A stretch of 64,000 nucleotides of DNA, taken from Halorhabdus utahensis DSM 12940. GTDB taxonomy: Archaea; Halobacteriota; Halobacteria; Halobacteriales; Haloarculaceae. A program made the translations under genes and the position numbers. This document shows, piece after piece, positions 1 to 64,000 of the stretch; the stretch's first letter is position 1, and every line of letters starts with the position of its first letter. The notes beneath the pieces are model-generated. The model saw only the letters and a program-made list of their open reading frames with translations, ran no database searches and was not told the origin of the DNA. The stretch lies in assembly GCF_000023945.1 (NCBI RefSeq), contig NC_013158.1:1426001-1490000 (forward strand), in the 5' to 3' direction.

Positions 1-1702
1 CTTCGATGAACGATTCGAGTTTCGGTGCGGCGGGATGGCCGCCGTCTGGGATGATCTGAATGTCTTCGAGTGATTCCATCGTGTCTACCTCGTAGTCTGG
101 TTCGATCGTAATCGGTCGCTTCCCTGGGTCGTCGGTCGTCAGGAGATCGAGTGTCTCGGTCGCCAGAGCACACAGTTGGGCGAACTGTGAGGCGACACGG
201 AACGACGGGAACCCCTCGACCTCATCGTCGTCTTCGTCTGCGATGATCCGGTCGACGTACTCCGAGAGGAGCGTCTCAACGGCGATCGCGTCCCCGCCGA
301 GAACGCTGACGAGTGCCTCGATCCGGGGGTCGTCGGCGTCGGCTTCGTCGTCGTCACGCTCGCCAAACGTCTGGTAGAAGTACCACCCCGACGAGACGGA
401 GTGGAGTGCTTCGTCGTCTGCTGTCAGCAGCCCCCAGTTCTCGTTGGTCGGCAGCGGCGCGCTCCAGTCAGTGTCGGTGTTGAACGCCGAAGTGTCGCTG
501 ACGATCCGATTGTGATGCCTCGCGAGGTCCCGAGGATAGAGCAGTCGGCCGTTCAGTGTCTCACCGAAGACGTCGTAGCGAGACATCTGGTGTGGCATGA
601 CTGCCGAGACGTAGAACCTGAGCGACGTGTCATCGTTCCCCTGAAAGTCCTCGTAGGCCTTCTCGACAGGTGTGAGATCGTCATCGTCTGTCGCTGCCTG
701 GTACAGTAGGTTGTACAATTCGTAGATTTCCTCGGTCGAAGCCCGACCGAAGAAGTACGGCAGATAGTACACCTTCGCCCCGAAGGTTCGATACGTACAG
801 GCCTCGACGAACGTCTCGGCGTTCATCACCGTCACGGCCGCATCTTCGGAGATGGAATGGGTTCGCCAGGCTTCCTCGATGTCAAGGCCCGGGAACTTCT
901 CCAGTTGCTTGCCCAGGAAGTAGTTCTGTGGGTCTTCGGACGTGCCAACGGTCCGTGTTCGCTGCCCGGTGACGAGATCCGTGGCCTCGCCAGAGGAATC
1001 ATCGGCCTTGTTCTTGGTGACGAGTTTCGAGAGCTTGCGCTGACGCATCGCCTCGTTGAACACGTCGAGATCGCCGGGCCACTGGTATCCACCGTCGGGC
1101 TCGGTTTTGACCTGGACAGTGAGCAACGCGGTCGTGGACTCACCGCCGAGTTTGGTGGTAAGGTCGTCCTCGATACGATCGAGTGCGTCGTCGTCTTCGC
1201 CCAGCGTTGCCAGTGCCTCGACGATCCAACCGTCCTCGTGATCGGCTGCCGCTTCCTGAACGACAGAATCGGTCGCCCACTTCGTGAGACGCTCTTTCGC
1301 GTAGCGGGCGAGTTTCTCGGGATCGCTGTTCCGACCCGCCTGGTGAGTGACACTGTGGTCGATGCCCCGCGCTGCCGGATACTTGCAGTGGCCGACGCGT
1401 TCGACCAAGTCGGCGCTGTAGCGGCTGACCTCGACGGGACCGCTGCCGTTCTTGGCGAGCGCCGGCTCCTCGCCGCTTAGATCCACTCGGACGACGATCA
1501 GGCTGTCGTCGGTATCGATGAGATCACCCGCTTCGTCCGGCGTGAGATAGGGGCCGTACGTCCCACCGCCCGCCGTCGCGAGCGTGTAGAGCTTTCCGTA
1601 GAGGTACTGGATCGTCCGGAGCGACGTGATCGGTATTTCGGGAAGTTCGTCGTCCAGTCGCTCCGGTGGGTACTCCTCGCGAAATTCATCGGGCGAAAGC
1701 AT
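1..1702 (-). CDS. cas8b: CRISPR-associated protein Cas8b (Csh1/TM1802 family), partial at left edge
   Basis: An uninterrupted minus-strand frame starts with ATG at 1702 and runs off position 1, giving about 567 residues without a stop; the C-terminus lies outside the window. The N-terminus reads SPDEFREEYPPERLDDELPE and is followed by TSLRTIQYLYGKLYTLA, which I recognise from haloarchaeal Cas8b/Csh1. In type I-B systems this large subunit of Cascade recognises the PAM and stabilises the crRNA complex. The start overlaps the end of cas6 by 17 bases, so the two are translated as one operon. Cas7, Cas5, Cas3 and the adaptation genes are expected further left; that is inference from the usual haloarchaeal gene order. 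Confidence 0.85.
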   Translation of the reverse strand, partial: MLSPDEFREEYPPERLDDELPEIPITSLRTIQYLYGKLYTLATAGGGTYGPYLTPDEAGDLIDTDDSLIVVRVDLSGEEPALAKNGSGPVEVSRYSADLVERVGHCKYPAARGIDHSVTHQAGRNSDPEKLARYAKERLTKWATDSVVQEAAADHEDGWIVEALATLGEDDDALDRIEDDLTTKLGGESTTALLTVQVKTEPDGGYQWPGDLDVFNEAMRQRKLSKLVTKNKADDSSGEATDLVTGQRTRTVGTSEDPQNYFLGKQLEKFPGLDIEEAWRTHSISEDAAVTVMNAETFVEACTYRTFGAKVYYLPYFFGRASTEEIYELYNLLYQAATDDDDLTPVEKAYEDFQGNDDTSLRFYVSAVMPHQMSRYDVFGETLNGRLLYPRDLARHHNRIVSDTSAFNTDTDWSAPLPTNENWGLLTADDEALHSVSSGWYFYQTFGERDDDEADADDPRIEALVSVLGGDAIAVETLLSEYVDRIIADEDDDEVEGFPSFRVASQFAQLCALATETLDLLTTDDPGKRPITIEPDYEVDTMESLEDIQIIPDGGHPAAPKLESFIE

Positions 1703-2501
1703 TCTTACCCTCCATCGCGGATTCACCTGGGCCGGTTTTGTCGACGATGTTCACGAACCCAAACCCGAGCGAATTCCGTTCGCCGATACCCACGTCCAAC
1801 AGCAGGTTCAGGTGTCGCCGATGGTCATCATTCCGAACAGTGTACTCGAAACGCCACTTGCTCAACACCCACGTCTCAGTCTCGCCGGTGGTCGGCGTGA
1901 CCGGAATCGCGAACGTCTTGAGCAACTCGTAGCCGTCGAACAACTCGCCGTCGACCTCGCTCGGTCCGGGCAGGTACTCCGGACAGAACAGATCATGTTT
2001 CTTGTCCAGGTTCGCCTCGATCTGGTTGCGGAACGGCTCCATCGTGTGTTCCGGTCGCCAGAACTCCGCCTCGTCGTGTTCCGTCTCGATCCCATACTCC
2101 TCGAAGCGCCAAGGAGGAATTCGAACCAACACGCCGGTTCCAGTCGAAATGGTCCCGCTCGTTCCGGGTTCGCCGACATCGGGCGCGAGCGGCGTGATCT
2201 CCTCGACGGTGAAGGGCATCTCGCCGATGTTCAGCTCGGGGTCGTCCTTCAGGTCGGCGGCGACGTGGGCCAGCAGATCCTCGTACGGCGAGGCGACGAG
2301 GAGCGTTCGCTCGTCACCTTCGTCCATGTCGCCCGGCGGGAAGGGGTTCGAGTAGGTAAACGCCTTCGGACGGTTCTCGTCGTGGCTGGCCTCGTACTCG
2401 GTCCCGTCCAGCGCTTTCCAGAGTCGCCCGCGGAGCTTGTGATGATACGCGTTGTCGTATGCCGCGTCGGCTCGTGCCCGCAACCGGGCGAGTACACGCA
2501 T
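1686..2501 (-). CDS. cas6: CRISPR-associated endoribonuclease Cas6
   Basis: 271 residues. Cas6 cuts pre-crRNA inside the repeat to release crRNAs with an 8-nt repeat-derived 5' tag. The N-terminus (RLRARADAAYDNAYHHKL) and the C-terminal glycine-rich loop GIGERNSLGFGFVNIV near residues 239-254 are characteristic of the RAMP fold of Cas6. Two adjacent histidines near residue 20 are candidate catalytic residues, but I cannot assign catalysis from sequence alone. It is the first gene of the minus-strand cas operon. A TATA-like CTTATTAAAG lies at about 2564-2573, some 60 bases upstream, and the two decayed CRISPR repeats lie just beyond it. Confidence 0.9.
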   Translation of the reverse strand: MRVLARLRARADAAYDNAYHHKLRGRLWKALDGTEYEASHDENRPKAFTYSNPFPPGDMDEGDERTLLVASPYEDLLAHVAADLKDDPELNIGEMPFTVEEITPLAPDVGEPGTSGTISTGTGVLVRIPPWRFEEYGIETEHDEAEFWRPEHTMEPFRNQIEANLDKKHDLFCPEYLPGPSEVDGELFDGYELLKTFAIPVTPTTGETETWVLSKWRFEYTVRNDDHRRHLNLLLDVGIGERNSLGFGFVNIVDKTGPGESAMEGKNAFAR

Positions 2502-2592
2502 CCAGCGTCACCCCACCTCTCGTCGTTTAGTTGTTAACATTCCGCCATTGAAATCATACGGCTCTTTAATAAGGTTCATCATACCAATGTGA

Positions 2593-2687
2593 AAGTGAAG
2601 CCCACAGGGGGCCATCTGAAACGATACCTCGGTCTGACCAACAGCCAAGAATGGCTGACTTCAACTGCGCAGCGCTCCATCCGAAAC
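2593..2687 (-). CRISPR. Two degenerate CRISPR repeats flanking one spacer-sized gap (array remnant)
   Basis: On the minus strand, 2622-2593 begins GTTTCAGATGG and contains CCC..TGTGGG; 2687-2658 begins GTTTCGGATGG and ends GTTGAAGT. Aligned by eye to the 30-nt haloarchaeal type I-B repeat (begins GTTTCAGACG, ends GTTGAAGC) they match 21/30 and 20/30, and the two share the same departures (GATGG). Their equivalent ends are 65 bases apart, exactly one 30-base repeat plus a 35-base spacer. One copy has kept the 3' handle GTTGAAG, the other the 5' half and the TGTGGG stem. No further copies are convincing, so this looks like an eroded stub of an array upstream of cas6. Confidence 0.5.
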
Positions 2688-2998
2688 AGCCGCGATTGCC
2701 GAGGCATATAACTCAATATTCGGCTAGATTATGACTATTTCGTGTCCTCCTCCAAATCGTTCGGTGAGGCACCAACGTGACCGTTCCTAAGCCAGTTGAA
2801 TGTCGGTTCTTCGTCGAGGGTGGTAGGCGGTCGGAGCATGGATCTTGAGCGACCACCCGAAACGCCTAATTCCAAGGAGACACCATTATGTAATGGCGCT
2901 CCCGCATCGTTTCGGGGGTTTTGCCTAAACTGACGCGCTTCACCTTGGAGGGGGATCGCGTCGGTGCCGTCTTATGCGGCATATACGACTAGTGTGCT
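2688..2998. other. Non-coding stretch between CRISPR remnant and vapBC remnant
   Basis: No convincing gene. It holds a short inverted repeat (CCATTA-TG-TAATGG, 2883-2896) and moderately AT-rich sequence. Composition is lower in GC than the coding regions, as in degraded accessory DNA. If an array once existed, its AT-rich leader would have been here, but I cannot recognise one. Confidence 0.4.
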
Positions 2999-3362
2999 TT
3001 ATCGTATTAAATCTAGGGGACCAACAGATAAGAAAGGCTGGAAAGTACTACCGGACCTCCGTTGAAATGCAATACACACTTCTGTTGAATCGGTCACGAC
3101 GAGATCGAGATCGACGAAGTCGTACAGCGGTGGCTTGTCGAAATCCGTGGCGTTGTGGGTAACGAACGTGCCACCTGCGGCGTAAGCAGTAGCAGGGTTG
3201 AGCAGATCAGCGGAGGCCAATCGAATATCCTGTGAGCGAAGTTGTGCGTCCAGATGCACGGCTTCGAGGGCACACTCGTCGGTCCAGCAGATCGTTGAAC
3301 GACGCATCATCCCATTTCAGATCGCCTAACCGCTCTGTGACGTCCTCGGAGACATCGCGACC
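2999..3362 (-). pseudogene. Collapsed vapBC toxin-antitoxin remnant (antitoxin N-part joined to PIN toxin C-part)
   Basis: Reading the minus strand from about 3362, one frame gives DVSEDVTERLGDLKWDDASF, the N-terminal signature of haloarchaeal VapB-like antitoxins, but without a start codon. It runs out after NDLL. From about 3240 a different frame carries the last third of a PIN-domain VapC: ADLLNPATAYAAGGTFVTHN followed by ATDFDKPP, with the usual ending near 3089. The antitoxin C-terminus and the toxin N-terminus with its first catalytic acids are missing, so a deletion has fused the two genes out of frame. The 103-codon ORF starting at 3310 that covers the toxin part is probably not functional. 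Confidence 0.6.
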
Positions 3363-3394
3363 TTTAGGACCGCCCACCACTCACTGGTAGTATC

Positions 3395-4150
3395 GTGCGC
3401 GTCGAGCAGAGTTTCATTCCGGTCAGGGGCGTCGGCGAGCAGACCGAGCGCAAGCTGTGGCGGCAGGGAATTACCCACTGGGACGACTTTTACCCCGACG
3501 CCGTCGGCTCGACGACCGCCGAGCGAATCGAGACGTTCATCGACGATGCTCGCGAGCGGTTGGCTCACGGTGACAGCCACTACTTCGGCCGGCAGTTCCC
3601 CAGCCAGGCCCAGTGGCGACTCTACGAATCCTTCCAGGACGGCGCAGCCTTCTTCGACATCGAGACGACCGGCTTGGATCAGCGCCACGACACGGTGACG
3701 ACCGTCAGCGTCCGGCAGGGCGGCGAAACGAAGACCTTCGTCCGTGATCGCGACCTCACCGCCGACCGCCTCCGGGAGGTCTTCGCCGACGCCGACCTGC
3801 TGGTCTCGTTCAACGGCAAACGCTTCGACGTGCCCTTTCTCCAGCAATCGTTCGACCTCGACGGCGTCCTCGACCGGCCGCACCTCGATCTCATGTACCC
3901 CTGCCGGCAAATCGATCTGACCGGCGGGCTCAAACAGATCGAGAAAGACGTCGGCATCCAGCGCGACCGGCCGGACCTCTCGGGAAAGGACGCCGTTCGG
4001 CTGTGGTACGAGGCCGAGCGCGGCGACGATGCCGCTTTGGAGACGCTGATCTCCTACAACCGCGAGGACGTCGACCACCTGGAGACTGTCGCCGATCGGG
4101 TCGCCACGCGTCTCCACGAATCGACCGTCCCCGACGACTGTACGTTCTGA
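3395..4150 (+). CDS. RNase H-like exonuclease, YprB family
   Basis: 251 residues, GTG start. The core matches the DnaQ/RNase H-like 3'-5' exonuclease fold: AAFFDIETTGL (DxE, motif I) near residue 87, LLVSFNGKRFDVPFLQ (motif II with Asp) and YNREDVDHLE (motif III, last catalytic Asp). The N-terminal part (VRGVGEQTERKLWRQGITHW) resembles a helix-hairpin-helix that could bind nucleic acid. This is the ribonuclease-H-like domain family seen in bacterial YprB; the physiological substrate is unknown. The gene ends exactly where the convergent rhomboid gene ends. Confidence 0.7.
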   Translation: MRVEQSFIPVRGVGEQTERKLWRQGITHWDDFYPDAVGSTTAERIETFIDDARERLAHGDSHYFGRQFPSQAQWRLYESFQDGAAFFDIETTGLDQRHDTVTTVSVRQGGETKTFVRDRDLTADRLREVFADADLLVSFNGKRFDVPFLQQSFDLDGVLDRPHLDLMYPCRQIDLTGGLKQIEKDVGIQRDRPDLSGKDAVRLWYEAERGDDAALETLISYNREDVDHLETVADRVATRLHESTVPDDCTF

Positions 4151-4786
4151 TCAGAACTGGCCCCGTCGACCGCCGCGGGGCGGCGATCGAGTGGATTGCT
4201 CGGCTCGTAATACGTGTGCCCGCCCGGCGAGCAGCCCGAGCACGAGGCCGGTGAAGTGGGCGACCAGTGCGACCTGACGGCCCCGCGTCAGCCACGTGAT
4301 CGCGAGGGCGACGCCGATCATGACGAGGATCGCCACCCGCGGATCGACACTGATCCGGTCGGCGACGGCATCGGTGATCGGATTACCCGACAGGATGTAC
4401 CCGAGCAGGCCGAAAACCGCGCCGCTGGCACCGAGAACCGCCACCGGTCCACCCAGCACCTGGCCGACCGTCACCTCCAGCACCCCGGCGATGACCCCGA
4501 CGACGACGAAAAACGCATAAAAGCGCCAGGGTTCCGTCCGGCGTTCGAGAATGATCCCGATCACGAACAGGAAGAGGGCATTCGGGACCAGATGCATGAT
4601 CCGACGGTGGACGAACACGCTCGTCACCAGCGTCCAGGGGTTCTCCGAGAGCGGCCAGGCGAGGGCGAACGCGAATGACACGCCGAAAACACCAAGCAGT
4701 TCCTGAAAGAGGAACACGACGACCAGCACGCCGATCAGTACCGTGGTTGGACTGCTCGCCTGCGCCGTACTCCCGGCCCGGTCCAT
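4151..4786 (-). CDS. Rhomboid family intramembrane serine protease
   Basis: 211 residues from ATG 4786 (a GTG at 4804 is an alternative). Six hydrophobic segments are visible. The catalytic serine motif GASGAVFGLLGY and the later VAHFTGLVLG, which supplies the histidine, define the rhomboid dyad; FVHRRIMHLVPNALFLF is the family's conserved HxxxN-type segment after the first loop. Rhomboids cleave transmembrane substrates inside the membrane; the substrate here is unknown. It lies convergent to the exonuclease gene and is followed upstream by the feo operon transcribed in the same direction. Confidence 0.85.
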   Translation of the reverse strand: MDRAGSTAQASSPTTVLIGVLVVVFLFQELLGVFGVSFAFALAWPLSENPWTLVTSVFVHRRIMHLVPNALFLFVIGIILERRTEPWRFYAFFVVVGVIAGVLEVTVGQVLGGPVAVLGASGAVFGLLGYILSGNPITDAVADRISVDPRVAILVMIGVALAITWLTRGRQVALVAHFTGLVLGLLAGRAHVLRAEQSTRSPPRGGRRGQF

Positions 4787-4854
4787 ACCACGACGTGGGG
4801 CCACAGGGAAAAGAAACGGTCGGTCGAGCGAGGTGTGGCCGGTGAGCGGGGAGC

Positions 4855-5037
4855 CTACTCCGTGCCGCCGTCGGCACGCAGCCGATCGGTGGCGGTCCGG
4901 CGGAGTTGTTCGAAGACGCCCTCACAGGCGTCACAGTCGCCACAGGTGACCGTCGAGCAGGACAGCGACGCGCCACAGCGGGGGCACTGCAGGTCCTCGG
5001 TCGGCTCGAAGTCGAGGCCGCAGGTCGGGCAGTTCAT
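4855..5037 (-). CDS. Small zinc-ribbon protein, third gene of the feo operon
   Basis: 60 residues. The ATG at 5037 overlaps the feoB stop (ATGA), which fixes the start; a longer upstream frame exists but is inside feoB. The protein opens with MNCPTCGLDF and continues CPRCGASLSC and CGDCDACEGVF, giving eight cysteines, six of them in three CxxC pairs. A metal-binding (zinc ribbon or rubredoxin-like) fold is likely. Bacterial feo operons often end with a small cysteine-rich FeoC; this protein has an analogous position but no recognisable homology, so its role in ferrous iron uptake is inferred from coupling alone. Confidence 0.7.
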   Translation of the reverse strand: MNCPTCGLDFEPTEDLQCPRCGASLSCSTVTCGDCDACEGVFEQLRRTATDRLRADGGTE

Positions 5038-6938
5038 ACCCCGAGCACCCCCAGCGTGGCGGCCGCGACCGCGCCGACGCTGAAGGCCGCGACCCACGAG
5101 CCGAGCCACATCAGGAGCGCGCTCTTCTTGCCGCGCTCCTTGAGGATCATCGTCATCGTCAGAATACAGGGGACAAACAGCGTGATGACGATCAGGCCGA
5201 CGAATATCTGGGCGTTGCTCAGCGCCATGTCGGTCATGCCGGCGGCGGCGAAGTCACGCCGGATCAGCCCGAGGACGAGGATCTGCCCGAAGTCCGCGGG
5301 CATGCCGATCAGCGTCGTCAGCGGTCGCAGGCCGTCCATGATCGCGTCCAGTCCGCCGACGTAATCCAGAGCGGAGACGACCAGGGCCGTCGCGGCGAAC
5401 AGCGGCGCGGCCTCCCGCAGGAACATCTTGGTGCGGTTGTAGGTCTTCCGGAGGAGGTTGCCCGGCCGGGGGACGCGCAGCCGTGGGAGTTCCGTCACGA
5501 GCGCCTGACCCTCCCCGGGCAGCGTCCGGTCGAGGACGAGTCCGGCGATGCCGAGCACGGCCAGCAGGACGCCGAGGTAGCCGAACCACCAGACCAGCCC
5601 GAGTCCCGCGAGCAGCCCCATGATGACGCCGATCTGGGCCGAACACGGCACGGCCAGGCCGAGCAGCGCGGTCGAGATGAGGCGCTCGCGTTTCGAGCCG
5701 ACCATCCGGGTGGTGATGACCGCCATCGTCACGCAGCCGACGCCGACGATCATCGGGACGACCGCCCGGCCGTTGAGGCCGATCCGGTTGAGACCGCGAT
5801 CGGTCAATACCGCGAGCCGGGGCAGGATACCCGAGTCCTCGAGCAGCCCGATAGCGAGGTAGAAGGCCAGCACCAGCGGCAGCAGGACGCCGACGACGTA
5901 CTGGACGGTGATCGTCAGCAGGCCGAGTTCGGGGTTGATCAGCAGGAACTCGATCGGGTCGACCCAGGCCGCCTCTGGCAGGAGGTCACTCACGAACGCC
6001 TCGACGGCGGGGTTGTAGTGCTGGGCGAAAATGTCGCCCTCCGTGATGCCGACGATCCGCTGGGCGACCACCCCGCCGATGAGGTAGAAGATGAGTCCGA
6101 GCATCGCCAGCGCGATCGGCGTGCCCGTCAGGGGGTGGATCATGAGGTCGGAGAGCCACTCCCTGATCCCGCCCTCGACCTCGGTGACGGTCTGGACCTC
6201 GTCGGCGATCGACTGGACGCGCGAGCGACGGCCCCCGTAGATCTCCTCGCGCAGTCCGGGCTCGACCAGGGCGGCCGATCCGCCGTCGGCCATCACGCCG
6301 CCGACGTCGACCTCGCGGGCCAGCGGCTCGTCACCCTCGACCAGCAGCGTCTTCTCGGCACGTGTCGCCGTAAGTTCGTCGGGGAGTTCGTCGTAGTAGT
6401 CCTCGACGGCGGTCGTTTCGGGCGCGGTCGCCTCGGGGATCCGCTCGCGAAGGTCGTCGGTCCCCTCGCCGTCGACGGCGACGGTCGGGACGACCGGGAC
6501 GCCCAGGGCATCCTCCAGCGCGTCGACGTCGATATCGATCCCGCCGGCCTCGGCCTCGTCCATCATATTGAGGGCGACGACGGTCGGGATACCCATATCG
6601 AGCAGTTGCAGCGTCAGGAACAGATCCCGGTCGAGGTGGGTCGCGTCGACGACGTTGACCACGGCGTCTGCCTCCAGGACGATCTCGCGGGTGACCCGCT
6701 CCTCCTCGTTGAACGCGGAGATGCCGTAGACGCCGGGCGTGTCCGTCAGCTGGTAGTCGCCGAACTCGGCGAGCGTGGTGTCGACGGTGGTGCCGGGGTA
6801 ATTCGAAACGTCGACGTACTGCTCGGCGAGTTCGGCGAAGACGACACTCTTGCCGACGTTCGGACAGCCAACCAGCGCCAGGGTGGAATCGGCGTCGATC
6901 TCGCTCGCGTCACACCCAGTGTCGTGACAGCCCTCCAT
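5034..6938 (-). CDS. feoB: Ferrous iron transport protein B
   Basis: About 634 residues. The N-terminal G domain carries the P-loop GCPNVGKS (residues 24-31), switch region YPGTTVD, DTPGVYG (G3) and NMMD (G4). The C-terminal half contains two Gate/nucleoside-recognition-type membrane regions and multiple TM helices, including VVPMIVGVGCVTMAV and AVPCSAQIGVIMG, the conserved cysteine-containing segments of FeoB. It is the GTP-dependent Fe2+ permease of the cytoplasmic membrane. A GTG at 6944 would overlap the feoA stop; the ATG at 6938 is the more likely start. It is coupled upstream to feoA and downstream to a zinc-ribbon gene. Confidence 0.95.
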   Translation of the reverse strand: MEGCHDTGCDASEIDADSTLALVGCPNVGKSVVFAELAEQYVDVSNYPGTTVDTTLAEFGDYQLTDTPGVYGISAFNEEERVTREIVLEADAVVNVVDATHLDRDLFLTLQLLDMGIPTVVALNMMDEAEAGGIDIDVDALEDALGVPVVPTVAVDGEGTDDLRERIPEATAPETTAVEDYYDELPDELTATRAEKTLLVEGDEPLAREVDVGGVMADGGSAALVEPGLREEIYGGRRSRVQSIADEVQTVTEVEGGIREWLSDLMIHPLTGTPIALAMLGLIFYLIGGVVAQRIVGITEGDIFAQHYNPAVEAFVSDLLPEAAWVDPIEFLLINPELGLLTITVQYVVGVLLPLVLAFYLAIGLLEDSGILPRLAVLTDRGLNRIGLNGRAVVPMIVGVGCVTMAVITTRMVGSKRERLISTALLGLAVPCSAQIGVIMGLLAGLGLVWWFGYLGVLLAVLGIAGLVLDRTLPGEGQALVTELPRLRVPRPGNLLRKTYNRTKMFLREAAPLFAATALVVSALDYVGGLDAIMDGLRPLTTLIGMPADFGQILVLGLIRRDFAAAGMTDMALSNAQIFVGLIVITLFVPCILTMTMILKERGKKSALLMWLGSWVAAFSVGAVAAATLGVLGV

Positions 6939-6940
6939 GG

Positions 6941-7180
6941 TCACTCACCCGCCCCCGCAGTCGGCCGTTCGACCTCGATCTCGCCGGCGAGGTCCGAGCC
7001 GAGGGCGAGATCCGTCCCGTTGCGCCGCACGATCACCGGCCCCTTCCGGATGTGGTGCCGACACTCGACGGCCCCGTCCAGGAATCCCAGGCGTAACAGC
7101 CGTGCTCGTGTGTCCCCGTCCGGTACCTCGGTCAACCGGACGGACTCCCCTGAACCCACGTCGGCCAGTACCTCACTCAT
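6941..7180 (-). CDS. feoA: FeoA family protein
   Basis: 79 residues with the FeoA SH3-like layout: VRLTEVPDGDTRARLLRLGF in the middle, then a C-terminal strand segment. FeoA binds the FeoB G domain and is needed for ferrous iron uptake. It is the first gene of the feoA-feoB-zinc-ribbon operon, directly adjoining feoB. The start ATG at 7180 abuts a DtxR-like box, which points to repression under iron-replete conditions. Confidence 0.9.
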   Translation of the reverse strand: MSEVLADVGSGESVRLTEVPDGDTRARLLRLGFLDGAVECRHHIRKGPVIVRRNGTDLALGSDLAGEIEVERPTAGAGE

Positions 7181-7216
7181 TTAGTCTCACCTAACTACGG
7201 ATTCGCTAGGTTAACC
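7181..7216 (-). promoter_or_regulatory. DtxR/IdeR-like iron box at the feo promoter
   Basis: Immediately upstream of the feoA ATG the minus strand reads TTAGGTGAGACTAA (7194-7181), an inverted repeat TTAG-N6-CTAA that agrees with the bacterial DtxR consensus core TTAGGTTAGCCTAA at 12 of 14 positions by eye. A second half-site, TAGGTTAACC on the plus strand at 7207-7216, lies 12 bases further upstream. Archaeal DtxR homologues (SirR/Idr family) use related sequences. The sites sit where a regulator would block a short-leadered transcript; binding is inferred. Confidence 0.5.
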
Positions 7217-7349
7217 AAAAAGGACCCATGGGTGTTCCCGGTCGATGAAAACAGAGGTGGACAAACGTGATGGTTTAGGCCGACCAAGAACGCGATCGGG
7301 TCGCTCGACTCCGGCAGATCTTTCGGCGCCAGTGGCATACGGAGCGACG

Positions 7350-7778
7350 ATGACTGCCAAGGGGACCTACACCCTCGTGATCGAACTCACAGAGAGGGCG
7401 ACGATCACCTTCGGCGCGGCGGGCGAGCGCGAGCTGGCGGCTGGCGGGTACGCCTACACCGGCAGCGCCTTCGGGACGGGCGGGTTCGGCCGGATCGACC
7501 GCCACCGCGAACTCGCGGCGGGCGAGCGGGACGTTCGCCACTGGCACGTCGATTACCTGCTGGGGCACCCCGGGACGGAATTGACGGACGTGGTGAAGAC
7601 GGTCGGCGAAGACGTCGAATGTCAGGTCGCGCGGGCGATCACGGCCGCGGCGACACCGATCAGCGGGATCGGGGCCTCGGACTGCGGCTGTGAAACGCAT
7701 CTCGCGTACGCGCCCGATCACGAGGGCCTCCAGCGACGGGTCGAGGGTGCCCACCGGGCAAGCGACGCCGAGAACTGA
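7350..7778 (+). CDS. DUF123 (GIY-YIG-like) family protein
   Basis: 142 residues from ATG 7350; the frame is open further upstream but that extension lacks homology-like character. The sequence TYTLVIELTERATITFGAAG at the start, GYAYTGSAFGTGGFGRIDRH in the first third and a late GIGASDCGCETHL match the DUF123 family, which is related to the GIY-YIG nuclease fold (here the GYAYTGSA motif). These proteins occur alone or fused to endonuclease III in archaea; their substrate is not established. It is divergent from the feo operon and followed by thiE. Confidence 0.75.
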   Translation: MTAKGTYTLVIELTERATITFGAAGERELAAGGYAYTGSAFGTGGFGRIDRHRELAAGERDVRHWHVDYLLGHPGTELTDVVKTVGEDVECQVARAITAAATPISGIGASDCGCETHLAYAPDHEGLQRRVEGAHRASDAEN

Positions 7779-7817
7779 ACCGCAACGCACTCAGTGGCAC
7801 CGGTCCGATCCACAGTC

Positions 7818-8453
7818 ATGACTGACTGGCGTGTCTACCTCGTCACGCAGGCGTCGCTGTCGGGCGATCGAACGACACCCGAGATCGTCGAGGCGGCCAT
7901 CGAGGGCGGCGTCGACGTCGTCCAACTCCGCGAGAAGGACGTGAACGCCCGCGAGCGCTACGAGATGGGACGGGAAGTGCGCGAGCACACGCGGGAGGCG
8001 GGCGTACCGCTGATCGTCAACGACCGTGTCGACCTCGCACTCGCACTCGAGGCCGACGGCGTCCACCTCGGCGACGAGGATCTACCCGTGGCTGTCGCCC
8101 GCGAACTCCTCGGCGAGGACGCGATCATCGGCCGGTCGGTGTCGTTCGTCGACGACGCCCGCGAAGCCGAAACAGCCGGCGCGGACTACCTCGGCGTCGG
8201 CGCGATCTTCCCGACGGGCTCGAAGGACGACATCGACGACGCGGAGTACGCGATCGGGATCGACCGTGTGGCTGCAATCGTCGACGCCGTCGACATCCCA
8301 GTCGTGGGAATCGGGGGCGTCACCGCCGAGAACGCCGATAGCGTGATCGACGCCGGGGCGGCGGGGGTTGCCGTCATCACCGAGATCACGAACGCCGACG
8401 ATCCGGAGGCGGCGACCGGAAGGCTGATCGACGCCGTCTCGAAGGGGCAGTGA
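7818..8453 (+). CDS. thiE: Thiamine-phosphate synthase
   Basis: 211 residues from ATG 7818 (an in-frame start at 7794 would add eight residues). It joins HMP-PP and the thiazole phosphate to give thiamine monophosphate in the cytoplasm. Family motifs of this TIM barrel are present in order: GGVDVVQLREKD, PLIVNDRVDLALALEADGVHLG, YLGVGAIFPTGSK, and the phosphate-binding GIGGVTAENA and GAAGVAVITEI loops. Length is normal for monofunctional ThiE. It is a single gene here; no other thiamine genes adjoin it. Confidence 0.93.
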   Translation: MTDWRVYLVTQASLSGDRTTPEIVEAAIEGGVDVVQLREKDVNARERYEMGREVREHTREAGVPLIVNDRVDLALALEADGVHLGDEDLPVAVARELLGEDAIIGRSVSFVDDAREAETAGADYLGVGAIFPTGSKDDIDDAEYAIGIDRVAAIVDAVDIPVVGIGGVTAENADSVIDAGAAGVAVITEITNADDPEAATGRLIDAVSKGQ

Positions 8454-8572
8454 CGGCCGTCCGAGGCGGTGACCCAGTCATACCGCCGGGTTCTGGCAGG
8501 GACCGATCAAGGCCCAATCACGGATTGCCCTCGCCGGGCGAATTAAGACCATGCCGAGTGTCAGTATAGCAC

Positions 8573-10564
8573 ATGCAGACTACGCGGCGAATCCTGACAC
8601 TCGCCGTTGGACTCGGAATGTCCGTCTGGGTTCTCGATGCGGCACTGGACACCCTGTTCTTCTACGAGGAGACACCGTTCGTCGCGCTGCTCGTGACAGA
8701 CATCCCGGCCCACGAACTGTACATTCGACTGGTGATCATGGCCGTCTTCGTGGCCGCGGGAGCCGTCGCGGCGAGACAGGCCACACAGATGCGAGAACAC
8801 GAGCGGGACGTGACGCTGTTTCGTCAACTGGTCGATGACGCCTCCGACAGCGTGTTCGTCATCGATCCCGAGACCGGTCGCATCACGGACGTCAACGAGA
8901 CCGCCTGTGAGGTGCTGGGGTACGATCGGTCGACGCTGTTGGAGATGACACCCGCCGACCTCAACACCGAGTTCGATGATGCGACGGCATTCCGCGAGTT
9001 TCTCACGGCACCCGAACACGAGACCCTGGAGTACTACGAGACGGTCCACGAGCGGGCCGACGGGACGACGTTCCCGGTCGAGATATCGGCCTCGATGGTG
9101 ACGATCGACGACCAGCAGTTTCGAATCGCGATCGCCAGGGACATCTCCAGCCGGAGAGAACGCGAACGCCGGATTACCCACTACAAACAGGCCGTCGAGA
9201 GTTCGCGAGACCTGCTGACTGCAGTCGATTCGGAGTTGCAGTTCCTGTTTGCCAACGAGGCGTTTCGGCGATTTCACGGCATCGGGGCGGAGACGGTTCA
9301 GGGAGAACCACTCGAAAGCGTTCTCGACGACCAGGAGTTTGAGATAGTCGAGCCCCGCCTCCGGGACGCGCTGGCGGGCGATCGAGTCTCCTTCGAAATG
9401 GTTCGGACCCATGCTTCGGAGGGCGAGCGTGTACTCGACATCCGCTACTGGCCACTTCGGGACACCGACGGGGCGATCCAAGGGGTGGGAGCGTCACTGC
9501 GGGACGTCACAGAGCAAAAGGAGATGGTCGAGGACCTCCGGCGGGCCCGACAGCGCTACGAGTCGCTGTTCGACAGCATCAGAGACGCCATTCTGGTCGC
9601 CGATACCGACCGCCGGATCGTCGACTGCAACCCGGCGTTTACGGAGCTGTTCGGCTACGACTTGGCGGAAATCGAGGGCAAGCCGACGGGGTACGTCTAC
9701 GAGAATGCCGACGAATTCGAGGCGATGGGCGAATCCCTGGGTCAGCACATGGACGATCCGACCTTCGTGCAGACAGTCCACTACGAGAAGAAGTCCGGAC
9801 AGGTGTTTCCCGGCGAGACGAACGTCTTCTACCTCCGGGATCGGGACGGTGAGATAACCGGATTCATCGGACTCATCAGAGACGTCTCGGATCGGCGCGC
9901 CCGGATTACCCAGATCCGGACGATCGACCGCGTTCTCCGGCACAACCTCAACAACGCCCTGACGGTCATCCTGGGCAATGCCGACTCGATCGTCGACGCC
10001 ACAACGGGCGATCCCCGACGGAGTGCCGAACGGATCATCCGGACGGGAGAACAGCTCCGGGCCACGGCAGAAAAAGAGCGAAAGATCACGAGTTTCCTGG
10101 CAGAGTCCCGACCCACCACCGGGCGTGACGCGTCCGCAATCATCGAGAGCGTTGTCGCCGACCTGCGCGAACAGTACCCCGAGGCCGATCTGACAGTCGA
10201 TCTGCCGGCCGAACAGCCCGTTCTCTCGGTGGACCAGCTCGACCGGGCGATCAAAGAGCTCGTCGAGAACGCCGTCACCCACTCGGATCGAAGCAGTCCA
10301 TCGGTCACGGTGTCGGTGGACACCAACGGCGACATCGTCGAGATCAGCGTCGCCGACGACGGACCCGGGATCCCCGAGATGGAGCGCCAGGTGTTGATCG
10401 GCAACCAGGAGATCGAACCGCTGTTTCACGGACAGGGGATCGGGCTGTGGCTGGTCCATCTGATCGTCCAGTATTCCGACGGCCAGCTTTCGGTCACCCA
10501 GAACGACCCCCGCGGGAGCATCGTCACCGTTCGGCTGCACTCTCCTGGCGAGAAGGGGCAGTAG
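8573..10564 (+). CDS. PAS-domain sensor histidine kinase with two membrane helices
   Basis: 663 residues. Two hydrophobic segments (about 9-30 and 50-68) enclose a short external loop, followed by three PAS domains: about 80-190 (DDASDSVFVIDPETGRITDV), 200-320 and 330-445 (LFDSIRDAILVADTDRRIV). The kinase core follows: H box RVLRHNLNNALTVI, N box ELVENAVTHS, G1 VADDGPGIP and G2 GQGIGLWL. It would autophosphorylate on the H-box histidine; no response regulator lies next to it, as is common for haloarchaeal orphan kinases. The signal is unknown. Its 3' end overlaps the convergent P-type ATPase gene by 41 bases. Confidence 0.85.
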   Translation: MQTTRRILTLAVGLGMSVWVLDAALDTLFFYEETPFVALLVTDIPAHELYIRLVIMAVFVAAGAVAARQATQMREHERDVTLFRQLVDDASDSVFVIDPETGRITDVNETACEVLGYDRSTLLEMTPADLNTEFDDATAFREFLTAPEHETLEYYETVHERADGTTFPVEISASMVTIDDQQFRIAIARDISSRRERERRITHYKQAVESSRDLLTAVDSELQFLFANEAFRRFHGIGAETVQGEPLESVLDDQEFEIVEPRLRDALAGDRVSFEMVRTHASEGERVLDIRYWPLRDTDGAIQGVGASLRDVTEQKEMVEDLRRARQRYESLFDSIRDAILVADTDRRIVDCNPAFTELFGYDLAEIEGKPTGYVYENADEFEAMGESLGQHMDDPTFVQTVHYEKKSGQVFPGETNVFYLRDRDGEITGFIGLIRDVSDRRARITQIRTIDRVLRHNLNNALTVILGNADSIVDATTGDPRRSAERIIRTGEQLRATAEKERKITSFLAESRPTTGRDASAIIESVVADLREQYPEADLTVDLPAEQPVLSVDQLDRAIKELVENAVTHSDRSSPSVTVSVDTNGDIVEISVADDGPGIPEMERQVLIGNQEIEPLFHGQGIGLWLVHLIVQYSDGQLSVTQNDPRGSIVTVRLHSPGEKGQ

Positions 10565-13001
10565 TCCCGTGGCTGTCGTTGTCAGGCGCGATCCGGGACA
10601 GGCGCATCGCGTTGCCGGTGACACCCAGGCTCATGCCCATGTCACCGACGACGACGGCGACCGCGACGCTGACGTACCCCAGCGGGACGCCGACCGCGAG
10701 CAGGGCCTTCACGCCGAGGCTGGCCCAGATGTTCTGTCTGATCACGCCGTTGGCCCGGTTCGACAGCGAGTACAGATAGGGCAACTTGCCGATATCGTCA
10801 CCCAAAAGCGCGATATCGGCGGTTTCCAGCGCCGTGTCGGTTCCGGCGGCACCCATCGCGACAGCCACGTCGGCCGTTGCCAGCGCGGGCGCGTCGTTGA
10901 TGCCGTCCCCGACCATCGCCACGTCGCCGTACTCGGCCTGTAACGTCTCGACGGCGCTGACCTTGTCCTCGGGCAGCAGTTCGGCACGGTAGTCATCGAC
11001 GCCGGCTTCCGCAGCGATCGCCCGGGCGGTGCCCTCGTTGTCGCCAGTCAGCATGATGACGTGCTCGACGCCGAGGTCGTGAAGCCGCTCGACCGCACGC
11101 CTGGCCGTCGGCCGGACTTCGTCGGCGACCGCGACGACGCCCCAGACCTCGCTCGCGGTGCCGACGACCACGATGGTCTTGCCCTCGCGCTCGAGGGCGG
11201 CGATCCGCTCGGCGACGGTCTCTCCGGACGCCGCCCGGCCCTCGAGACTGCCGCCGTCGGTCCGGGCGTCCCCGCCCGTCTCGAACCCCAGCGCCCCCAG
11301 ATCGAGTCCAAGCTCGTCGAACAGCGCCGGCGTGCCGGCGTAGGCTGTCTCGCCCCCCACCTCGGCCCGGACGCCCTTGCCGGTGAGGCTCTCGAAGTCG
11401 TCGGGGTCGGGCGGGTCGATCTCCGCGCGATCGGCACGCTCGCGGATCGCGGCCGCGATCGGGTGTTCGCTCCGGCGCTCTAAGGCCGCCGCCCGCCGGA
11501 GTACGTCGCCTTCCTCGCGCTCGCCCACGGGAACGACGTCCGTCACCGCGAGTTCGCCCTTCGTGAGCGTGCCGGTCTTGTCAAGCGCGATAGCGTCGAC
11601 TTCACCCATCGCTTCGAGGTGATTGCCGCCCTTGATCAGGACGCCGTTCTTCGCGGCGCTCGTGATGCCCGAAACGACCGAGACGGGCGTCGAGATGACG
11701 AACGCACACGGGCAGGCGATGACCAGCAGCGTCAGCCCGCGGACGAACCAGGGCCGCCAGCCACCCGGCAGGACGAGTTCAAAACCTGCGAGCGCGAGCG
11801 TCGCGCTCCCCGTGATCAACAGCGGTGGGACAGCAGCGGTCAGAATCGCCAGCACGACGACCACGGGCGTGTAGTAGCCGGCAAAGCGGTCGACGAACTG
11901 CTCGCTCTCGGTCCGGTTTTCCTCGGCGCTCTGGACCATCTCGATGATGCGTGCGAGCGTCGAGTCTCCCGAAGTCGAGGTGACCTCGACCTCCAGATAT
12001 CCTTCGGCAGTGATCGAACCCGCGAAGACCTCCTCGCCCGGCCCCTTCTCGACGGGCATGCTCTCGCCGGTGATCGGCGACTCGTCGACCGCGCTCTCGC
12101 CCTCGATCACGGTACCGTCCAGCGGAATCTTCTCCCCGGGCCGGACGAGCACGGTCTCGCCGATCTCGACGTCCTCAGCGGGGACGGTCACCTCCTCACC
12201 ACCTCTGCTCGCGGTTTCACCGCTCGCTCGTTCGGAGGCCTCACTCCCGTCGGTCGCTGCGGCCTCCCGCCGAACTGTTGCCTCGTCGGGCGACAGCTCC
12301 ATCAACTCCCGCAGGGAATCGCGCGCCCGGTCCATCGCGTAGTCCTCCAGCAGTTCGGCGATGGAGAACAGCACTGCAAGCGTCGCGGCCTCGACGACGT
12401 ACCCGATCGCCGTCGCCGCGAGAATGGCCACACCCATCAGCAGGTCGATGTCGAGGCTCCGGTTGCGTGCCGAGTGGATTCCGCTGCGGACGACCGGCGC
12501 ACCGCTGACGATGATCGCGACGAGGAACAGGGCGTCGGCGACCGCGATGGGATAGTCGAGGACAGTGGCGACCTCGACGTTCCCGCCGGTGAGGAGGAAC
12601 TCGATGGCCAGGCCGAGCGTCAGAAAGACCGCCCCGACCCAGGTCTTGATCGCCCGGGAACTGGTCCAGATCTCCGTCGGCGGGGCGATCTCGGGGTCAC
12701 CGCTGCCCGTCTCGTCGTCTCCGTCGCGACTACCGGGGACCTCGTAGCCCGCGCCCTCGATGGCCGCGATCACGTCGCGTTCGGTCGTGCGATCGGGATC
12801 GTATGTGACTGACGCCGTTCCTTTCGTCGGCGACAGCGAAACCTCCCTGATCCCGTCGACGCGCTCCAAGCTCCCGTCGACCTTCTTCGCGCAGGACGGA
12901 CAGTCCATCTCGGGGACGGCGAGCTGGATTTTCCGGCCGTCACTGGCTCGCTCCCCCGTCTGCGCTCCCTCCTCGGCGTCCCGTCCCGGCTCGTCACTCA
13001 T
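10524..13001 (-). CDS. Heavy-metal P1B-type ATPase (Zn/Cd/Pb type)
   Basis: About 825 residues from ATG 13001. An N-terminal heavy-metal-associated domain has MDCPSC (Cys34, Cys37). The membrane metal site CPC is at 430-432 (IACPCAFVISTPVS), the phosphorylated aspartate at 474 in DKTGTLT, followed by the nucleotide-domain SEHP motif and the hinge GDGINDAPA. The last helix, GDMGMSLGVTGNAMRL, resembles the conserved acidic helix of ZntA-like P1B-2 pumps rather than CopA, so Zn2+/Cd2+/Pb2+ export is the best guess. The actuator domain contains a low-complexity insertion around 12196-12283. A start at 13052 is possible but would place the codons across a palindromic promoter element. Confidence 0.88.
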   Translation of the reverse strand: MSDEPGRDAEEGAQTGERASDGRKIQLAVPEMDCPSCAKKVDGSLERVDGIREVSLSPTKGTASVTYDPDRTTERDVIAAIEGAGYEVPGSRDGDDETGSGDPEIAPPTEIWTSSRAIKTWVGAVFLTLGLAIEFLLTGGNVEVATVLDYPIAVADALFLVAIIVSGAPVVRSGIHSARNRSLDIDLLMGVAILAATAIGYVVEAATLAVLFSIAELLEDYAMDRARDSLRELMELSPDEATVRREAAATDGSEASERASGETASRGGEEVTVPAEDVEIGETVLVRPGEKIPLDGTVIEGESAVDESPITGESMPVEKGPGEEVFAGSITAEGYLEVEVTSTSGDSTLARIIEMVQSAEENRTESEQFVDRFAGYYTPVVVVLAILTAAVPPLLITGSATLALAGFELVLPGGWRPWFVRGLTLLVIACPCAFVISTPVSVVSGITSAAKNGVLIKGGNHLEAMGEVDAIALDKTGTLTKGELAVTDVVPVGEREEGDVLRRAAALERRSEHPIAAAIRERADRAEIDPPDPDDFESLTGKGVRAEVGGETAYAGTPALFDELGLDLGALGFETGGDARTDGGSLEGRAASGETVAERIAALEREGKTIVVVGTASEVWGVVAVADEVRPTARRAVERLHDLGVEHVIMLTGDNEGTARAIAAEAGVDDYRAELLPEDKVSAVETLQAEYGDVAMVGDGINDAPALATADVAVAMGAAGTDTALETADIALLGDDIGKLPYLYSLSNRANGVIRQNIWASLGVKALLAVGVPLGYVSVAVAVVVGDMGMSLGVTGNAMRLSRIAPDNDSHGTTAPSRQESAAER
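12196..12283 (-). repeat. Low-complexity palindromic insertion within the metal ATPase gene
   Basis: The region encodes a Ser/Gly/Glu/Arg-rich stretch between two conserved parts of the actuator domain. At DNA level it holds GCGGT-TTC-ACCGC (12211-12223) and a wider inverted repeat GAGGCC (12235-12240) / GGCCTC (12261-12266). The same GCTCG/TTCG-rich composition is seen in the insertion inside glpC. It keeps the frame open. Confidence 0.4.
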
Positions 13002-13038
13002 TGCGTCGACGTAGGGACGGCAGTTCGATAAGCCTTGG

Positions 13039-13133
13039 TTGGAATATTCCAAGAGGGCTGCTCATAGCGGACACAGCGCGGAAACCGACCCGTCAAAGCC
13101 CCTCGGAACCGGTCAGTATCGGAAATATCCGAT
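13039..13133. promoter_or_regulatory. Palindromic operator candidates upstream of the metal ATPase
   Basis: A perfect 14-base palindrome TTGGAATATTCC-AA occupies 13039-13052, about 40 bases upstream of the ATPase ATG, and a related imperfect palindrome ATCGGA-AATA-TCCGAT lies at 13118-13133. Both contain a GGAA..ATTCC/ATCC-like core. Metal-responsive ArsR/SmtB-type repressors commonly bind such dyads overlapping the promoter of efflux ATPases; no regulator gene is adjacent, so the assignment is inference. Confidence 0.4.
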
Positions 13134-13302
13134 GCAGAGAGTGAGTCCATTACTCGCCCCGTAATGCGTTTCGTATACGTGTTCAGGACAGCGGTCGGAG
13201 CGGCTGACCAATAATTATACTATTGAAAACATAATAAACGATATTCCCTGACAGGGTTCCCCTAGCTTTTTGTCAGTCCAGTATTGAATGCCACGATGTA
13301 CC
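13134..13302. other. AT-rich intergenic region upstream of the small zinc-finger gene
   Basis: Contains an inverted repeat CATTAC-N7-GTAATG (13148-13153 and 13161-13166) and a very AT-rich stretch at about 13210-13245 (ATTATACTATTG and following bases) suitable as the TATA/BRE region for the gene at 13303. No ORF of note. Confidence 0.4.
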
Positions 13303-13512
13303 ATGGGATTGTTCGGATCTGACACGTACTACTGTACTGTTTGCGGAACCGAAGCGGATGACTCGAACGCTGAACAGTGTACACAGTGTGGGTCGGTTAC
13401 CCACCATGAATGTTTCAAAAGGACCAGTAACGCCAAAAAGGAGGACAATCTGATAACCAGCGACGACGTGGTGCTCCGCTGTCCCGATTGTGGACACGTC
13501 GGCGAAGTATGA
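13303..13512 (+). CDS. Small zinc-finger protein
   Basis: 69 residues from ATG 13303. It carries YCTVCG, QCTQCG with a following THHEC, and a C-terminal LRCPDCGHVG, that is seven cysteines and two histidines spaced as a RING- or double zinc-ribbon-like metal-binding domain. Haloarchaea encode many such micro zinc-finger proteins, some affecting swarming and biofilm formation, but I do not recognise a specific family. Codon use is less GC-rich than in the neighbours and the surrounding region is AT-rich, which may indicate acquired DNA. Confidence 0.55.
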   Translation: MGLFGSDTYYCTVCGTEADDSNAEQCTQCGSVTHHECFKRTSNAKKEDNLITSDDVVLRCPDCGHVGEV

Positions 13513-13567
13513 CATCCTCCTCTGTCGGAGAACACATGGATTTGTGACAGCACCTCGAAGAGAGTGA

Positions 13568-14443
13568 TCACGGGGAGATCTCGATGGAGAGCGTCGATTC
13601 GACGGTCGGGCCCCCCAGAATACTCGGCCGTGGGATACGTTGGGAGACGTTGAATTGATACGTACTGTTGGACGGTTCGAGTAAGAAACCCTCATACTGA
13701 ACGACGTGGGCAGCCACACTGTCGCAATTCCACCGGTAGCCTCTTTCGGACTCCGCATCTGGGTGGCCGTCGTAGTCAGTCGTTTGGTCCCTATGGAGCG
13801 CATAGAGGAGTCCAGTCCGTGTCAATCGATCGGATCGCTCGGGTGAATAGTGGTTCAAGAAGGCGTCGATCAGTTCGAAATCTCGTTCCACATGTTCGTT
13901 CTCTCTCAAGCCAGTCGTCCCGGTGAACGTCCCGCTCGTGATGAGATCCCTGATCACGGACGGATCGTCCAGCTGGCCACGTTCGACCGGAAGGTTCTCG
14001 GTGAGAACGGCCGGCGAGACGAGAGCGCCTCCCTGAATCGAATCGTAATCAAGTGGATTGACCGGCGTTAACAGACGGGTTTCGGACGATCCGATATCCA
14101 GCCAGTGTCGGTCGAACGATGGCCTGTCCGCACCCGAGTTGCCGTGTGTGATCGTGACCCCGATGACGTCAAACAAACGGTGATCGTGAGAGTTCCGCCC
14201 ATTGTATTGCACACCGATGAGTTGTGTGAGATCCATCTCCGGCAGCCGCTCCCCGAACTGAAAATTCGCTACCGAGACCTCACCCACTTCAGGAGCCCGC
14301 GATACCTGCCGTGTTTCGGTCCGGTCGATCGACGACCGATGTACTGGGTTGTCGGTCGAATAGCCCAGAAAACCGAGCCCGGAAGCCCCGACTGCACCTG
14401 CTCCCGCGAGTAGCTGTCGACGAGTGGGGCCGCTTGATCTCAT
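13568..14443 (-). CDS. Tat-exported protein of unknown function
   Basis: 291 residues from ATG 14443 (a TTG three codons upstream is possible). The N-terminus has a twin-arginine signal: TRRQLLAGAGAVGASGLGF, with an RR followed by a hydrophobic stretch and no lipobox cysteine, so export in folded form is predicted. The mature part is rich in aspartate and contains no motif I recognise; the end (VESTLSIEIS) looks like beta-strand. Nothing in the neighbourhood suggests a function. GC content is lower than for the flanking housekeeping genes. Confidence 0.6.
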   Translation of the reverse strand: MRSSGPTRRQLLAGAGAVGASGLGFLGYSTDNPVHRSSIDRTETRQVSRAPEVGEVSVANFQFGERLPEMDLTQLIGVQYNGRNSHDHRLFDVIGVTITHGNSGADRPSFDRHWLDIGSSETRLLTPVNPLDYDSIQGGALVSPAVLTENLPVERGQLDDPSVIRDLITSGTFTGTTGLRENEHVERDFELIDAFLNHYSPERSDRLTRTGLLYALHRDQTTDYDGHPDAESERGYRWNCDSVAAHVVQYEGFLLEPSNSTYQFNVSQRIPRPSILGGPTVESTLSIEISP

Positions 14444-14534
14444 TGGTGTCAAATCATCGTTTCAGGTATAACTATTTTCTGTGTTAGTGACTTCTCCGTC
14501 TTGCTGTGGAAAGCGAAAGCACAGTCGACCTTGC

Positions 14535-15281
14535 TCACCCTGTCGGCGGCGCTTCCGGACGGGGCTCTCCCGCCACGTACTGCTTGGCGAGGTGTTCCTC
14601 CGCACGCCGCAAGCGATAGGTCAGCGTCGACCGGGGCACGTCTAAGTGCTCGGCGAGATCGGCGACGTCGACGTCCCGCGGATTCTCGTAGTAGCCGTGC
14701 TCGACGGCCGCCCGCAGGGCAGCCTCTTGTTCAGGGGCGAGAAGCGTCGCCTCGCCGTCCTCATCCGATCCGGGATCGGCCGTCGCGCCCGTCCGAAGCA
14801 TCTCCATCTCGGCGCAGTCCCCGACGGCGGCCGCGAGCGCGTCGAAGAAGGCCCCGACATCGCCGGTCCCCGAGTGGATGATCCGCCAGGTGTAATGGCG
14901 GCCTTCGTGGCGGGTGTCAAAGAGCAGTCCGTCGCCGAGGTGATCCAGCGCCAGGTGAGGAACCGAGACACAGACGGGCGAGCGTTCCCAGTACGAGTAG
15001 AGGACGAGCGTCTCTTCCGAGCGGTCCAGGACATCTGTCGACTGCGTCGCACCGCAGTCATCGGTCGCGAGGCAATCGGCGTAGTAGTCCGTCGATTTGA
15101 AGGCCGACTCGATAGCATCGAGCGCGTCGGGCGACCCGCTCGCGTGATCAACCCGCCAGAGGCGTTCGTCGGTGGCGTGTAACGACAGCGACCGAATGTG
15201 CGCATCCGGGAACTCCGCGAGCGTGTCCGCGACGCGATTACAGCCCGGGGCGTACTCCAGGGCGAAAGCCAACTCGCGCAT
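14535..15281 (-). CDS. HTH-10 (Bat-like) transcriptional regulator
   Basis: 248 residues from ATG 15281. The C-terminal segment LAPEQEAALRAAVEHGYYEN then PRDVDVADLAEHLDVPRSTL and TYRLRRAEEHL is the typical haloarchaeal HTH-10 domain of bacterio-opsin activator-like proteins. The N-terminal 150 residues form an unidentified sensor part with cysteines (CLATDDCGA), perhaps a ligand or metal site. It is divergent from ppc with about 330 bases between, so control of PEP carboxylase is conceivable but unproven. Confidence 0.8.
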   Translation of the reverse strand: MRELAFALEYAPGCNRVADTLAEFPDAHIRSLSLHATDERLWRVDHASGSPDALDAIESAFKSTDYYADCLATDDCGATQSTDVLDRSEETLVLYSYWERSPVCVSVPHLALDHLGDGLLFDTRHEGRHYTWRIIHSGTGDVGAFFDALAAAVGDCAEMEMLRTGATADPGSDEDGEATLLAPEQEAALRAAVEHGYYENPRDVDVADLAEHLDVPRSTLTYRLRRAEEHLAKQYVAGEPRPEAPPTG

Positions 15282-15609
15282 GCCCCCGATACGCACTCAC
15301 GAGGGAAAACGAACCCGTCGCGTCGAGACGTCGATGGAGCAATCCCGTTCGCCAACGTAGCTGATAGCGAGGCAAGGGAATGGTCATGGAGATGAAAGAC
15401 ACATGCCTGCCACACCCGGCCATGTCGTTCCGTGAGGAGAAACCAATCGACCTGACAAAAATATCTTATTGGTGATATTATCCTCATAGATCGTAATAAA
15501 TTCGAAGCCGAAACCAAAAGACGGGAGGATATTCAATGATTGTTTAGCGCGGATATGACATTCTTCCAATTCCGCTAGTGTTATACCCTTCCAATGTTCA
15601 TAGGGTGGT
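15282..15609. other. Intergenic region between the HTH-10 regulator and ppc
   Basis: The half next to ppc (about 15455-15609) is clearly AT-rich, with AAAATATCTTATTGG and GATATTATCC near 15459-15482 and GTTATACCC close to the gene (about 15580-15589). It probably carries the ppc promoter and perhaps operator sites. No coding sequence is supported. Confidence 0.4.
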
Positions 15610-18306
15610 ATGACTTTACACGGCAGAGAGCTCACCCAGGACGTGCGCGAGCTGGGGGAACTGCTGGGGACCATCATCGAGGCACAGGACTCGACGGATG
15701 CCTACGAGACCGTCGAGACGATCCGGAACAGCGCGATCGCGTACCGTCGTGGGGACGGCGAGTCCCGTGAGCCGATCCACGACGAACTCGATCGACTCTC
15801 CCCGGAGATGCAGGACGTCGTCGCCAGGGCCTTTACTACCTACTTCGAACTCATCAACCTCGCCGAGGAGCGCGAACGGGTCCGCGAGATCAGGGAAGGC
15901 GTCCAGAGCGGCGACCTCTCGGACACCGTCGAGGAAGCCGTCGAGACGCTCGATGCCGAGGACGTCGATCCGGACACCGTCGAGGAGATTCTCGAGGACG
16001 TCATGATCGAGCCGACGTTCACGGCCCATCCGACTGAAGCGCGACGCAAGACGATCAAAGCCAAGCTCTGGTCGGTCGGGAAGATCATCCAGGATCTCGA
16101 TCAGATCCGGCTCACCGATCGGGAGAAGCGACGGATGAAGCGCGAACTCCAGGCAGAAGTGACGAGCCTCTGGCAGACGCCCCAGGTTCGTGATCGCCGC
16201 CCCGACGTGACCGACGAGACGCTGAACATCCAGTGGTATCTCGAGAACAGTCTCTTCGACATCATCAGTGAGGTCTACGACGAACTCGAACACGCCCTGT
16301 CGGAGACCTACGATGGCGAGGTCGACGTCCCGAAACTCTACGAGTTCCGGTCGTGGGCCGGCAGTGACCGTGACGGCAATCCCTACGTCACTCCCGAAGT
16401 CACGGAGGAAACCCTCGAGCGCCAGCGCAGCGTCGCGCTCGAACTGTATCGGGACGATCTCAAGAGCCTCTCCGGCGTGTTGAGCCAGGACGTCGAGAAC
16501 CTGGAGATGAGCGACGCGTTCGAGGAAAGCCACGAGGCACACAAACAACGCCTCCCGGGCGTTGCCGACGGAATAGAGGAGCGATATCCCGACGAGCCCT
16601 ATCGACAGAAGCTGAAGTTGATGCGTGAGAGTGTCCTCCGGGTTGATGACGTCCGATCCGGTGCGTACGACAACGACGATGAACTCCTTGCCGATTTGGA
16701 GATCATCGCCGAGAGCCTCCGGGAGAACGACGCGGACGAGATCGTTGATGCGCACGTCAAGCCGCTGATCAGGAAGGTCGACACCTTCGGGTTCTCGCTG
16801 GCGAACCTCGACCTGCGGGATCACCGCGAGAAACACACGAACGCACTGGTCGAGACCCTCAAACGGGAGGGGATCGACTACGAGTCGATGTCCGAGGACG
16901 AGCGCGTCGAGTTCCTGACGGAAGCGATCCTCCAGGACGACCCGGTCATCGACATCGAAGACGACGAAGGGCTCTCCGAGGAGTCAGCCAAGGTCCTGAC
17001 GCTGTTCTCCGATGCCGCCGGGTGGCAACGGGAGTACGGCGTCGACGCCATCGACACCTACGCGATCAGCTGGTTCGAGGAGTCCTCACACGCCCTGGAG
17101 GTCCTCTTCCTGGGCGATCAAGCCGGGATCGTCGATCTCCCCGGCTACTGCGGGTTCGACATCGTCCCGCTGTTCGAGAGCGAGTACGCCCTCACGCGCG
17201 TCCGGGAGATGCTGGGGACGCTCTTCGAGAACGAGGCCTACAGCCAGGCCCTGGAAGCCCGGAACAACACCCAGGAGATCCTGCTGGGATATTCGGACTC
17301 CTCGAAGGAGAACGGCTATCTGGCCGCCAACTGGGAACTCTACCGCAACCAGAAGCGGATGGCCAACATCTGTGACGACTTCGGCGTCACCCTCCGGCTG
17401 TTCCACGGGCGGGGTGGTTCGATCTCCCGGGGCGGCGTCCCGATGCACGAGGCGATGCTCGCCTTGCCGAACCAGACCGTCAACGGCCAGATCAAGTTCA
17501 CCGAGCAGGGCGAGGCGATCGCCGAGAAGTACGGCAACCCCGACATCGCCGAGCGCAACCTCGAACAGATGCTCAACGCGCAGGTCCTGGCGCGGTACAA
17601 CGCCATGGAAAACCCCGTCGAGGACATCCCCGAGGAGTGGATCGAGGCCTTCGAGACGGCGGCCGAGCACGCCAGCGCGGAGTACCGGGACCTCCTGGAG
17701 ACCGACGGGTTCGTCGAGTACTTCGAGCAGGCGACCCCGATCACGGTCATCGAGAACCTCAACATGGGCTCGCGGCCGGCCTCCCGGACGGAGGATCGGA
17801 GTCTCGAAGACCTCCGGTCGATCCCGTGGGTGTTCTCCTGGACGCAGGCCCGCTGTATCGTCCCCGGCTGGTTCTCCGTCGCCACGGGTATCCAGGGCTA
17901 CCTGGACGAGGGCGGCGACATGGAGACGCTCAAGGAGATGTACGAGGAGTGGCCGTACTTCGGGACGATCCTCGATCACGCCGGGATGGCGCTGGCCAAA
18001 TCCGACATGGAGATCGCCACCGAGTACGCCGACCTGGCCGACGACGAGCTTCGAGAGCGGTTCTTCCCCTGGATCCGGAGCGAGTACGAGAACTCCGTCG
18101 AACTCATCCAGGAAATCTCCGGGCGCGAAACGTTGCTCAACCGATCGTGGATGGAGGAAAACCTCCAGCGCCGGAATCCGTACGTCGATCCGCTCAACCT
18201 GCTGCAAACCCGGTTGCTCGCCCAGTCACACCTCACAGAGACCGAACGCCGGGCGCTCCGGCTGACGGTCCACGGCATCGCCGCTGGCATGAAGAACACG
18301 GGATGA
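15610..18306 (+). CDS. ppc: Phosphoenolpyruvate carboxylase
   Basis: 898 residues, the normal length of the bacterial-type enzyme. It carboxylates PEP to oxaloacetate, the main anaplerotic step from glycerol- or sugar-derived PEP. Catalytic signatures are intact: TAHPTEARRK with His140, GSDRDGNPYVTPEVT, LGYSDSSKENGY, the FHGRGGSISRGG loop near residues 598-609, and WTQARCIVPGW. The C-terminal MKNTG matches the conserved x-N-T-G end that reaches the active site. The ATG at 15610 follows an AT-rich promoter region. Pyruvate kinase and the glp genes in the same window compete for or supply the same PEP pool. Confidence 0.97.
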   Translation: MTLHGRELTQDVRELGELLGTIIEAQDSTDAYETVETIRNSAIAYRRGDGESREPIHDELDRLSPEMQDVVARAFTTYFELINLAEERERVREIREGVQSGDLSDTVEEAVETLDAEDVDPDTVEEILEDVMIEPTFTAHPTEARRKTIKAKLWSVGKIIQDLDQIRLTDREKRRMKRELQAEVTSLWQTPQVRDRRPDVTDETLNIQWYLENSLFDIISEVYDELEHALSETYDGEVDVPKLYEFRSWAGSDRDGNPYVTPEVTEETLERQRSVALELYRDDLKSLSGVLSQDVENLEMSDAFEESHEAHKQRLPGVADGIEERYPDEPYRQKLKLMRESVLRVDDVRSGAYDNDDELLADLEIIAESLRENDADEIVDAHVKPLIRKVDTFGFSLANLDLRDHREKHTNALVETLKREGIDYESMSEDERVEFLTEAILQDDPVIDIEDDEGLSEESAKVLTLFSDAAGWQREYGVDAIDTYAISWFEESSHALEVLFLGDQAGIVDLPGYCGFDIVPLFESEYALTRVREMLGTLFENEAYSQALEARNNTQEILLGYSDSSKENGYLAANWELYRNQKRMANICDDFGVTLRLFHGRGGSISRGGVPMHEAMLALPNQTVNGQIKFTEQGEAIAEKYGNPDIAERNLEQMLNAQVLARYNAMENPVEDIPEEWIEAFETAAEHASAEYRDLLETDGFVEYFEQATPITVIENLNMGSRPASRTEDRSLEDLRSIPWVFSWTQARCIVPGWFSVATGIQGYLDEGGDMETLKEMYEEWPYFGTILDHAGMALAKSDMEIATEYADLADDELRERFFPWIRSEYENSVELIQEISGRETLLNRSWMEENLQRRNPYVDPLNLLQTRLLAQSHLTETERRALRLTVHGIAAGMKNTG

Positions 18307-18382
18307 TCGCACTCGGCCGCTGAATCGCAGGCCGTTTTTCGACTCAGTCGTTTGGTCTCTCGTGGGTGCCTGTCCTCTTTGC

Positions 18383-19762
18383 TCAGGTGAGTACTGTTTC
18401 GAGTAGCTGCATCGGGTGGGAAATCTCATAGCCCGTCCCATGTTCCATCTGCATCGAGCAGGTTGGACACTCCGTCATCCCGTGTTCGGCGTCGGTTTCT
18501 TCCATGTGCTCGAACATCTCCTCGCCGATCTCCATCGAGGTCTCGTACTTCTCGGATTTCCAGCCGTAGGTGCCCGAGATCCCCGAACAGGAGTCGCCGA
18601 CGTCGGTCACGGTGACGCCCTCGACGTCTTCGAACAGTTCGACGGCCTGTCGCCCGAGGCCCTGATTGCGGGAGTGACACGGCGCGTGGTAAGCGACGTC
18701 CGGGAACTCCTCGGCGTTTGCACCGGCGAGTTCGGCTTCGAGATCCTCGTGGATCCGGAGGTATTCCATGGCGTCGTAGGTGTGAGCGGCGAGTTCGTCG
18801 ATGCCCTCCAGATCGAAGAGGTCGGGGTACTCCTGGCGAAGCGCAAGCGAGCAGGAGGAGCAGGTACAGATCACGTCGTAGCCATCCTCGATGGCGTTGC
18901 CCAGATGCTCGACGTTGACTTTGGCGTGTCGCCGGGCGTCGTCGACGCGGCCGTTGGCGAACATCGGCGTCCCCGAGCACTTCTGTTTCGGGACCGTGAT
19001 CTCGTAGCCCAGCGACTCGTAGACCCGGACCATCGCCTTGGCGACCTGGGTCGTGTTGTAGTTCGAGTAACAGCCGTGGAAGTACGCGATGCGCTTCTCG
19101 TCGCTTTGCACGTGGGCACCTCCACGCTCTGCTCGCGCCTCCCGCGCTCGCTCTTTCGAGGTGGCTTCGCCACCTCGCTCTGCCCACCATTCCCGAAACG
19201 TCTGCGTGGCGAACTCGGGGAACTCACGTTCGCTGGGGATCTTCATCGTCTTCTCCATGAGCCACCGGACCGCCCCGTTGTTCATGAAGAAGTTCGCCGT
19301 CCGGGGGAGTTTCGATGCCAGCCAGGCCGACGTCCGGTAGTTGGCGAGGATCCGGTTGCGGATCTTCTTGATCGAGAGGGGCTGGTCCTCTAAGACGTAC
19401 TTCGCCCGCGCCGTGTTGTGCATCTCGCTGAAGGGGACGCCGGAGGGACACCCGCTATCGCATTGCAGGCAGTTCGAACACTCGGTGATCGAGTCGTCGA
19501 TCTCGACCTCGCCCTTCTGGGAGAGTCGCCACTGTTCCGGGCCCTGGAACTGCGGGCCGGGGAAGTCGTCGTTGACCTCGGCGACGGGACACTCGGCGTC
19601 GCAGGTCCCGACTTTCGTGCAGTTGTCGGCCCCGGCCCGGAGATCCATCTCCGTGGTCGAGTCGAAGACGTCGCGTGGTTCGTAGCCCTCCTCGTCGCTC
19701 TCGACGTCGGCGTCTGTCTCCGTACGGTCTGTCGCGGTATCACCGCGCTGTGTGTCACTCAT
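18383..19762 (-). CDS. glpC: Anaerobic-type glycerol-3-phosphate dehydrogenase subunit C
   Basis: 459 residues from ATG 19762. Two ferredoxin-type clusters are encoded (CTKVGTCDAECPV and CSNCLQCDSGCPSG), followed by two CCG-like domains: KQKCSGTPMFANG with CSSCSLALRQ, and HAPCHSRNQG with TECPTCSMQM. GlpC anchors the GlpAB dimer and passes electrons toward the membrane quinone pool. It is the last gene of glpA-glpB-glpC, four bases after glpB. A 17-codon repeat-like insertion between the FREWW and AYFHGC segments (19125-19183) is unusual. Confidence 0.93.
   Translation of the reverse strand: MSDTQRGDTATDRTETDADVESDEEGYEPRDVFDSTTEMDLRAGADNCTKVGTCDAECPVAEVNDDFPGPQFQGPEQWRLSQKGEVEIDDSITECSNCLQCDSGCPSGVPFSEMHNTARAKYVLEDQPLSIKKIRNRILANYRTSAWLASKLPRTANFFMNNGAVRWLMEKTMKIPSEREFPEFATQTFREWWAERGGEATSKERAREARAERGGAHVQSDEKRIAYFHGCYSNYNTTQVAKAMVRVYESLGYEITVPKQKCSGTPMFANGRVDDARRHAKVNVEHLGNAIEDGYDVICTCSSCSLALRQEYPDLFDLEGIDELAAHTYDAMEYLRIHEDLEAELAGANAEEFPDVAYHAPCHSRNQGLGRQAVELFEDVEGVTVTDVGDSCSGISGTYGWKSEKYETSMEIGEEMFEHMEETDAEHGMTECPTCSMQMEHGTGYEISHPMQLLETVLT
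19125..19183 (-). repeat. 51-base in-frame insertion with direct repeats and hairpin in glpC
   Basis: The octamer CGCTCTGC occurs at 19125-19132 and again at 19176-19183, exactly 51 bases (17 codons) apart, and in protein terms AERGG is repeated. Between them lies a perfect hairpin GAGGTGGC-TTC-GCCACCTC (19158-19176). As I recall other haloarchaeal GlpC proteins, one AERGG-like motif leads directly into the AYFHGC segment, so this segment looks inserted, with the octamer as a target-duplication-like flank. Confidence 0.5.
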
Positions 19763-19766
19763 TGGA

Positions 19767-21059
19767 TTAGACCTCCTTCGCTGCACGCCAACCGGCAGCG
19801 TAGCCAGTCGCGATGGAAACGCCACTCGCTGATTTCTCTGCCGGGTAGTCGTAGCCGCCGATCACGGCCCCCGCCGCCCGGAGGTTCGAGAATTCCGGGG
19901 TGCCCCCCTCACCCATCGGCCGGAGCGCGTCGTCGACGACGACCCCGAACTCGGCGAAGGCGTGCTCACCGAACGCCTCGCCCTCGAACCACTCGTAGCG
20001 ATCGTCCGGGTGGGGCACGTGACAGCCGAAGATCGGCTCGGTGACGCCGTCACGGTCCGAGTCGATCCCGCCGCCCGCGACGTCACCCGTCGCGAGGACG
20101 TACTGTTCGGCCGCGTAGGGTATCTGACTGCCCGATCGGTCCATGTATACCGCCGAAATCATCCCGCCCTCGGCGTCAAAGTCCACGATCGGCCCGCCGC
20201 CGGACTCGATCTGTCCGCCCGCATCATCGAGCGCGGCATAGAGCCGGTCTTCGAGCCGACCACCGAGAACGCTGGGCGGCCCCATCGGGACCTCGAAGAC
20301 TGCCGCACCGAGACGATCTTCGAGTTCGTTCCGGATCTCCGCCGGGTGGTCGACGCCCAACACCGCAGGGAATCCGATCCGTTCGGCCTCGCCGACGTGC
20401 GGTTCGATCGCGTCGGCGAGGGCGGCCCGGACGCGCCGATCGCTGCCAGCACCGTCGACCGTCGGGTTCTCGTCGAGCAGGTGAGCGTACCGCGTCACTT
20501 TCGCGTCGTCGCGCACGACGATCGGGAACTCGACAGTGGCGGCGCTCGTCTCGGCCGGAATCTCCGCGGCTTCGAGGTGGTCCGCGGCCACACCGGCGTC
20601 GAAGCCGGTGAGCCGCTCGAAGCCGACCAGCAGCAACTCCCGGTCGTCGCTCGCCAGACCCGCCGCGACGCTCGCTGGATACCGCGCCGTCGGCTTGACC
20701 GTCCCGCCGTGGGTCGGGACGAGGGCGTTCGCGTCGGTGTGGCTGCCGTGATACGTCTCGCCCAGTACGTCGTCGATCATCGCCAGGCCATCGCGGACGG
20801 CTTCCTCGCCGACAGTCGCGTACGGGTGGGAGTCGGGCAGGTCCCCGATGGCGTCGAACGGGTCGACCACCGGCCCGTCACCGTCGGCGTTCGGCGGGTA
20901 GCCCAGGACGTCGAGCAGGCCGCTTGCGTGATGGAGCGTCGTCTCGGCCTCGCTGACGAGTCGCACGTCGGCTCCCGCTCGCCGGGCGGCGAGGGCGGTC
21001 GAGAGGCCGGCGATCCCGCCGCCGATCACGAGGACATCCGAGTCAATCGCCACGGCCAT
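19767..21059 (-). CDS. glpB: Anaerobic-type glycerol-3-phosphate dehydrogenase subunit B
   Basis: 430 residues from ATG 21059; the frame extends upstream into glpA but [18 protein letters not shown] is the natural N-terminus with the FAD-binding GGGIAG motif. The C-terminal [13 protein letters not shown] segment closes the FAD domain. GlpB is the flavoprotein partner of GlpA in oxidation of sn-glycerol 3-phosphate to DHAP. It overlaps the end of glpA by 17 bases and is followed by glpC after four bases, so the three genes form one transcript. Confidence 0.93.
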
Positions 21060-22800
21060 CCCCCCTGCCACCGTCGGTGGCGACGCCTGGTGGCCCGTCC
21101 GCCGGTTGTCCGTCGTCGGTCGCGGGAGTGTTCGACGGCCCGGAATCGAACGCGCCGAAGTCAAGCGATCCGCCGCCGGCGGGATCGCGATCGCGGTTCA
21201 TCGTCAGCGCGTGCATCGTGTAGGTGATCATCGCCTGGGAGAGCTGTCTCCCCCAGAGCGCGTGGCGTTGGCCCTTCCAGCGCTCCTGGTAGAGTTCGTC
21301 GAGCGCCGCCCGTGCGCGCCCCTCGTCGAAATCGGGGTGGAGTTCGTTCGCCAGCCGATGGCTGCAAAAGCCGCCCTGGCAGTTGCCCATCCCGGCCCGG
21401 GTGCGGATCCGGACGGCGTTGAGGTCAGTGCCGGACTGCTCGATGGCGTCGTTGACTTCCGCACGCGTCACGGCCTCACACCCACAGACGACCGGGTTGG
21501 GCTCGTTGGTGTCGAGAACCTCCTGCGTTCGTGACCCCAGGCGCTCGGCGCTCCGTTTGGCGATCGGCGAGCGCAGGCCGAAATCGTCCATGGCGTCGTC
21601 GATGACGCCTTCGTCTTCACTGCCGGGAAGCGGTTCCTCGGCGGTGCGGCAGGTGGTGTCTACGTCAAATTTCTCGGCGAGGTGATCGACGAGTTGCTCG
21701 GCCATGAGTCGGTAGGTCGTCAGCTTCCCGCCGACGATCGTCGTCATGCCGGGGAGAGCGTCGCGCTCGTCGTGATCGAGCAGGAAGAACTCCCGCGTGA
21801 TGTCCGTCGGATCGTCGGTCCCGGTGTCGGGTGGTTCATAGAGTGGACGGACACCCCAGAACGAGCGGATCGTCCGCGCGTCGTCGAGAATCGGGACGAG
21901 CTTTGCGAGTTCCTCGATCATGAGATCGACCTCCCACTCTTCCTCCGGGTAGTCCTCCGGGTCGCCGACCTCCTCGTCGGTCGTCCCGAGGATCGCGGTC
22001 GTCTCGTGGGGCACGACGATGTCGGCGTCGCCCTTGGGCTGGCAGCGGTTGATCACGGTGTCGACCTGCCGGACGTTCATGATGGTCATCACTCCCTTCG
22101 AGGGCCGGACCTCCACGTCGATGTCGGCCATCGCCGCAATCTCGCCCGTCCAGGCCCCCGCGGCGTTGACGATATGATCGACGCGGATCTCCTCGACAGA
22201 CCCCTCGACCCCATGGACGCGGTTGCCCTCGCCGCTCTCGTGGGTGACCTCCGCGCCGACGATCTCGCCGTCCTCGACTAGCAAGTCAGTCACTTCCGAG
22301 AACGTCTCGATGCGAGCGCCGTGGTTTGCAGCACTGATGGCGTTGGCCACGCACAGCCGGAAGGGGTCGATCGCCGCGTCGGGCACCTCGATTGCCTTGT
22401 CGATGTCCCGGGCGAGAAACGGCTCTTTCCGGCGTGCTTCTTCGGCGGTGAGTTCCGTCGCGGGGATCGAACACTCCCTGAGCCCGTCCAATTTTTCCTG
22501 GTAGTACTCCTCGGTGTCCTCCGGTCGCTTGACGAAGAGTCCGCCCGTGTCCTCGACGCAGTGGGTGGCGATGTCCCGGAGGATCATGTTCTCGTCGATA
22601 CACTCACGCGCGCTCGCCTGATCGGAGACGGCGTAGCGACCGCCGCTGTGGAGCAGCCCGTGCATCCGGCCGGTCGTCCCGTGGGTGAGGTTGCCCTTCT
22701 CGACCAGCGTCACGTCGAACCCACGCATCGCAGCATCCCGGGCGATCCCGACACCCGTCGAGCCACCGCCGATCACGAGCACCGAGGGGGAAGATGTCAT
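21043..22800 (-). CDS. glpA: Anaerobic-type glycerol-3-phosphate dehydrogenase subunit A
   Basis: 585 residues from ATG 22800. The FAD motif [16 protein letters not shown] is at the N-terminus, followed by [17 protein letters not shown], the substrate and flavin-contacting region of the G3P dehydrogenase family. The C-terminal part has a BFD-like [2Fe-2S] domain with [13 protein letters not shown] and [13 protein letters not shown]. It is the catalytic subunit oxidising glycerol 3-phosphate. Transcription is divergent from glpK across an AT-rich gap of about 200 bases, so glycerol kinase and dehydrogenase are probably induced together. Confidence 0.95.
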
Positions 22801-23008
22801 ATGGTATCGTATTCCATGGGCTACGGCCACTTTATTGTTCCCACCCGCAATCATTTCAAAATTTTTAATATCCTATATTAACACCGGCATGAAATAGTAC
22901 TACGGTGGCGGATAGCGGAAAGCTATTCTGGTTGCTTCGATTTTATAACTATTTATAACCATACTATTTAACCGGTAGCACATCCAGTGCCCGACCGAGA
23001 GCCCACTC
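22801..23008. promoter_or_regulatory. Divergent promoter region glpABC / glpK
   Basis: AT-rich spacer with TTTTTAATATCC and CCTATATTAAC at about 22860-22880 (for glpA) and TTATAACTATTTATAACC near 22944-22961 and CTATTTAACC at 22965-22974 (for glpK, 35-65 bases before its ATG). The repeated TATAAC elements may serve as TATA boxes or regulator sites; no operator is identified. Confidence 0.5.
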
Positions 23009-24541
23009 ATGACAGACACCTACGTCGGCGCGATCGATCAGGGAACGACCGGGACGCGCTTTATGGTGTTCGACCGCGACGGCCAGGTCGCGGGCAACGC
23101 CTACGAGAAACACGAACAGTTCTATCCGGAGCCAGGATGGGTCGAGCACGACCCGCTAGAGATCTGGGCGAACACAAAAGCGGTCGTCACTGCGGGACTG
23201 GCCGATGCCGGACTCGAGGCCGAGCAGGTAGCTGCACTGGGAATTACGAACCAGCGAGAGACCACGCTCGTCTGGGACAAAGACACGGGCAAGCCCGTAC
23301 ACAACGCCCTCGTCTGGCAGGACCGCCGGACCACCGACCGGGTCGAAGAGCTCCAGGACGAAGACAAAGTCGAGTGGATCCGTGGGAAGACCGGCCTCGA
23401 ACCCGACGCGTACTTTTCGGCGACGAAAACGGAGTGGATTCTGGACAACGCCGAACCACTGAAACTCCAGAGTCACCGGGCCAGTGACCTCCACGACCGC
23501 GCCGAAAGCGGCGAGTTGTTGATGGGGACGATCGACGCGTGGCTGATCTACAATCTCACGGGCAATCACATCACGGACGTCACCAACGCCTCCCGGACGA
23601 TGCTGTACAACGTCCACGAGATGGCGTGGGACGGGGATCTCCTCGCCGAGTTCGGGGTCCCCGAGGCGATGCTTCCGGAAGTGCGGCCCTCCTCGGACGA
23701 AAACCTCTATGGCCACACCGATCCCGACGGGTTCCTCGGCGCGGAGATCCCCGTCGCCGGCGCACTGGGCGACCAGCAGGCAGCCCTGTTCGGCCAGACC
23801 TGTTTCGAGGAGGGAGACGCGAAGAACACCTACGGCACCGGCTCCTTTTACCTGATGAACACGGGGACGGAAGCCGTTGAATCCGACCACGGCCTGCTGA
23901 CGACGATCGCGTTCCAGCGGTCGGGCGAGCCTGTCAGGTACGCCCTGGAGGGGTCGATCTTCGCCACCGGGGCGGCGATCGAATGGCTCGAGGACGTCGA
24001 TCTCATCAACAACGCCGCCCAGACCGCGGACCTCGCCAGTGCGGTCGACTCGACCGACGGCGTCTATCTCGTCCCGGCCTTCACCGGCCTCGGCGCACCC
24101 CACTGGGACGGGCGCGCTCGCGGGACGATCGTCGGGATGACCCGCGGCACCCGGAAGGAACACATCGTCCGGGCGACGCTGGAGGCCATCGCCTACCAGA
24201 CGCGGGACGTCGCCGAGGCGATGGAAGCCGACTCGGGGATCGAGACGACCACACTCCGGGTCGACGGCGGGGCCGTCAAGAACGACTTCCTGTGTCAACT
24301 CCAGGCCGACGTCATCCGGACGGACATCGCTCGCCCCGAAGTCGACGAGACGACGGCCCTCGGTTCGGCGTATGCGGCTGGCCTCGCCGTCGGCTACTGG
24401 GCTGATCTCGACGAACTCCGCGAGAACTGGCGCGTCGACCGGGAGTTCACCCCGGAGATCCCGGTCGAGGACGCCGATCGGATGTACAGTCGCTGGGACG
24501 ACGCCGTCGAGCGCGCCAGAGACTGGGCTAGGGAGGAGTGA
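23009..24541 (+). CDS. glpK: Glycerol kinase
   Basis: 510 residues, full length for the FGGY kinase family. It phosphorylates glycerol, a compatible solute released by Dunaliella and a preferred haloarchaeal substrate. The phosphate-binding AIDQGTTGTRFMVFD opens the protein, FGQTCFEEGDAKNTYGTGSF and GLGAPHWDGRARGTIVGMTR are glycerol-kinase signatures, and LRVDGGAVKNDFLCQLQAD is the adenosine-binding segment. The next gene begins three bases after its stop, so both are one operon, divergent from glpABC. Confidence 0.97.
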   Translation: MTDTYVGAIDQGTTGTRFMVFDRDGQVAGNAYEKHEQFYPEPGWVEHDPLEIWANTKAVVTAGLADAGLEAEQVAALGITNQRETTLVWDKDTGKPVHNALVWQDRRTTDRVEELQDEDKVEWIRGKTGLEPDAYFSATKTEWILDNAEPLKLQSHRASDLHDRAESGELLMGTIDAWLIYNLTGNHITDVTNASRTMLYNVHEMAWDGDLLAEFGVPEAMLPEVRPSSDENLYGHTDPDGFLGAEIPVAGALGDQQAALFGQTCFEEGDAKNTYGTGSFYLMNTGTEAVESDHGLLTTIAFQRSGEPVRYALEGSIFATGAAIEWLEDVDLINNAAQTADLASAVDSTDGVYLVPAFTGLGAPHWDGRARGTIVGMTRGTRKEHIVRATLEAIAYQTRDVAEAMEADSGIETTTLRVDGGAVKNDFLCQLQADVIRTDIARPEVDETTALGSAYAAGLAVGYWADLDELRENWRVDREFTPEIPVEDADRMYSRWDDAVERARDWAREE

Positions 24542-24544
24542 GCC

Positions 24545-25609
24545 GTGTTGCAAGCAGTCCTGGCGCTGCCGGTCGTCGGCCTGGGCGTCGAGGAGTTTCT
24601 CGTCCTGCTGATCGCCGCGCTGGCCGGCGGGGCTTTCGGCGCGGCCCTCGGGGCACTGCCCGCGTTCGTCTTCACCGGCTTCGTCGTCTTTCTCGGCGAG
24701 GGGCTGGCGATCCTCGAGGGGAACCTCGGCGACCTCTCGGCCATCGAAGGCGACATCGCGACCGGCGTGACGGGGACGATCGGCTTCGGCATGGTGACCG
24801 GCCCCCACGTCGCCTTCGCCGGCGGCGTCGCCGCGACGGCCTACGCCGGCAAGAAGTATCCCGACATGGAACCCGACGACTGGGGGTATCACTTCGGGAA
24901 GGACATCCTCTATGCCTTCGGGACCAAACCCGATATCCTCGCCGTCGGGGCGATCTTCGGCGCGCTCGGGATGGTCATCACGCAGGTCGGCGGCGGTCTC
25001 GGTATCCCGACGGACAACATCGCACTGTCGGTCGTGGCGACGGCCGTCCTGGCGCGGGTGGCCTTTGGCTATCCGCTGATCGGTCGCGTCGCCGGAACCA
25101 GCGTCTTGGACATGTCGCCGTTCGAACGCGGCGAGGACCGGCCGGCCGCCGAGGGCGAATCCACCCGCCCGGCGACCGAACCCTGGCTGCCCCACCAGTA
25201 CGAGTGGGCCGGCGTCACCGCGATCGGCCTCGTCGGCGGGATCGTGGGTGGATACATCTGGCTCGAAACGGGAAGTGTGTTCATGGGGTATGCCATCTCG
25301 GCGATGAGCCTGCTCTTTCTCAACCTCGGCGTCGAGAAGATCCCCGTCACCCACCACATCACGCTCATCGGGTCGGTGGGGGCAGTGCTCGCGATGGCGA
25401 CACTCGACAGCGAGCCGCTGGTCCTGCTCGTCGCCGGTGGCTTCGGGATCCTCGCGGGCCTGCTCGGCGAGATCACCCAACGGCTCTTCTACGCCCACTC
25501 GGGGACCCACGTCGACCCGCCGGCGATGGCCATCGCGATCGTCATGACACTCGTCGGGATCCTCTATCTGGCCGGGTTCCTCCCGAACGCGGGGTACCTC
25601 GGGCTCTGA
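24545..25609 (+). CDS. Multi-pass membrane protein of the glp operon, putative glycerol transporter
   Basis: 354 residues with a GTG start three bases after glpK. About eight to ten hydrophobic segments are visible, for example FLVLLIAALAGGAFGAALGA near the start and a final IVMTLVGILYLAGFLPNAG, with a central hydrophilic acidic loop (DMSPFERGEDRP). The gene in the same position after glpK in Haloferax volcanii has been called a putative glycerol transporter, mainly by context. It has no aquaporin NPA motif. Transport of glycerol across the membrane is therefore an inference. Confidence 0.7.
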   Translation: MLQAVLALPVVGLGVEEFLVLLIAALAGGAFGAALGALPAFVFTGFVVFLGEGLAILEGNLGDLSAIEGDIATGVTGTIGFGMVTGPHVAFAGGVAATAYAGKKYPDMEPDDWGYHFGKDILYAFGTKPDILAVGAIFGALGMVITQVGGGLGIPTDNIALSVVATAVLARVAFGYPLIGRVAGTSVLDMSPFERGEDRPAAEGESTRPATEPWLPHQYEWAGVTAIGLVGGIVGGYIWLETGSVFMGYAISAMSLLFLNLGVEKIPVTHHITLIGSVGAVLAMATLDSEPLVLLVAGGFGILAGLLGEITQRLFYAHSGTHVDPPAMAIAIVMTLVGILYLAGFLPNAGYLGL

Positions 25610-25643
25610 TCGGCGGTCCGGCGGCGAACGGGACCACGGCCGA

Positions 25644-26618
25644 TCACTCGCGAAGTTTCTCGCGGTCGCCGGTCCCTTCGGTCAGGGCACTCGCCAGGGC
25701 ACCTTTGACCACCACGTCGTCGCCAAGGGTCGTGATGTTGATCTCCGGGATGTTGCCAAAGACCATCTCCGGGAGGCGCTCGCGGATCTTCCCGACGACG
25801 AGTTCCGGATTGTTCTCGGCAACGGCTCCGCCGATGTGGATCACCAGCGGCGCGTACGCCTGGACGATGTTGGCGACGCCCATCGCGTTGAACGTGGCGA
25901 GGCGGTCGATGAACGCGTCGGCAAAGTCGTCCTCACCGGCATATTCGAAGAGGTCCGGGGCCCTGAAGTCGGCGTCCATGACGGGCATATCCGTCTCCCA
26001 GTCGCCGGCCTGGTAGAACTCGCGGGCGTACCGGGGGATGTTCTGTCCGGAAGCGTAGGCCTCCCAGTGGCCGTCCTGGCCACACCCACACGTCATCATC
26101 CCGTCCGAATCGAGCGTCATGTGGCCGACTTCACCGACGTTGCCGTCCCAGCCACTCAGAACGTGGCCGTCGACCGCGACGCCCGCGCCGATCCCCGTCG
26201 AGATGGTCAGATAGGCCATGTTGTCGGGGTTGCGGTCGCTGTGAAAGCGCTCGCCGATCACACCGGCGACCGCATCGTTGTGGAGGTAGACCTCGTCGGT
26301 CCCGGTGAGGTTCCCGAGCGGCCCAGTCAGCGGGATCGTCTCGATCGTGTCCGGGAGGTTCGCCGGGTTTTCGACAACACCTTCGGCGAGATCCAGCGGG
26401 CCGACGGACGCGACCCCGACCGCTTCGACGTCGGTGGGGTCGACCCCCGCATCCGTACAGGCTGCACGCAGCGTCTCAAGCACCGTCTCGGTCACGGCGA
26501 TGCCAGTCGGGCCCGGTGGCGTTTCCCGCTTGTCCTGCCCGAGTTCCTTGCCAGTCCCATCACCGACGACGGCGCGGACGTACGTCGCACCGAGGTCGAC
26601 ACCAGCGTATACGGCCAT
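25644..26618 (-). CDS. ROK family sugar kinase (glucokinase-like)
   Basis: 324 residues. The ATP-phosphate motif VDLGATYVRAVVGD starts the protein, with STGIGAGVAVDG and GEVGHMTLD further on, typical of ROK kinases. The zinc site normally written C-x-C-G-x-x-G-C-x-E appears as CGCGQDGHWEAYASG, so the last cysteine is replaced by histidine, still a plausible ligand. The protein probably phosphorylates glucose or another hexose with ATP. It lies between glpK and pyk on the opposite strand; no regulator domain is present. Confidence 0.85.
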   Translation of the reverse strand: MAVYAGVDLGATYVRAVVGDGTGKELGQDKRETPPGPTGIAVTETVLETLRAACTDAGVDPTDVEAVGVASVGPLDLAEGVVENPANLPDTIETIPLTGPLGNLTGTDEVYLHNDAVAGVIGERFHSDRNPDNMAYLTISTGIGAGVAVDGHVLSGWDGNVGEVGHMTLDSDGMMTCGCGQDGHWEAYASGQNIPRYAREFYQAGDWETDMPVMDADFRAPDLFEYAGEDDFADAFIDRLATFNAMGVANIVQAYAPLVIHIGGAVAENNPELVVGKIRERLPEMVFGNIPEINITTLGDDVVVKGALASALTEGTGDREKLRE

Positions 26619-26746
26619 ATACGTTCAGAAATGGCATTGCCCCACTTAACTACACGCGTTTCGGGGGCGGATATCTCAGGCGAGTGAAAGCACGCACGGT
26701 TCCATCAAAACCCGCGACGAACGGTCGAAAACAGGTGAGTCAGTGT

Positions 26747-28495
26747 TCAGTCGTCGAGCGTTCCGAGTTGTCCCCTGTACAGGACGCCGCGTTCGGCATC
26801 GAGAGTCACGGTCGCACCGTCTTCGAGCTCGTCGGGAACCGTCACGTGGCTCACCGTCGGAATGTCGAGCCGGCGGCCGACGGTGACGGCGTGCCCGCGC
26901 CGGTTGGTGTGGCCGTCGATGATGCCACCGAGCTTCGACGGGTCGCCGAGGAATTCGTCGTCGAAATCGGCGGGAACGGACAGGATCGCGCCCTCAGGCA
27001 CTGATTCGAGATCACCGTCAGTGGTTCGGACGAGCGGCCCCGTCACGAGTCCGTCGACGACGGATTGACCCGTCGTGACGGTCTCGGCCGCCAGGTGAAC
27101 CTTGAGCATGTTCGAGGTGCTGGTGCCCTCGAGTTCGGTCATCATGCCGGAGATGACGACGACGGTGTCGCCGCTCTCGGCGATGCCGGTCTTCAGCGCC
27201 GATTGGACGGCGTTCTGGACGATCGCGTCGGCCCCCTCCGTCGTGAAGGGAGCGGTCGTCGGGAAGATGCCACGCGCGAGGGCGAGCTGTCTGCGGACCC
27301 GCTCGCTGGGCGTCGAGGCGATGATCGGCACCTCGGGGCGGAACTTGGCCGTCCGCAAGGCGGTGTAGCCCGACTCGCTGGCGGCGACGATCGCGGTCGC
27401 GTCGATGTCATCGACCAGGGTCCGGGCCGCATGGGCGAGGGCGTCGGTACGCGTCTTATCCGAAGGCGGGAGTCGCTGTTCGCGAAGTTCGGCGAACTCC
27501 GCGCTCTGTTCGACCTCGTTGACGATGTCCGCCATCGTGGAGACCACCCGCGCCGGGTGGTCGCCGATGGCCGTCTCGCCTGACAGCATGACCGCGTCGG
27601 TCCCGTCGAAGACGGCGTTGGCAACGTCCGAGGCTTCCGCGCGGGTGGGCCGCCGGGACTCCTCCATGGAGTCGAGCATCTCCGTCGCTGTGATAACCGG
27701 CACGCCGGCCTCGTTGCACTGCCGGATGATCCGTTTCTGATACAGCGGCACCTCTTCGAGGGGTAACTCGACACCGAGGTCGCCACGGGCGACCATCACG
27801 CCGTATGACGCCTCGATGATGCTGTCCAGGTTTTCGACTGCACCCTTGCGTTCGACCTTCGAGACGACCGGCACTTCCGTCCCTTCGTTCTCCAGGAAAT
27901 CGCCGATCTTGCGGACGTCGTCACCGTCGCGGACGAAACTCGCCGCCACCAGATCGACTTCCTTCTCGGCAGCGACTTCGAGTTCCGTCCGGTCCTGCTC
28001 GGTCGGGAACGGGAGCCCGAGTTCGACGCCAGGGACGTTGACGCCCTTGCGCGCGCCGAGTTTCCCGCCGTTCTCGACGTGGGCGTAGACGTCGCCGTCC
28101 TCGACTTTTTCGACCGTCGTCTCGATGCGACCGTCGTCGAGCAGGACGCTGTCGCCCGGTTCCACGACGGAGATGTCCACCGAGAGCCCGACATCTTCGG
28201 GCGTCGCGTCGTCGCCCTTGTAGAACCTGATTGTGGTCCCACCGTCGAGTTCGATCGGTTCGCGGATCGGTGCGGTCCGGACTTCCGGGCCGGGGATGTC
28301 GTGCATGACCGCGAGAGACTTCTCCATCTCCGCGTCGACCTCGCGGATGCGGTCGATCATCGTGCGCCGGTGTTCCGGCGAACCGTGACTGGCGTTGAGC
28401 CGCGCGACCGACATGCCGGCCTCAGCCAACTCCTTGATGTCCGCTTTCGATTCCGATGCAGGTCCGAGCGTACAGACGATTTTGGCGTTGCGCAT
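26747..28495 (-). CDS. pyk: Pyruvate kinase with C-terminal PEP-utilising mobile domain
   Basis: 582 residues. The TIM-barrel core starts with KIVCTLGPASESKADIKEL and includes VMVARGDLGVELPLEEVP and LSGETAIGDHPARVV. The C-terminal extension after about residue 480 (GLVTGPLVRTTDGDLESVPE then IIDGHTNRRGHAV) is a phosphohistidine-like PEP-utiliser mobile domain, as in Geobacillus pyruvate kinase; here the usual catalytic His/Thr context reads DGHTNRRGHA. It converts PEP and ADP to pyruvate and ATP, the last glycolytic step, feeding the POR encoded downstream in the window. Confidence 0.95.
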   Translation of the reverse strand: MRNAKIVCTLGPASESKADIKELAEAGMSVARLNASHGSPEHRRTMIDRIREVDAEMEKSLAVMHDIPGPEVRTAPIREPIELDGGTTIRFYKGDDATPEDVGLSVDISVVEPGDSVLLDDGRIETTVEKVEDGDVYAHVENGGKLGARKGVNVPGVELGLPFPTEQDRTELEVAAEKEVDLVAASFVRDGDDVRKIGDFLENEGTEVPVVSKVERKGAVENLDSIIEASYGVMVARGDLGVELPLEEVPLYQKRIIRQCNEAGVPVITATEMLDSMEESRRPTRAEASDVANAVFDGTDAVMLSGETAIGDHPARVVSTMADIVNEVEQSAEFAELREQRLPPSDKTRTDALAHAARTLVDDIDATAIVAASESGYTALRTAKFRPEVPIIASTPSERVRRQLALARGIFPTTAPFTTEGADAIVQNAVQSALKTGIAESGDTVVVISGMMTELEGTSTSNMLKVHLAAETVTTGQSVVDGLVTGPLVRTTDGDLESVPEGAILSVPADFDDEFLGDPSKLGGIIDGHTNRRGHAVTVGRRLDIPTVSHVTVPDELEDGATVTLDAERGVLYRGQLGTLDD

Positions 28496-28848
28496 TTGTT
28501 AGTGCCTCCGTCCGGAGGGTGACGGCCACCGTCGGCTGGCGGGGCCCGCCATGTCTAGAGGGCTCTGTCCCCCAGGGATATGAAACTTATCAGAGCGATC
28601 TGATACGGCAATAATTACCACAAAGGCCCGTGGCATGTGACATCGCACCGTGATTGAATACGCAAACATGACAGAAGTTGAAGGAGATTATTACCTACGT
28701 GTGAAATCGGTTTCGTCTGTATCATGGCATGGATCGTCCCCCCACCAGCAAGAACTGACAACGGGAACGCCAGTGGACGGATAATTTTGCGAGGTGGGTG
28801 AGAATATCCAGACGGATGGGTCCAGCCGCAGACCCATGAGAGCGACCG
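28496..28848. other. Intergenic region after the pyk start
   Basis: The first 120 bases next to pyk probably hold its promoter (AT-rich around 28585-28620). A 38-codon ORF from ATG 28668 to TAA 28784 is open but has no supporting feature. No RNA gene is visible. Confidence 0.35.
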
Positions 28849-29018
28849 ATGTCATCGTTTACGCTCACCAGTCCCGCCTTCGAGGACGGGACACCGATCC
28901 CAAGAGAGTACGGCTACACTGAACGCAACGTCAATCCCCCGCTGTCGGTTTCGGGTGTGCCTGGGGCGGCGGTGTCGCTGGCCATCGTGATGGATGATCC
29001 CGACGCGCTCGAACCTAC
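28849..29018 (+). pseudogene. Truncated PEBP (YbhB/YbcL-type) protein N-terminus
   Basis: The first 56 codons (SSFTLTSPAFEDGTPIPREY, ending at MDDPDALEP) match the N-terminus of the phosphatidylethanolamine-binding/Raf-kinase-inhibitor-like family, including the DDPDA loop. The rest of the domain (the conserved DHW and the GxH motifs) is absent; after DALEP the reading frame changes character and runs, still in frame, into a VOC gene. A deletion fused the two, so a naive 211-codon ORF results. Confidence 0.65.
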
Positions 29019-29079
29019 ACGAGCCGGCAATCACCGCCAAGCAGTAGAGCTAATGTGCCAACACGCAAACCGTCGCGGC

Positions 29080-29484
29080 ATGGAACCGCGATTGACAGTG
29101 CTGACCCTCGGCGTCGAAGACATCGACCGATCGGTCGCGTTTTATCGGGACGGCCTCGGATTCGACGTCCTCGAACGGATGGGCGAGTTCGTCGCCTTCG
29201 AGTTGAACGGGTTCGCACTCGCGCTCTTTCCGCGTGATGACCACGCGCATGGGGCGAACCTCGACCCTGCGGAGACCGGCACCGGTGATGTCTCACTGGC
29301 ACACAACGTCGAGACGCAAGCGGACGTCGACGAACTCATCGCGGAAGCCGAGGCGGCCGGCGCAACGATTACGAAACCGCCGGCCGAGACAGCCTGGGGC
29401 GGCTACTCGGCGTACTTCAGGGACCCGGACGGGCACCTTTGGGAAGTCGCCACGGGTGCCGAGGCGTTCGAACAGTTCATCTAA
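29080..29484 (+). CDS. VOC (glyoxalase/bleomycin-resistance-like) family protein
   Basis: 134 residues from ATG 29080, the natural start by homology (PRLTVLTLGVEDIDRSVAFY then RDGLGFDVLE). The late YSAYFRDPDGHLWEVA segment gives the metal-binding glutamate. Single-domain VOC proteins are metal-dependent enzymes or binding proteins of diverse function; which reaction this one catalyses is not visible. It may also be translated as a fusion with the PEBP remnant upstream, since the frame is open. Confidence 0.75.
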   Translation: MEPRLTVLTLGVEDIDRSVAFYRDGLGFDVLERMGEFVAFELNGFALALFPRDDHAHGANLDPAETGTGDVSLAHNVETQADVDELIAEAEAAGATITKPPAETAWGGYSAYFRDPDGHLWEVATGAEAFEQFI

Positions 29485-29577
29485 ATCCCACGGTCGCTTC
29501 GGACCGGTTCGTCCATGCTCCCGAATGGATGTCCAGTCCGGTATTGCTCATCGAAGTACCGCTCGCGTGCCCCGACC

Positions 29578-30573
29578 ATGGCACCAACACTTATCCCCGG
29601 AGATACCGATGATGCTGGCATGTCGGATACCCTGCGAGATGTGGCAGACGACAACGACATCAAAATCGGCGCAGCGGCCGCAGCCGATCCGATCCGAGGG
29701 GACTTCCAGTATCGGGACGCCCTGCGGGAGTTCAACGCCGTCACGGCCGAGAATGCCATGAAGATGGGGCCGCTACGACCCGACGAGCATACGTATGACT
29801 TCACGGACGGCGACCTGATCGCCGAGTTCGCCCGCGAACACGACATGTACTTCCGCGGTCACGTGCTGGTCTGGCACAACCAGCTGCCGGAGTGGCTACT
29901 CCCCTTCCAGTACACCGACCGGGAACTCCGCCGCTTGCTCGAAGACCACGTCCGCACGGTCGCCGCGCGGTACGCCGGCGACGTCGACACCTGGGACGTC
30001 GTCAACGAGGCCGTCGCCGACGACGGCGGGTTGCGCGAGACGCCCTGGCTGCGAGCCTTTGGCGAGGAGTACCTCGACAAAGCCTTCGAGTGGGCCCACC
30101 AGTCGGCACCCGAGGCCGACCTCTTCTACAACGACTACGGCGCGGACGGCATCAACGACAAGTCCGACGAGATCTACGAGATGGTCTCCGGAATGCTCGA
30201 TCGAGGAGTCCCGATCGACGGCGTCGGCCTCCAGCTGCACGCACTGCACGACCCCGTCGATCCCGACTCGGTCGCCGAGAACATCGAACGCTTCAAAGAT
30301 CTCGGCCTGGCGGTCGAGATCACCGAGATGGATGTCGCCTACACGGCCGAGGATCCGCCCGAGGACCATCAGGAAGTCCAGGCCGACTACTACCGCGAGG
30401 TCGTCGAGAAAGCCATGGCTGCCGGCTGTGACACCTTCGTCATCTGGGGTGTCGCCGACCACCACTCCTGGATCCCCCACTTCGACGACACCCTGACCGA
30501 TGACCCGCTCCTGCTGGACGACGGCTACGACCGCAAACCCGCCTACGACGCGATCGTCGACCTGCTGTCCTGA
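29578..30573 (+). CDS. GH10 family endo-1,4-beta-xylanase
   Basis: 331 residues from ATG 29578 (ATG 29620 is an alternative; the longer frame from 29515 is unlikely). Glycoside hydrolase family 10 motifs are clear: FRGHVLVWHNQLPEW, the acid/base glutamate in DTWDVVNEAV, FYNDYGADG, and the nucleophile in LAVEITEMDVAY, then FVIWGVADHHSW. There is no Sec or Tat signal, carbohydrate-binding module or membrane anchor, so the protein seems intracellular and may act on imported xylo-oligosaccharides. No other xylan genes adjoin it. Confidence 0.93.
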   Translation: MAPTLIPGDTDDAGMSDTLRDVADDNDIKIGAAAAADPIRGDFQYRDALREFNAVTAENAMKMGPLRPDEHTYDFTDGDLIAEFAREHDMYFRGHVLVWHNQLPEWLLPFQYTDRELRRLLEDHVRTVAARYAGDVDTWDVVNEAVADDGGLRETPWLRAFGEEYLDKAFEWAHQSAPEADLFYNDYGADGINDKSDEIYEMVSGMLDRGVPIDGVGLQLHALHDPVDPDSVAENIERFKDLGLAVEITEMDVAYTAEDPPEDHQEVQADYYREVVEKAMAAGCDTFVIWGVADHHSWIPHFDDTLTDDPLLLDDGYDRKPAYDAIVDLLS

Positions 30574-30704
30574 GCGGAGAGCGGGACGTACTTGCCCGGA
30601 AACGGCGGTTTCCGATACCGTCGACGGGGCCACGTCGCCCCGGATGCTGTCGGAATTCCGTCGTATACAAAAACAATAAGTGACTGGTGGCAGAAACTTA
30701 ACGA

Positions 30705-30797
30705 ATGTCTATGTCAGAGAAGGGGATCATAGACACGGTCAAATCGGCGCTCGGGCTCGACAGCGACGACGACGATTCCGAACCGTCGTCGGGCTGA
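30705..30797 (+). CDS. Possible 30-residue microprotein
   Basis: ATG 30705 to TGA 30797 encodes 30 residues: a Lys/Ile/Val-containing amphipathic start (SEKGIIDTVKSALGLDS) followed by an acidic, serine-rich tail. It is preceded by ACAAAAACAATAAG-type AT-rich sequence (TATACAAAAAC at 30664-30674) at promoter distance. The acid tail and helix are haloarchaeal in style and codon use is sensible, but the length makes chance occurrence possible. No function is proposed. Confidence 0.4.
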   Translation: MSMSEKGIIDTVKSALGLDSDDDDSEPSSG

Positions 30798-31004
30798 TCG
30801 GACCCGTCGAGTCGTCGTCACACGACAATGTCGTCGAGGCATCGTTCACACGTTCTGGTCCCCGCCGTGTCGAACCGCCGGGGGAAGCGGATCCGGCTTT
30901 CCGTTCGCTAGTAGTTGTACGTGTCACATGTACCTCAATGATCGCGATACCGCAGACTTACAATCACAACATCTACCTGCGAGTTGCCCGAAAGAACGGT
31001 ATCC

Positions 31005-31679
31005 GTGTCCTACGACGCCATCGTCTTCGACCTGGACGGCGTGTTGCTGACGGGCTATCACACGGCCCCAGCCGTCTACCGCGAAGCCGCCCGGGAGACA
31101 TTCGCTGACTTCGACGTGACCGTCGGGGCGGTTCCCGACGGCCTGGTCAACCCTGACGACACTGGCGAAGTCCGGGCGTTCTGTGCCCACCACGACCTCC
31201 CGCCCGAGGCGTTCTGGGGCTATCGCGAACACGCCTCGACCGTGCTCGAAAACGACCGAATCATCGCCGGCGAACGCGAACCGTTCGACGACGTCGACGT
31301 CCTGCCGTCGCTGGCCGAGGAGACGACGCTGGGGATCGTGAGCAACAACCGCCACGGTACCGTCCGGTTCGTCCGTGAGTATTTCGACTGGGGCGATGCC
31401 TTCGGGGCCGTCCGCGGCCGAGCGCCGACGCTCGATGGCTACGATCGAATGAAGCCCGACCCCCACTATCTGGGGCATACCATCGACGCGCTCGAGGTGG
31501 AACCGACCGAGACGCTGTTCGTCGGCGATCGGCTCTCGGACGTCGAGACGGCCGATCGGGCTGGCACTGACTCGGCGCTGCTGGTCCGGGACGACGACCG
31601 GCCGACCGGCGATCCGGATCCGACGCACGTCATCGATTCTCTCCGGGACCTGGAACCGCTTGCGAGCGACGGATACTGA
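31005..31679 (+). CDS. HAD superfamily hydrolase
   Basis: 224 residues from GTG 31005 (a TTG at 30984 would add seven residues). HAD motifs: I VFDLDGVLLTG, II LGIVSNNRHG (here a Ser/Asn), III the Lys in RMKPDPHYL, IV LFVGDRLSDVETA. A helical cap domain lies between motifs I and II, as in phosphoglycolate-phosphatase-like members. It would dephosphorylate a small metabolite; substrate unknown. The following 290 bases contain the promoter of the POR operon. Confidence 0.85.
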   Translation: MSYDAIVFDLDGVLLTGYHTAPAVYREAARETFADFDVTVGAVPDGLVNPDDTGEVRAFCAHHDLPPEAFWGYREHASTVLENDRIIAGEREPFDDVDVLPSLAEETTLGIVSNNRHGTVRFVREYFDWGDAFGAVRGRAPTLDGYDRMKPDPHYLGHTIDALEVEPTETLFVGDRLSDVETADRAGTDSALLVRDDDRPTGDPDPTHVIDSLRDLEPLASDGY

Positions 31680-31804
31680 CCGCCGACACACTTCGTTGCC
31701 CCCCTGAATTGCCCCCCACAGCTGTCGGCTAAGTATAACAAAAGATAATTTAGAATGATCGGCTACCTTACATACGTTCGGGGTAAATCGTGAAAAACTG
31801 GACG

Positions 31805-31865
31805 TACTACCCTTAAACACCCCGAATTTTGGGGGTATACTTTAGTTATAATGTATTACATACAT
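31805..31865. promoter_or_regulatory. Promoter and operator candidates of the porGDAB operon
   Basis: Two dyads lie about 110-150 bases upstream of porG: ACCCC-N8-GGGGT (31819-31836) and the perfect ATGTAT-TAC-ATACAT (31851-31865). Between them is GTATACTTTAGTTATAATG, a credible TATA region. A related TTACATACG occurs at about 31768-31776. A regulator binding just downstream of the TATA box would repress; which one is unknown. The rest of 31680-31971 holds no gene. A GGTGATC sequence at 31962-31968, matching the haloarchaeal 16S 3' end, is the ribosome binding site of porG. Confidence 0.45.
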
Positions 31866-31971
31866 TGAAGTAGGTGGACTCTCCGATGACCGACGACGTG
31901 CGACGACACGGAGGGGGTCAGCCAGGAGCCCACCATCGCACGTTCGATGTCACTCTATCACGGTGATCACA

Positions 31972-32511
31972 ATGGAAGAAATACGCATTCACGGTCGTGG
32001 CGGCCAGGGTTCGGTTACACTGGCACAGTTATTGGCACAAGCAGCACACGAAGAAGGAACCTGGGCACAGGCGTTCCCGGCGTTCGGCGTCGAGCGACGT
32101 GGCGCGCCCGTCGAGGCGTTCGCGCGCTTCGACGAGACGAAGATCACGGATCGCAGCCAGGTTGACGAGCCCGACTACGTCATCGTTCAGGACACGAGCC
32201 TGCTCGAGTACGTCGACGTCACCGATGGACTCAACGAGGACGGCCTCGTGTTGGTCAACACTGACGCCGACCCCGAAGAGTTGGATATCGAGACCGACGC
32301 CGAGGTCGTCACGGTCGACGCGACCGAGATCGCCCTCCAGCACCTCGGTCGCCCGATCATGAACACCGCGCTGCTCGGGGCCTTCGCCGGCGCGACCGGC
32401 CTGCTCGGTCAGGACAGCATGGAAGCCGTCATCACCCGGAAGTTCGGCGGCGAGATCGGCGAGCAGAACGTCGCCGCAACCAACGAAGCCTTCTCGGAGG
32501 TATCAGCATGA
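31972..32511 (+). CDS. porG: Pyruvate:ferredoxin oxidoreductase gamma subunit
   Basis: 179 residues from ATG 31972, preceded by a good ribosome binding site. The sequence EIRIHGRGGQGSVTLAQLLA and AFPAFGVERRGAPVEAFAR are the conserved opening segments of the gamma domain of 2-oxoacid:ferredoxin oxidoreductases. In this family it forms a structural part of the heterotetramer that oxidatively decarboxylates pyruvate to acetyl-CoA. As a free subunit it shows that this is the four-subunit type; haloarchaeal enzymes usually carry it fused to alpha. It overlaps porD by four bases. Confidence 0.9.
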   Translation: MEEIRIHGRGGQGSVTLAQLLAQAAHEEGTWAQAFPAFGVERRGAPVEAFARFDETKITDRSQVDEPDYVIVQDTSLLEYVDVTDGLNEDGLVLVNTDADPEELDIETDAEVVTVDATEIALQHLGRPIMNTALLGAFAGATGLLGQDSMEAVITRKFGGEIGEQNVAATNEAFSEVSA

Positions 32512-32801
32512 GCCAATCAGAAGACCCATACGAAGACCTGAAAATCACGACCGGTGCCGTCGTGGAACCGAACACCTCCCGCGTGAACAAGACGGGATCC
32601 TGGCGGCAGTTCAAGCCCGTCATCGATGCCGAGACCTGTATCGCCTGCGGGCAGTGTGACACGTTCTGTCCCGACCAGGCGGCCAAGCCGGTCGAGGGAG
32701 AGGACTTCTACGCGTTCGACCTGGACTACTGCAAGGGCTGTGGCATCTGTGAAGAGGTCTGCCCGGTCGACGCCATCGACATGATCCGGGAGGTGAAGTG
32801 A
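32508..32801 (+). CDS. porD: Pyruvate:ferredoxin oxidoreductase delta subunit (2[4Fe-4S] ferredoxin type)
   Basis: 97 residues. Two CxxCxxCxxxC clusters, CIACGQCDTFCPD and CKGCGICEEVCP, define the delta subunit, which carries electrons from the TPP site to external ferredoxin. The N-terminal 40 residues include the usual SWRQFKPVID segment. Start ATG overlaps the porG stop (ATGA); porA follows one base after its stop. Such a free ferredoxin-like subunit is known from Methanothermobacter, Pyrococcus and Thermotoga POR. Confidence 0.92.
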   Translation: MSQSEDPYEDLKITTGAVVEPNTSRVNKTGSWRQFKPVIDAETCIACGQCDTFCPDQAAKPVEGEDFYAFDLDYCKGCGICEEVCPVDAIDMIREVK

Positions 32802-32802
32802 C

Positions 32803-34038
32803 ATGGCCAAAGCTGAGCAAGAGCCAAATCCGTCCGGCGAGCAGGAAGTGATGAAAGGGACGTCGGCCGTCGCCAAGGGCGTCATGGCCGCCGACCCCGA
32901 CGTCATCTCGGCGTACCCGATCACCCCCCAGACCGGCGTCGTCGAGAAGCTCTCGGAACTCGTCGCCGACGGCGAACTCGACAGCGAGTTCATCAAGGTC
33001 GACAGCGAGTTCAACGCCGCTTCGACGTGTATCGGCGCGTCGGCGGCCGGCGCTCGCGCGTTCTCCGCGACGTCGAGCCAGGGCCTGAAGCTGATGAGCG
33101 AACCGCTGTTCACGGCGGCGGGCATGCGCCTTCCGATCGTGATGGCGGTCGCCAACCGGTCGCTGTCGGCCCCCCTCTCGATCTGGGCCGACCACACCGA
33201 CGCCTTCGCCGAGCGCGACGGCGGCATGTTGCAGTTCCACGCCGAGGACGTCCAGGAAGCCATCGACCACGTCCTGATGGGCTTCCGTGTCGCCGAACAG
33301 GTCAATCTCCCTGTCCTCTCGAACTTTGACGGCTTTATTCTGACCCACGTCCAGGAACCCGCCGACATCCCGAGCGAGGAGGAGGTCAACGAGTTCCTGC
33401 CGCCGCGTGACCCCGCGTTCACGCTCGATCCCAGCGATCCGAAGACGATGGGTGCCTACGCCCGGCCCGAACACTGGACGGAGGCGCGCTACGAGATCCA
33501 GGCCGCGATGATGGAGTCCAAAGAGGTCTGGGCCGAAACCGTCGAGGAGTTCAAGGAGGTCTTCGGCCGGGACTACACCGAGTACAACGGCATGATCGAC
33601 ACCTACCACGGCGACGCCGACTACCGCCTCGTCGCCCTGGGGTCGATGTGCGGGACGATCCGCGGCGTCATCGACCAGTACCGCGAGCAGGGCGTCGACG
33701 TCGGGCTCGTCCGCCCGCGCGTCCACCGGCCGTTCCCGACCGAGGAGATCCGGAAAGCGCTCGGCGACGCCGAGGCCGTCGGCGTCCTGACCAAGGAGAT
33801 GTCGCCCGGCTACGAGTCCGCACTCGCCGGCGAGATCAAGGGGACGCTGTACCACGCCGAGAACCAGCCGCCGATCAAGAGCTTCGTCATCGGGATGGCC
33901 GGCCGGGACATCACCGCCGCCGAGATCGGCGCGATGATCGAGGAGACCATGGAGGCCTCCGGGCCGATGACTTTCGACGAGCAGGAATCGTGGCCACAGC
34001 TGCGTGAGGAACTCCTCCAAACTGGAGGCGATCAATAA
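32803..34038 (+). CDS. porA: Pyruvate:ferredoxin oxidoreductase alpha subunit
   Basis: 411 residues. The N-terminal pyrimidine-binding domain has SAYPITPQTGVVEKLSEL and the TPP-interacting FIKVDSEFNAAS. The segment NRSLSAPLSIWADHTDAF is close to the pyruvate-specific form. No gamma domain is fused at either end. It acts with porB to decarboxylate pyruvate with CoA and ferredoxin in the cytoplasm. The stop TAA overlaps the porB ATG by one base. Confidence 0.92.
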   Translation: MAKAEQEPNPSGEQEVMKGTSAVAKGVMAADPDVISAYPITPQTGVVEKLSELVADGELDSEFIKVDSEFNAASTCIGASAAGARAFSATSSQGLKLMSEPLFTAAGMRLPIVMAVANRSLSAPLSIWADHTDAFAERDGGMLQFHAEDVQEAIDHVLMGFRVAEQVNLPVLSNFDGFILTHVQEPADIPSEEEVNEFLPPRDPAFTLDPSDPKTMGAYARPEHWTEARYEIQAAMMESKEVWAETVEEFKEVFGRDYTEYNGMIDTYHGDADYRLVALGSMCGTIRGVIDQYREQGVDVGLVRPRVHRPFPTEEIRKALGDAEAVGVLTKEMSPGYESALAGEIKGTLYHAENQPPIKSFVIGMAGRDITAAEIGAMIEETMEASGPMTFDEQESWPQLREELLQTGGDQ

Positions 34039-34994
34039 TGAGTTCAGACTTACAGGACCAGGACTACACCGACGAGGTCGAACACGGCGAGGAACTCTGG
34101 AACCCCGGCCACCGCGCGTGTGCCGGGTGTGGCCCCGCACTGGCGATGAAATACATCACCGAGGCCGCCGGCGAGAACACCATCATCAGCCAGCCCACTG
34201 GCTGTATGGAGGTCGTCTCGACGCCCTACCCCGAGAGTTCCTGGGGTACCAGTTACATCCACAATATCTTCGAGAACGCGGCGAGCGTCGCCTCGGGCAT
34301 CGAGGCCGCCTACAAGTCCTTCGACCGCCGTGACCCCGATCACCTGGATGTCGAGAAGGAAGACGACGTCAACATCATCGCGGTCGGTGGCGACGGCGCG
34401 ACCGCTGACATCGGCATCCGCGCACTCAGTGGTATGATGGAGCGCGGTCACGACGTCACCTACATCATGTACGACAACGAGGCGTACATGAACACGGGCG
34501 TCCAGCGCTCCAGTCAGACCCCGCTCGGGGCCTCGACGACGACGTCGCCGGCCGGCGAGGTCAGCATCGGCAACGACACCAACAAGAAGGACATGGCCTC
34601 GATCGCGGCCGACCACGGCGTCGGCTACGTCGCGACGGCCTCGATCTCGAACCCCAACGACTTCAAGCAGAAAGTCGAGGAGGCCCTCTCGCGTGACGGA
34701 CCGAAGTTCCTGCACGTCTACTCGCCGTGTCCGGTCGGCTGGAGCTACGAGTCCTCGAAGACGGTGGAACTCGCCGAACTCGCCGTCGAGACCGGGCTGT
34801 TCCCGGTCTTCGAGATGGAGGACGGCGAGATCACGAGCGTGAACAAGATCCGCGACCGCAAGCCGGTTCGCGAATGGCTCGAAACCCAGGGCCGGTTCAA
34901 GCACCTCTTCAAGGACGAGAAGGGCGAGCAAGCCATCGAGGAGCTTCAAGAGTGGATCGACGACCGCGCCGAGGATCTCGGTCTCGACGCCTAA
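34038..34994 (+). CDS. porB: Pyruvate:ferredoxin oxidoreductase beta subunit
   Basis: 318 residues. Cysteines for the proximal [4Fe-4S] cluster appear in CAGCGPALAMKYI and later YSPCPVGWSYE; the TPP-Mg motif is IAVGGDGATADIGIRA followed by YDNEAYMNTGVQRS. This subunit holds TPP and the internal cluster of POR. It ends the porG-porD-porA-porB operon; a chemotaxis transducer begins about 150 bases later. Like other TPP-dependent POR enzymes it is likely oxygen-sensitive, fitting growth by fermentation or microaerobic metabolism. Confidence 0.93.
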   Translation: MSSDLQDQDYTDEVEHGEELWNPGHRACAGCGPALAMKYITEAAGENTIISQPTGCMEVVSTPYPESSWGTSYIHNIFENAASVASGIEAAYKSFDRRDPDHLDVEKEDDVNIIAVGGDGATADIGIRALSGMMERGHDVTYIMYDNEAYMNTGVQRSSQTPLGASTTTSPAGEVSIGNDTNKKDMASIAADHGVGYVATASISNPNDFKQKVEEALSRDGPKFLHVYSPCPVGWSYESSKTVELAELAVETGLFPVFEMEDGEITSVNKIRDRKPVREWLETQGRFKHLFKDEKGEQAIEELQEWIDDRAEDLGLDA

Positions 34995-35142
34995 CACAGC
35001 GACACGACTACATTCTCACCCGATATTTCTGAAGTGGGGTTCGCCGATTCTGACAGGTAGCCGGCCTCTTTTCCGCACAATCCACCAATCTTGAGGGGGC
35101 GTGGTAGAAGAATATATATGCATCATCTGACTAGGTTAGCCC

Positions 35143-36627
35143 ATGGCACGCCCCCTCACGCGAGAGACGCGCGCCGCTCTTGCATTCCAACTGATACATG
35201 CTGTGATACAGGCCGCGTTGCCGTTCGTGGCCCCCCCGACAGCGTATCCGTTCCTGGCAGGTGGCGGTTTCGTTCTCGCGATCGCAGCACTCGCCGGTGC
35301 TTTCAGTACGATCCGCGGTCGGATCGAGTCGCTCGAATCGACGCGGACGGACCTCGAGCGCCGGATCGATGATCTACAAGCCGATCGATCCGCGCTCGAA
35401 GCGGACCGGTCGACACTCCAGCGAGAACTCGCGGACGCGCGCGAAACGATCGAGTCGCTCCGTGCGCAGTCCGATCGACCAGTCGCCGCAGGGACCGCGT
35501 TGACACCGGACGGCGGGACGCGGGTCGGCAACGACGAGGCCGGCGAGTTCGACACGACAGTGACCCAGTACGCACAGACGATCGGCGCGGCCGGCGAGGG
35601 CAACCTGACGGTCCGGTTGCCCGCCGATGCCGATTCCGGGTCGCTGTCGGAACTCGCCGACCGCTTCAACGAAACCGTCGTCGCCTTCGAGCGGACGATC
35701 CGGGCGGCCGACGAGTTCAGCGACGACGTCGCGGATTCCAGTGGACAGGTTTCGACAGCAACCGAAGCCGTCCGGGAGGCCAGCGAGACGATGGCCGACA
35801 GCATCCAGGACATCGCCGATGCCTTCCACGAACAACACGAGCAGGTGACGGGGATCTCCGAGGAGATGGGCCAGATGTCGGCGACGATCGAGGAAGTCGC
35901 CGCCTCCTCGGACGAGGTCGCCGAGAAGGCCGACCAGACCGAACGCCGGACGGTCGAGGGGATCGAGTCCGCGCGTGACGTCAGCGACGCGATGAACGAG
36001 GTCGACGACCAGACAGAACACGTCGTCGAAACCGTCGAGACCCTCGACAACCGGATGGACGAGGTCGGACAGATCGTCGACCTCATCGACGACATCGCCG
36101 AGCAGACCAACATCCTCGCGTTGAACGCCTCCATCGAGGCTGCCCACGCGAGCAACGGCAACAACAACGGCTTTACCGTCGTCGCAGACGAGGTCAAGAG
36201 CCTCGCCGAGGAGACCAAGGAGGCCACCGGCGAGATCGAGAGCCTGATCACCGACATCCAGGATCAGACGACCCAGACCGTCGAGGAGATGCAGACGATG
36301 CGGGAAACCGTCAGTGAGGGCCAGGAGACGATGGACGAGGGTCTGTCAGCCCTTGAGTCGGTCCTGGATCACGTCCAGGACACGACCAGCGGCATCAAGG
36401 AGATCAGCGAGGCGACCGACGACCAGGCTGCCTCCAGCGAGGAAGTCGCGAGCATCGCCGACAGCGCCGCCGAGATCAGCCGCGAAAACATGGAGGAAGC
36501 CGAGAGCGTCGCCGCCATCGCCGAGGAGCAAACGCTGGCCCTCGGCGAGATGTACGTCAACGCCAAGACGCTCAGCATGCGCGCAAAGCAACTCTCGACG
36601 CTGTTCGATCGCTACGAGACGGAATAA
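35143..36627 (+). CDS. Methyl-accepting chemotaxis transducer
   Basis: 494 residues. Two adjacent hydrophobic segments (about 14-31 and 38-53) with almost no external loop place the protein in the membrane without a periplasmic sensor domain. A long coiled coil (residues 55-105) follows, then a HAMP-like stretch and the cytoplasmic signalling domain. The tip IDDIAEQTNILALNASIEAA is the universal CheA/CheW contact region, here followed by HASNGNNNGFTVVADEVKSL. Many Glu pairs are potential methylation sites. Signals may be cytoplasmic or come from an unlinked partner. Confidence 0.9.
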   Translation: MARPLTRETRAALAFQLIHAVIQAALPFVAPPTAYPFLAGGGFVLAIAALAGAFSTIRGRIESLESTRTDLERRIDDLQADRSALEADRSTLQRELADARETIESLRAQSDRPVAAGTALTPDGGTRVGNDEAGEFDTTVTQYAQTIGAAGEGNLTVRLPADADSGSLSELADRFNETVVAFERTIRAADEFSDDVADSSGQVSTATEAVREASETMADSIQDIADAFHEQHEQVTGISEEMGQMSATIEEVAASSDEVAEKADQTERRTVEGIESARDVSDAMNEVDDQTEHVVETVETLDNRMDEVGQIVDLIDDIAEQTNILALNASIEAAHASNGNNNGFTVVADEVKSLAEETKEATGEIESLITDIQDQTTQTVEEMQTMRETVSEGQETMDEGLSALESVLDHVQDTTSGIKEISEATDDQAASSEEVASIADSAAEISRENMEEAESVAAIAEEQTLALGEMYVNAKTLSMRAKQLSTLFDRYETE

Positions 36628-36761
36628 CGCAGACCGGCAAAGGGGTGGCCAAGAGAGTGCGGGTGGTTTCCTGACGGAAAATGTGTCTACAGGGCAGTGA
36701 GTGTCCAGCATGTCGTCAATTGCAAATCTCACCAGATACGCCGGTCTCGACAACGACTCTG

Positions 36762-37943
36762 TCAATCTGGAGTCTCTGACGCATCTCCGCCGGACCCCTG
36801 CGCATCGTCATCGTCGGCAGCGTCTGTCTCAGCTGTGGGCGTCGTGGCTTCCTGCTGTTCGGATGCCTCGTCTGCACCGGCCCCCACAGCGCCGTCCTCG
36901 TCAGCAGCATCCGTCTCGGATCCGGACTCCGTAGCCGTCGGTTGTTCGAGGGGATCAACCTCGTCTGCGTTTGGTTCTGTCGCCGCCTGTTGTTCGTGTT
37001 CGGAGGCATCCGTTTCGCCGGTCTCGACGGCGTCGAGGTTATCGGCGACGGCGGCCATGGCTTCGGCCGCCTCGTCGACGTCTTCGAGGACGCTGTTGGT
37101 GTGCATCCGCATCTCGTTGGACGCCCGTATCGTCCCGTCGACCGTCGCGTTTTCGTGGAGCGCGACGTTTTCGGCGGAGATGTCACCCCAGACGTGGACG
37201 CCAGGGCCGATCGAGACAGTGCCGTTTCGTGTCGTCACGTCACCCTTGATCTCGCTGGCACGTCCCACCGTGAGGTCGTTTTTCGCCCGGAGGCTGCCGA
37301 AGACAGTGGTGTCCCGGCCGACGGTGAGTGACTCGGCACGGAGGTTGCCGTGAAGTCGACAGTCATCACCGATCCGGGCCGGCGCGGAAACCCGCCAGGC
37401 GTCGTCGCTGACGTGTGTCCCGCGGGGGACGAGCAGCGGCTGGGCCTCCCGGTCGGCGTCCAGTGCCGCCGCGAGGACGTCCTCGGCGGTGTCCTCTTCA
37501 CCGATCCGCAGCAAGTGACTGAGATAGACGAACAGGAAGACGATCGTCGGCATCGGGTTTCGGATGACAATCCAGCCGTTGGCCTCGAACCCCTCGTCGA
37601 TATCGACGTCGTCACCGATGTCGAGATCCCCCGCGACTTTCAGTTCCCCGCCGATGTGGACGCGTTCGCCGAGATACGCGTCCTCGCCGACGAGGACGTC
37701 CTCGGCGACGTCACACCACATGTCGAGCCGACAGTCACCCTCGGCCTCGATGTGGCCCTCGAAACGGGTCCGTTCGCCCGCGATGACGTTGTTCCCCCGG
37801 ACGCCGAACTCGACAGTGCTCTGGCCCCCGACGATCACGTCACTGTCAGTGACGAGGTCGTGCTCCTCGACGGTCGTCCCGTCGGGGATTACCAGTTCTT
37901 CGAGCGGCGTCGATCGCAGCACGTCCCTATCTGTGAAATCCAC
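36762..37943 (-). CDS. Polymer-forming cytoskeletal (bactofilin-like, halofilin-type) protein
   Basis: 393 residues. Two beta-helix domains of hexapeptide-like repeats are visible: residues about 35-120 (VLVGEDAYLGERVHIGGELK) and about 185-280 (RLHGNLRAESLTVGRDTTVF), each with periodic hydrophobic residues every five to six positions. A hydrophobic segment at 131-145 (MPTIVFLFVYLSHLL) separates them and may touch the membrane. The C-terminal 110 residues are disordered, Asp/Glu/Ala-rich. Bactofilins polymerise without nucleotide; related haloarchaeal proteins influence cell shape. Acyltransferase activity is unlikely because no catalytic histidine context is seen. Confidence 0.7.
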   Translation of the reverse strand: MDFTDRDVLRSTPLEELVIPDGTTVEEHDLVTDSDVIVGGQSTVEFGVRGNNVIAGERTRFEGHIEAEGDCRLDMWCDVAEDVLVGEDAYLGERVHIGGELKVAGDLDIGDDVDIDEGFEANGWIVIRNPMPTIVFLFVYLSHLLRIGEEDTAEDVLAAALDADREAQPLLVPRGTHVSDDAWRVSAPARIGDDCRLHGNLRAESLTVGRDTTVFGSLRAKNDLTVGRASEIKGDVTTRNGTVSIGPGVHVWGDISAENVALHENATVDGTIRASNEMRMHTNSVLEDVDEAAEAMAAVADNLDAVETGETDASEHEQQAATEPNADEVDPLEQPTATESGSETDAADEDGAVGAGADEASEQQEATTPTAETDAADDDDAQGSGGDASETPD

Positions 37944-38069
37944 TGTATTAAACCCCGACCATGTTCCGAGCCTGCATTACCGCTCGATCGGCCGCTAGTT
38001 GCCGGCTAACGGGGGCTGTAGAATGACGGCTCCAAGAGGCTTTTATCCGGGTGCGTGCAATCTCTTCGT

Positions 38070-38267
38070 ATGACCGCCCTGTCATTCGACGAAGACGGCG
38101 TCGATGTCGTCTACGAGGGAACCGACTTCCGCCTCGACAAGCAGATGATCGAGGACGCAGTAGGGAAGTCCTACCCCGACGTGACGGACCACGAGGTGCT
38201 CCAGCTGGTCGACCCCGAGCCGTCGCTGTCCGGCGAGCCACAGCGGATCGCGGAGATCATTCCGTAG
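38070..38267 (+). CDS. DUF5800 family protein
   Basis: 65 residues from ATG 38070. The sequence (TALSFDEDGVDVVYEGTDF, then LDKQMIEDAVGKSYPDVTD) matches the small haloarchaeal family DUF5800. It is acidic, soluble and without known function. It lies between the bactofilin gene (divergent) and hef (convergent), with its stop about 25 bases from the hef stop. Confidence 0.8.
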   Translation: MTALSFDEDGVDVVYEGTDFRLDKQMIEDAVGKSYPDVTDHEVLQLVDPEPSLSGEPQRIAEIIP

Positions 38268-38293
38268 CGGTCCACAAAATCCGCTTGGCGAGT

Positions 38294-40795
38294 CTACCCC
38301 TCGTACTCGCTGCCGACAACTTCCCGAATTCGCTCGGCAGTTACCTCGCCGACGCCATCGACGTCCAGGAGGTCGTCCTCGTTTGCGGTCATCACCGCTT
38401 GCACACTGCCGAAGTGTTCGAGCAGCGTCCGCGCGATGACCGGCCCCACGTCGGCGATCGACGCGACGACGTACGCCTGCTGTTCGGGCAGCGTCTTCGA
38501 GCCCTTCTCGCCGTGAACACTGATTTCGCGGTCGTCGGTCTCCTGCTCGCGAGTGGCGATGGTCGCCAGGAGGTCGGCCGTCTCGCCCTCGTCTTCGGTC
38601 CGGAGGACGCTCGCGCCGAAGTCGACCGCGAGCGACGCCAACGCGCCCCGAATCGCGTTCGGATGGACGTTGCGCTCCTCGTAGAGTCCGTCACCCTCCA
38701 GAATCACGACCGGCCGGTCGTAATAGCGGGCGTCGTCTTTGACCTGCTCGAACATCGAGCGATCGCCGCCGGTCAGCGTATCGAGGAAGTCCGAAATCGT
38801 CTTGCGTTCGACGACGACGCGATCCGAGAGGACGTAGTCGCCCACGTCCAGGGTCTCCAGGCGGGTCTCGAAGCCGTCGCGACGCGAGAGATCACGCCCG
38901 ATCGAAGCGTCGAGTTCGCGCTGGTCGATGACGACCTCGACTGCCTCCTCGCCGCCGGCCGTCGCGACCGTCCCCTCCTCGTCCGGCTCGGGGTCGGTTT
39001 GCTCCGTGGGTGACTCGGTGGCGTCATCGTCTCCCGGTGCGAACGCGTCCAGGCCGGTCTGGCCGTCGTCCTCGGCGTCATCGGCTGCTCCCTGGACGGC
39101 TTGCTCGTCATCATCGTCGGCGTCTGCCGGGTCGTCAGTCGTCTCTCCGGCACTGTCGGCCGTGTCGTTTCCGGCGGCCGTGTCATCCGAATCCGCGGAC
39201 GCCTCCCCGTATCCCTCCAGCCCCATCTGTTCGCGGAGGTGGCTCTCGATGTCGCCGGCCATGTCCTTCAGCGTCCGGAGTTCGTCCTCCATGCGCTTCT
39301 CGTCCTGGCGGGCCTTCCAGAAGTAGGCCTCGTCGCGGGTGTCCTCGGCGATCAGGACCACGACCGCGCCCTCGGTCTGGCGGCCGGTCCGGCCCTTGCG
39401 CTGGATCGACCGGATCGCTGTCGGGACGGGTTCGTAGAAAAGAACCAGATCGACTTCCGGGACGTCCAGGCCCTCTTCAGCGACGCTGGTCGAGACAAGG
39501 ACCTCGAATTCGCCGGCCCTGAAGGCTTCTAAGGTCTCCTGCTGTTCGGTCTGGGTCATGCCGTCGCTGCCGTCGGTGTCACTCTGGCCGACGAACTTCT
39601 CGACACTGAAATGCTCGCCTAAGAAGTCCGTCAGCGTCTCGGCGGTGTCCCGGGACTCGGTGAAGACGATCACGCGCTCGCCGTCGTGGATGCCCAGCGT
39701 CTCGGCGATCTGCATCCGCGTCCGGCGGAACTTCGGATGGAGGTCCTCGAAGTCCTCGGCCTTCCGGCGGGCCTCCCGGACTTTCGGCGCGCTGATGAGG
39801 CGCTGATCGGCCTTCGAAGCGCCCGACGACCGGGCAGCCTCCCGGAGACGTTCGAGATACCGGCGCAGGCTCTCGACGCTCTGGGTTTCGGCGTAGGTCA
39901 CGGCCGTCCGGAGTTTCCGGACCTCGGCGAGCAGGCTCATCCCCTGATACCCCTCCGATTGGTCGTTGTCCATCAACTCCCGGAGCTTGGCCTGGATCTT
40001 CCGGATCTCCCGCTCGGAGACGTCGGCCTGGGTCGAGGACGTCACCCCGAGTTCCTTCAACTGCGTCATCCGGTCGTGGATGACGTCCTGGAGGGCGTCG
40101 CGGATCTCGATGACCGGTTCGGGCAGCTCGACGCGTTCCCAGTTGACGCTCGTGTTGTGGGTGTAGGCCTCGACGTCGGCGTCCTCGCTGGTCATCACCT
40201 CGACCTCGCGGATGCCGAGGTTGTCACACACCCCGAGGATCGCCTCCTCGTCGTCGCCGGGCGAGGCGCTCATGCCCGTCACAAGGGGGTCGTCGCTGTC
40301 CTCGTGGTAGCGCTCGGCGATGTAGGTGTAGGGGTACTCCCCGCTCGCACGGTGGCACTCGTCGAACGTACAGTGGGTAACCGGCGAGAGATCGATCCGC
40401 GAACCGAGGAGGTCGTTCTCGACGACCTGCGGGGTGGCGATCACGACAGTCGCGTCGTCCCACAGCGCGGCGCGGTCGTCGGGCCGGACTTCGCCCGTGA
40501 AGACGACGATCTCCTCGTCGTCGATCGTGAGGGCTTCGCGGTAGAAATCGGCGTGTTGCTGGACCAGCGGTTTGGTCGGCGCGAGCAGCAGCGACTTCCC
40601 GCCGACCGCGTGGAGTCGCTCGGCGGTCACCAGCAGGCTGACGGTCGTCTTGCCCAACCCGGTCGGGAGGCAGACCAGCGTGTGATCGGCCGCGGCAGCG
40701 TCGGCCAATTGGATCTGGTAGCCCCGGTTCTCCAAGACGCCGGGCTCGAGCAGCGGGCGATCGATAGATTCCTCGGACGCGTCAGTAGCCGCCAT
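38294..40795 (-). CDS. hef: Hef helicase/nuclease (XPF family)
   Basis: 833 residues. An N-terminal SF2 helicase with Walker A CLPTGLGKTTVSL, DECH box (CTFDECHRAS), SASPGDDEEA and helicase C motifs (VSTSVAEEGLDVPEVDL, QRKGRTGRQ) is joined through an acidic linker (about 535-610) to an ERCC4 nuclease domain with the catalytic VERKTISDF, and finally tandem helix-hairpin-helix motifs (DVDGVGEVTAERIREV). Hef acts on stalled replication forks; in haloarchaea it is an alternative to Hjc resolvase. Length and domain order are complete. Confidence 0.95.
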   Translation of the reverse strand: MAATDASEESIDRPLLEPGVLENRGYQIQLADAAAADHTLVCLPTGLGKTTVSLLVTAERLHAVGGKSLLLAPTKPLVQQHADFYREALTIDDEEIVVFTGEVRPDDRAALWDDATVVIATPQVVENDLLGSRIDLSPVTHCTFDECHRASGEYPYTYIAERYHEDSDDPLVTGMSASPGDDEEAILGVCDNLGIREVEVMTSEDADVEAYTHNTSVNWERVELPEPVIEIRDALQDVIHDRMTQLKELGVTSSTQADVSEREIRKIQAKLRELMDNDQSEGYQGMSLLAEVRKLRTAVTYAETQSVESLRRYLERLREAARSSGASKADQRLISAPKVREARRKAEDFEDLHPKFRRTRMQIAETLGIHDGERVIVFTESRDTAETLTDFLGEHFSVEKFVGQSDTDGSDGMTQTEQQETLEAFRAGEFEVLVSTSVAEEGLDVPEVDLVLFYEPVPTAIRSIQRKGRTGRQTEGAVVVLIAEDTRDEAYFWKARQDEKRMEDELRTLKDMAGDIESHLREQMGLEGYGEASADSDDTAAGNDTADSAGETTDDPADADDDDEQAVQGAADDAEDDGQTGLDAFAPGDDDATESPTEQTDPEPDEEGTVATAGGEEAVEVVIDQRELDASIGRDLSRRDGFETRLETLDVGDYVLSDRVVVERKTISDFLDTLTGGDRSMFEQVKDDARYYDRPVVILEGDGLYEERNVHPNAIRGALASLAVDFGASVLRTEDEGETADLLATIATREQETDDREISVHGEKGSKTLPEQQAYVVASIADVGPVIARTLLEHFGSVQAVMTANEDDLLDVDGVGEVTAERIREVVGSEYEG

Positions 40796-40885
40796 CTGTC
40801 CGCTGATTCGTGTCGTTCGCGGTTAAGGGTTCTTGTAGCGCGGTGAAAGTGAAGCGGCCGTCTCCTCGAGTTCCAGCAGTGTCGG

Positions 40886-41533
40886 TCAAACCCCCAGCGC
40901 CGGCAGGTACTCGATGGCAACGAACATCGCGACGGCGGCCGACGGCGCGATCGTGAGGTTGTCGTCGACGACGTACCCACGGATCACCGGCTTGGCTCCG
41001 TCCGCTACGGTCGCCGCCAGGCCACCGAGGATCGCGGGAAGTGGCGGGACGAACGCGCTTGCGATGAGCGTCGTGAGGCCGAACATCGCCAACAGCACCC
41101 ACGTCTGTTTGACGGCCTGGAGTTCGCCCGCACCGAGCAGGCCACTGAATGGATCACCGATCGTCAGCATGAGCATCGCCGGGACTGCCACGGGCGATGG
41201 GTCGAACGGACTGCCAATCAGCGGGTCGGCTCCCGCCGGCGGAAACGCAAATGCAACGACCGTGAGCCCGACGCCGCCCAGGAAGTACGCCGCAAGGTTC
41301 TCCTGTTCATATTCACGGGTGAGCCGATCGAAGATCCACCAGTCGAGACCGACATACAGCCGGACGATCTCGAGACCGAGCGCGCCGACCATCGCGAGGA
41401 CCAGCAACGCCTGGACGTGTCGCCAGGTCAGCTCCGCGACGAACACGTAGGCAAGCGGAAGCACGCTCGTACTCGCGTGGACGAGTCGGCGAGTGACTTC
41501 GTCGTCGATGCGATCGAGGAAAGAGGCGAACAC
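40886..41533 (-). CDS. Dolichol kinase / CTP-dependent polyprenol kinase family
   Basis: 215 residues, GTG start four bases after the glyS stop. About six membrane segments. The C-terminal GAKPVIRGYVVDDNLTIAP matches the CTP-binding signature of the SEC59/phytol kinase family, with TIGDPFSGLLG as the other conserved motif. It would phosphorylate a polyprenol such as dolichol, used as lipid carrier in archaeal N-glycosylation; the alcohol substrate is not determined by sequence. It is the last gene of CBS-glyS-kinase. Confidence 0.8.
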   Translation of the reverse strand: MFASFLDRIDDEVTRRLVHASTSVLPLAYVFVAELTWRHVQALLVLAMVGALGLEIVRLYVGLDWWIFDRLTREYEQENLAAYFLGGVGLTVVAFAFPPAGADPLIGSPFDPSPVAVPAMLMLTIGDPFSGLLGAGELQAVKQTWVLLAMFGLTTLIASAFVPPLPAILGGLAATVADGAKPVIRGYVVDDNLTIAPSAAVAMFVAIEYLPALGV

Positions 41534-41537
41534 GGTT

Positions 41538-43298
41538 TCAGAGATTCTGGAAGGTACTGTCGCCCTCGACGAGGGCCTCGATAGTCGAAGCGAGATCGTC
41601 GGCAGCGACGCGGGTCTGGTCGGTGCTGTCTCGATCTCGGATCGTCACGGTCCCGTCTTCGAGGGTGTCGTAGTCGACGGTCACGCAATAGGGTGTGCCG
41701 ACCTCGTCCTGGCGGCGGTAGCGACGGCCGATGGCCCCGGAGTCGTCGTAGGCCACCGCAAGGCCGTCCGCCCGAAGTTCGGCGGCAATCTCGCGGGCAC
41801 GCTCGCCGAGGCCGTCCTTGTCCATCAGCGGAAAGACACCGACCGTGGTCGGTGCGACCGCGGGCGGCAGTTCGAGGTAGGTTCGCTCCTCGCCATCGAC
41901 TTCGTCCTCCCGGTAGGAATGATCGAGTGCCGTATACAGCGCCCGGTCGATCCCCAGCGAGGGCTCGACGACGTGGGGCATGATGTGCTCGCCGGACTCG
42001 GTGACCTCCTCGATCGCGAAGCCGGTCTGCTCGACCGGGACGGTGTACGCCTCGCCGTCGACCTCGACCGTGACGTCCTCGCCCGCGAAGGCGTCGGGAT
42101 CGTCCTCGGCCAGTGCTTCGAGTGCGTCGGCGACATCGCCCGCCGCCCCGCCGAACTCGGGGCCGAGATAGCCCATCTCCGGATCGACGGTCGGCTGCTC
42201 GACAGTTACCGGGTCGTCGTACTGCTTGAAGATCGTGAACTCCGCCTCGGAGTGAGCGTCGTGTTTCGAGAGATCGTAATCCGCGCGATAGGCGAACCCG
42301 CCGAGTTCGATCCAGTCGGGATCCTCATCCGGGTCGCTCACGTCACCCTCGGCGTCCCAGCAGTCCTCGGAATAGTGGGCGAGTTCGCCCGGCCGGTGCT
42401 GGCGAAAGCGAAAGCGATCCATGTCGAGGCCGATGGCCGCGTACCACTCCGCGGCGACGCCCAGATAGTAGGCGATCCACGGGTCGGCGACGATCCCATC
42501 CTCGACCGCCTCGCCGATCGTCATCTCGACTGGCTCGCCGTCCGCGCGGTCCTGCGCTTCGGCGGGGTAGAACTGCGCGGTCACGTCGGCCACGGCGGAG
42601 AGATCCGGCTCGTCTTCCTCAGGATCGACGAACAGTTCGAGTTCGGCCTGGGTGAACTCCCGGACGCGAAGCAGGGACTTGCGGGGACTGATCTCGTTGC
42701 GGTAGGCCCGGCCGATCTGGGTGACGCCGAAGGGCAACTGGTTGCGGGCGTATTCGGCGAACTGTGGGAACTCGATGAAGATCCCCTGGGCAGTTTCGGG
42801 CCGAAGGTACCCCGGCGAGGAGCTGCCGGGGCCGATGTTCGTCTCGAACATGAGGTTGAACTGCTCGATTGCCTGGCCAGCCAGCCCCGTCCCACAGGTC
42901 GGACACGCGAGCTCGTACTCGGCGACGACCTCCTCGATGCGTTCCGGGGCCAGGGACTCGGCCTCCTCGATCCCGGTCTCGCCGTCCTCGACGATGTGGT
43001 CGGCGCGGTGGGATTGCCCGCACTCGGGACACTCGACGAGCATGTCGTCGAACCCGTCGAGATGGCCCGACGCCTCGAAGACCGGTTCCGGTAGGACCGT
43101 GGGGGCGTCGATCTCCATGTGGCCCTCTTGGATCGCGAATCGGTCGCGCCAGGTCTCCTCGACGTTGCGTTTCATCGCAGCCCCCTGCGGGCCGAACGTG
43201 TAGAAGCCGGAGACGCCGCCGTAGGCATCCGCAGACTGGAGGAAGAAGCCGCGGCGCTTGGCGAGTTCGACCAGGGCCTCGGCGCTGACCGACGTCAT
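41538..43298 (-). CDS. glyS: Glycyl-tRNA synthetase (alpha2 type)
   Basis: 586 residues. A class II synthetase of the archaeal/eukaryotic alpha2 type: YGGVSGFYTFGPQGAAMKRN near the start, zinc-ribbon-like cysteines CPECGQSH and CPTCGTGL, motif 2 in RAYRNEISPRKSLLRVREF and motif 3 near MPHVVEPSLGIDRAL. The anticodon-binding domain forms the last 100 residues. It charges tRNA-Gly. The start overlaps the stop of the upstream CBS gene (ATGA), so both are translated from one mRNA. Confidence 0.96.
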   Translation of the reverse strand: MTSVSAEALVELAKRRGFFLQSADAYGGVSGFYTFGPQGAAMKRNVEETWRDRFAIQEGHMEIDAPTVLPEPVFEASGHLDGFDDMLVECPECGQSHRADHIVEDGETGIEEAESLAPERIEEVVAEYELACPTCGTGLAGQAIEQFNLMFETNIGPGSSSPGYLRPETAQGIFIEFPQFAEYARNQLPFGVTQIGRAYRNEISPRKSLLRVREFTQAELELFVDPEEDEPDLSAVADVTAQFYPAEAQDRADGEPVEMTIGEAVEDGIVADPWIAYYLGVAAEWYAAIGLDMDRFRFRQHRPGELAHYSEDCWDAEGDVSDPDEDPDWIELGGFAYRADYDLSKHDAHSEAEFTIFKQYDDPVTVEQPTVDPEMGYLGPEFGGAAGDVADALEALAEDDPDAFAGEDVTVEVDGEAYTVPVEQTGFAIEEVTESGEHIMPHVVEPSLGIDRALYTALDHSYREDEVDGEERTYLELPPAVAPTTVGVFPLMDKDGLGERAREIAAELRADGLAVAYDDSGAIGRRYRRQDEVGTPYCVTVDYDTLEDGTVTIRDRDSTDQTRVAADDLASTIEALVEGDSTFQNL

Positions 43299-44146
43299 TG
43301 TACGGCCTTGATCACGTCGATGTCGCGGACGATGCCCGCGAGGTCGTCACCCGAGACGAGCGGGATCTGCTCGATCTCGTGGCGGATCAACAGCTGGGCC
43401 GCCTCCTTGGCGGTCCGACGGCTGCCGACGGTCACGAGATCGGCCGTCATGTACTCGCTGACCGGCTCATCGGGGAACTCCACGTTCCGCGTCGGCATGT
43501 AGCGGTTCCCGACAGCCTTGATCCCCTCCCACATCCACTCGTCGTCCTGGTTGGCGATGGACTCGCCGGTGCCGGTCTCGCCCTCGACGACCTCGGCGAC
43601 CTCGATCACGTCGACCTCGGTCAGAATGCCGGCGACTTCGGCGTCATCGTCGAGAACGACGCCGTAAGGGACATCCGCGTGTGAGAGTTCGCGTTCGGCG
43701 ACACCCAGCGGCGCACCGGCGTAGACACAGTTGACGTCCGGTCGGGCCAGCTCCCCGACCGGCGTGTCGCCGTCGTCGACGCCGCCCTCGGCGAGCGCGC
43801 GGATGACGTCGGTTATCGTGACGATCCCCTCGAGCTGTCCGTCGACGACGGGGATCCGGCGCTCGCCGGTCTCGACCATCGTCCGCGCGACGCTCGCGAG
43901 GGACGTCTCGCCAGTCGTCGTCGGGACATCCTCGACGAGCATCGCGAGCTGATCCTCGTCCGGGTTTTTGATGAGCGCGTCTCGCGTGACGAGCCCGCGA
44001 CACTCCTCACCTGCGTCAGTCTCTTTGATCACTGGAACGGACGAGAACTGTCGTTCCTGTAAGTACTCGAGGACATCGTCCCGGGTGCCCGGTAACTCGG
44101 CCGTGACGACGTCAACTCGTGGCGTCATGACGTCAGCGACGTTCAT
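43295..44146 (-). CDS. Four-CBS-domain protein
   Basis: 283 residues made of two CBS pairs, with MNVADVMTPRVDVVTAELPG at the start and repeated VPVIKETDAG, GIVTITDVIRAL, GILTEVDVIEVAEV and GIVRDIDVIKAVQ strands. CBS modules bind adenosyl ligands (AMP, ATP, SAM) and sense energy or metabolite state. There is no enzymatic partner domain. It leads the operon with glyS and the polyprenol kinase; a regulatory role for the operon is conceivable but not shown. Confidence 0.9.
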   Translation of the reverse strand: MNVADVMTPRVDVVTAELPGTRDDVLEYLQERQFSSVPVIKETDAGEECRGLVTRDALIKNPDEDQLAMLVEDVPTTTGETSLASVARTMVETGERRIPVVDGQLEGIVTITDVIRALAEGGVDDGDTPVGELARPDVNCVYAGAPLGVAERELSHADVPYGVVLDDDAEVAGILTEVDVIEVAEVVEGETGTGESIANQDDEWMWEGIKAVGNRYMPTRNVEFPDEPVSEYMTADLVTVGSRRTAKEAAQLLIRHEIEQIPLVSGDDLAGIVRDIDVIKAVQ

Positions 44147-44304
44147 ACTGGAGAATACTCTTCGGCCCTCCTACTAAGTCCTTACACATCCGTGCTATCG
44201 TTCGACGTGTTCGCGCGGCGCGTCGGTCGCGCGTCAGACACGGTTTCGGTATTCCCTATGGTCTTTCGGCACGTTTATGTATGGGTGTTACCAACTAACA
44301 TAGT

Positions 44305-44475
44305 ATGTCGCAAGAGCCCGACGCGCTCGCGGCAGACGTCGCAGTGGACCGTGAAGTCATGGCAGCCGTCGAGCGAGACGAGCAAGCCGTATTCGTCATC
44401 GCCGACGTCACCCGCGACAACGCGTATCTCTCGATGGACCTCGAGGACGCGGCGACACTGTCCGCGTGGCGGTAG
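44305..44475 (+). CDS. DUF7556-type small protein
   Basis: 56 residues from ATG 44305, preceded by ACCAACTAACATAGT and a TTTATGTATG element about 25-30 bases upstream. The protein (SQEPDALAADVAVDREVM at the start, VFVIADVTRDNAYLSM in the middle, ending TLSAWR) matches a conserved haloarchaeal microprotein family that I recall as DUF7556. It is soluble and acidic, and its function is unknown. Confidence 0.65.
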   Translation: MSQEPDALAADVAVDREVMAAVERDEQAVFVIADVTRDNAYLSMDLEDAATLSAWR

Positions 44476-44640
44476 GGCTCACTGCGGTGAGGAACGGTCT
44501 CCGATCAGCGAGTGTCGTTCATCGGACCAGTCTCTCCAAGGACCGACACTGCCCAGTCGGTCTGGGGCCACCCAGTCGGTGACTTCCCGGTTCGCCGAGA
44601 GAAAACAAGCGTTATGCCGACCGGCAGTGTCACCCCCAAT

Positions 44641-46227
44641 ATGGAGATCGTAGTTACGAGTTCCGTCGAGGACGCGGGACTGGCGGCACTCACCGACGCG
44701 GGCCACGACGTCCGGACCGTCTCGGTCGACGGGGCTGAGGAACTGGCTGTGGCCGCCGAGGGAGCGGCTGCGTTGATCGTCGACGAGGAGACACCGGTAC
44801 CTGCCGCGGTGTTCGAGCGTGCAACGGACGTACAGATCGTCGGCCGAACCGGGATCGACGTCGACGGGATCGACGTGGCCACGGCGACCGAACACGGCGT
44901 GATCGTCGCCAACGGCCCGGAGGCAGACGTCCAGGCGGTGGCCGAATACATCATCGGGCTGCTGTTCGCCACGGCGCGAGGGATTCCCCAGGGCCACGTT
45001 CGACTGAAAGACGGCGAGTGGGCCAAAGGCGACATCATCGGCTCGGAACTCGACGGCAAGACCGCCGGACTTGTCGGCTTCGACAGCGTCGGCCAGGAGG
45101 TCGCCAAACGACTCGACAACTTGGGGCTCGACGTCGTCGTCTACGCACCCGACGGGGATGGCGAGCGGGCCGCACAGATCGGTGCCGAACGCGTCGATCT
45201 CGACACCTGCCTCGACCGCGCGGACTTCCTCTCGATGCACGCGGGAGCCGATGCGATCCAGTTGGGCGAACGCGAACTCGACGCACTCGGGGAAGCCTAC
45301 CTCGTCAACGGAACGGACGGAAATGTCGTCGACGAGTCGGCACTCGCGAACGCTGCCGAAGACGGTGATCTTCAGGGAGCAGCCCTCGACGCCGTGTCGG
45401 TCTCGCCGCTGCCGGACGACAGCCCACTCCGGGACGTCGAAAACATCCTCGTTACGCCCGAGATCGCCAGCCACACCGCAACGAACGGCGAGTCGGCGTC
45501 CGCGAGCGTCGCGGCTCAGGTACTCGCCGCATTCGACGGCCAGCCGGTCAGCAACGCCGTCAACGTGCCGTCGATTCCACCCGACGCGTATCCGGTCGTC
45601 AAACCATATGCTGACCTGACGGAAACAGTCGCCCGGATCGCGATCCAGCTGTTCGACGGTGACCTCGAATCGGTATCCATCGAATACGCCGGCGACATCG
45701 TCACCGAAACGATCGAGCCCATCACGGCCGCCGGGCTCACTGGCGTGTTCGATCCGCTCGGCTGGGACGCAAACCAGGTCAACGCGCGGCACGTCGCCGA
45801 CGAGCACGGCATCGACGTCGACGTCTCGACGATCCGAGAAGCGCCCGACTTCCAGAACCTGGTGACCGTCACCGTCAGCGGTGGCGGTGACGAACTCAGC
45901 GTCGAAGGAACGCAGTTCGCCGACGGCGAGCCCCGCATCGTCAGTATCGACCGCTACTGGGTCGAGGCGATCCCCCACGGCCACATGCTGATCGTCCGCA
46001 ACGCCGACGAGCCGGGCGTGATCGGGTTCATCGGAACCGTGCTTGGCGAATACGACGTCAACATCGCCGGCATGTTCAACGCCCGGGAAGCCATCGGCGG
46101 CGAGGCGCTGTCGGTGTACAATCTCGACGACGAACCCGGCGAGGACGTCCTGGCTGCGCTTAACGACGACGACCGCATCCTCGAGACCACCGTCGTCGAA
46201 CTCAACGGACAGAACGCCCGCGAGTGA
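44641..46227 (+). CDS. serA: D-3-phosphoglycerate dehydrogenase (SerA) paralogue with substituted catalytic residues
   Basis: 528 residues from ATG 44641 (the frame is open back to 44512). Domain order is SerA: split substrate and NAD domains, an intervening ASB domain and a C-terminal ACT domain (HGHMLIVRNADEPGVIGFIG), length normal. However, the NAD loop reads GFDSVG (146-151) instead of GxGxxG; the catalytic Arg of NCARGG is Asp226 in VNGTDGN; the Glu of DVFxxEP is Ser255; the His of TPHLGAST is Glu274. The remaining domains are well conserved. So this looks like a SerA homologue that has lost dehydrogenase chemistry while keeping the serine-sensing part; a canonical serA should exist elsewhere. 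A changed reaction cannot be excluded. Confidence 0.8.
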   Translation: MEIVVTSSVEDAGLAALTDAGHDVRTVSVDGAEELAVAAEGAAALIVDEETPVPAAVFERATDVQIVGRTGIDVDGIDVATATEHGVIVANGPEADVQAVAEYIIGLLFATARGIPQGHVRLKDGEWAKGDIIGSELDGKTAGLVGFDSVGQEVAKRLDNLGLDVVVYAPDGDGERAAQIGAERVDLDTCLDRADFLSMHAGADAIQLGERELDALGEAYLVNGTDGNVVDESALANAAEDGDLQGAALDAVSVSPLPDDSPLRDVENILVTPEIASHTATNGESASASVAAQVLAAFDGQPVSNAVNVPSIPPDAYPVVKPYADLTETVARIAIQLFDGDLESVSIEYAGDIVTETIEPITAAGLTGVFDPLGWDANQVNARHVADEHGIDVDVSTIREAPDFQNLVTVTVSGGGDELSVEGTQFADGEPRIVSIDRYWVEAIPHGHMLIVRNADEPGVIGFIGTVLGEYDVNIAGMFNAREAIGGEALSVYNLDDEPGEDVLAALNDDDRILETTVVELNGQNARE

Positions 46228-46253
46228 GGACTCCCACGGCCACTGCTCCGGCG

Positions 46254-46562
46254 TCAGTCCCTCCCACACTCCGGATCACCGGTTGGCGCGGTCCACACGA
46301 AACACCCGTCCGTGGCCTCACCACCGTAGGTTCCCCAGAGTCGATCCCTGGCGGCGACGGCCCGGTGGACCGGCGAGGGGTTCTCGATCGGCGGCCCGCC
46401 GCGGTCGGTCGTCGCTATCCGGACTGATTCGGAAGCTGAGCGGTGGGTTACACTGTCTCCCCGGCTCACCCCACACGCCAGCCGCAGTTTCCCGTCGAGA
46501 CGTGGTTCCGGCGGCTGCAACCGATTTCGTTCTGTCGACGACGAATCGTGATCAGCTGACAT
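46254..46562 (-). CDS. Hypothetical protein (weak)
   Basis: 102 codons between the convergent serA and thrC genes. The sequence is rich in Arg, Asp, Thr and Gly (SVRIATTDRGGPPIENP near the middle) and has no recognised motif, but its composition is less arginine-heavy than a typical shadow frame. The remaining part of 46228-46662 holds nothing else I can support. Annotated only because the gap is otherwise empty. Confidence 0.3.
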   Translation of the reverse strand: MSADHDSSSTERNRLQPPEPRLDGKLRLACGVSRGDSVTHRSASESVRIATTDRGGPPIENPSPVHRAVAARDRLWGTYGGEATDGCFVWTAPTGDPECGRD

Positions 46563-46662
46563 AGCAACACACGATGGACGTCACGCATCAAAAAGCGCCG
46601 GCAGACGCGCGTCCGCTCCGTGCATGACGGGCGCGCGATCCACGGCGGAATCGTCCCCCAAC

Positions 46663-47934
46663 TCAGGACCGCAGATGTTCGAGCACGTCGTCGGTGTCGG
46701 CGGGAACCGGTTCGGGGTCGGTTCCCGCCTCCGCGGCCGCGTCGGGATCTTTCAGGAGGTGCCCGGTCGTCAGGCAGACCACCTGCTCGTCAGCGGTGAC
46801 GACGCCCTCCTCACGGAGTTTTCGAAGGCCAGCGATCGAAGCGGCCGAAGCGGGTTCGACCCCGACCCCTTCCTCGGCGAGGGATCGCTGGGCGTCGGTG
46901 ATCTCCTCGTCGCTAACAGCGATGGCCGTCCCGCCAGTCTCGCGGATGCCCGGCAGTGCCTTTGGTGCGTTGACCGGGTTGCCGATCCGGATCGCCGTCG
47001 CTCTGGTCTCGACATCGTCCCAGCGCTCGATGTGATCCCAATCGTGCTCGATAGCCTCGACCATCGGTGCCGCGCCCGCGGCCTGGACGCCCGTGATCTT
47101 CGGGATCTGGTCCTCGTCGATTGCCCCGGTCGCTTCGAGTTCCCGGAAGGCCTTGTACAGCGCGGCCGTGTTGCCCGCGTTGCCGACCGGCAGCACGATC
47201 CGGTCAGGGAAAGCCCCCTCCTCGTCGCGGAACTGCTCCATGATCTCGAGGCCGATGGTCTTCTGGCCCTCCAGTCGGAACGGGTTCAGCGAGTTGAGCA
47301 GGTAGGCCTCGCCGCGGTCGGCCAGGTCCTTGACGATATCCAGACACCGATCGAAGTTGCCATCGACCTCCAGAATCCGCGCGCCATGGAGACTCGCCTG
47401 GGCGATCTTTCCGGCGGCGACTTTCCCTGCCGGCAGGAGCACGAGCACTTGCAATCCCGCCCGGGAGCCGTAGGCCGACAGCGCCGCGGAGGTGTTGCCC
47501 GTCGAGGCGCAGGCCAGCCGACCCACGCCCACTTCCTGGGCGACCCGAACACCCACCGTCATCCCGCGGTCCTTGAAGCTGCCCGTCGGGTTCATCCCCT
47601 CGTGTTTGACTCGCAGGCGCTCGACGCCGATCTCGTCTTCGAGTCGCGGGACATTGTGGAGTGGCGTGTCGCCCTCCGGGAGGGAGACCCCTTCGTCGAA
47701 GGGAAGTGCGTCGCTGTAGCGCCAGACGCCGCCGTGAAACGCCGACTCGTCGTCCCCGAAGTCCGCGAACGTCGGCAGGTCAGCGTACCGGACCTCGAGC
47801 AGCCCCTCACACTCGTCGCACGTGTAGCGAATCCCCGCAAAGGGCGGGAAGTGCTCGCCACACTCGATGCAGGTCAGCCAGACGCCGTCGGTCGCCTCGG
47901 TTGGCTCCTCCTGGGTGATCTCTAGATAGCTCAT
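46663..47934 (-). CDS. thrC: Threonine synthase
   Basis: 423 residues. An N-terminal zinc-ribbon-like part (CIECGEHFPPF and CDECEGLLEV) precedes the PLP fold. The PLP lysine is in NPTGSFKDRGMTVG, followed by ACASTGNTSAALSAYGS and the phosphate-binding PVGNAGNTAALYKAF. It converts O-phosphohomoserine to threonine. The gene is convergent with the SerA paralogue. Its 5' side faces a cluster of hairpins and a fragment of argF. Confidence 0.95.
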   Translation of the reverse strand: MSYLEITQEEPTEATDGVWLTCIECGEHFPPFAGIRYTCDECEGLLEVRYADLPTFADFGDDESAFHGGVWRYSDALPFDEGVSLPEGDTPLHNVPRLEDEIGVERLRVKHEGMNPTGSFKDRGMTVGVRVAQEVGVGRLACASTGNTSAALSAYGSRAGLQVLVLLPAGKVAAGKIAQASLHGARILEVDGNFDRCLDIVKDLADRGEAYLLNSLNPFRLEGQKTIGLEIMEQFRDEEGAFPDRIVLPVGNAGNTAALYKAFRELEATGAIDEDQIPKITGVQAAGAAPMVEAIEHDWDHIERWDDVETRATAIRIGNPVNAPKALPGIRETGGTAIAVSDEEITDAQRSLAEEGVGVEPASAASIAGLRKLREEGVVTADEQVVCLTTGHLLKDPDAAAEAGTDPEPVPADTDDVLEHLRS

Positions 47935-47989
47935 TGTGTCACCCGACGTGGGCCACCAGAAAAAAGCCGCGGATCCACCTTTTTACTTC

Positions 47990-48080
47990 GGAGGGTTCGC
48001 TCGCGAACCCTCCTCGCAAAAAGCTGGGCCAAAAACACCTGCTGGCTCAGCCTTCGGCTTCGCCAGCAGCGAAACGCTGT
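47990..48080. repeat. Cluster of three perfect hairpins between argF fragment and thrC
   Basis: In series: GGAGGGTTCGC-TC-GCGAACCCTCC (47990-48013), CTGCTGGC..GCCAGCAG (about 48032-48060, with an inner AGCC-TTC-GGCT), and CGCTGTC-TTC-GACAGCG (about 48065-48081). Short AAAAA tracts lie between and around them. They could terminate transcription from the minus-strand argF side before the thrC promoter, or be small palindromic elements like the hairpin inside glpC; similar but weaker stems (TACGCA..TGCGTA near 48997-49012) lie beyond the intact argF. Confidence 0.5.
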
Positions 48081-48096
48081 CTTCGACAGCGTATGC

Positions 48097-48225
48097 TTAC
48101 GACGACCGATCGGCCAGCCACACCAGCCCCCTCTTCTGGGCATGCAGGCGGTTCTTCGCTTGCTCCCACACGATAGCGTTGTCGCTCTCGATGGCCGCGT
48201 CGGTGACCTCCTCGCCCCGATGGGC
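48097..48225 (-). pseudogene. Duplicated 3' end of argF (argF')
   Basis: The minus strand encodes AHRGEEVTDAAIESDNAIVW then EQAKNRLHAQKRGLVWLAD and a stop, a diverged copy of the last 42 residues of ArgF, whose intact copy ends at 49168-49293. By eye the two DNA copies agree at about 100 of 120 positions. Upstream the homology stops abruptly at the position where the toxin-antitoxin module begins. It cannot be functional by itself. Confidence 0.8.
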
Positions 48226-48240
48226 CGACCGTCGACGGAC

Positions 48241-48262
48241 CACATGTGAAGAAACATGTATA
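48241..48262. promoter_or_regulatory. Operator candidate of the AbrB/PIN toxin-antitoxin operon
   Basis: Two ACATGT palindromes (48242-48247 and 48254-48259) spaced 12 bases apart, the second running into GTATAGG, lie 28-45 bases before the antitoxin ATG. Such spaced dyads at the promoter fit autorepression by an AbrB-type antitoxin dimer pair. Inference from position and symmetry. Confidence 0.45.
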
Positions 48263-48286
48263 GGACAGGAGACAGTATACTCACGT

Positions 48287-48532
48287 ATGGCAACCGAGTC
48301 AGGACCCGAAGAAACCAAAGTCAGCGACCGCGGGATGGTCACCATCCCGGCGGCGCTTCGGCGACGCCTCGACATCGAGGCGGGGGACAAGCTCCGGTGG
48401 ACGGTCGACGACGACGGGGACCTCTCCGTCGAAGTGCTCCACCAGCGAGAGGGTGTCTTCGACGATTTCGAGCCGGTCGACGCCGGCGAGACCGACGCTG
48501 TGGCACTCGAATCGGAGTTCGGAGCCGAGTGA
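48287..48532 (+). CDS. AbrB/MazE-type antitoxin (VapB-like)
   Basis: 81 residues from ATG 48287. The swapped-hairpin DNA-binding domain is evident in TKVSDRGMVTIPAALRRRLD and IEAGDKLRWTVDDDGDLSVE, followed by an acidic C-terminal tail that would neutralise the toxin. Its stop overlaps the toxin start by one base (TGATG), the standard coupling of such modules. It should autoregulate through the dyads upstream. Confidence 0.9.
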   Translation: MATESGPEETKVSDRGMVTIPAALRRRLDIEAGDKLRWTVDDDGDLSVEVLHQREGVFDDFEPVDAGETDAVALESEFGAE

Positions 48533-48960
48533 TGGCACGCATCGTCCTCGATACGAACGTTCTGTTCGCTGCTGCGAGCGCCCGTGACCGCTATCACGAC
48601 CGCGCACGGGAGATCGTTCGCGGGATCGACCACGGCGACCTCCCGGAGGCCGTCGTCTCGAACTACGTCCTCGCGGAGACGCTGAACCTCACGCGCGAGA
48701 AACTCGGCCCCGAGGCCGCGAACGCGCTGCTCGATCGCCTCCTCGAGGGTGCCCACTTCGAAGTCAACCACGCACCGAGAGCCGATTTCAACGCTGCCCA
48801 GGCGCTGTTCCGCCGGTACGACGCCCTCTCCTTCGTTGATGCGACGATCGTCGCGTATCTCGAGCGCGAAGGAAGCGAGTACCTGTATTCCTTCGACGAC
48901 GATTTCGACGCGGTCGAGGAGCTGACACGACTCGATACTGCCGTGAACCCGTTCGAGTGA
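48532..48960 (+). CDS. PIN-domain toxin (VapC family)
   Basis: 142 residues from ATG 48532. The acidic PIN residues are all present: Asp in IVLDTNVLFAA, Glu in NYVLAETLNLT, Asp in ALSFVDATIVAYL and Asp in LYSFDDDFDAVEE. VapC toxins are Mg2+-dependent ribonucleases, often cutting tRNA or rRNA. The module lies exactly between the two copies of the argF 3' end, implying acquisition together with that duplication. Confidence 0.9.
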   Translation: MARIVLDTNVLFAAASARDRYHDRAREIVRGIDHGDLPEAVVSNYVLAETLNLTREKLGPEAANALLDRLLEGAHFEVNHAPRADFNAAQALFRRYDALSFVDATIVAYLEREGSEYLYSFDDDFDAVEELTRLDTAVNPFE

Positions 48961-49167
48961 CCACCGGTTTCTTCGTCGGGCATCCTCGGCTCGCTACGCA
49001 AGCCTGCGTACCCACTGCCTCGAAAAGCCGGGCCCAAAAATGCTCACTCCGTTCGCGAACCACTCTCACGGCGTCGCCGTTCGAGCGCTCGGCGGCCTCG
49101 TCCCACTCGGCCGCCCACTTCTCGAAAATCTGGATCAGAAATCCGGTCGCTCGTCTCTCGCGACCGG
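48961..49167. other. Intergenic region between the PIN toxin and argF ends
   Basis: Convergent spacer with a stem TACGCA-AGCC-TGCGTA (about 48997-49012) and AAAAGCCGGGCCCAAAAA at 49023-49040, resembling the AAAAAGCTGGGCCAAAAA found at 48018-48035 near the argF fragment. This suggests that the duplication extends, eroded, beyond the coding part. No gene. Confidence 0.45.
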
Positions 49168-50061
49168 TTATGCCCGCTCGGCCAGCCACACCAACAACCC
49201 GTTCTGGGCGTGCAGTCGGTTCTCCGCCTGCTCCCACACGATCGCGTTCTCACTCTCGATGACCTCGTCGGTGACCTCCTCGCCGCGGTGGGCCGGCAGA
49301 CAGTGCATCAGCGTGCGATCGCCGAGCAACTCGGTCGTGACCTGAAAGCCCTCGAAGGCCGCGAGTTTCTCCTCGCGCTCGTCCTCCTGGCCCATGCTGA
49401 CAAAGACGTCCGTGTAGACCACGTCGGCGTCTTCGACGGCCGCTTCGGGATCGTGTGTCGTCTCGGGAGCGGTCCCCAACTCGGCCGCACGATCGAGAAC
49501 CTCCTCGTCGATTTCGTAGCCCTCCGGGGTCGCGACGGTCAGATCGAGGCCGACCATCGCCGCGCCGAGGACCAAGGACTGGGCGACGTTGTTGCCGTCG
49601 CCGACCCAGGCGACTCTGACGGTGTCGAAGCCACCGAACTCCTGGCGGATCGTCAGTAGGTCCGCCAGCGTCTGGCAGGGATGGGCATCGTCGGTCAGGC
49701 CGTTGATCACCGGCACGGTGGCGTACTCGGCCAGTTCCTCGGCGTCAGCGTGGTCGAACAGCCGCGCCATGATCGCGTCGGCGTACCGCGAGACCGCCCG
49801 CGCGGTGTCCTTGACCGGTTCGCTATCCCCCAGGTGGATATCGTCCGGCCCGAGGAAGATGGCGTGGCCGCCGAGCTGGGTCATCCCGGTCTCGAAGGAG
49901 ACCCGGGTCCGGGTCGAGGGCTTCTCGAAGATCATCGCGAGCGTCTCGTCTTCGAGGGGGTTGCCCGCCTCCTCGCCGGCCTTGATGGTGGCGGCGCGAT
50001 CGAGGACGGTCGTCAGTTCCTCGCTCGTCAGGTCGTCGATGTCGAGTACGTTGCGTGTCAT
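49168..50061 (-). CDS. argF: Ornithine carbamoyltransferase
   Basis: 297 residues. Carbamoyl-phosphate motif STRTR (EKPSTRTRVSFETGM), HPCQTLADLLT and the ornithine-binding HCLPAHRGEEV are intact. It makes citrulline from ornithine, the step before ArgG. It is the last gene of the minus-strand arginine operon and overlaps argE by four bases. Its 3' end is the copy matched by the fragment at 48097-48225; the gene itself is complete. Confidence 0.96.
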   Translation of the reverse strand: MTRNVLDIDDLTSEELTTVLDRAATIKAGEEAGNPLEDETLAMIFEKPSTRTRVSFETGMTQLGGHAIFLGPDDIHLGDSEPVKDTARAVSRYADAIMARLFDHADAEELAEYATVPVINGLTDDAHPCQTLADLLTIRQEFGGFDTVRVAWVGDGNNVAQSLVLGAAMVGLDLTVATPEGYEIDEEVLDRAAELGTAPETTHDPEAAVEDADVVYTDVFVSMGQEDEREEKLAAFEGFQVTTELLGDRTLMHCLPAHRGEEVTDEVIESENAIVWEQAENRLHAQNGLLVWLAERA

Positions 50062-51134
50062 GGCTCCTCCAGAAGTCTCGTGGTCACGTCGTCCAGTACC
50101 GCGACCGAGCGGTCGAATTCGGGCAGCGGGAGGTGCTCGTCCGGGGCGTGATCGAGGTCCGAGTCGCCGGGGCCATACGAAACGATCTCGACGTCCCAGG
50201 CGTCGGCGTAAATGTTCATGTCCGCGGTGCCGGTCTTGCGCAGGAGGCGCGGATCGCCACCCTCCTCGCGGATCGCCGCGCGAAAGGCGCGCGCGACCCC
50301 CGTACGGGGACTGGTCATCACCGGTTCGACCCAGTCGTCCCAGTTGACGGTCCCGCGATCGAGATGACCGTCGGCCAACTCGCGGATCTCGTCAGTGGTG
50401 TACTCCGGGGGCACCCGAAGCTGGACGCGCATTGTCGTCTCGACCGAGAGCCCATCCGAACTGACCCCGCCGTCGATGTCGACCGGCTTGCAGGTCACCC
50501 GTTCGAAGACCGGGTGCCACTCGTCCTTGGCGAACTCCGCCTCGACGCGGTTCCACCAGTCGATGGCGTCCTCGATGGCGTTGTTGTCCGGCCGCGAGGA
50601 GTGGCCGGATTCGCTCGTAGCGACGTAGGTGCCACCGAGCAAGCCACGATACCCCAGCGTGATCCCGTCCCAGCCCGACGGCTCGCCGTTGATGACGGCG
50701 TCGGGTTCGATCTCCCGATCCTCGACCAGATAGCGGCCGCCGGTCGAGTCGACTTCCTCGCCGACGACGCCGGCGAAGCTCGCACCGGTCCGGACCGCCA
50801 CGGCCGCCATCGCCGCCAGCGAGCCCTTCGCATCGACGCTCCCCCGGCCCCAGAGGACCGTCTCGCCGTCCTCGTTCTCTTCGAGCCGGACCGGAATATC
50901 GCCCGGGACGGTGTCGATGTGGGACGTGAGGAGCACACCGTCATCTGCGGGGGCACGGACGTTGCCCACATCGTCGATCCAGACCTCGCGGCCGTGAGAT
51001 TCGAAGAACGCCGCCAGCTCCGCGGCGGCGTCCTCGACATCGCCCGAGACCGAGGGGATCTCGACGAGGTCGATCAGCAACTCGCGGGCATCCTCGGTCG
51101 AGACGTCGGCCGTCGGAACACGCGTCGCGCTCAT
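50058..51134 (-). CDS. argE: [LysW]-ornithine/lysine hydrolase (M20 family)
   Basis: 358 residues. M20 metallopeptidase signatures: LLTSHIDTVPGD (metal His and Asp), WGRGSVDAKGSLAAM, GVVGEEVDSTGGRY (catalytic and metal Glu) and a C-terminal HAPDEHLPL. The closest relatives are LysK-type hydrolases that release ornithine (or lysine) from the carrier protein LysW, rather than bacterial N-acetylornithine deacetylase. Coupled on both sides by overlaps with argD and argF. Confidence 0.88.
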   Translation of the reverse strand: MSATRVPTADVSTEDARELLIDLVEIPSVSGDVEDAAAELAAFFESHGREVWIDDVGNVRAPADDGVLLTSHIDTVPGDIPVRLEENEDGETVLWGRGSVDAKGSLAAMAAVAVRTGASFAGVVGEEVDSTGGRYLVEDREIEPDAVINGEPSGWDGITLGYRGLLGGTYVATSESGHSSRPDNNAIEDAIDWWNRVEAEFAKDEWHPVFERVTCKPVDIDGGVSSDGLSVETTMRVQLRVPPEYTTDEIRELADGHLDRGTVNWDDWVEPVMTSPRTGVARAFRAAIREEGGDPRLLRKTGTADMNIYADAWDVEIVSYGPGDSDLDHAPDEHLPLPEFDRSVAVLDDVTTRLLEEP

Positions 51135-52261
51135 CAGTCGATCGCCTCCGCGAGCGCGGCGACGACCGCGTCAGCCTGTGCCTCCTCGACGATCAGCGGC
51201 GGGAGCAGGCGGACGACTGTTCGGCCGGCCGGGAGCGCCAGCACCTGGTGGTTCAGCGCGAGGTCCTTGAGCACCCGGTTGGCCCCGCGCTTGATCTCGA
51301 CGCCGATCATCAACCCCTCGCCACGTACCTCACGAGCCGCCTCGCCCAACTCGTCCTCAAGTTGCCCACGAAGGTACTCACCGACGTCGGCGGCGTGCTG
51401 GGGGATCTCTTCCTCGACGAGCGTCGAGACCGTCGCCTCCGCAGCGGCCGAGACGACCGGACCGCCGGAGAACGTCGAGGCGTGGCTGCCGTAGTCCTCG
51501 GCGATCCAGTCGGCACACAGCGTCGCACCCATCGGGAAGCCGTTGGCGAGACCCTTCGCCGTCGTGAGCATGTCCGGCACGACGCCGGCCTTCTCGCAAG
51601 CCCACAGCGTTCCCGTCCGGCCCATGCCGGTCTGGACTTCGTCGAAGATCAGCGCCGCGCCGGCCTCGTCGGTGATCTCGCGGGCCGATTCGAGGTACTC
51701 GGTCGACGCGGGATGAATGCCGCCTTCGCCCTGGATGGGCTCCATGATGACCGCCGCCGTCTCGTCGTCGACGGCCTCGGCGAGGGCCTCGCTGTCGTCG
51801 TAGGGCACGAACTCCACGTCGCCGATCAGCGGTTCGTAGGGCTTCTTGTACTTGTCCTTCCAGGTGGTCGCCAGCGCGCCCATCGTCCGGCCGTGAAAGC
51901 CCTGCATCGTGGCGACGATCTTCGAGTCGCCGGTCGCCGACCGGGCGAACTTCAGCGCCGCCTCGTTGGCCTCCGTCCCGGAGTTACACAGCCAGACGTT
52001 GTCGATGTCGCCCGGCGCTGCCACGGCGAGCGTGTCGTACAGTCGCGTCCGCGTCTCGACCGGATAGGACGCCTGGACGTAGGTCAGATCGTCGACCTGG
52101 TCTTTGACGGCCGAATCGACGGCCGCGTGGCTGTGCCCCAGCGGGACACAGGCGTAACTCGCGCCCATGTCCAGGTACTCGGTGCCCGCCTCGTCGTAAA
52201 CAACCGCGCCATCGCCGTTCTCTATCTGTATCGGTTTTTCGGAAAATACGAATCCGCTCAT
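51134..52261 (-). CDS. argD: [LysW]-glutamate/aminoadipate semialdehyde aminotransferase
   Basis: 375 residues, class III aminotransferase. The PLP lysine lies in DMLTTAKGLANGFPMGA, with GFHGRTMGALATTWKDKY and LIFDEVQTGMGRTGTLWAC as family signatures. It transaminates the semialdehyde attached to the carrier protein in the arginine (possibly also lysine-like) route. Starts four bases inside the end of argB. Confidence 0.92.
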   Translation of the reverse strand: MSGFVFSEKPIQIENGDGAVVYDEAGTEYLDMGASYACVPLGHSHAAVDSAVKDQVDDLTYVQASYPVETRTRLYDTLAVAAPGDIDNVWLCNSGTEANEAALKFARSATGDSKIVATMQGFHGRTMGALATTWKDKYKKPYEPLIGDVEFVPYDDSEALAEAVDDETAAVIMEPIQGEGGIHPASTEYLESAREITDEAGAALIFDEVQTGMGRTGTLWACEKAGVVPDMLTTAKGLANGFPMGATLCADWIAEDYGSHASTFSGGPVVSAAAEATVSTLVEEEIPQHAADVGEYLRGQLEDELGEAAREVRGEGLMIGVEIKRGANRVLKDLALNHQVLALPAGRTVVRLLPPLIVEEAQADAVVAALAEAID

Positions 52262-53100
52262 GTGTGTTCCTCCGTTTCTATCGCTGTCTGGTGGACGTGC
52301 GTCCCACTACCTTCGAGGGCACCACTGATCGGTTCGTCGACGTTGGCATCGGCGACGACGACCTCGGGTGCCCCACCGCTAAGTGCCTCCTCGGCGGCCA
52401 TGATCTTGCGCCCCATGAAGCCCTCGGCAGCGTCCTGCAGGTCGTTCCAGTCATCGCCCGTCTCTACAGACTCGATCAACGTTTCCGGATCCTCAGGGTC
52501 CGCGTAGACGCCTGAAACGTCCGTAAGCAGGACGAGCGTCGCGTCGAGTGCCCCGGCAATCGCTGCTGCTGAGCGGTCCGCGTCGGTATTGACGGGCAAC
52601 CATTCGTCATCGTCCTTCCCGATCATGGGTGGTCCAGCCACTGGCGTGTATCCACCGTCTAACAACGTATACAGCAGCTCGTCGTTGACCTCCTTGATGG
52701 ACCCCGAGTGGTCGCCGCGCTTGATCTTGCGTTTGCCGTCCTCCATGACGCGCACCGCCGACTTGCGGGGTCCCGCGAGCAGTTTCCCGTCGACGCCGCT
52801 GAGTCCGACGGCGTCGACGCCCTGGCTCTGTAAGCCCGCGACGAGTTGCGTGTTGAGGTGCCCGAAGGCCATCTCGAAGACCTCCATGGTTTCCTCGTCG
52901 GTGAAGCGGCCGACGACGCCCGATGGCGTCTCGACGTACTCCGGTTCGATCCCCATGCGTTCGAGCGTGTCGTCCACTTTCGTCGAGCCGCCGTGGACGA
53001 CCACGACGTCCTCGCCGTCCGCAACCAGCTGGGCCACGTCCGCCAGCGCCCCTTCGGGATCGACCGCGCGAGCGCCGCCGACCTTGACGACCACCGTCAT
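52258..53100 (-). CDS. argB: [LysW]-glutamate/aminoadipate kinase
   Basis: 280 residues, amino acid kinase family. It begins TVVVKVGGARAVDPEGA (phosphate-binding) and contains VVVHGGSTKVDDTLERM, VGLSGVDGKLLAG and NTDADRSAAAIAGAL. It phosphorylates the side-chain carboxylate of the carrier-bound glutamate. Length and motifs correspond to LysZ/ArgB of archaea. Sixteen bases separate it from argC. Confidence 0.92.
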   Translation of the reverse strand: MTVVVKVGGARAVDPEGALADVAQLVADGEDVVVVHGGSTKVDDTLERMGIEPEYVETPSGVVGRFTDEETMEVFEMAFGHLNTQLVAGLQSQGVDAVGLSGVDGKLLAGPRKSAVRVMEDGKRKIKRGDHSGSIKEVNDELLYTLLDGGYTPVAGPPMIGKDDDEWLPVNTDADRSAAAIAGALDATLVLLTDVSGVYADPEDPETLIESVETGDDWNDLQDAAEGFMGRKIMAAEEALSGGAPEVVVADANVDEPISGALEGSGTHVHQTAIETEEHT

Positions 53101-53116
53101 CCGAGATGCACCCCCG

Positions 53117-54175
53117 TCATGGCGATCCCACCGGGTGCATCCCCGCGAACTCCAGTCCGGCGGTCTCCTCTAAGCCGAGCGCGATGTTGGCCGCGTGGAC
53201 GGCCTGGCCGGCCGACCCCTTCATCATGTTGTCGATGGCCGAGAAGACGACCAGGCGCTTGTTTCCAGGGTCCAACTCGAAGCCGACCTCGGCGTAGTTC
53301 GAGCCCGCAACGGCCTTCGGTTCGGGGTAGCGATAGACGCCACCGCCGCCGGCGACCATCCGGACGAACGGCTCGTCCTCGTACGAGCCGCGATACGCGC
53401 CCCAGAGGTCGCCCTTCGAAACCGGCTCCTCGGGAAACGCGTGGATAGTGGCGCTCGCGCCGCGGATCATCTCGACGGCGTGGACGGTAAACGAGACGTC
53501 GACGCCGAGGAACTGCTCGATCTCGGCCTCGTGGCGATGGCCCGTCGGCGCATAGGGGCGGACGACGCCCGAGCGCTCGGGATGGCTCGACGCTTCACCG
53601 CCGCCCGCGCCACCTTCCGACGAGCCGACTTTCACGTCGACCACGATCTGCTCGTCCCCGGAGAGGACATCATGCTCGAACAGCGGGAGCAGCCCGAGGA
53701 TCGTCGCCGTGGCGTTACAGCCGCCGGAGGCGATCAAATCTGCGTCAGCAAGATTCTCGCGGTTGAGTTCCGGCAGCGCGTACTCGGCGTCGGCCAGTAG
53801 TTCCGGCCGGCTATGGCCGTCGTACCACTCGTCGTACTGCGCTTCCGAATCCAGGCGGAAGTCCGCCGAGAGGTCGACAACCGTGTCGGCAGCGTCCTGA
53901 AACGCGTCGATGTGGTCCATCGAGACGCCGTGGGGCGTCGCCGCGAACAGGACATCCACCGACTTCAGGTCCTCGGGCGAGCTAAAGCGCAGGTCCAGCC
54001 CCCGGAGGTTCGGGTGGACGTGGCCGATCGTCTTGTTTTCCTTCGAGCGACTCGTGGCCTGGGCGATCTCGAAGTCGGGGTGCCCGGCGAGCAACCGCAG
54101 GAGTTCGCCGCCGGTGAACCCGCTCGCGCCGACGACGGAAGCGGTCAACGACGGTTCGCCCTCGTTGGCGTTCAT
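53117..54175 (-). CDS. argC: [LysW]-glutamyl/aminoadipyl phosphate reductase
   Basis: 352 residues from ATG 54175, overlapping the argX stop (a GTG three bases earlier is possible). NADP-binding ASVVGASGFTGGELLRLL is at the N-terminus; the catalytic cysteine is in LIASGGCNATATILGLLPL; VKVGSSEGGAGGGEASSH is the conserved carrier-contacting glycine-rich loop of LysY/ArgC. It reduces the acyl phosphate to the semialdehyde. Confidence 0.93.
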   Translation of the reverse strand: MNANEGEPSLTASVVGASGFTGGELLRLLAGHPDFEIAQATSRSKENKTIGHVHPNLRGLDLRFSSPEDLKSVDVLFAATPHGVSMDHIDAFQDAADTVVDLSADFRLDSEAQYDEWYDGHSRPELLADAEYALPELNRENLADADLIASGGCNATATILGLLPLFEHDVLSGDEQIVVDVKVGSSEGGAGGGEASSHPERSGVVRPYAPTGHRHEAEIEQFLGVDVSFTVHAVEMIRGASATIHAFPEEPVSKGDLWGAYRGSYEDEPFVRMVAGGGGVYRYPEPKAVAGSNYAEVGFELDPGNKRLVVFSAIDNMMKGSAGQAVHAANIALGLEETAGLEFAGMHPVGSP

Positions 54176-55050
54176 CACTCGCTCACCCCCGCTTTCGTCT
54201 CCAGCCAGTCGACGACCTGGCCGGGGACGTCCGTCTCGACAGCGTCGTTCAGTGCCTTGAACTCGACGGTGTGGTTGACCTCGTGGACGGTGTAGCCCGT
54301 CGGATTCCCGTCCCCGTCTTCTCCTGTCTCCATCAAGTCGATACCCAACAGCCCGCCGCCGACGGCTTCGCTGGCCTCGGCAACCAACTCCTTGGCACGG
54401 TCGTCGAGTTCGAAGGCATCGGTCTCAGCGCCTTTCGCGGCGTTGGTCAGCCAGTGATCCGACGAGCGAACCATCGCCCCGACCGGCTCGCCGTCGGTCG
54501 CCAGCACACGGATGTCTCGCCCCGGTTTCTCGACGAACTCCTGGACGTAGAAGACCTTGTGCTCGTAGTGCCCCAGCGTCGCCTTGTGCTCGAGGATGGC
54601 CTCGGCGGCGTCGCGGGTGTCGATCTTGGCCATCAGGCGACCCCAGGAGCCGATGACGGGCTTGAGCACGCACGGATAGCCGAAGTCCTCGATGATTTCG
54701 AGGGCGGTGTCCTTGGTGAACGCGACCTCCGTCGTCGGCGTCGGGACGCCGGCCTGCTGCAGCGCGAGGCTGTTGGTCACCTTGTCGGCGCAGGTCTCGG
54801 CCGTCTCGTGGGTGTTGACGACCGGAATATCGTAGGCTGAGAGGAACTCCGTCGCGTAGAGGCTCCGGCTGGTCGCCAGACAGCGATCGAGGACGATATC
54901 GACGTCCTCGAAGGCCTCGGGCGGTGAGTCGAGGCCGAAGCGCTGCTTGCGCACGTCGATCTTCGTCACCTCGTGGTCGCGCTCGCGAAGCTCCGAGAGG
55001 AGGAGTTTTTCGTCCTGACGGATGCGCGAGTAGAGGATCCCGACGTTCAC
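54175..55050 (-). CDS. argX: Glutamate-LysW ligase ArgX (RimK-type ATP-grasp)
   Basis: 291 residues with GTG start at 55050. ATP-grasp features: VVNTHETAETCADKVTNSLA, CVLKPVIGSWGRLMAKID, and the metal site in GIDLMETGE with TVHEVNHTVEFKALND at the end, the form found in ArgX/LysX. It ligates glutamate to the C-terminal Glu of the carrier LysW. A strong ribosome binding site (CACCTCCT complement, 55058-55065) lies seven bases upstream. The usual neighbour lysW is not recognisable here. Confidence 0.92.
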   Translation of the reverse strand: MNVGILYSRIRQDEKLLLSELRERDHEVTKIDVRKQRFGLDSPPEAFEDVDIVLDRCLATSRSLYATEFLSAYDIPVVNTHETAETCADKVTNSLALQQAGVPTPTTEVAFTKDTALEIIEDFGYPCVLKPVIGSWGRLMAKIDTRDAAEAILEHKATLGHYEHKVFYVQEFVEKPGRDIRVLATDGEPVGAMVRSSDHWLTNAAKGAETDAFELDDRAKELVAEASEAVGGGLLGIDLMETGEDGDGNPTGYTVHEVNHTVEFKALNDAVETDVPGQVVDWLETKAGVSE

Positions 55051-55205
55051 GCGCCCACACCTCCTGATTCGGGGGCCAGCGCGTTCGATGCTGTTGGGAA
55101 CCCGCCGCCGACAGTGGGCAGGTGGCGCGATTCAGTGCAGTGTGTCGTGGTCATCTCGTGTATGCTCCGTGTTATCCCATTCGCTGTCGCAATCGTCTCA
55201 GACAT
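55047..55205 (-). CDS. 52-residue ORF between argH and argX, in the place expected for lysW
   Basis: ATG 55205 overlaps the end of argH by eight bases, and the TGA overlaps the argX GTG (GTGA), so it fills the gap exactly as a coupled gene would. In haloarchaea such as Haloferax volcanii the LysW carrier (about 54 residues, CxxC zinc ribbon and a C-terminal EDWGE) is encoded here. This ORF has only one cysteine, no CxxC pair and ends GGVGA, so it is not LysW. It is Thr/Ser/Gly-rich. It may be an unrelated coupled peptide, a leader or chance. Confidence 0.35.
   Translation of the reverse strand: MSETIATANGITRSIHEMTTTHCTESRHLPTVGGGFPTASNALAPESGGVGA
55058..55065 (-). promoter_or_regulatory. argX: Strong Shine-Dalgarno site for argX
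   Basis: The minus strand reads AGGAGGTG, seven bases before GTG 55050. It matches the haloarchaeal 16S 3' end perfectly and decides for the GTG start. It lies inside the small ORF described next, supporting active translation coupling. Confidence 0.7.
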
Positions 55206-56694
55206 ACGTCTCCACCTCCGCCTGTAGCTTCTCGGCCGCGTCGTCGATCGCCGTCCGGCGCTCGGCCAGTGTATCGCTGTCGGCCGCGTGGTCATCCCGT
55301 GCGCTCGCGATCTGCTCGGCGACGGCTTCCGGTGCTGGGCCTCCCGCCGAGTCGCGACTCGCGACGCTCTCGGCGGGATCGAGTGCGGCTTCGATCGTCT
55401 CACGGTCGACGTACGCTGTCAGCGATTCACCGAGCGTGTCGCGCGCGGCGGCGTCCAGCGCATCAAAATCCGCGTCGTCGCCGGCGACTTCGGCCGCGCT
55501 CGCGACGACCTCGTGGGCCGTCCGGAACGGGACGCCGGCCATCGCCAGCGCGTCGGCGACGCCCGTCGCCGTCGAGAAGCCCTCGCCCGCTGCGTCGGCG
55601 AGTGCCTCGTCGTTCCACTCTGCCGTGGCGATCGCGCCGGCGGCGACCTCGGTGGCCTCGCTGACGCCGTCGATCGCGCGCCAGGCGTGGCCGCCGGCGC
55701 GCTGCAGGTCGCGATTGTAGGCCCGTGGCAGTCCTTTCAAGGTCGTCAGCAGGCCGTTGAGGCCCGCCGCGGCGTCGCCCGCGCGAGCGCGGACGAGTTC
55801 GAGCGTGTCGGGGTTCTTCTTCTGTGGCATGATCGAGGACGTCGAGGCGTAGGCGTCGTCCACCTCGACGTAGCCCGACTTCGCGTAGATCACGACATCC
55901 TCGGCAAGCCCCGACAGCGTCGTCGCCAGGGTCGCCAGCGCTGCCGTCGATTCGACGAGGAAATCCCGCGCGGAGACGGCGTCCATCGCGTTGGCCATCG
56001 TTCCCTCGAAGCCCAGCAGGTCGGCCGTCCGCTCGCGGTCGATGTCGAAGGGTGTGCCCGCGAATGCGGCCGCGCCGAGCGGTGATTGATTCGTGCGATC
56101 GTACGCGTCGAGCAGGCGGGCCGTCTCGCGAGCCAGCGCGCGCTCGTAGGACAGCGCCCAGTGAGCGACGGTCGTCGGCTGGGCCGGCTGGAGGTGGGTG
56201 AACCCCGGTATCACCGTCTCACGTTCGGCCTCGGCAGTCTCGATGAGCGCGCCGCGAGCCTCCAGGGTCGCCTCGATGGCGTCGAGGAGATCCGCACGCA
56301 GGCGGTACCGAATGCAGGTCGCCACCTCGTCGTTGCGCGAACGGGCGGTGTGCATCCGACCGCCGTCGGGACCGGCGCGCTCGATGACGGCCGTCTCGAT
56401 AGCCTCGTGGACGTCCTCGCCCTCGGACAGCGCGTCGTGGCCGGCATCCTCGATCTCCTCGAGGGCAGCCAGGATCTCGCCGGCAGTGTCGGCCTCGACG
56501 ATCCCCTGCTCGGCGAGCATCACGACGTGGGCGCGGTCGACCGCGAGGTCGGCGGCGAAGATGCGCTCGTCGGCCGAAAGCGACGAGAGGAACCCCCGGG
56601 CGGGGCCGCCGCTGAAACGGTCCCGGCGGACGACGCCCTCGCTGCCGTCCTCACCGCCGTCTTCGTCGCCGTTCGCCGTGGGTTCCTCGCTCAT
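55198..56694 (-). CDS. argH: Argininosuccinate lyase
   Basis: 498 residues, fumarase/aspartase superfamily. Conserved blocks: HTARSRNDEVATCIRYRL, PGFTHLQPAQPTTVAHW, and the signature SSIMPQKKNPDTLELVRA. It splits argininosuccinate to arginine and fumarate. Second gene of the operon after argG (three bases between), complete. Confidence 0.96.
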   Translation of the reverse strand: MSEEPTANGDEDGGEDGSEGVVRRDRFSGGPARGFLSSLSADERIFAADLAVDRAHVVMLAEQGIVEADTAGEILAALEEIEDAGHDALSEGEDVHEAIETAVIERAGPDGGRMHTARSRNDEVATCIRYRLRADLLDAIEATLEARGALIETAEAERETVIPGFTHLQPAQPTTVAHWALSYERALARETARLLDAYDRTNQSPLGAAAFAGTPFDIDRERTADLLGFEGTMANAMDAVSARDFLVESTAALATLATTLSGLAEDVVIYAKSGYVEVDDAYASTSSIMPQKKNPDTLELVRARAGDAAAGLNGLLTTLKGLPRAYNRDLQRAGGHAWRAIDGVSEATEVAAGAIATAEWNDEALADAAGEGFSTATGVADALAMAGVPFRTAHEVVASAAEVAGDDADFDALDAAARDTLGESLTAYVDRETIEAALDPAESVASRDSAGGPAPEAVAEQIASARDDHAADSDTLAERRTAIDDAAEKLQAEVETYV

Positions 56695-56697
56695 GGC

Positions 56698-57912
56698 TCA
56701 CTCCTCGTCAAGCGATTCGGTCACGCGCTTGGCCAGGCGCGACTGGAACCCGTGATACTTTGCGACGCCCGTGGCGTCGTCCTGCGTGATCCCGCCGGTC
56801 ACGTCCTCCTCGTTGAAGGAGGCCGCCGACTCGCTGTAGACGGCGTAGTCGGATTCACGCGAGACGGCTCTGGTGTGGCCACCTTCGAGTTTGACGGTCA
56901 CCGTCCCGGTGACACGAGTCTGGGTTTCGTCGATGAATCCTTCGAGGTCCTTCATCAGCGGCGCGTCGATCAGTCCCTCGTAGGCCTTCTCGGACCAGCG
57001 CTGGTCGATCGTGGTCTTGAACTGGCGCTCCTCGGCGGTGAGGACGAGTCCTTCCAGGGCTTCGTGGGCCGTGAGCAGGACCGTCGCGGCGGGATGCTCG
57101 TAGTTCTCCCGAACCTTCAGGCCGAGCATCCGGTCTTCCATCATGTCTGTGCGGCCGATCCCGTGGGCACCGGCGCGTTCGTTGAGTTCCTCGATGAGTT
57201 CGACCGAGCCGAGTTCCTCGCCATCGACGGCGACGGCGGTGCCGTCCTCGAAGGTGATCTCGACGAGTTCGGCCTCCTTGCCGGATGGATTCTCGGTCCA
57301 GAGGTAAATGTCGTCCTCGGGGATCGTCGCCGGGTCTTCGAGTTCCGAGCCCTCGATCGAGCGACTCCAGAGGTTCGTGTCGATGGAGTACCGGCCGCCG
57401 GCCCCGCCCTCGACGGGCAGGCCCTTCTCCTCGGCGTACTCGTTCTCCCACTCCCGAGTCAGGCCGAGTTCGCGGATCGGTGCGATGACGTCCATGTCAG
57501 TGTCGCGCCAGACGGCCTCGAAGCGCAACTGGTCGTTGCCCTTCCCGGTACAGCCGTGAGCGAGCGCGCTACAGCCCTGTTCTCTGGCGACATCGGCGAT
57601 CCCCTCGGCGATGACCGGCCGCGCGAGGGCGGTCCCGAGCGGATAGCCCTGGTAGTCGGCGTTGGCCTCGACGGCCTGCAGACAGAGGTCGGCGAACGCC
57701 TCGCGGGCGTCGACGACGTAGTGGTCAAGCCCGAGGGCCTCGGCGGTCTCCTCGGCCTCGTCGAACTCGTAGTCGGGCTGGCCCACGTCGACCGTGACGC
57801 CGATGACGTCGTCGTAGCCGTATTCTTCCTTGAGCAGCGGTACGCAGACTGTGGTGTCGAGCCCGCCGGAGAAGGCGAGCGCGACTGTGCCGTTTCCGTC
57901 CTGTTGTGTCAT
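56698..57912 (-). CDS. argG: Argininosuccinate synthase
   Basis: 404 residues. The PP-loop ALAFSGGLDTTVCVPLL starts the protein; SALAHGCTGKGNDQLRFE and PIRELGLTREWE are the citrulline/aspartate-binding segments. It condenses citrulline and aspartate with ATP. First gene of the minus-strand arginine operon argG-argH-argX-argC-argB-argD-argE-argF; its promoter must lie in 57913-58130. Confidence 0.96.
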   Translation of the reverse strand: MTQQDGNGTVALAFSGGLDTTVCVPLLKEEYGYDDVIGVTVDVGQPDYEFDEAEETAEALGLDHYVVDAREAFADLCLQAVEANADYQGYPLGTALARPVIAEGIADVAREQGCSALAHGCTGKGNDQLRFEAVWRDTDMDVIAPIRELGLTREWENEYAEEKGLPVEGGAGGRYSIDTNLWSRSIEGSELEDPATIPEDDIYLWTENPSGKEAELVEITFEDGTAVAVDGEELGSVELIEELNERAGAHGIGRTDMMEDRMLGLKVRENYEHPAATVLLTAHEALEGLVLTAEERQFKTTIDQRWSEKAYEGLIDAPLMKDLEGFIDETQTRVTGTVTVKLEGGHTRAVSRESDYAVYSESAASFNEEDVTGGITQDDATGVAKYHGFQSRLAKRVTESLDEE

Positions 57913-58243
57913 GGGTGTGGTGACTGTCGGGTGAGAGATGACCGCCCCGGAACCCGACGGTGGGCGGCAATGAAATGAGACGAAACCAGTCTGAGGTGAA
58001 TGTATTCGGGCCTAACGGCCCGGTCGTCGGCGTCGGAGAAGGAAGACGGACCCGCCGGTCGCGGCCACGCTCGCGTCGGACCGGCGGATCGGCGTCATGT
58101 ACCCCGGAATATCCGGTAAGCGATACTAATATCTTCCGGGTTGGAGCCGGCGTGTGAGTGGGTCACGGGCCATAGAATCCCCGGGACGTCCGATCCAGCG
58201 ATCCGCCACAACGCCTATTGGGGTTGCGTGTGAAGTGAGCTAC
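57913..58243. other. Intergenic region between argG and a DUF7554 gene
   Basis: Divergent spacer. A dyad CCGGA-ATA-TCCGG lies at 58104-58116, and GATACTAATATCTTCC at 58121-58136 may contain a TATA box for argG or the plus-strand gene. No coding sequence. It would hold the control region of the arginine operon. Confidence 0.4.
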
Positions 58244-58423
58244 ATGAGCCTCGACGTCGAAGACCTGCTGAAGATTGTCCTCCTGCTGGTAGTCGTCCTG
58301 ATCGTCCTCGAAATCGTCGGAATGGTCATCGATGGGATCGCATGGCTCCTCGGTCCGTTCCGACCGCTGCTGGGGCTGATTATCGTCGTCCTGATCGTGC
58401 TGTGGTTGCTCGACCGGATCTGA
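58244..58423 (+). CDS. DUF7554-type small membrane protein
   Basis: 59 residues from ATG 58244. Two hydrophobic helices (LLKIVLLLVVVLIVLEIVGM and LLGLIIVVLIVLWLLDRI) around a short GP-containing loop. Small integral membrane protein of a haloarchaeal family; function unknown. The stretch upstream in frame to 58154 is not homologous. Confidence 0.75.
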   Translation: MSLDVEDLLKIVLLLVVVLIVLEIVGMVIDGIAWLLGPFRPLLGLIIVVLIVLWLLDRI

Positions 58424-58465
58424 TCGATCGAGTCGCTTATTTCCCATCGAACCTGCAGGAGAGAC

Positions 58466-58969
58466 GTGTACAGCCTGAACGTCCCGGTTCCCTCGTCAGT
58501 CGCCCGATTGGCGAGTGAACTGGCCCACGACGTGCCACGGGCCCAGGAGCGAACGCGCGGCGAGCACACGCTGGTGCTGAAGCGCCTCGGGCAAGATCGG
58601 TCGGTCCCGCGAATCCAGGCCCAGGTGCGCGAATACCTGACCGGGCAACCGCCATTCGAAGCGCAGGTGACCGGGGTCGATTATTTCGCTAATCCGACAA
58701 ACGGTCCCGCGCCGGTTGTTTACCTTACTGTCGAGAGCCCCGAACTCCGCCGGGTTCACGGACGACTCGTCGACCTGTTCTCCCCGGTCGAGGGGCTGGA
58801 AGGCGACGAATACAGCCCACACGTCACGATCGCCCGGGGTGGCGATGACGAGCGGATCAACCGGCTCGTCGAGCGGTCGATCGACCCGATCACCTGGACG
58901 GTGACGCGACTTACCGTTCGCGATGCGCGACGCGGTGAGCCGGCCAGTAGCATCTCACTCCCCGTGTGA
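58466..58969 (+). CDS. 2'-5' RNA ligase / 2H phosphodiesterase family protein
   Basis: 167 residues, GTG start. Two HxT-type motifs define the 2H fold: HTLVLKRLG near residue 33 and SPHVTIARG near residue 117. The family includes ThpR ligases and cyclic phosphodiesterases acting on 2',3'-cyclic phosphate RNA ends. Which activity applies is not visible. It lies between a small membrane protein and a convergent protease gene. Confidence 0.85.
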   Translation: MYSLNVPVPSSVARLASELAHDVPRAQERTRGEHTLVLKRLGQDRSVPRIQAQVREYLTGQPPFEAQVTGVDYFANPTNGPAPVVYLTVESPELRRVHGRLVDLFSPVEGLEGDEYSPHVTIARGGDDERINRLVERSIDPITWTVTRLTVRDARRGEPASSISLPV

Positions 58970-58997
58970 GCCAGCTCAGGTCCGGGCTTAGGCCGGC

Positions 58998-60236
58998 TCA
59001 GTCCTCGAAACGGCGATCGTCCTGACCCGCCCGTTCGTCATGCGACATTGTCGTCGGGACGCCACCGTTGAGCGCCCGCCCGCTCATCGCGGTGTCGCGA
59101 CCGCTCTCCTTGATGATCGAGAGTGCCGTCATCAGGTCCGATCGGGTGAGCAACCCGACGAACTCGTCGTCCTCCATGACGATCAGGCGGCCGATGTTGT
59201 GCTCCTGCATCCTGGTCAGGGCCGTCATCGCGTTCTCGTCGGGATGGATCGTCCGGAGATCCGTCGTCATCACTTCCTCGGTCCTGAACGCTTCCCGTTC
59301 GACTTCCCGGACCGCGCGGGCATCTTCCAGCGTAACCAGACCGAGGACCCGTCCGCTATCGACGACGGGAAACCCGGTGTGGCGCTCGCGGAACATCAAC
59401 TCCATCAGCTCGGCGACCGAGAGGTCGGGATCGACGGTCTGGACGCGGTCGGCAGGCGTCATCACGTCCCGAACGGACACGCCCTCGAAGGCGGCCTTCA
59501 TCGTCGTCATCTGGGCCTCGCTGGACGCGCCGATGTAGATGAAGAAGGCGATCGCGACCAGGAACAGTCCGCCCCCGCCGAACAGGCCGAACAGGCCAAG
59601 CAGGAGGGCAAAGAGCTTGCCGACCTCGGCGGCGATCTGGGTCGCCTGGGCGAAGGGGCGATTGCGGGCCAGCAGCGCCCGGAGGACCCGGCCCCCGTCC
59701 ATCGGAAATCCGGGCAGCATGTTGAATATCGCCAGCGCGAAGTTCATCAGCGCGAGGTATCCGAGCAGGAACTTCACGGAGGCGATCCCGACGGCATCCC
59801 CCGTCGGCACGAGCAGAAAGCCCGCGTAGGAGAGTCCCGCCAGCGCGACACTGACGATCGGGCCGGCCAGCGCGATGAACAGCTCTTGTTTCCAGTCCTC
59901 GGGCATCTCATCGAGCTGGGCGATCCCGCCGAACAGCCACAGCGTGATCGACGAGATGGGGAAGCCATACCGCATCGCCACCACCGAGTGGCCGAGTTCG
60001 TGGAGGACGACGCCGGTGAACAGCCCCACCGCCGCCGTGGCGCCGAGCACCCAGGGGAGCTGTCCGGTGGCGAGCGGACCGACCGGAATGCCCGCCCCCC
60101 AGATGTCATTCATCAACTCGACCGACTGTCCGACCTGTGAGCCGATGATCCAGGCGAAAAGCGGGAGGACAAGCAGGAAAGTCAGGTCTAGCTGTATCGG
60201 GATTCCGAACGCGCTGCCGATCCGGAAACGTCGCAT
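58998..60236 (-). CDS. Site-2 protease (M50) with C-terminal CBS pair
   Basis: 412 residues from ATG 60236 (upstream frame extension unlikely). Metalloprotease motif HELGHS in GVVLHELGHSVVAMRYG, with the third ligand in NMLPGFPMDGGRVLRAL, within about six membrane helices. A CBS domain pair follows (SVRDVMTPADRVQTV, TEEVMTTDLRTIHPDE), which may regulate the protease by adenosine ligands. S2P enzymes cleave membrane-bound regulators. It is convergent with the 2H phosphodiesterase gene. Confidence 0.92.
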   Translation of the reverse strand: MRRFRIGSAFGIPIQLDLTFLLVLPLFAWIIGSQVGQSVELMNDIWGAGIPVGPLATGQLPWVLGATAAVGLFTGVVLHELGHSVVAMRYGFPISSITLWLFGGIAQLDEMPEDWKQELFIALAGPIVSVALAGLSYAGFLLVPTGDAVGIASVKFLLGYLALMNFALAIFNMLPGFPMDGGRVLRALLARNRPFAQATQIAAEVGKLFALLLGLFGLFGGGGLFLVAIAFFIYIGASSEAQMTTMKAAFEGVSVRDVMTPADRVQTVDPDLSVAELMELMFRERHTGFPVVDSGRVLGLVTLEDARAVREVEREAFRTEEVMTTDLRTIHPDENAMTALTRMQEHNIGRLIVMEDDEFVGLLTRSDLMTALSIIKESGRDTAMSGRALNGGVPTTMSHDERAGQDDRRFED

Positions 60237-60340
60237 GAGAGGGGATTGGCGAGCCAGTGCCTTAAGAACGGTGTCGAGCGCGACCCGACTCAGCACGCGC
60301 CGGGACAAACGTCTTAACGGATCCAGTCGTACGGAAATGT

Positions 60341-60625
60341 ATGTCCGAAAAACCACAGACGGGCGAGATCTTCGGTATCCCGTACAACTTCGAGCGGCCG
60401 AGCATGAAGCGACTGCTCTCCGCGTACTGGCAGCCGGGAGAGGGCATGCTCACGAAGAAGCCCTTCGGCGTCGGCTATACGCTCAATCTGGCGAACTGGC
60501 GATCGTGGCTCGTCCTCGGCGTCGCCGGCCTCCTGCTCTACCAGCAACAGTCCGGTGAGGAGGGCGACGTCGATACCGACGCCGAGGACGAAGACAGCGA
60601 GCCGGTCGAAGTGATGGTGGAGTAA
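60341..60625 (+). CDS. DUF5808 domain protein
   Basis: 94 residues. The N-terminal GEIFGIPYNFERPSMKRL and WQPGEGMLTKKPFGVGYTLN match the short DUF5808 family, which occurs in archaea and bacteria often near membrane proteins. A single hydrophobic segment (WLVLGVAGLLLY) is followed by an acidic tail. It is divergent from the site-2 protease gene; function unknown. Confidence 0.85.
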   Translation: MSEKPQTGEIFGIPYNFERPSMKRLLSAYWQPGEGMLTKKPFGVGYTLNLANWRSWLVLGVAGLLLYQQQSGEEGDVDTDAEDEDSEPVEVMVE

Positions 60626-60737
60626 CTGACGGGACGCCAGACAGCGGCGTGGCTCACGGGACGCCTGATAACGGCGTGACGGCGTGGGCCACTCCCGGAC
60701 CGACGCCCCTTTTTGAGCGGGGAGCCTCACCCTGGCT

Positions 60738-61322
60738 ATGCTTCGGTTCGTGACCGGCAACGACGGGAAGCTTCGAGAGGCACGGGCGGCACTCGACGAC
60801 GACGTGACGCAGTTCTCCTTCGACTACACCGAGATCCAGAGCCACGACCTGGGAGCGATCGCCGCTCACGGGGCACGGGAAGCCTACCGCGAAGTCGGCG
60901 AAGCCGTGATGGTCGAGGACTCGGGGCTGTTCGTCGACGCACTCGATGGCTTTCCCGGTCCCTACTCCGCGTACGTCGAGGACACGCTGGGGATCGAACG
61001 CATCTGGCGGCTCACGGAACCCGAGGCCGATCACGCCGCCGCCTTCCGGTCGCTGATCGCCTACTGTGACGGCTCCGCGTTCGGTTCCGCCCCGACCATC
61101 CGGGACGGCGACCCGCCGGTTGCGATCTTTGAGGGGCGAGTCGACGGCCAGATCGTCGCGCCCCGGGGCGAGGGCGGGTTCGGCTACGATCCGATCTTCG
61201 AGTACGACGACCGCACCTTCGCCGAGAGGGATCCCGACGAGAAGAACGAATACTCCCACCGCGGACGTGCCCTGGACGCCTTCGCCGAGTGGTATGACGG
61301 AGAGGGCGACGCCGACAGCTAA
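60738..61322 (+). CDS. rdgB: Non-canonical purine NTP pyrophosphatase (RdgB/HAM1)
   Basis: 194 residues. Starts FVTGNDGKLREARAAL (substrate-binding), contains VMVEDSGLFVDALDGFPGPY and GEGGFGYDPIFEYDDRTFAE and the final YSHRGRALDAF. It hydrolyses ITP, XTP and dITP to monophosphates, keeping damaged purines out of nucleic acid. Normal length. It is convergent with the hybrid kinase gene. Confidence 0.94.
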   Translation: MLRFVTGNDGKLREARAALDDDVTQFSFDYTEIQSHDLGAIAAHGAREAYREVGEAVMVEDSGLFVDALDGFPGPYSAYVEDTLGIERIWRLTEPEADHAAAFRSLIAYCDGSAFGSAPTIRDGDPPVAIFEGRVDGQIVAPRGEGGFGYDPIFEYDDRTFAERDPDEKNEYSHRGRALDAFAEWYDGEGDADS

Positions 61323-61345
61323 CAGCCCCCTGTTCGACCGACCAG

Positions 61346-62752
61346 CTAGCACGACTCGACGCCGGTGATCTCGAAGCGTGCGCCGCCGGACTCACTTTCG
61401 GTGGCCGTAACCGTCCAGTCGTGGCCCTCGGCGATCTCCGAGACGATCGCCAGTCCGAAGCCCGTTCCGTTCTCTCCAGTGGTGAACCCGAGCCGGAAAA
61501 TGTCCCCGCACATGTCTTCGGGAATACCCGATCCGTCGTCGGCGACGTAAAATCCCGTCGCATCCGCCAGCGGCCCAACAGTGATCGTCTCCGGGTCGGC
61601 GTGTTCACAGGCGTTGAGCATGAGGTTCTCGAGGAGTTCGAGCACGCGCTGGTGGTCGCCATGGAACCGGAGATCGCCAGCGATATCGAGTTCGACGTCG
61701 CTCGTTTCGACAGTCTCCCAGGCTTCACGGGCGAGTGCCGCCAGGGACACGGGTTGGGGATCGATCGCCGACTGGCCCTGACGGGCAAGTTCGAGAATGT
61801 CCGCGATCAGTGCATCCATGCGGTCGAGTGCAGCCCCGATACGTTCCAGCCGGCTATCGTCGGATTCCTGGCGAAGCAAGTCGACGTTGCCCGCCGCGAC
61901 AGTCAATGGGTTGCGAAGGTCATGAGAGATGACCGAAGCGAACTTCTCTAAGCGTTCGTTCTTGCGTTCGATCTCCCGCTCGTACTCTTTTTTCTCGGTG
62001 ATGAACCGGGTAACGCCGATGAGTCCGTTGATCTCGCCGTCCTCGCCGTACCACGGCACTTTGGAGGTGAGCGTCCACTCGCCGTTGTCCTCGTTGTACT
62101 CCTCCTTGTTGATGATCGGTTCGCCCGTCTCGATAACCCGACAGTCGTCTCGGGCAGCCTCCTGGGCGAACTCGTCGTCGCCGTAGATCTCCCGGTCAGT
62201 CTTTCCCAGGACTGCCCCCGGAGCGACGTCGTAGTCACTCATGTACAGGTGTCGCCCATCCGTATCCTTCACGTAGAGTGAAACGGGGAGTTGCTCGAAG
62301 AGCTGGTCGAGGAGGTTCGCCTTGTCTTCGAGGAGATCCGCGGGCTGTTGGGAATCCGTTTCGGCGTTCCGGACTGCTTCTTCGATTCGGTCGGCGAGCC
62401 GGTCGTACTGCTCTGGCTGTCGAATGACATAGTCGTCGACACCGGCGGCGATGGCCTCACTGGCGACAGACTCACTCCCCGCATCGGTATACAATACGAA
62501 CGGAACATCTCCGTGACGCTCGCGGACGAGTGTCAGCAACTCGGTCCCGTCCATCCCCGAGAGGTGGTGGTCACTGAGAACACAGTCGAAACGGCCGGAA
62601 TCGAGCTGAACTAGCCCCGCCTGTGGCGTCGGAACGGGCAGGACCGTGATCCGATCACTCTCGCGCTCCAGTGCCGTTTTCGTCTCCTCGGCGACCTCGG
62701 TATCGGCCTGGACGTAGAGGACGTGGATCGCTCGATCCCCCTGGTCGCTCAT
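61346..62752 (-). CDS. Hybrid receiver-PAS histidine kinase
   Basis: 468 residues from ATG 62752. An N-terminal receiver-like domain (about 8-125, phospho-acceptor Asp in CVLSDHHLSGMDGTE) is followed by a PAS domain (about 150-265, LPVSLYVKDTDGRHLYMSDY) and a kinase core with H box FASVISHDLRNPLTV, N box ENLMLNACEH and G boxes YVADDGSGIP and GTGFGLAIV. The first acidic pair of the receiver is degenerate (YVQAD instead of VDDD). No transmembrane segment. This fits soluble haloarchaeal orphan kinases. Confidence 0.88.
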   Translation of the reverse strand: MSDQGDRAIHVLYVQADTEVAEETKTALERESDRITVLPVPTPQAGLVQLDSGRFDCVLSDHHLSGMDGTELLTLVRERHGDVPFVLYTDAGSESVASEAIAAGVDDYVIRQPEQYDRLADRIEEAVRNAETDSQQPADLLEDKANLLDQLFEQLPVSLYVKDTDGRHLYMSDYDVAPGAVLGKTDREIYGDDEFAQEAARDDCRVIETGEPIINKEEYNEDNGEWTLTSKVPWYGEDGEINGLIGVTRFITEKKEYEREIERKNERLEKFASVISHDLRNPLTVAAGNVDLLRQESDDSRLERIGAALDRMDALIADILELARQGQSAIDPQPVSLAALAREAWETVETSDVELDIAGDLRFHGDHQRVLELLENLMLNACEHADPETITVGPLADATGFYVADDGSGIPEDMCGDIFRLGFTTGENGTGFGLAIVSEIAEGHDWTVTATESESGGARFEITGVESC

Positions 62753-62918
62753 GTGACTGTCCGGTCGACCAGCAGGGCCAAGAAGGTAACTCTTGACGGC
62801 CAATAGATTCCGTCCTCGCAGAATCCAATATTCGCTGCTTTTCGGGCGTCAGACCGCCAGTTTCACCCTGACGATCCTCGTCGTGAATCGCGTACCGCGT
62901 CGCCTGTTGTCCACTCCG

Positions 62919-63326
62919 TCACTGGAACGCGCCACCCTCGTCGTAGAGGAAGTAAATCGCCATGCCAGACAGCACTATGGACGGCGCCACCCAGAAGTTA
63001 CCGACGAGGAGGATCGGGATCGGCCCGACCAACGACGGGACGTGTACAGCGTATCCGAGCATGCGGCTTCGAGGGGTTCGTTTCCAGAGACAGTAGGCGA
63101 CGGCGGCGAAGAGACCGCTGAACAGAAAGGCCATGAGTGCGATCACGATCAACACATTCTGGACGCCGTAGAGGAGATAGCGACCGCCGAACAGCAGGGC
63201 AGCGACCACGAACGCCCCACTCAACAACGTCACGATCGCGTAGAAGGCGGTCAGGACGCTGACAAACCCGATCTTACTCGACCGTTGCTCCCGTGTCCTC
63301 CCCTGAGCATCTGTCACCGTTGACAT
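62919..63326 (-). CDS. Small multi-pass membrane protein
   Basis: 135 residues from ATG 63326. Four hydrophobic segments (FVSVLTAFYAIVTLLSGAFV, NVLIVIALMAFLFSGLFAAV, SLVGPIPILLVGNFWVA and IVLSGMAIYFLY). No known motif; function unknown. GC content is slightly lower than that of neighbours. The upstream stretch 63327-63578 holds the promoter (ATATATAAAG at 63350-63359 on the plus strand). Confidence 0.6.
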   Translation of the reverse strand: MSTVTDAQGRTREQRSSKIGFVSVLTAFYAIVTLLSGAFVVAALLFGGRYLLYGVQNVLIVIALMAFLFSGLFAAVAYCLWKRTPRSRMLGYAVHVPSLVGPIPILLVGNFWVAPSIVLSGMAIYFLYDEGGAFQ

Positions 63327-63578
63327 GCATTCGAGTGGGAGCAGTCTGATATATAAAGTCGCGGGCAGCGGTGGGCGAACGTTCCCACAGCAGCGCCCGA
63401 CCGTGGTGGCGGTCTGTCGATGGCGGGGGTTGCTGACGGTCTGGAAGCGTCGGCGGGTACTGTCAGTCTGAAATGTTCCAGGAGCCAATCCGAGACGCAG
63501 TCGAGCGCGGATCCAGGGCGAAAACGGGAACCACAGAAGAGCCGGAATACAGAGTTGCGACCGGGCAGCCGTCGTCAC

Positions 63579-64000
63579 TCACGTCCCGTGTTGCCAGGAG
63601 TCCATGTACTCGCGCTGTTCGGGCGACAACTCGTCGATCTCGACGCCCTCGGCGTCGAGTTTGATCTCGGCGACTTCCTTGTCCAGTTCGTCGGGGACGT
63701 TGTGGACGCCGGCCCCGTACTCCTCACCGTTCTCGACCATTTCACGGGCTGAAACGGCCTGGATCGCGAAGCTCTGGTCCATGACTTCGACGGGGTGACC
63801 CTCCGCGACCGGCGACGCCAGATTCACCAGACGTCCCTCGGCGAGGACGTTCAGTTGGCGACCGTCCGGGAGTTCGTACCCGCGAACGCCGTCTCTGGCC
63901 TCGAAGGTGTTCTCGGCCATGTCTTCGAGCGTCTCGAGGTCGATCTCGACGTCGAAGTGCCCGGCGTTCGAAAGGACGGCGCCGTCCTGCATGTTCTCGA
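63579..64000 (-). CDS. ahcY: Adenosylhomocysteinase, C-terminal part (cut by right edge)
   Basis: The minus-strand frame enters from the right edge; 140 residues of the C-terminus are inside. ENMQDGAVLSNAGHFDVEID is the conserved NAD-domain segment, and the late LDKEVAEIKLDAEGVEI and YMDSWQHGT match the end of the SAH hydrolase family. It cleaves S-adenosylhomocysteine to adenosine and homocysteine. The ATG near 63992 is internal, not the start. Confidence 0.9.
   Translation of the reverse strand, partial: ENMQDGAVLSNAGHFDVEIDLETLEDMAENTFEARDGVRGYELPDGRQLNVLAEGRLVNLASPVAEGHPVEVMDQSFAIQAVSAREMVENGEEYGAGVHNVPDELDKEVAEIKLDAEGVEIDELSPEQREYMDSWQHGT

Follow-up and report, generated by a model that had tools for sequence, protein, structure and literature searches.

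Copy A, a SerA paralogue of Halorhabdus utahensis, is near certainly dead as a phosphoglycerate dehydrogenase (PGDH), judging from its sequence, and we consider it probable that it acts as an obligate non-catalytic partner, giving a lysine in trans (K129') to a second SerA, copy B, and carrying an ACT sensor. An earlier note on this DNA had described a pseudo-enzyme that would be a serine sensor, the partner of a real SerA or the bearer of a new function. That it is a pseudo-enzyme is strongly supported by comparison of its cis losses with 74 canonical SerAs and by the sharing of these losses among orthologues. Of the three proposed roles, that of partner is favoured, copy B having lost exactly the residue that PGDH subunits lend one another, and the other two are less favoured.

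Architecture and active site of copy A

The gene lies in the window, that is, the whole 64,000-nucleotide stretch analysed. Its reading frame, start and stop had been given exactly before, and the frame opens at the homologous Met. Pfam detected both 2-hydroxyacid dehydrogenase (2HADH) domains (PF00389 and PF02826), PGDH_inter (ASB, PF19304) and ACT (PF01842), in agreement with the claim that the SerA architecture is retained together with its ASB and ACT domains. Copy A thus has the complete make-up of a type I PGDH, with 2HADH catalytic and NAD domains, ASB and ACT.

44641..46227 (+): copy A, type I SerA paralogue without catalytic residues (528 aa, P0001)
45598..45948 (+): PGDH_inter (ASB) domain of copy A, residues 320-436, from Pfam
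45982..46167 (+): ACT domain of copy A, residues 448-509, from Pfam

The closest solved relative is the PGDH of M. tuberculosis (Mtb), with an alignment that spans residues 9-508. Compared with type I SerA (TIGR01327; M. tuberculosis PGDH 1ygy/3dc2), copy A shows the same domain order, substrate-nucleotide-ASB-ACT, at about 32% identity over the full length, and keeps ASB, ACT and the arm that acts in trans, but it differs by its lost cis catalytic and cofactor residues and by its score. Against the SerA equivalog model TIGR01327, whose curated cut-off is 454 bits, copy A reached only 406 bits; for comparison, copy B scored 538, the dead copy of G011 (a genome of another genus) 412 and canonical examples 592-623. 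An AlphaFold single-chain model of copy A had a mean pLDDT of 85.0 and a pTM of 0.72, with 3ddn/3dc2 as its best structural matches. Whole-chain TM-scores against the best-matching structures were low (0.46-0.50), which suggests that the domains are shifted.

Residue conservation was judged against 74 canonical haloarchaeal SerAs, and copy A was also aligned to M. tuberculosis PGDH. The alignment placed the following changes:

44782..44784 (+): codon 48, phosphate-binding Arg (Mtb Arg51) to Asp
44857..44859 (+): codon 73, substrate-loop Gly to Asp, in 7/7 orthologues
45076..45093 (+): codons 146-151, GFDSVG, the dinucleotide loop, second Gly to Asp148
45145..45147 (+): codon 169, cofactor-binding Asp (end of beta-2) to Ala
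45316..45318 (+): codon 226, catalytic Arg (Mtb Arg233) to Asp
45403..45405 (+): codon 255, catalytic Glu to Ser
45460..45462 (+): codon 274, catalytic His (Mtb His280) to Glu

Six of these are cis losses (R48D, G148D, D169A, R226D, E255S and H274E), all at positions invariant in 74/74 canonical SerAs. The catalytic Arg-Glu-His, the phosphate Arg, GxGxxG and the cofactor Asp, by which SerA membership is judged, are therefore all missing. The chance that a random 18 lost among 90 invariant positions would include all six cis positions was 3e-5, and the alignment ruled out chance or misread motifs as the source of the losses.

The motifs that the earlier note had read as altered were recovered by the alignment: NCARGG is NGTDGN, with the catalytic Arg as Asp226; TPHLGAST is TPEIASHT, with the His as Glu274; and GFDSVG stands where canonical SerAs have GLGRVG, with the second Gly as Asp148. 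Its list did not include the losses of Arg48 (to Asp), Asp169 (to Ala) and Gly73 (to Asp). Its replacement of the DVFxxEP Glu by Ser255 holds for H. utahensis copy A (DAVSVSP) but not as a group-wide trait, since this loss is not fixed and Glu is still present in two of the seven orthologues. The losses of Arg48, Arg226, His274, the second Gly and Asp169 are common to all seven orthologues in the genus. The note had also proposed a search for orthologues with the same substitutions and for a second, canonical serA in the genome; the former are present across the genus, and the latter exists as the motif-complete copy B.

Copy B and the residue acting in trans

Copy B is a second full-length SerA encoded on the same chromosome (G000:C1:1320606-1322171), outside the window; its gene lies about 150 kb from that of copy A, and the two share no operon. 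Each of the seven genomes of the genus Halorhabdus has a copy B, 45-47% identical to copy A. It retains all six cis residues (R48, the Gly of GxGxxG, D169, R226, E255 and H274), the phosphate Arg R48 being kept in 7/7 copy B sequences, and at 538 bits it passes the TIGR01327 equivalog cut-off. The HTPLT motif has become QARLT in copy B, a type of change already found in the sister genus, whose B keeps Lys129. The phosphoserine phosphatase SerB and another 2-hydroxyacid dehydrogenase are encoded in the genome as well, and the canonical serC model gave no match either in this genome or in the Haloferax volcanii control.

The substrate phosphate of PGDHs is bound by two cationic residues. One of them is contributed by the adjoining subunit (human Arg134', Mtb Arg132', E. 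coli Lys141'; PMC6300728), and a Trp close to it (E. coli Trp139) likewise lies in the active site of the neighbouring subunit (PMC6300728). The corresponding arm is present in copy A:

45019..45027 (+): codons 127-129, Trp-Ala-Lys of copy A, the arm reaching the neighbour's active site in PGDHs, with Trp127 and Lys129 kept (alignment; roles from PMC6300728)

Lys129, two residues after Trp127, is the counterpart of the trans-acting residue, in a stretch where copy A and the B copies of the genus align without gaps. Lys occupies this position in 74/74 canonical SerAs, in 7/7 copy A sequences, in the A of G011 and in both Halapricum copies. Gly is found there in 7/7 copy B sequences and in the B of G011, that is, in exactly the eight genomes with a dead A; the B of G011 also has a two-residue deletion at the arm. 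No substitute basic residue was found close to position 129 in copy B. The pattern is reciprocal: A lacks the cis residues but has the trans Lys, and B has all the cis residues but lacks the trans Lys. The B of the sister genus keeps 87 of the positions that are invariant in canonical SerAs; just three of these 87 differ along the branch to the B of the eight affected genomes, Lys129 among them. Within the catalytic half of copy A, residues 98-165, which include the arm, are preserved best (mismatch 0.19, compared with 0.35-0.42 in the rest; 0/10000 permutations). Since the eight affected genomes share an ancestor, the loss of Lys129 and the inactivation of A were probably one event each, and the coincidence counts once, without replication in independent lineages, which is the chief weakness of the case for a heteromer.

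Selection, distribution and locus

Copy A is full length in 7/7 genomes of the genus, with no stops and no frameshifts, and its dN/dS among genus orthologues is 0.14-0.26 (Nei-Gojobori). As in pseudoenzymes, changes predicted from sequence to be inactivating are common to all seven orthologues and stand under purifying selection. No part of copy A is better kept than its ACT domain, whereas no part of copy B is kept worse. Copy A retains 27/27 ACT positions conserved at 97% or more and loses 26/75 such positions in the nucleotide-binding domain, and its ACT serine-pocket positions Asn454, Asp456 and Asn474 match canonical haloarchaeal SerA. Between the two subclades of the genus, identity in copy A is 82% for the ACT and 59-67% for the other domains; in copy B it is 65% for the ACT, with the divergence mostly within the last 33 residues, and 78-90% for the other domains. 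This reversed domain order was reached in 0/10000 permutations of positions; the two Halapricum copies, which are both catalytic, have their domains conserved in the usual order. Evolution of the catalytic half is several times faster in copy A than in copy B; this is not so for the ACT of A. A loss of the ACT serine pocket in copy B was looked for and not found, the pocket positions being kept in A and B alike; the split of sensing between the copies is thus only a tendency, and B may still sense by itself.

Nearly all of 292 class-wide haloarchaeal genomes have one strong SerA match. A pair of the A/B type occurs in 7/7 genomes of the window's genus, in G011 and in the sister genus, to which G008 belongs and which was taken to be Halapricum because the named locus L041 is near-identical. 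A and B always co-occur in the genus and, with G011 included, a dead A is accompanied by a catalytic paralogue B in 8/8 genomes, as expected of a prozyme-type partner. Copy A is dead in the window's genus and in G011; in Halapricum all catalytic residues are kept in both copies. In quick trees, with SH-aLRT support only, the dead copies cluster and adjoin Halapricum A, and all B copies cluster near the SerAs of the family, but on a long stem and with weak support; B may stem from a duplication or from a transfer.

The dead SerA of G011 (L081:5917-7494) has a very long branch in the trees, with 1.4-1.5 changes per site; it has D148, D73 and E274 in common with copy A and keeps D169. Unrelated second SerA copies occur in a few other genomes, and those read (G142, G179 and G369) keep the catalytic motifs. 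The sole SerA of G016 (G016:C12:253209-254785) is in two frames with a break at about residue 237, a frameshift that is either real or a sequencing error. For G033 and G041, of the same order, no SerA match spanned the full length, and shorter 2-hydroxyacid dehydrogenases were all that was found.

Throughout the genus, copy A lies between glyS-CBS and thrC-argF, where related genera such as those of L097, L098 and L101 have their single SerA, so the copy at the native locus is the one that lost catalysis. As this place is the common serA locus of related haloarchaea, a special genomic context pointing to a new function of copy A was rejected. Two conserved neighbours mark the locus, both named from sequence and general knowledge:

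43295..44146 (-): gene for what we take to be a CBS-domain protein, conserved neighbour at the ancestral serA locus
46663..47934 (-): presumably thrC (threonine synthase), conserved neighbour at the ancestral serA locus

A 102-aa frame between copy A and thrC (46254-46562, -) has no Pfam match, and tblastn gave matches 40-79% identical at this position in five further Halorhabdus genomes. Given its unusual codon composition, the frame may be no real gene. Between thrC and argF lies a PIN-domain (VapC-like) gene (48526-48960, +), preceded by a short AbrB-like frame recognised by eye, with no Pfam match. A 122-base repeat of the argF 3' end (48106-48227 and 49174-49295, 86% identical) flanks the PIN-domain gene on its far side, an arrangement suggestive of a toxin-antitoxin module that entered at the argF tail and left that tail in two copies. 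A frame overlapping the PIN/AbrB stretch is present in some, not all, genomes of the genus.

A proposed two-gene dehydrogenase and its alternatives

We propose that copy A would be the non-catalytic subunit of a two-gene phosphoglycerate dehydrogenase, in which cofactor binding and the catalytic Arg, Glu and His would fall to copy B. In an A:B dimer the arm of A (Trp127, Lys129) would enter the active site of B and provide the phosphate-binding lysine that B lacks, so that each A:B pair would have one working site, with the dead pocket of A facing the lysine-less arm of B. Because its own pocket is dead, A would lend Lys129' and receive nothing; because B lacks Lys129, a B homodimer is predicted to bind the substrate phosphate poorly. 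The strong conservation of the ACT of copy A suggests that feedback sensing, of serine or another amino acid, is probably mainly on A. From these patterns we infer an interaction of A with B, an impairment of B when alone and serine as the ligand. At slightly better than an even chance, a homo-oligomeric allosteric enzyme with inter-subunit sites has here split into an obligate heteromer, a prozyme-type PGDH in which B is cis-catalytic and A gives the trans lysine and the ACT, with the two-intact-copy intermediate still present in the sister genus. Against such a heteromer stands the distance between the two genes; moreover, the arm of copy A might be retained for homodimerisation only, and the loss of Lys129 in B could reflect a changed substrate.

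Such a change would mean that copy B is no longer the main PGDH, with A a relic or otherwise employed and serine made by another route. The Lys129Gly replacement, together with the change of HTPLT to QARLT, several B-specific changes and the further 2-hydroxyacid dehydrogenase, would fit, but B has the other phosphate Arg and the whole catalytic set, scores above the PGDH equivalog cut-off and is accompanied by SerB, and the QARLT-type change is already present in the sister genus, whose B has the lysine; we regard this reading as quite improbable. A role of copy A as an amino-acid sensor that stands alone or acts separately is rather unlikely; it would then be a homo-oligomeric pseudoenzyme with an ACT that binds serine, and its target would not be SerA but, for example, a regulator or a neighbouring thr/arg enzyme. 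The ACT is indeed its most conserved domain, and the gene adjoins thrC and arginine genes; this location, however, is the ordinary ancestral serA locus and hence nothing special, the Pfam domain search found no DNA-binding domain in copy A, and the loss of Lys129 from the B of exactly these genomes would be left unexplained.

The altered pocket itself could have gained a new catalytic or binding activity, with Asp or Glu in place of Arg or His, and the replacements D73, D148, A169 and D226 are the same in all members of the genus. Among the orthologues, though, there is free variation at other pocket positions (S/A/E at 255, E/A/G at 274, G/R/T/A at 76), and conservation in copy A is lowest in 166-282, the pocket part of the nucleotide-binding domain; we consider such a gain very unlikely. 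That copy A is a decaying pseudogene without function is hardly credible: the fast evolution of its catalytic half and the very long branch of the G011 copy would agree with decay, but the dN/dS and the intact frames in seven species speak against it, and its ACT is more conserved than that of B.

Splits between catalytic and regulatory subunits, paralogous or partner, occur in HisZ-HisG, the ADP-glucose pyrophosphorylase large subunit and yeast NAD-IDH, families that differ from SerA; we know of none for SerA, and a literature search for an inactive PGDH partner found none. In trypanosomes, a dead deoxyhypusine synthase paralogue activates an impaired one by forming a hetero-oligomer (DHSc/DHSp), the complex being 3000-fold more active (PMC3663545). 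The likeness between the proposed A:B heteromer and the trypanosomatid prozymes (deoxyhypusine synthase DHSc/DHSp and the AdoMetDC prozyme) is that of a duplicated enzyme with one dead and one impaired paralogue; those are, however, unrelated eukaryotic enzymes with other folds, their pairing is demonstrated where ours is deduced, and copy A also has an ACT domain. Within the 2HADH superfamily, Arabidopsis ANGUSTIFOLIA (CtBP sister clade) likewise has a 2HADH fold without catalytic residues, but it belongs to another subfamily, and ASB/ACT domains and a catalytic partner are not described for it in the passage cited (PMC6303947).

If true, the A:B heteromer would be a clean natural case of an enzyme with shared active sites turning into an obligate heteromer, through stages from a single copy to two intact copies (in the sister genus) and then to complementary half-active copies. 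As every stage has living representatives, the evolution of a pseudoenzyme partner could be replayed by experiment. The annotation would also be corrected, in that the gene at the ancestral serA locus of the genus would not on its own encode an active SerA, and metabolic models in which either copy suffices for serine synthesis would be mistaken.
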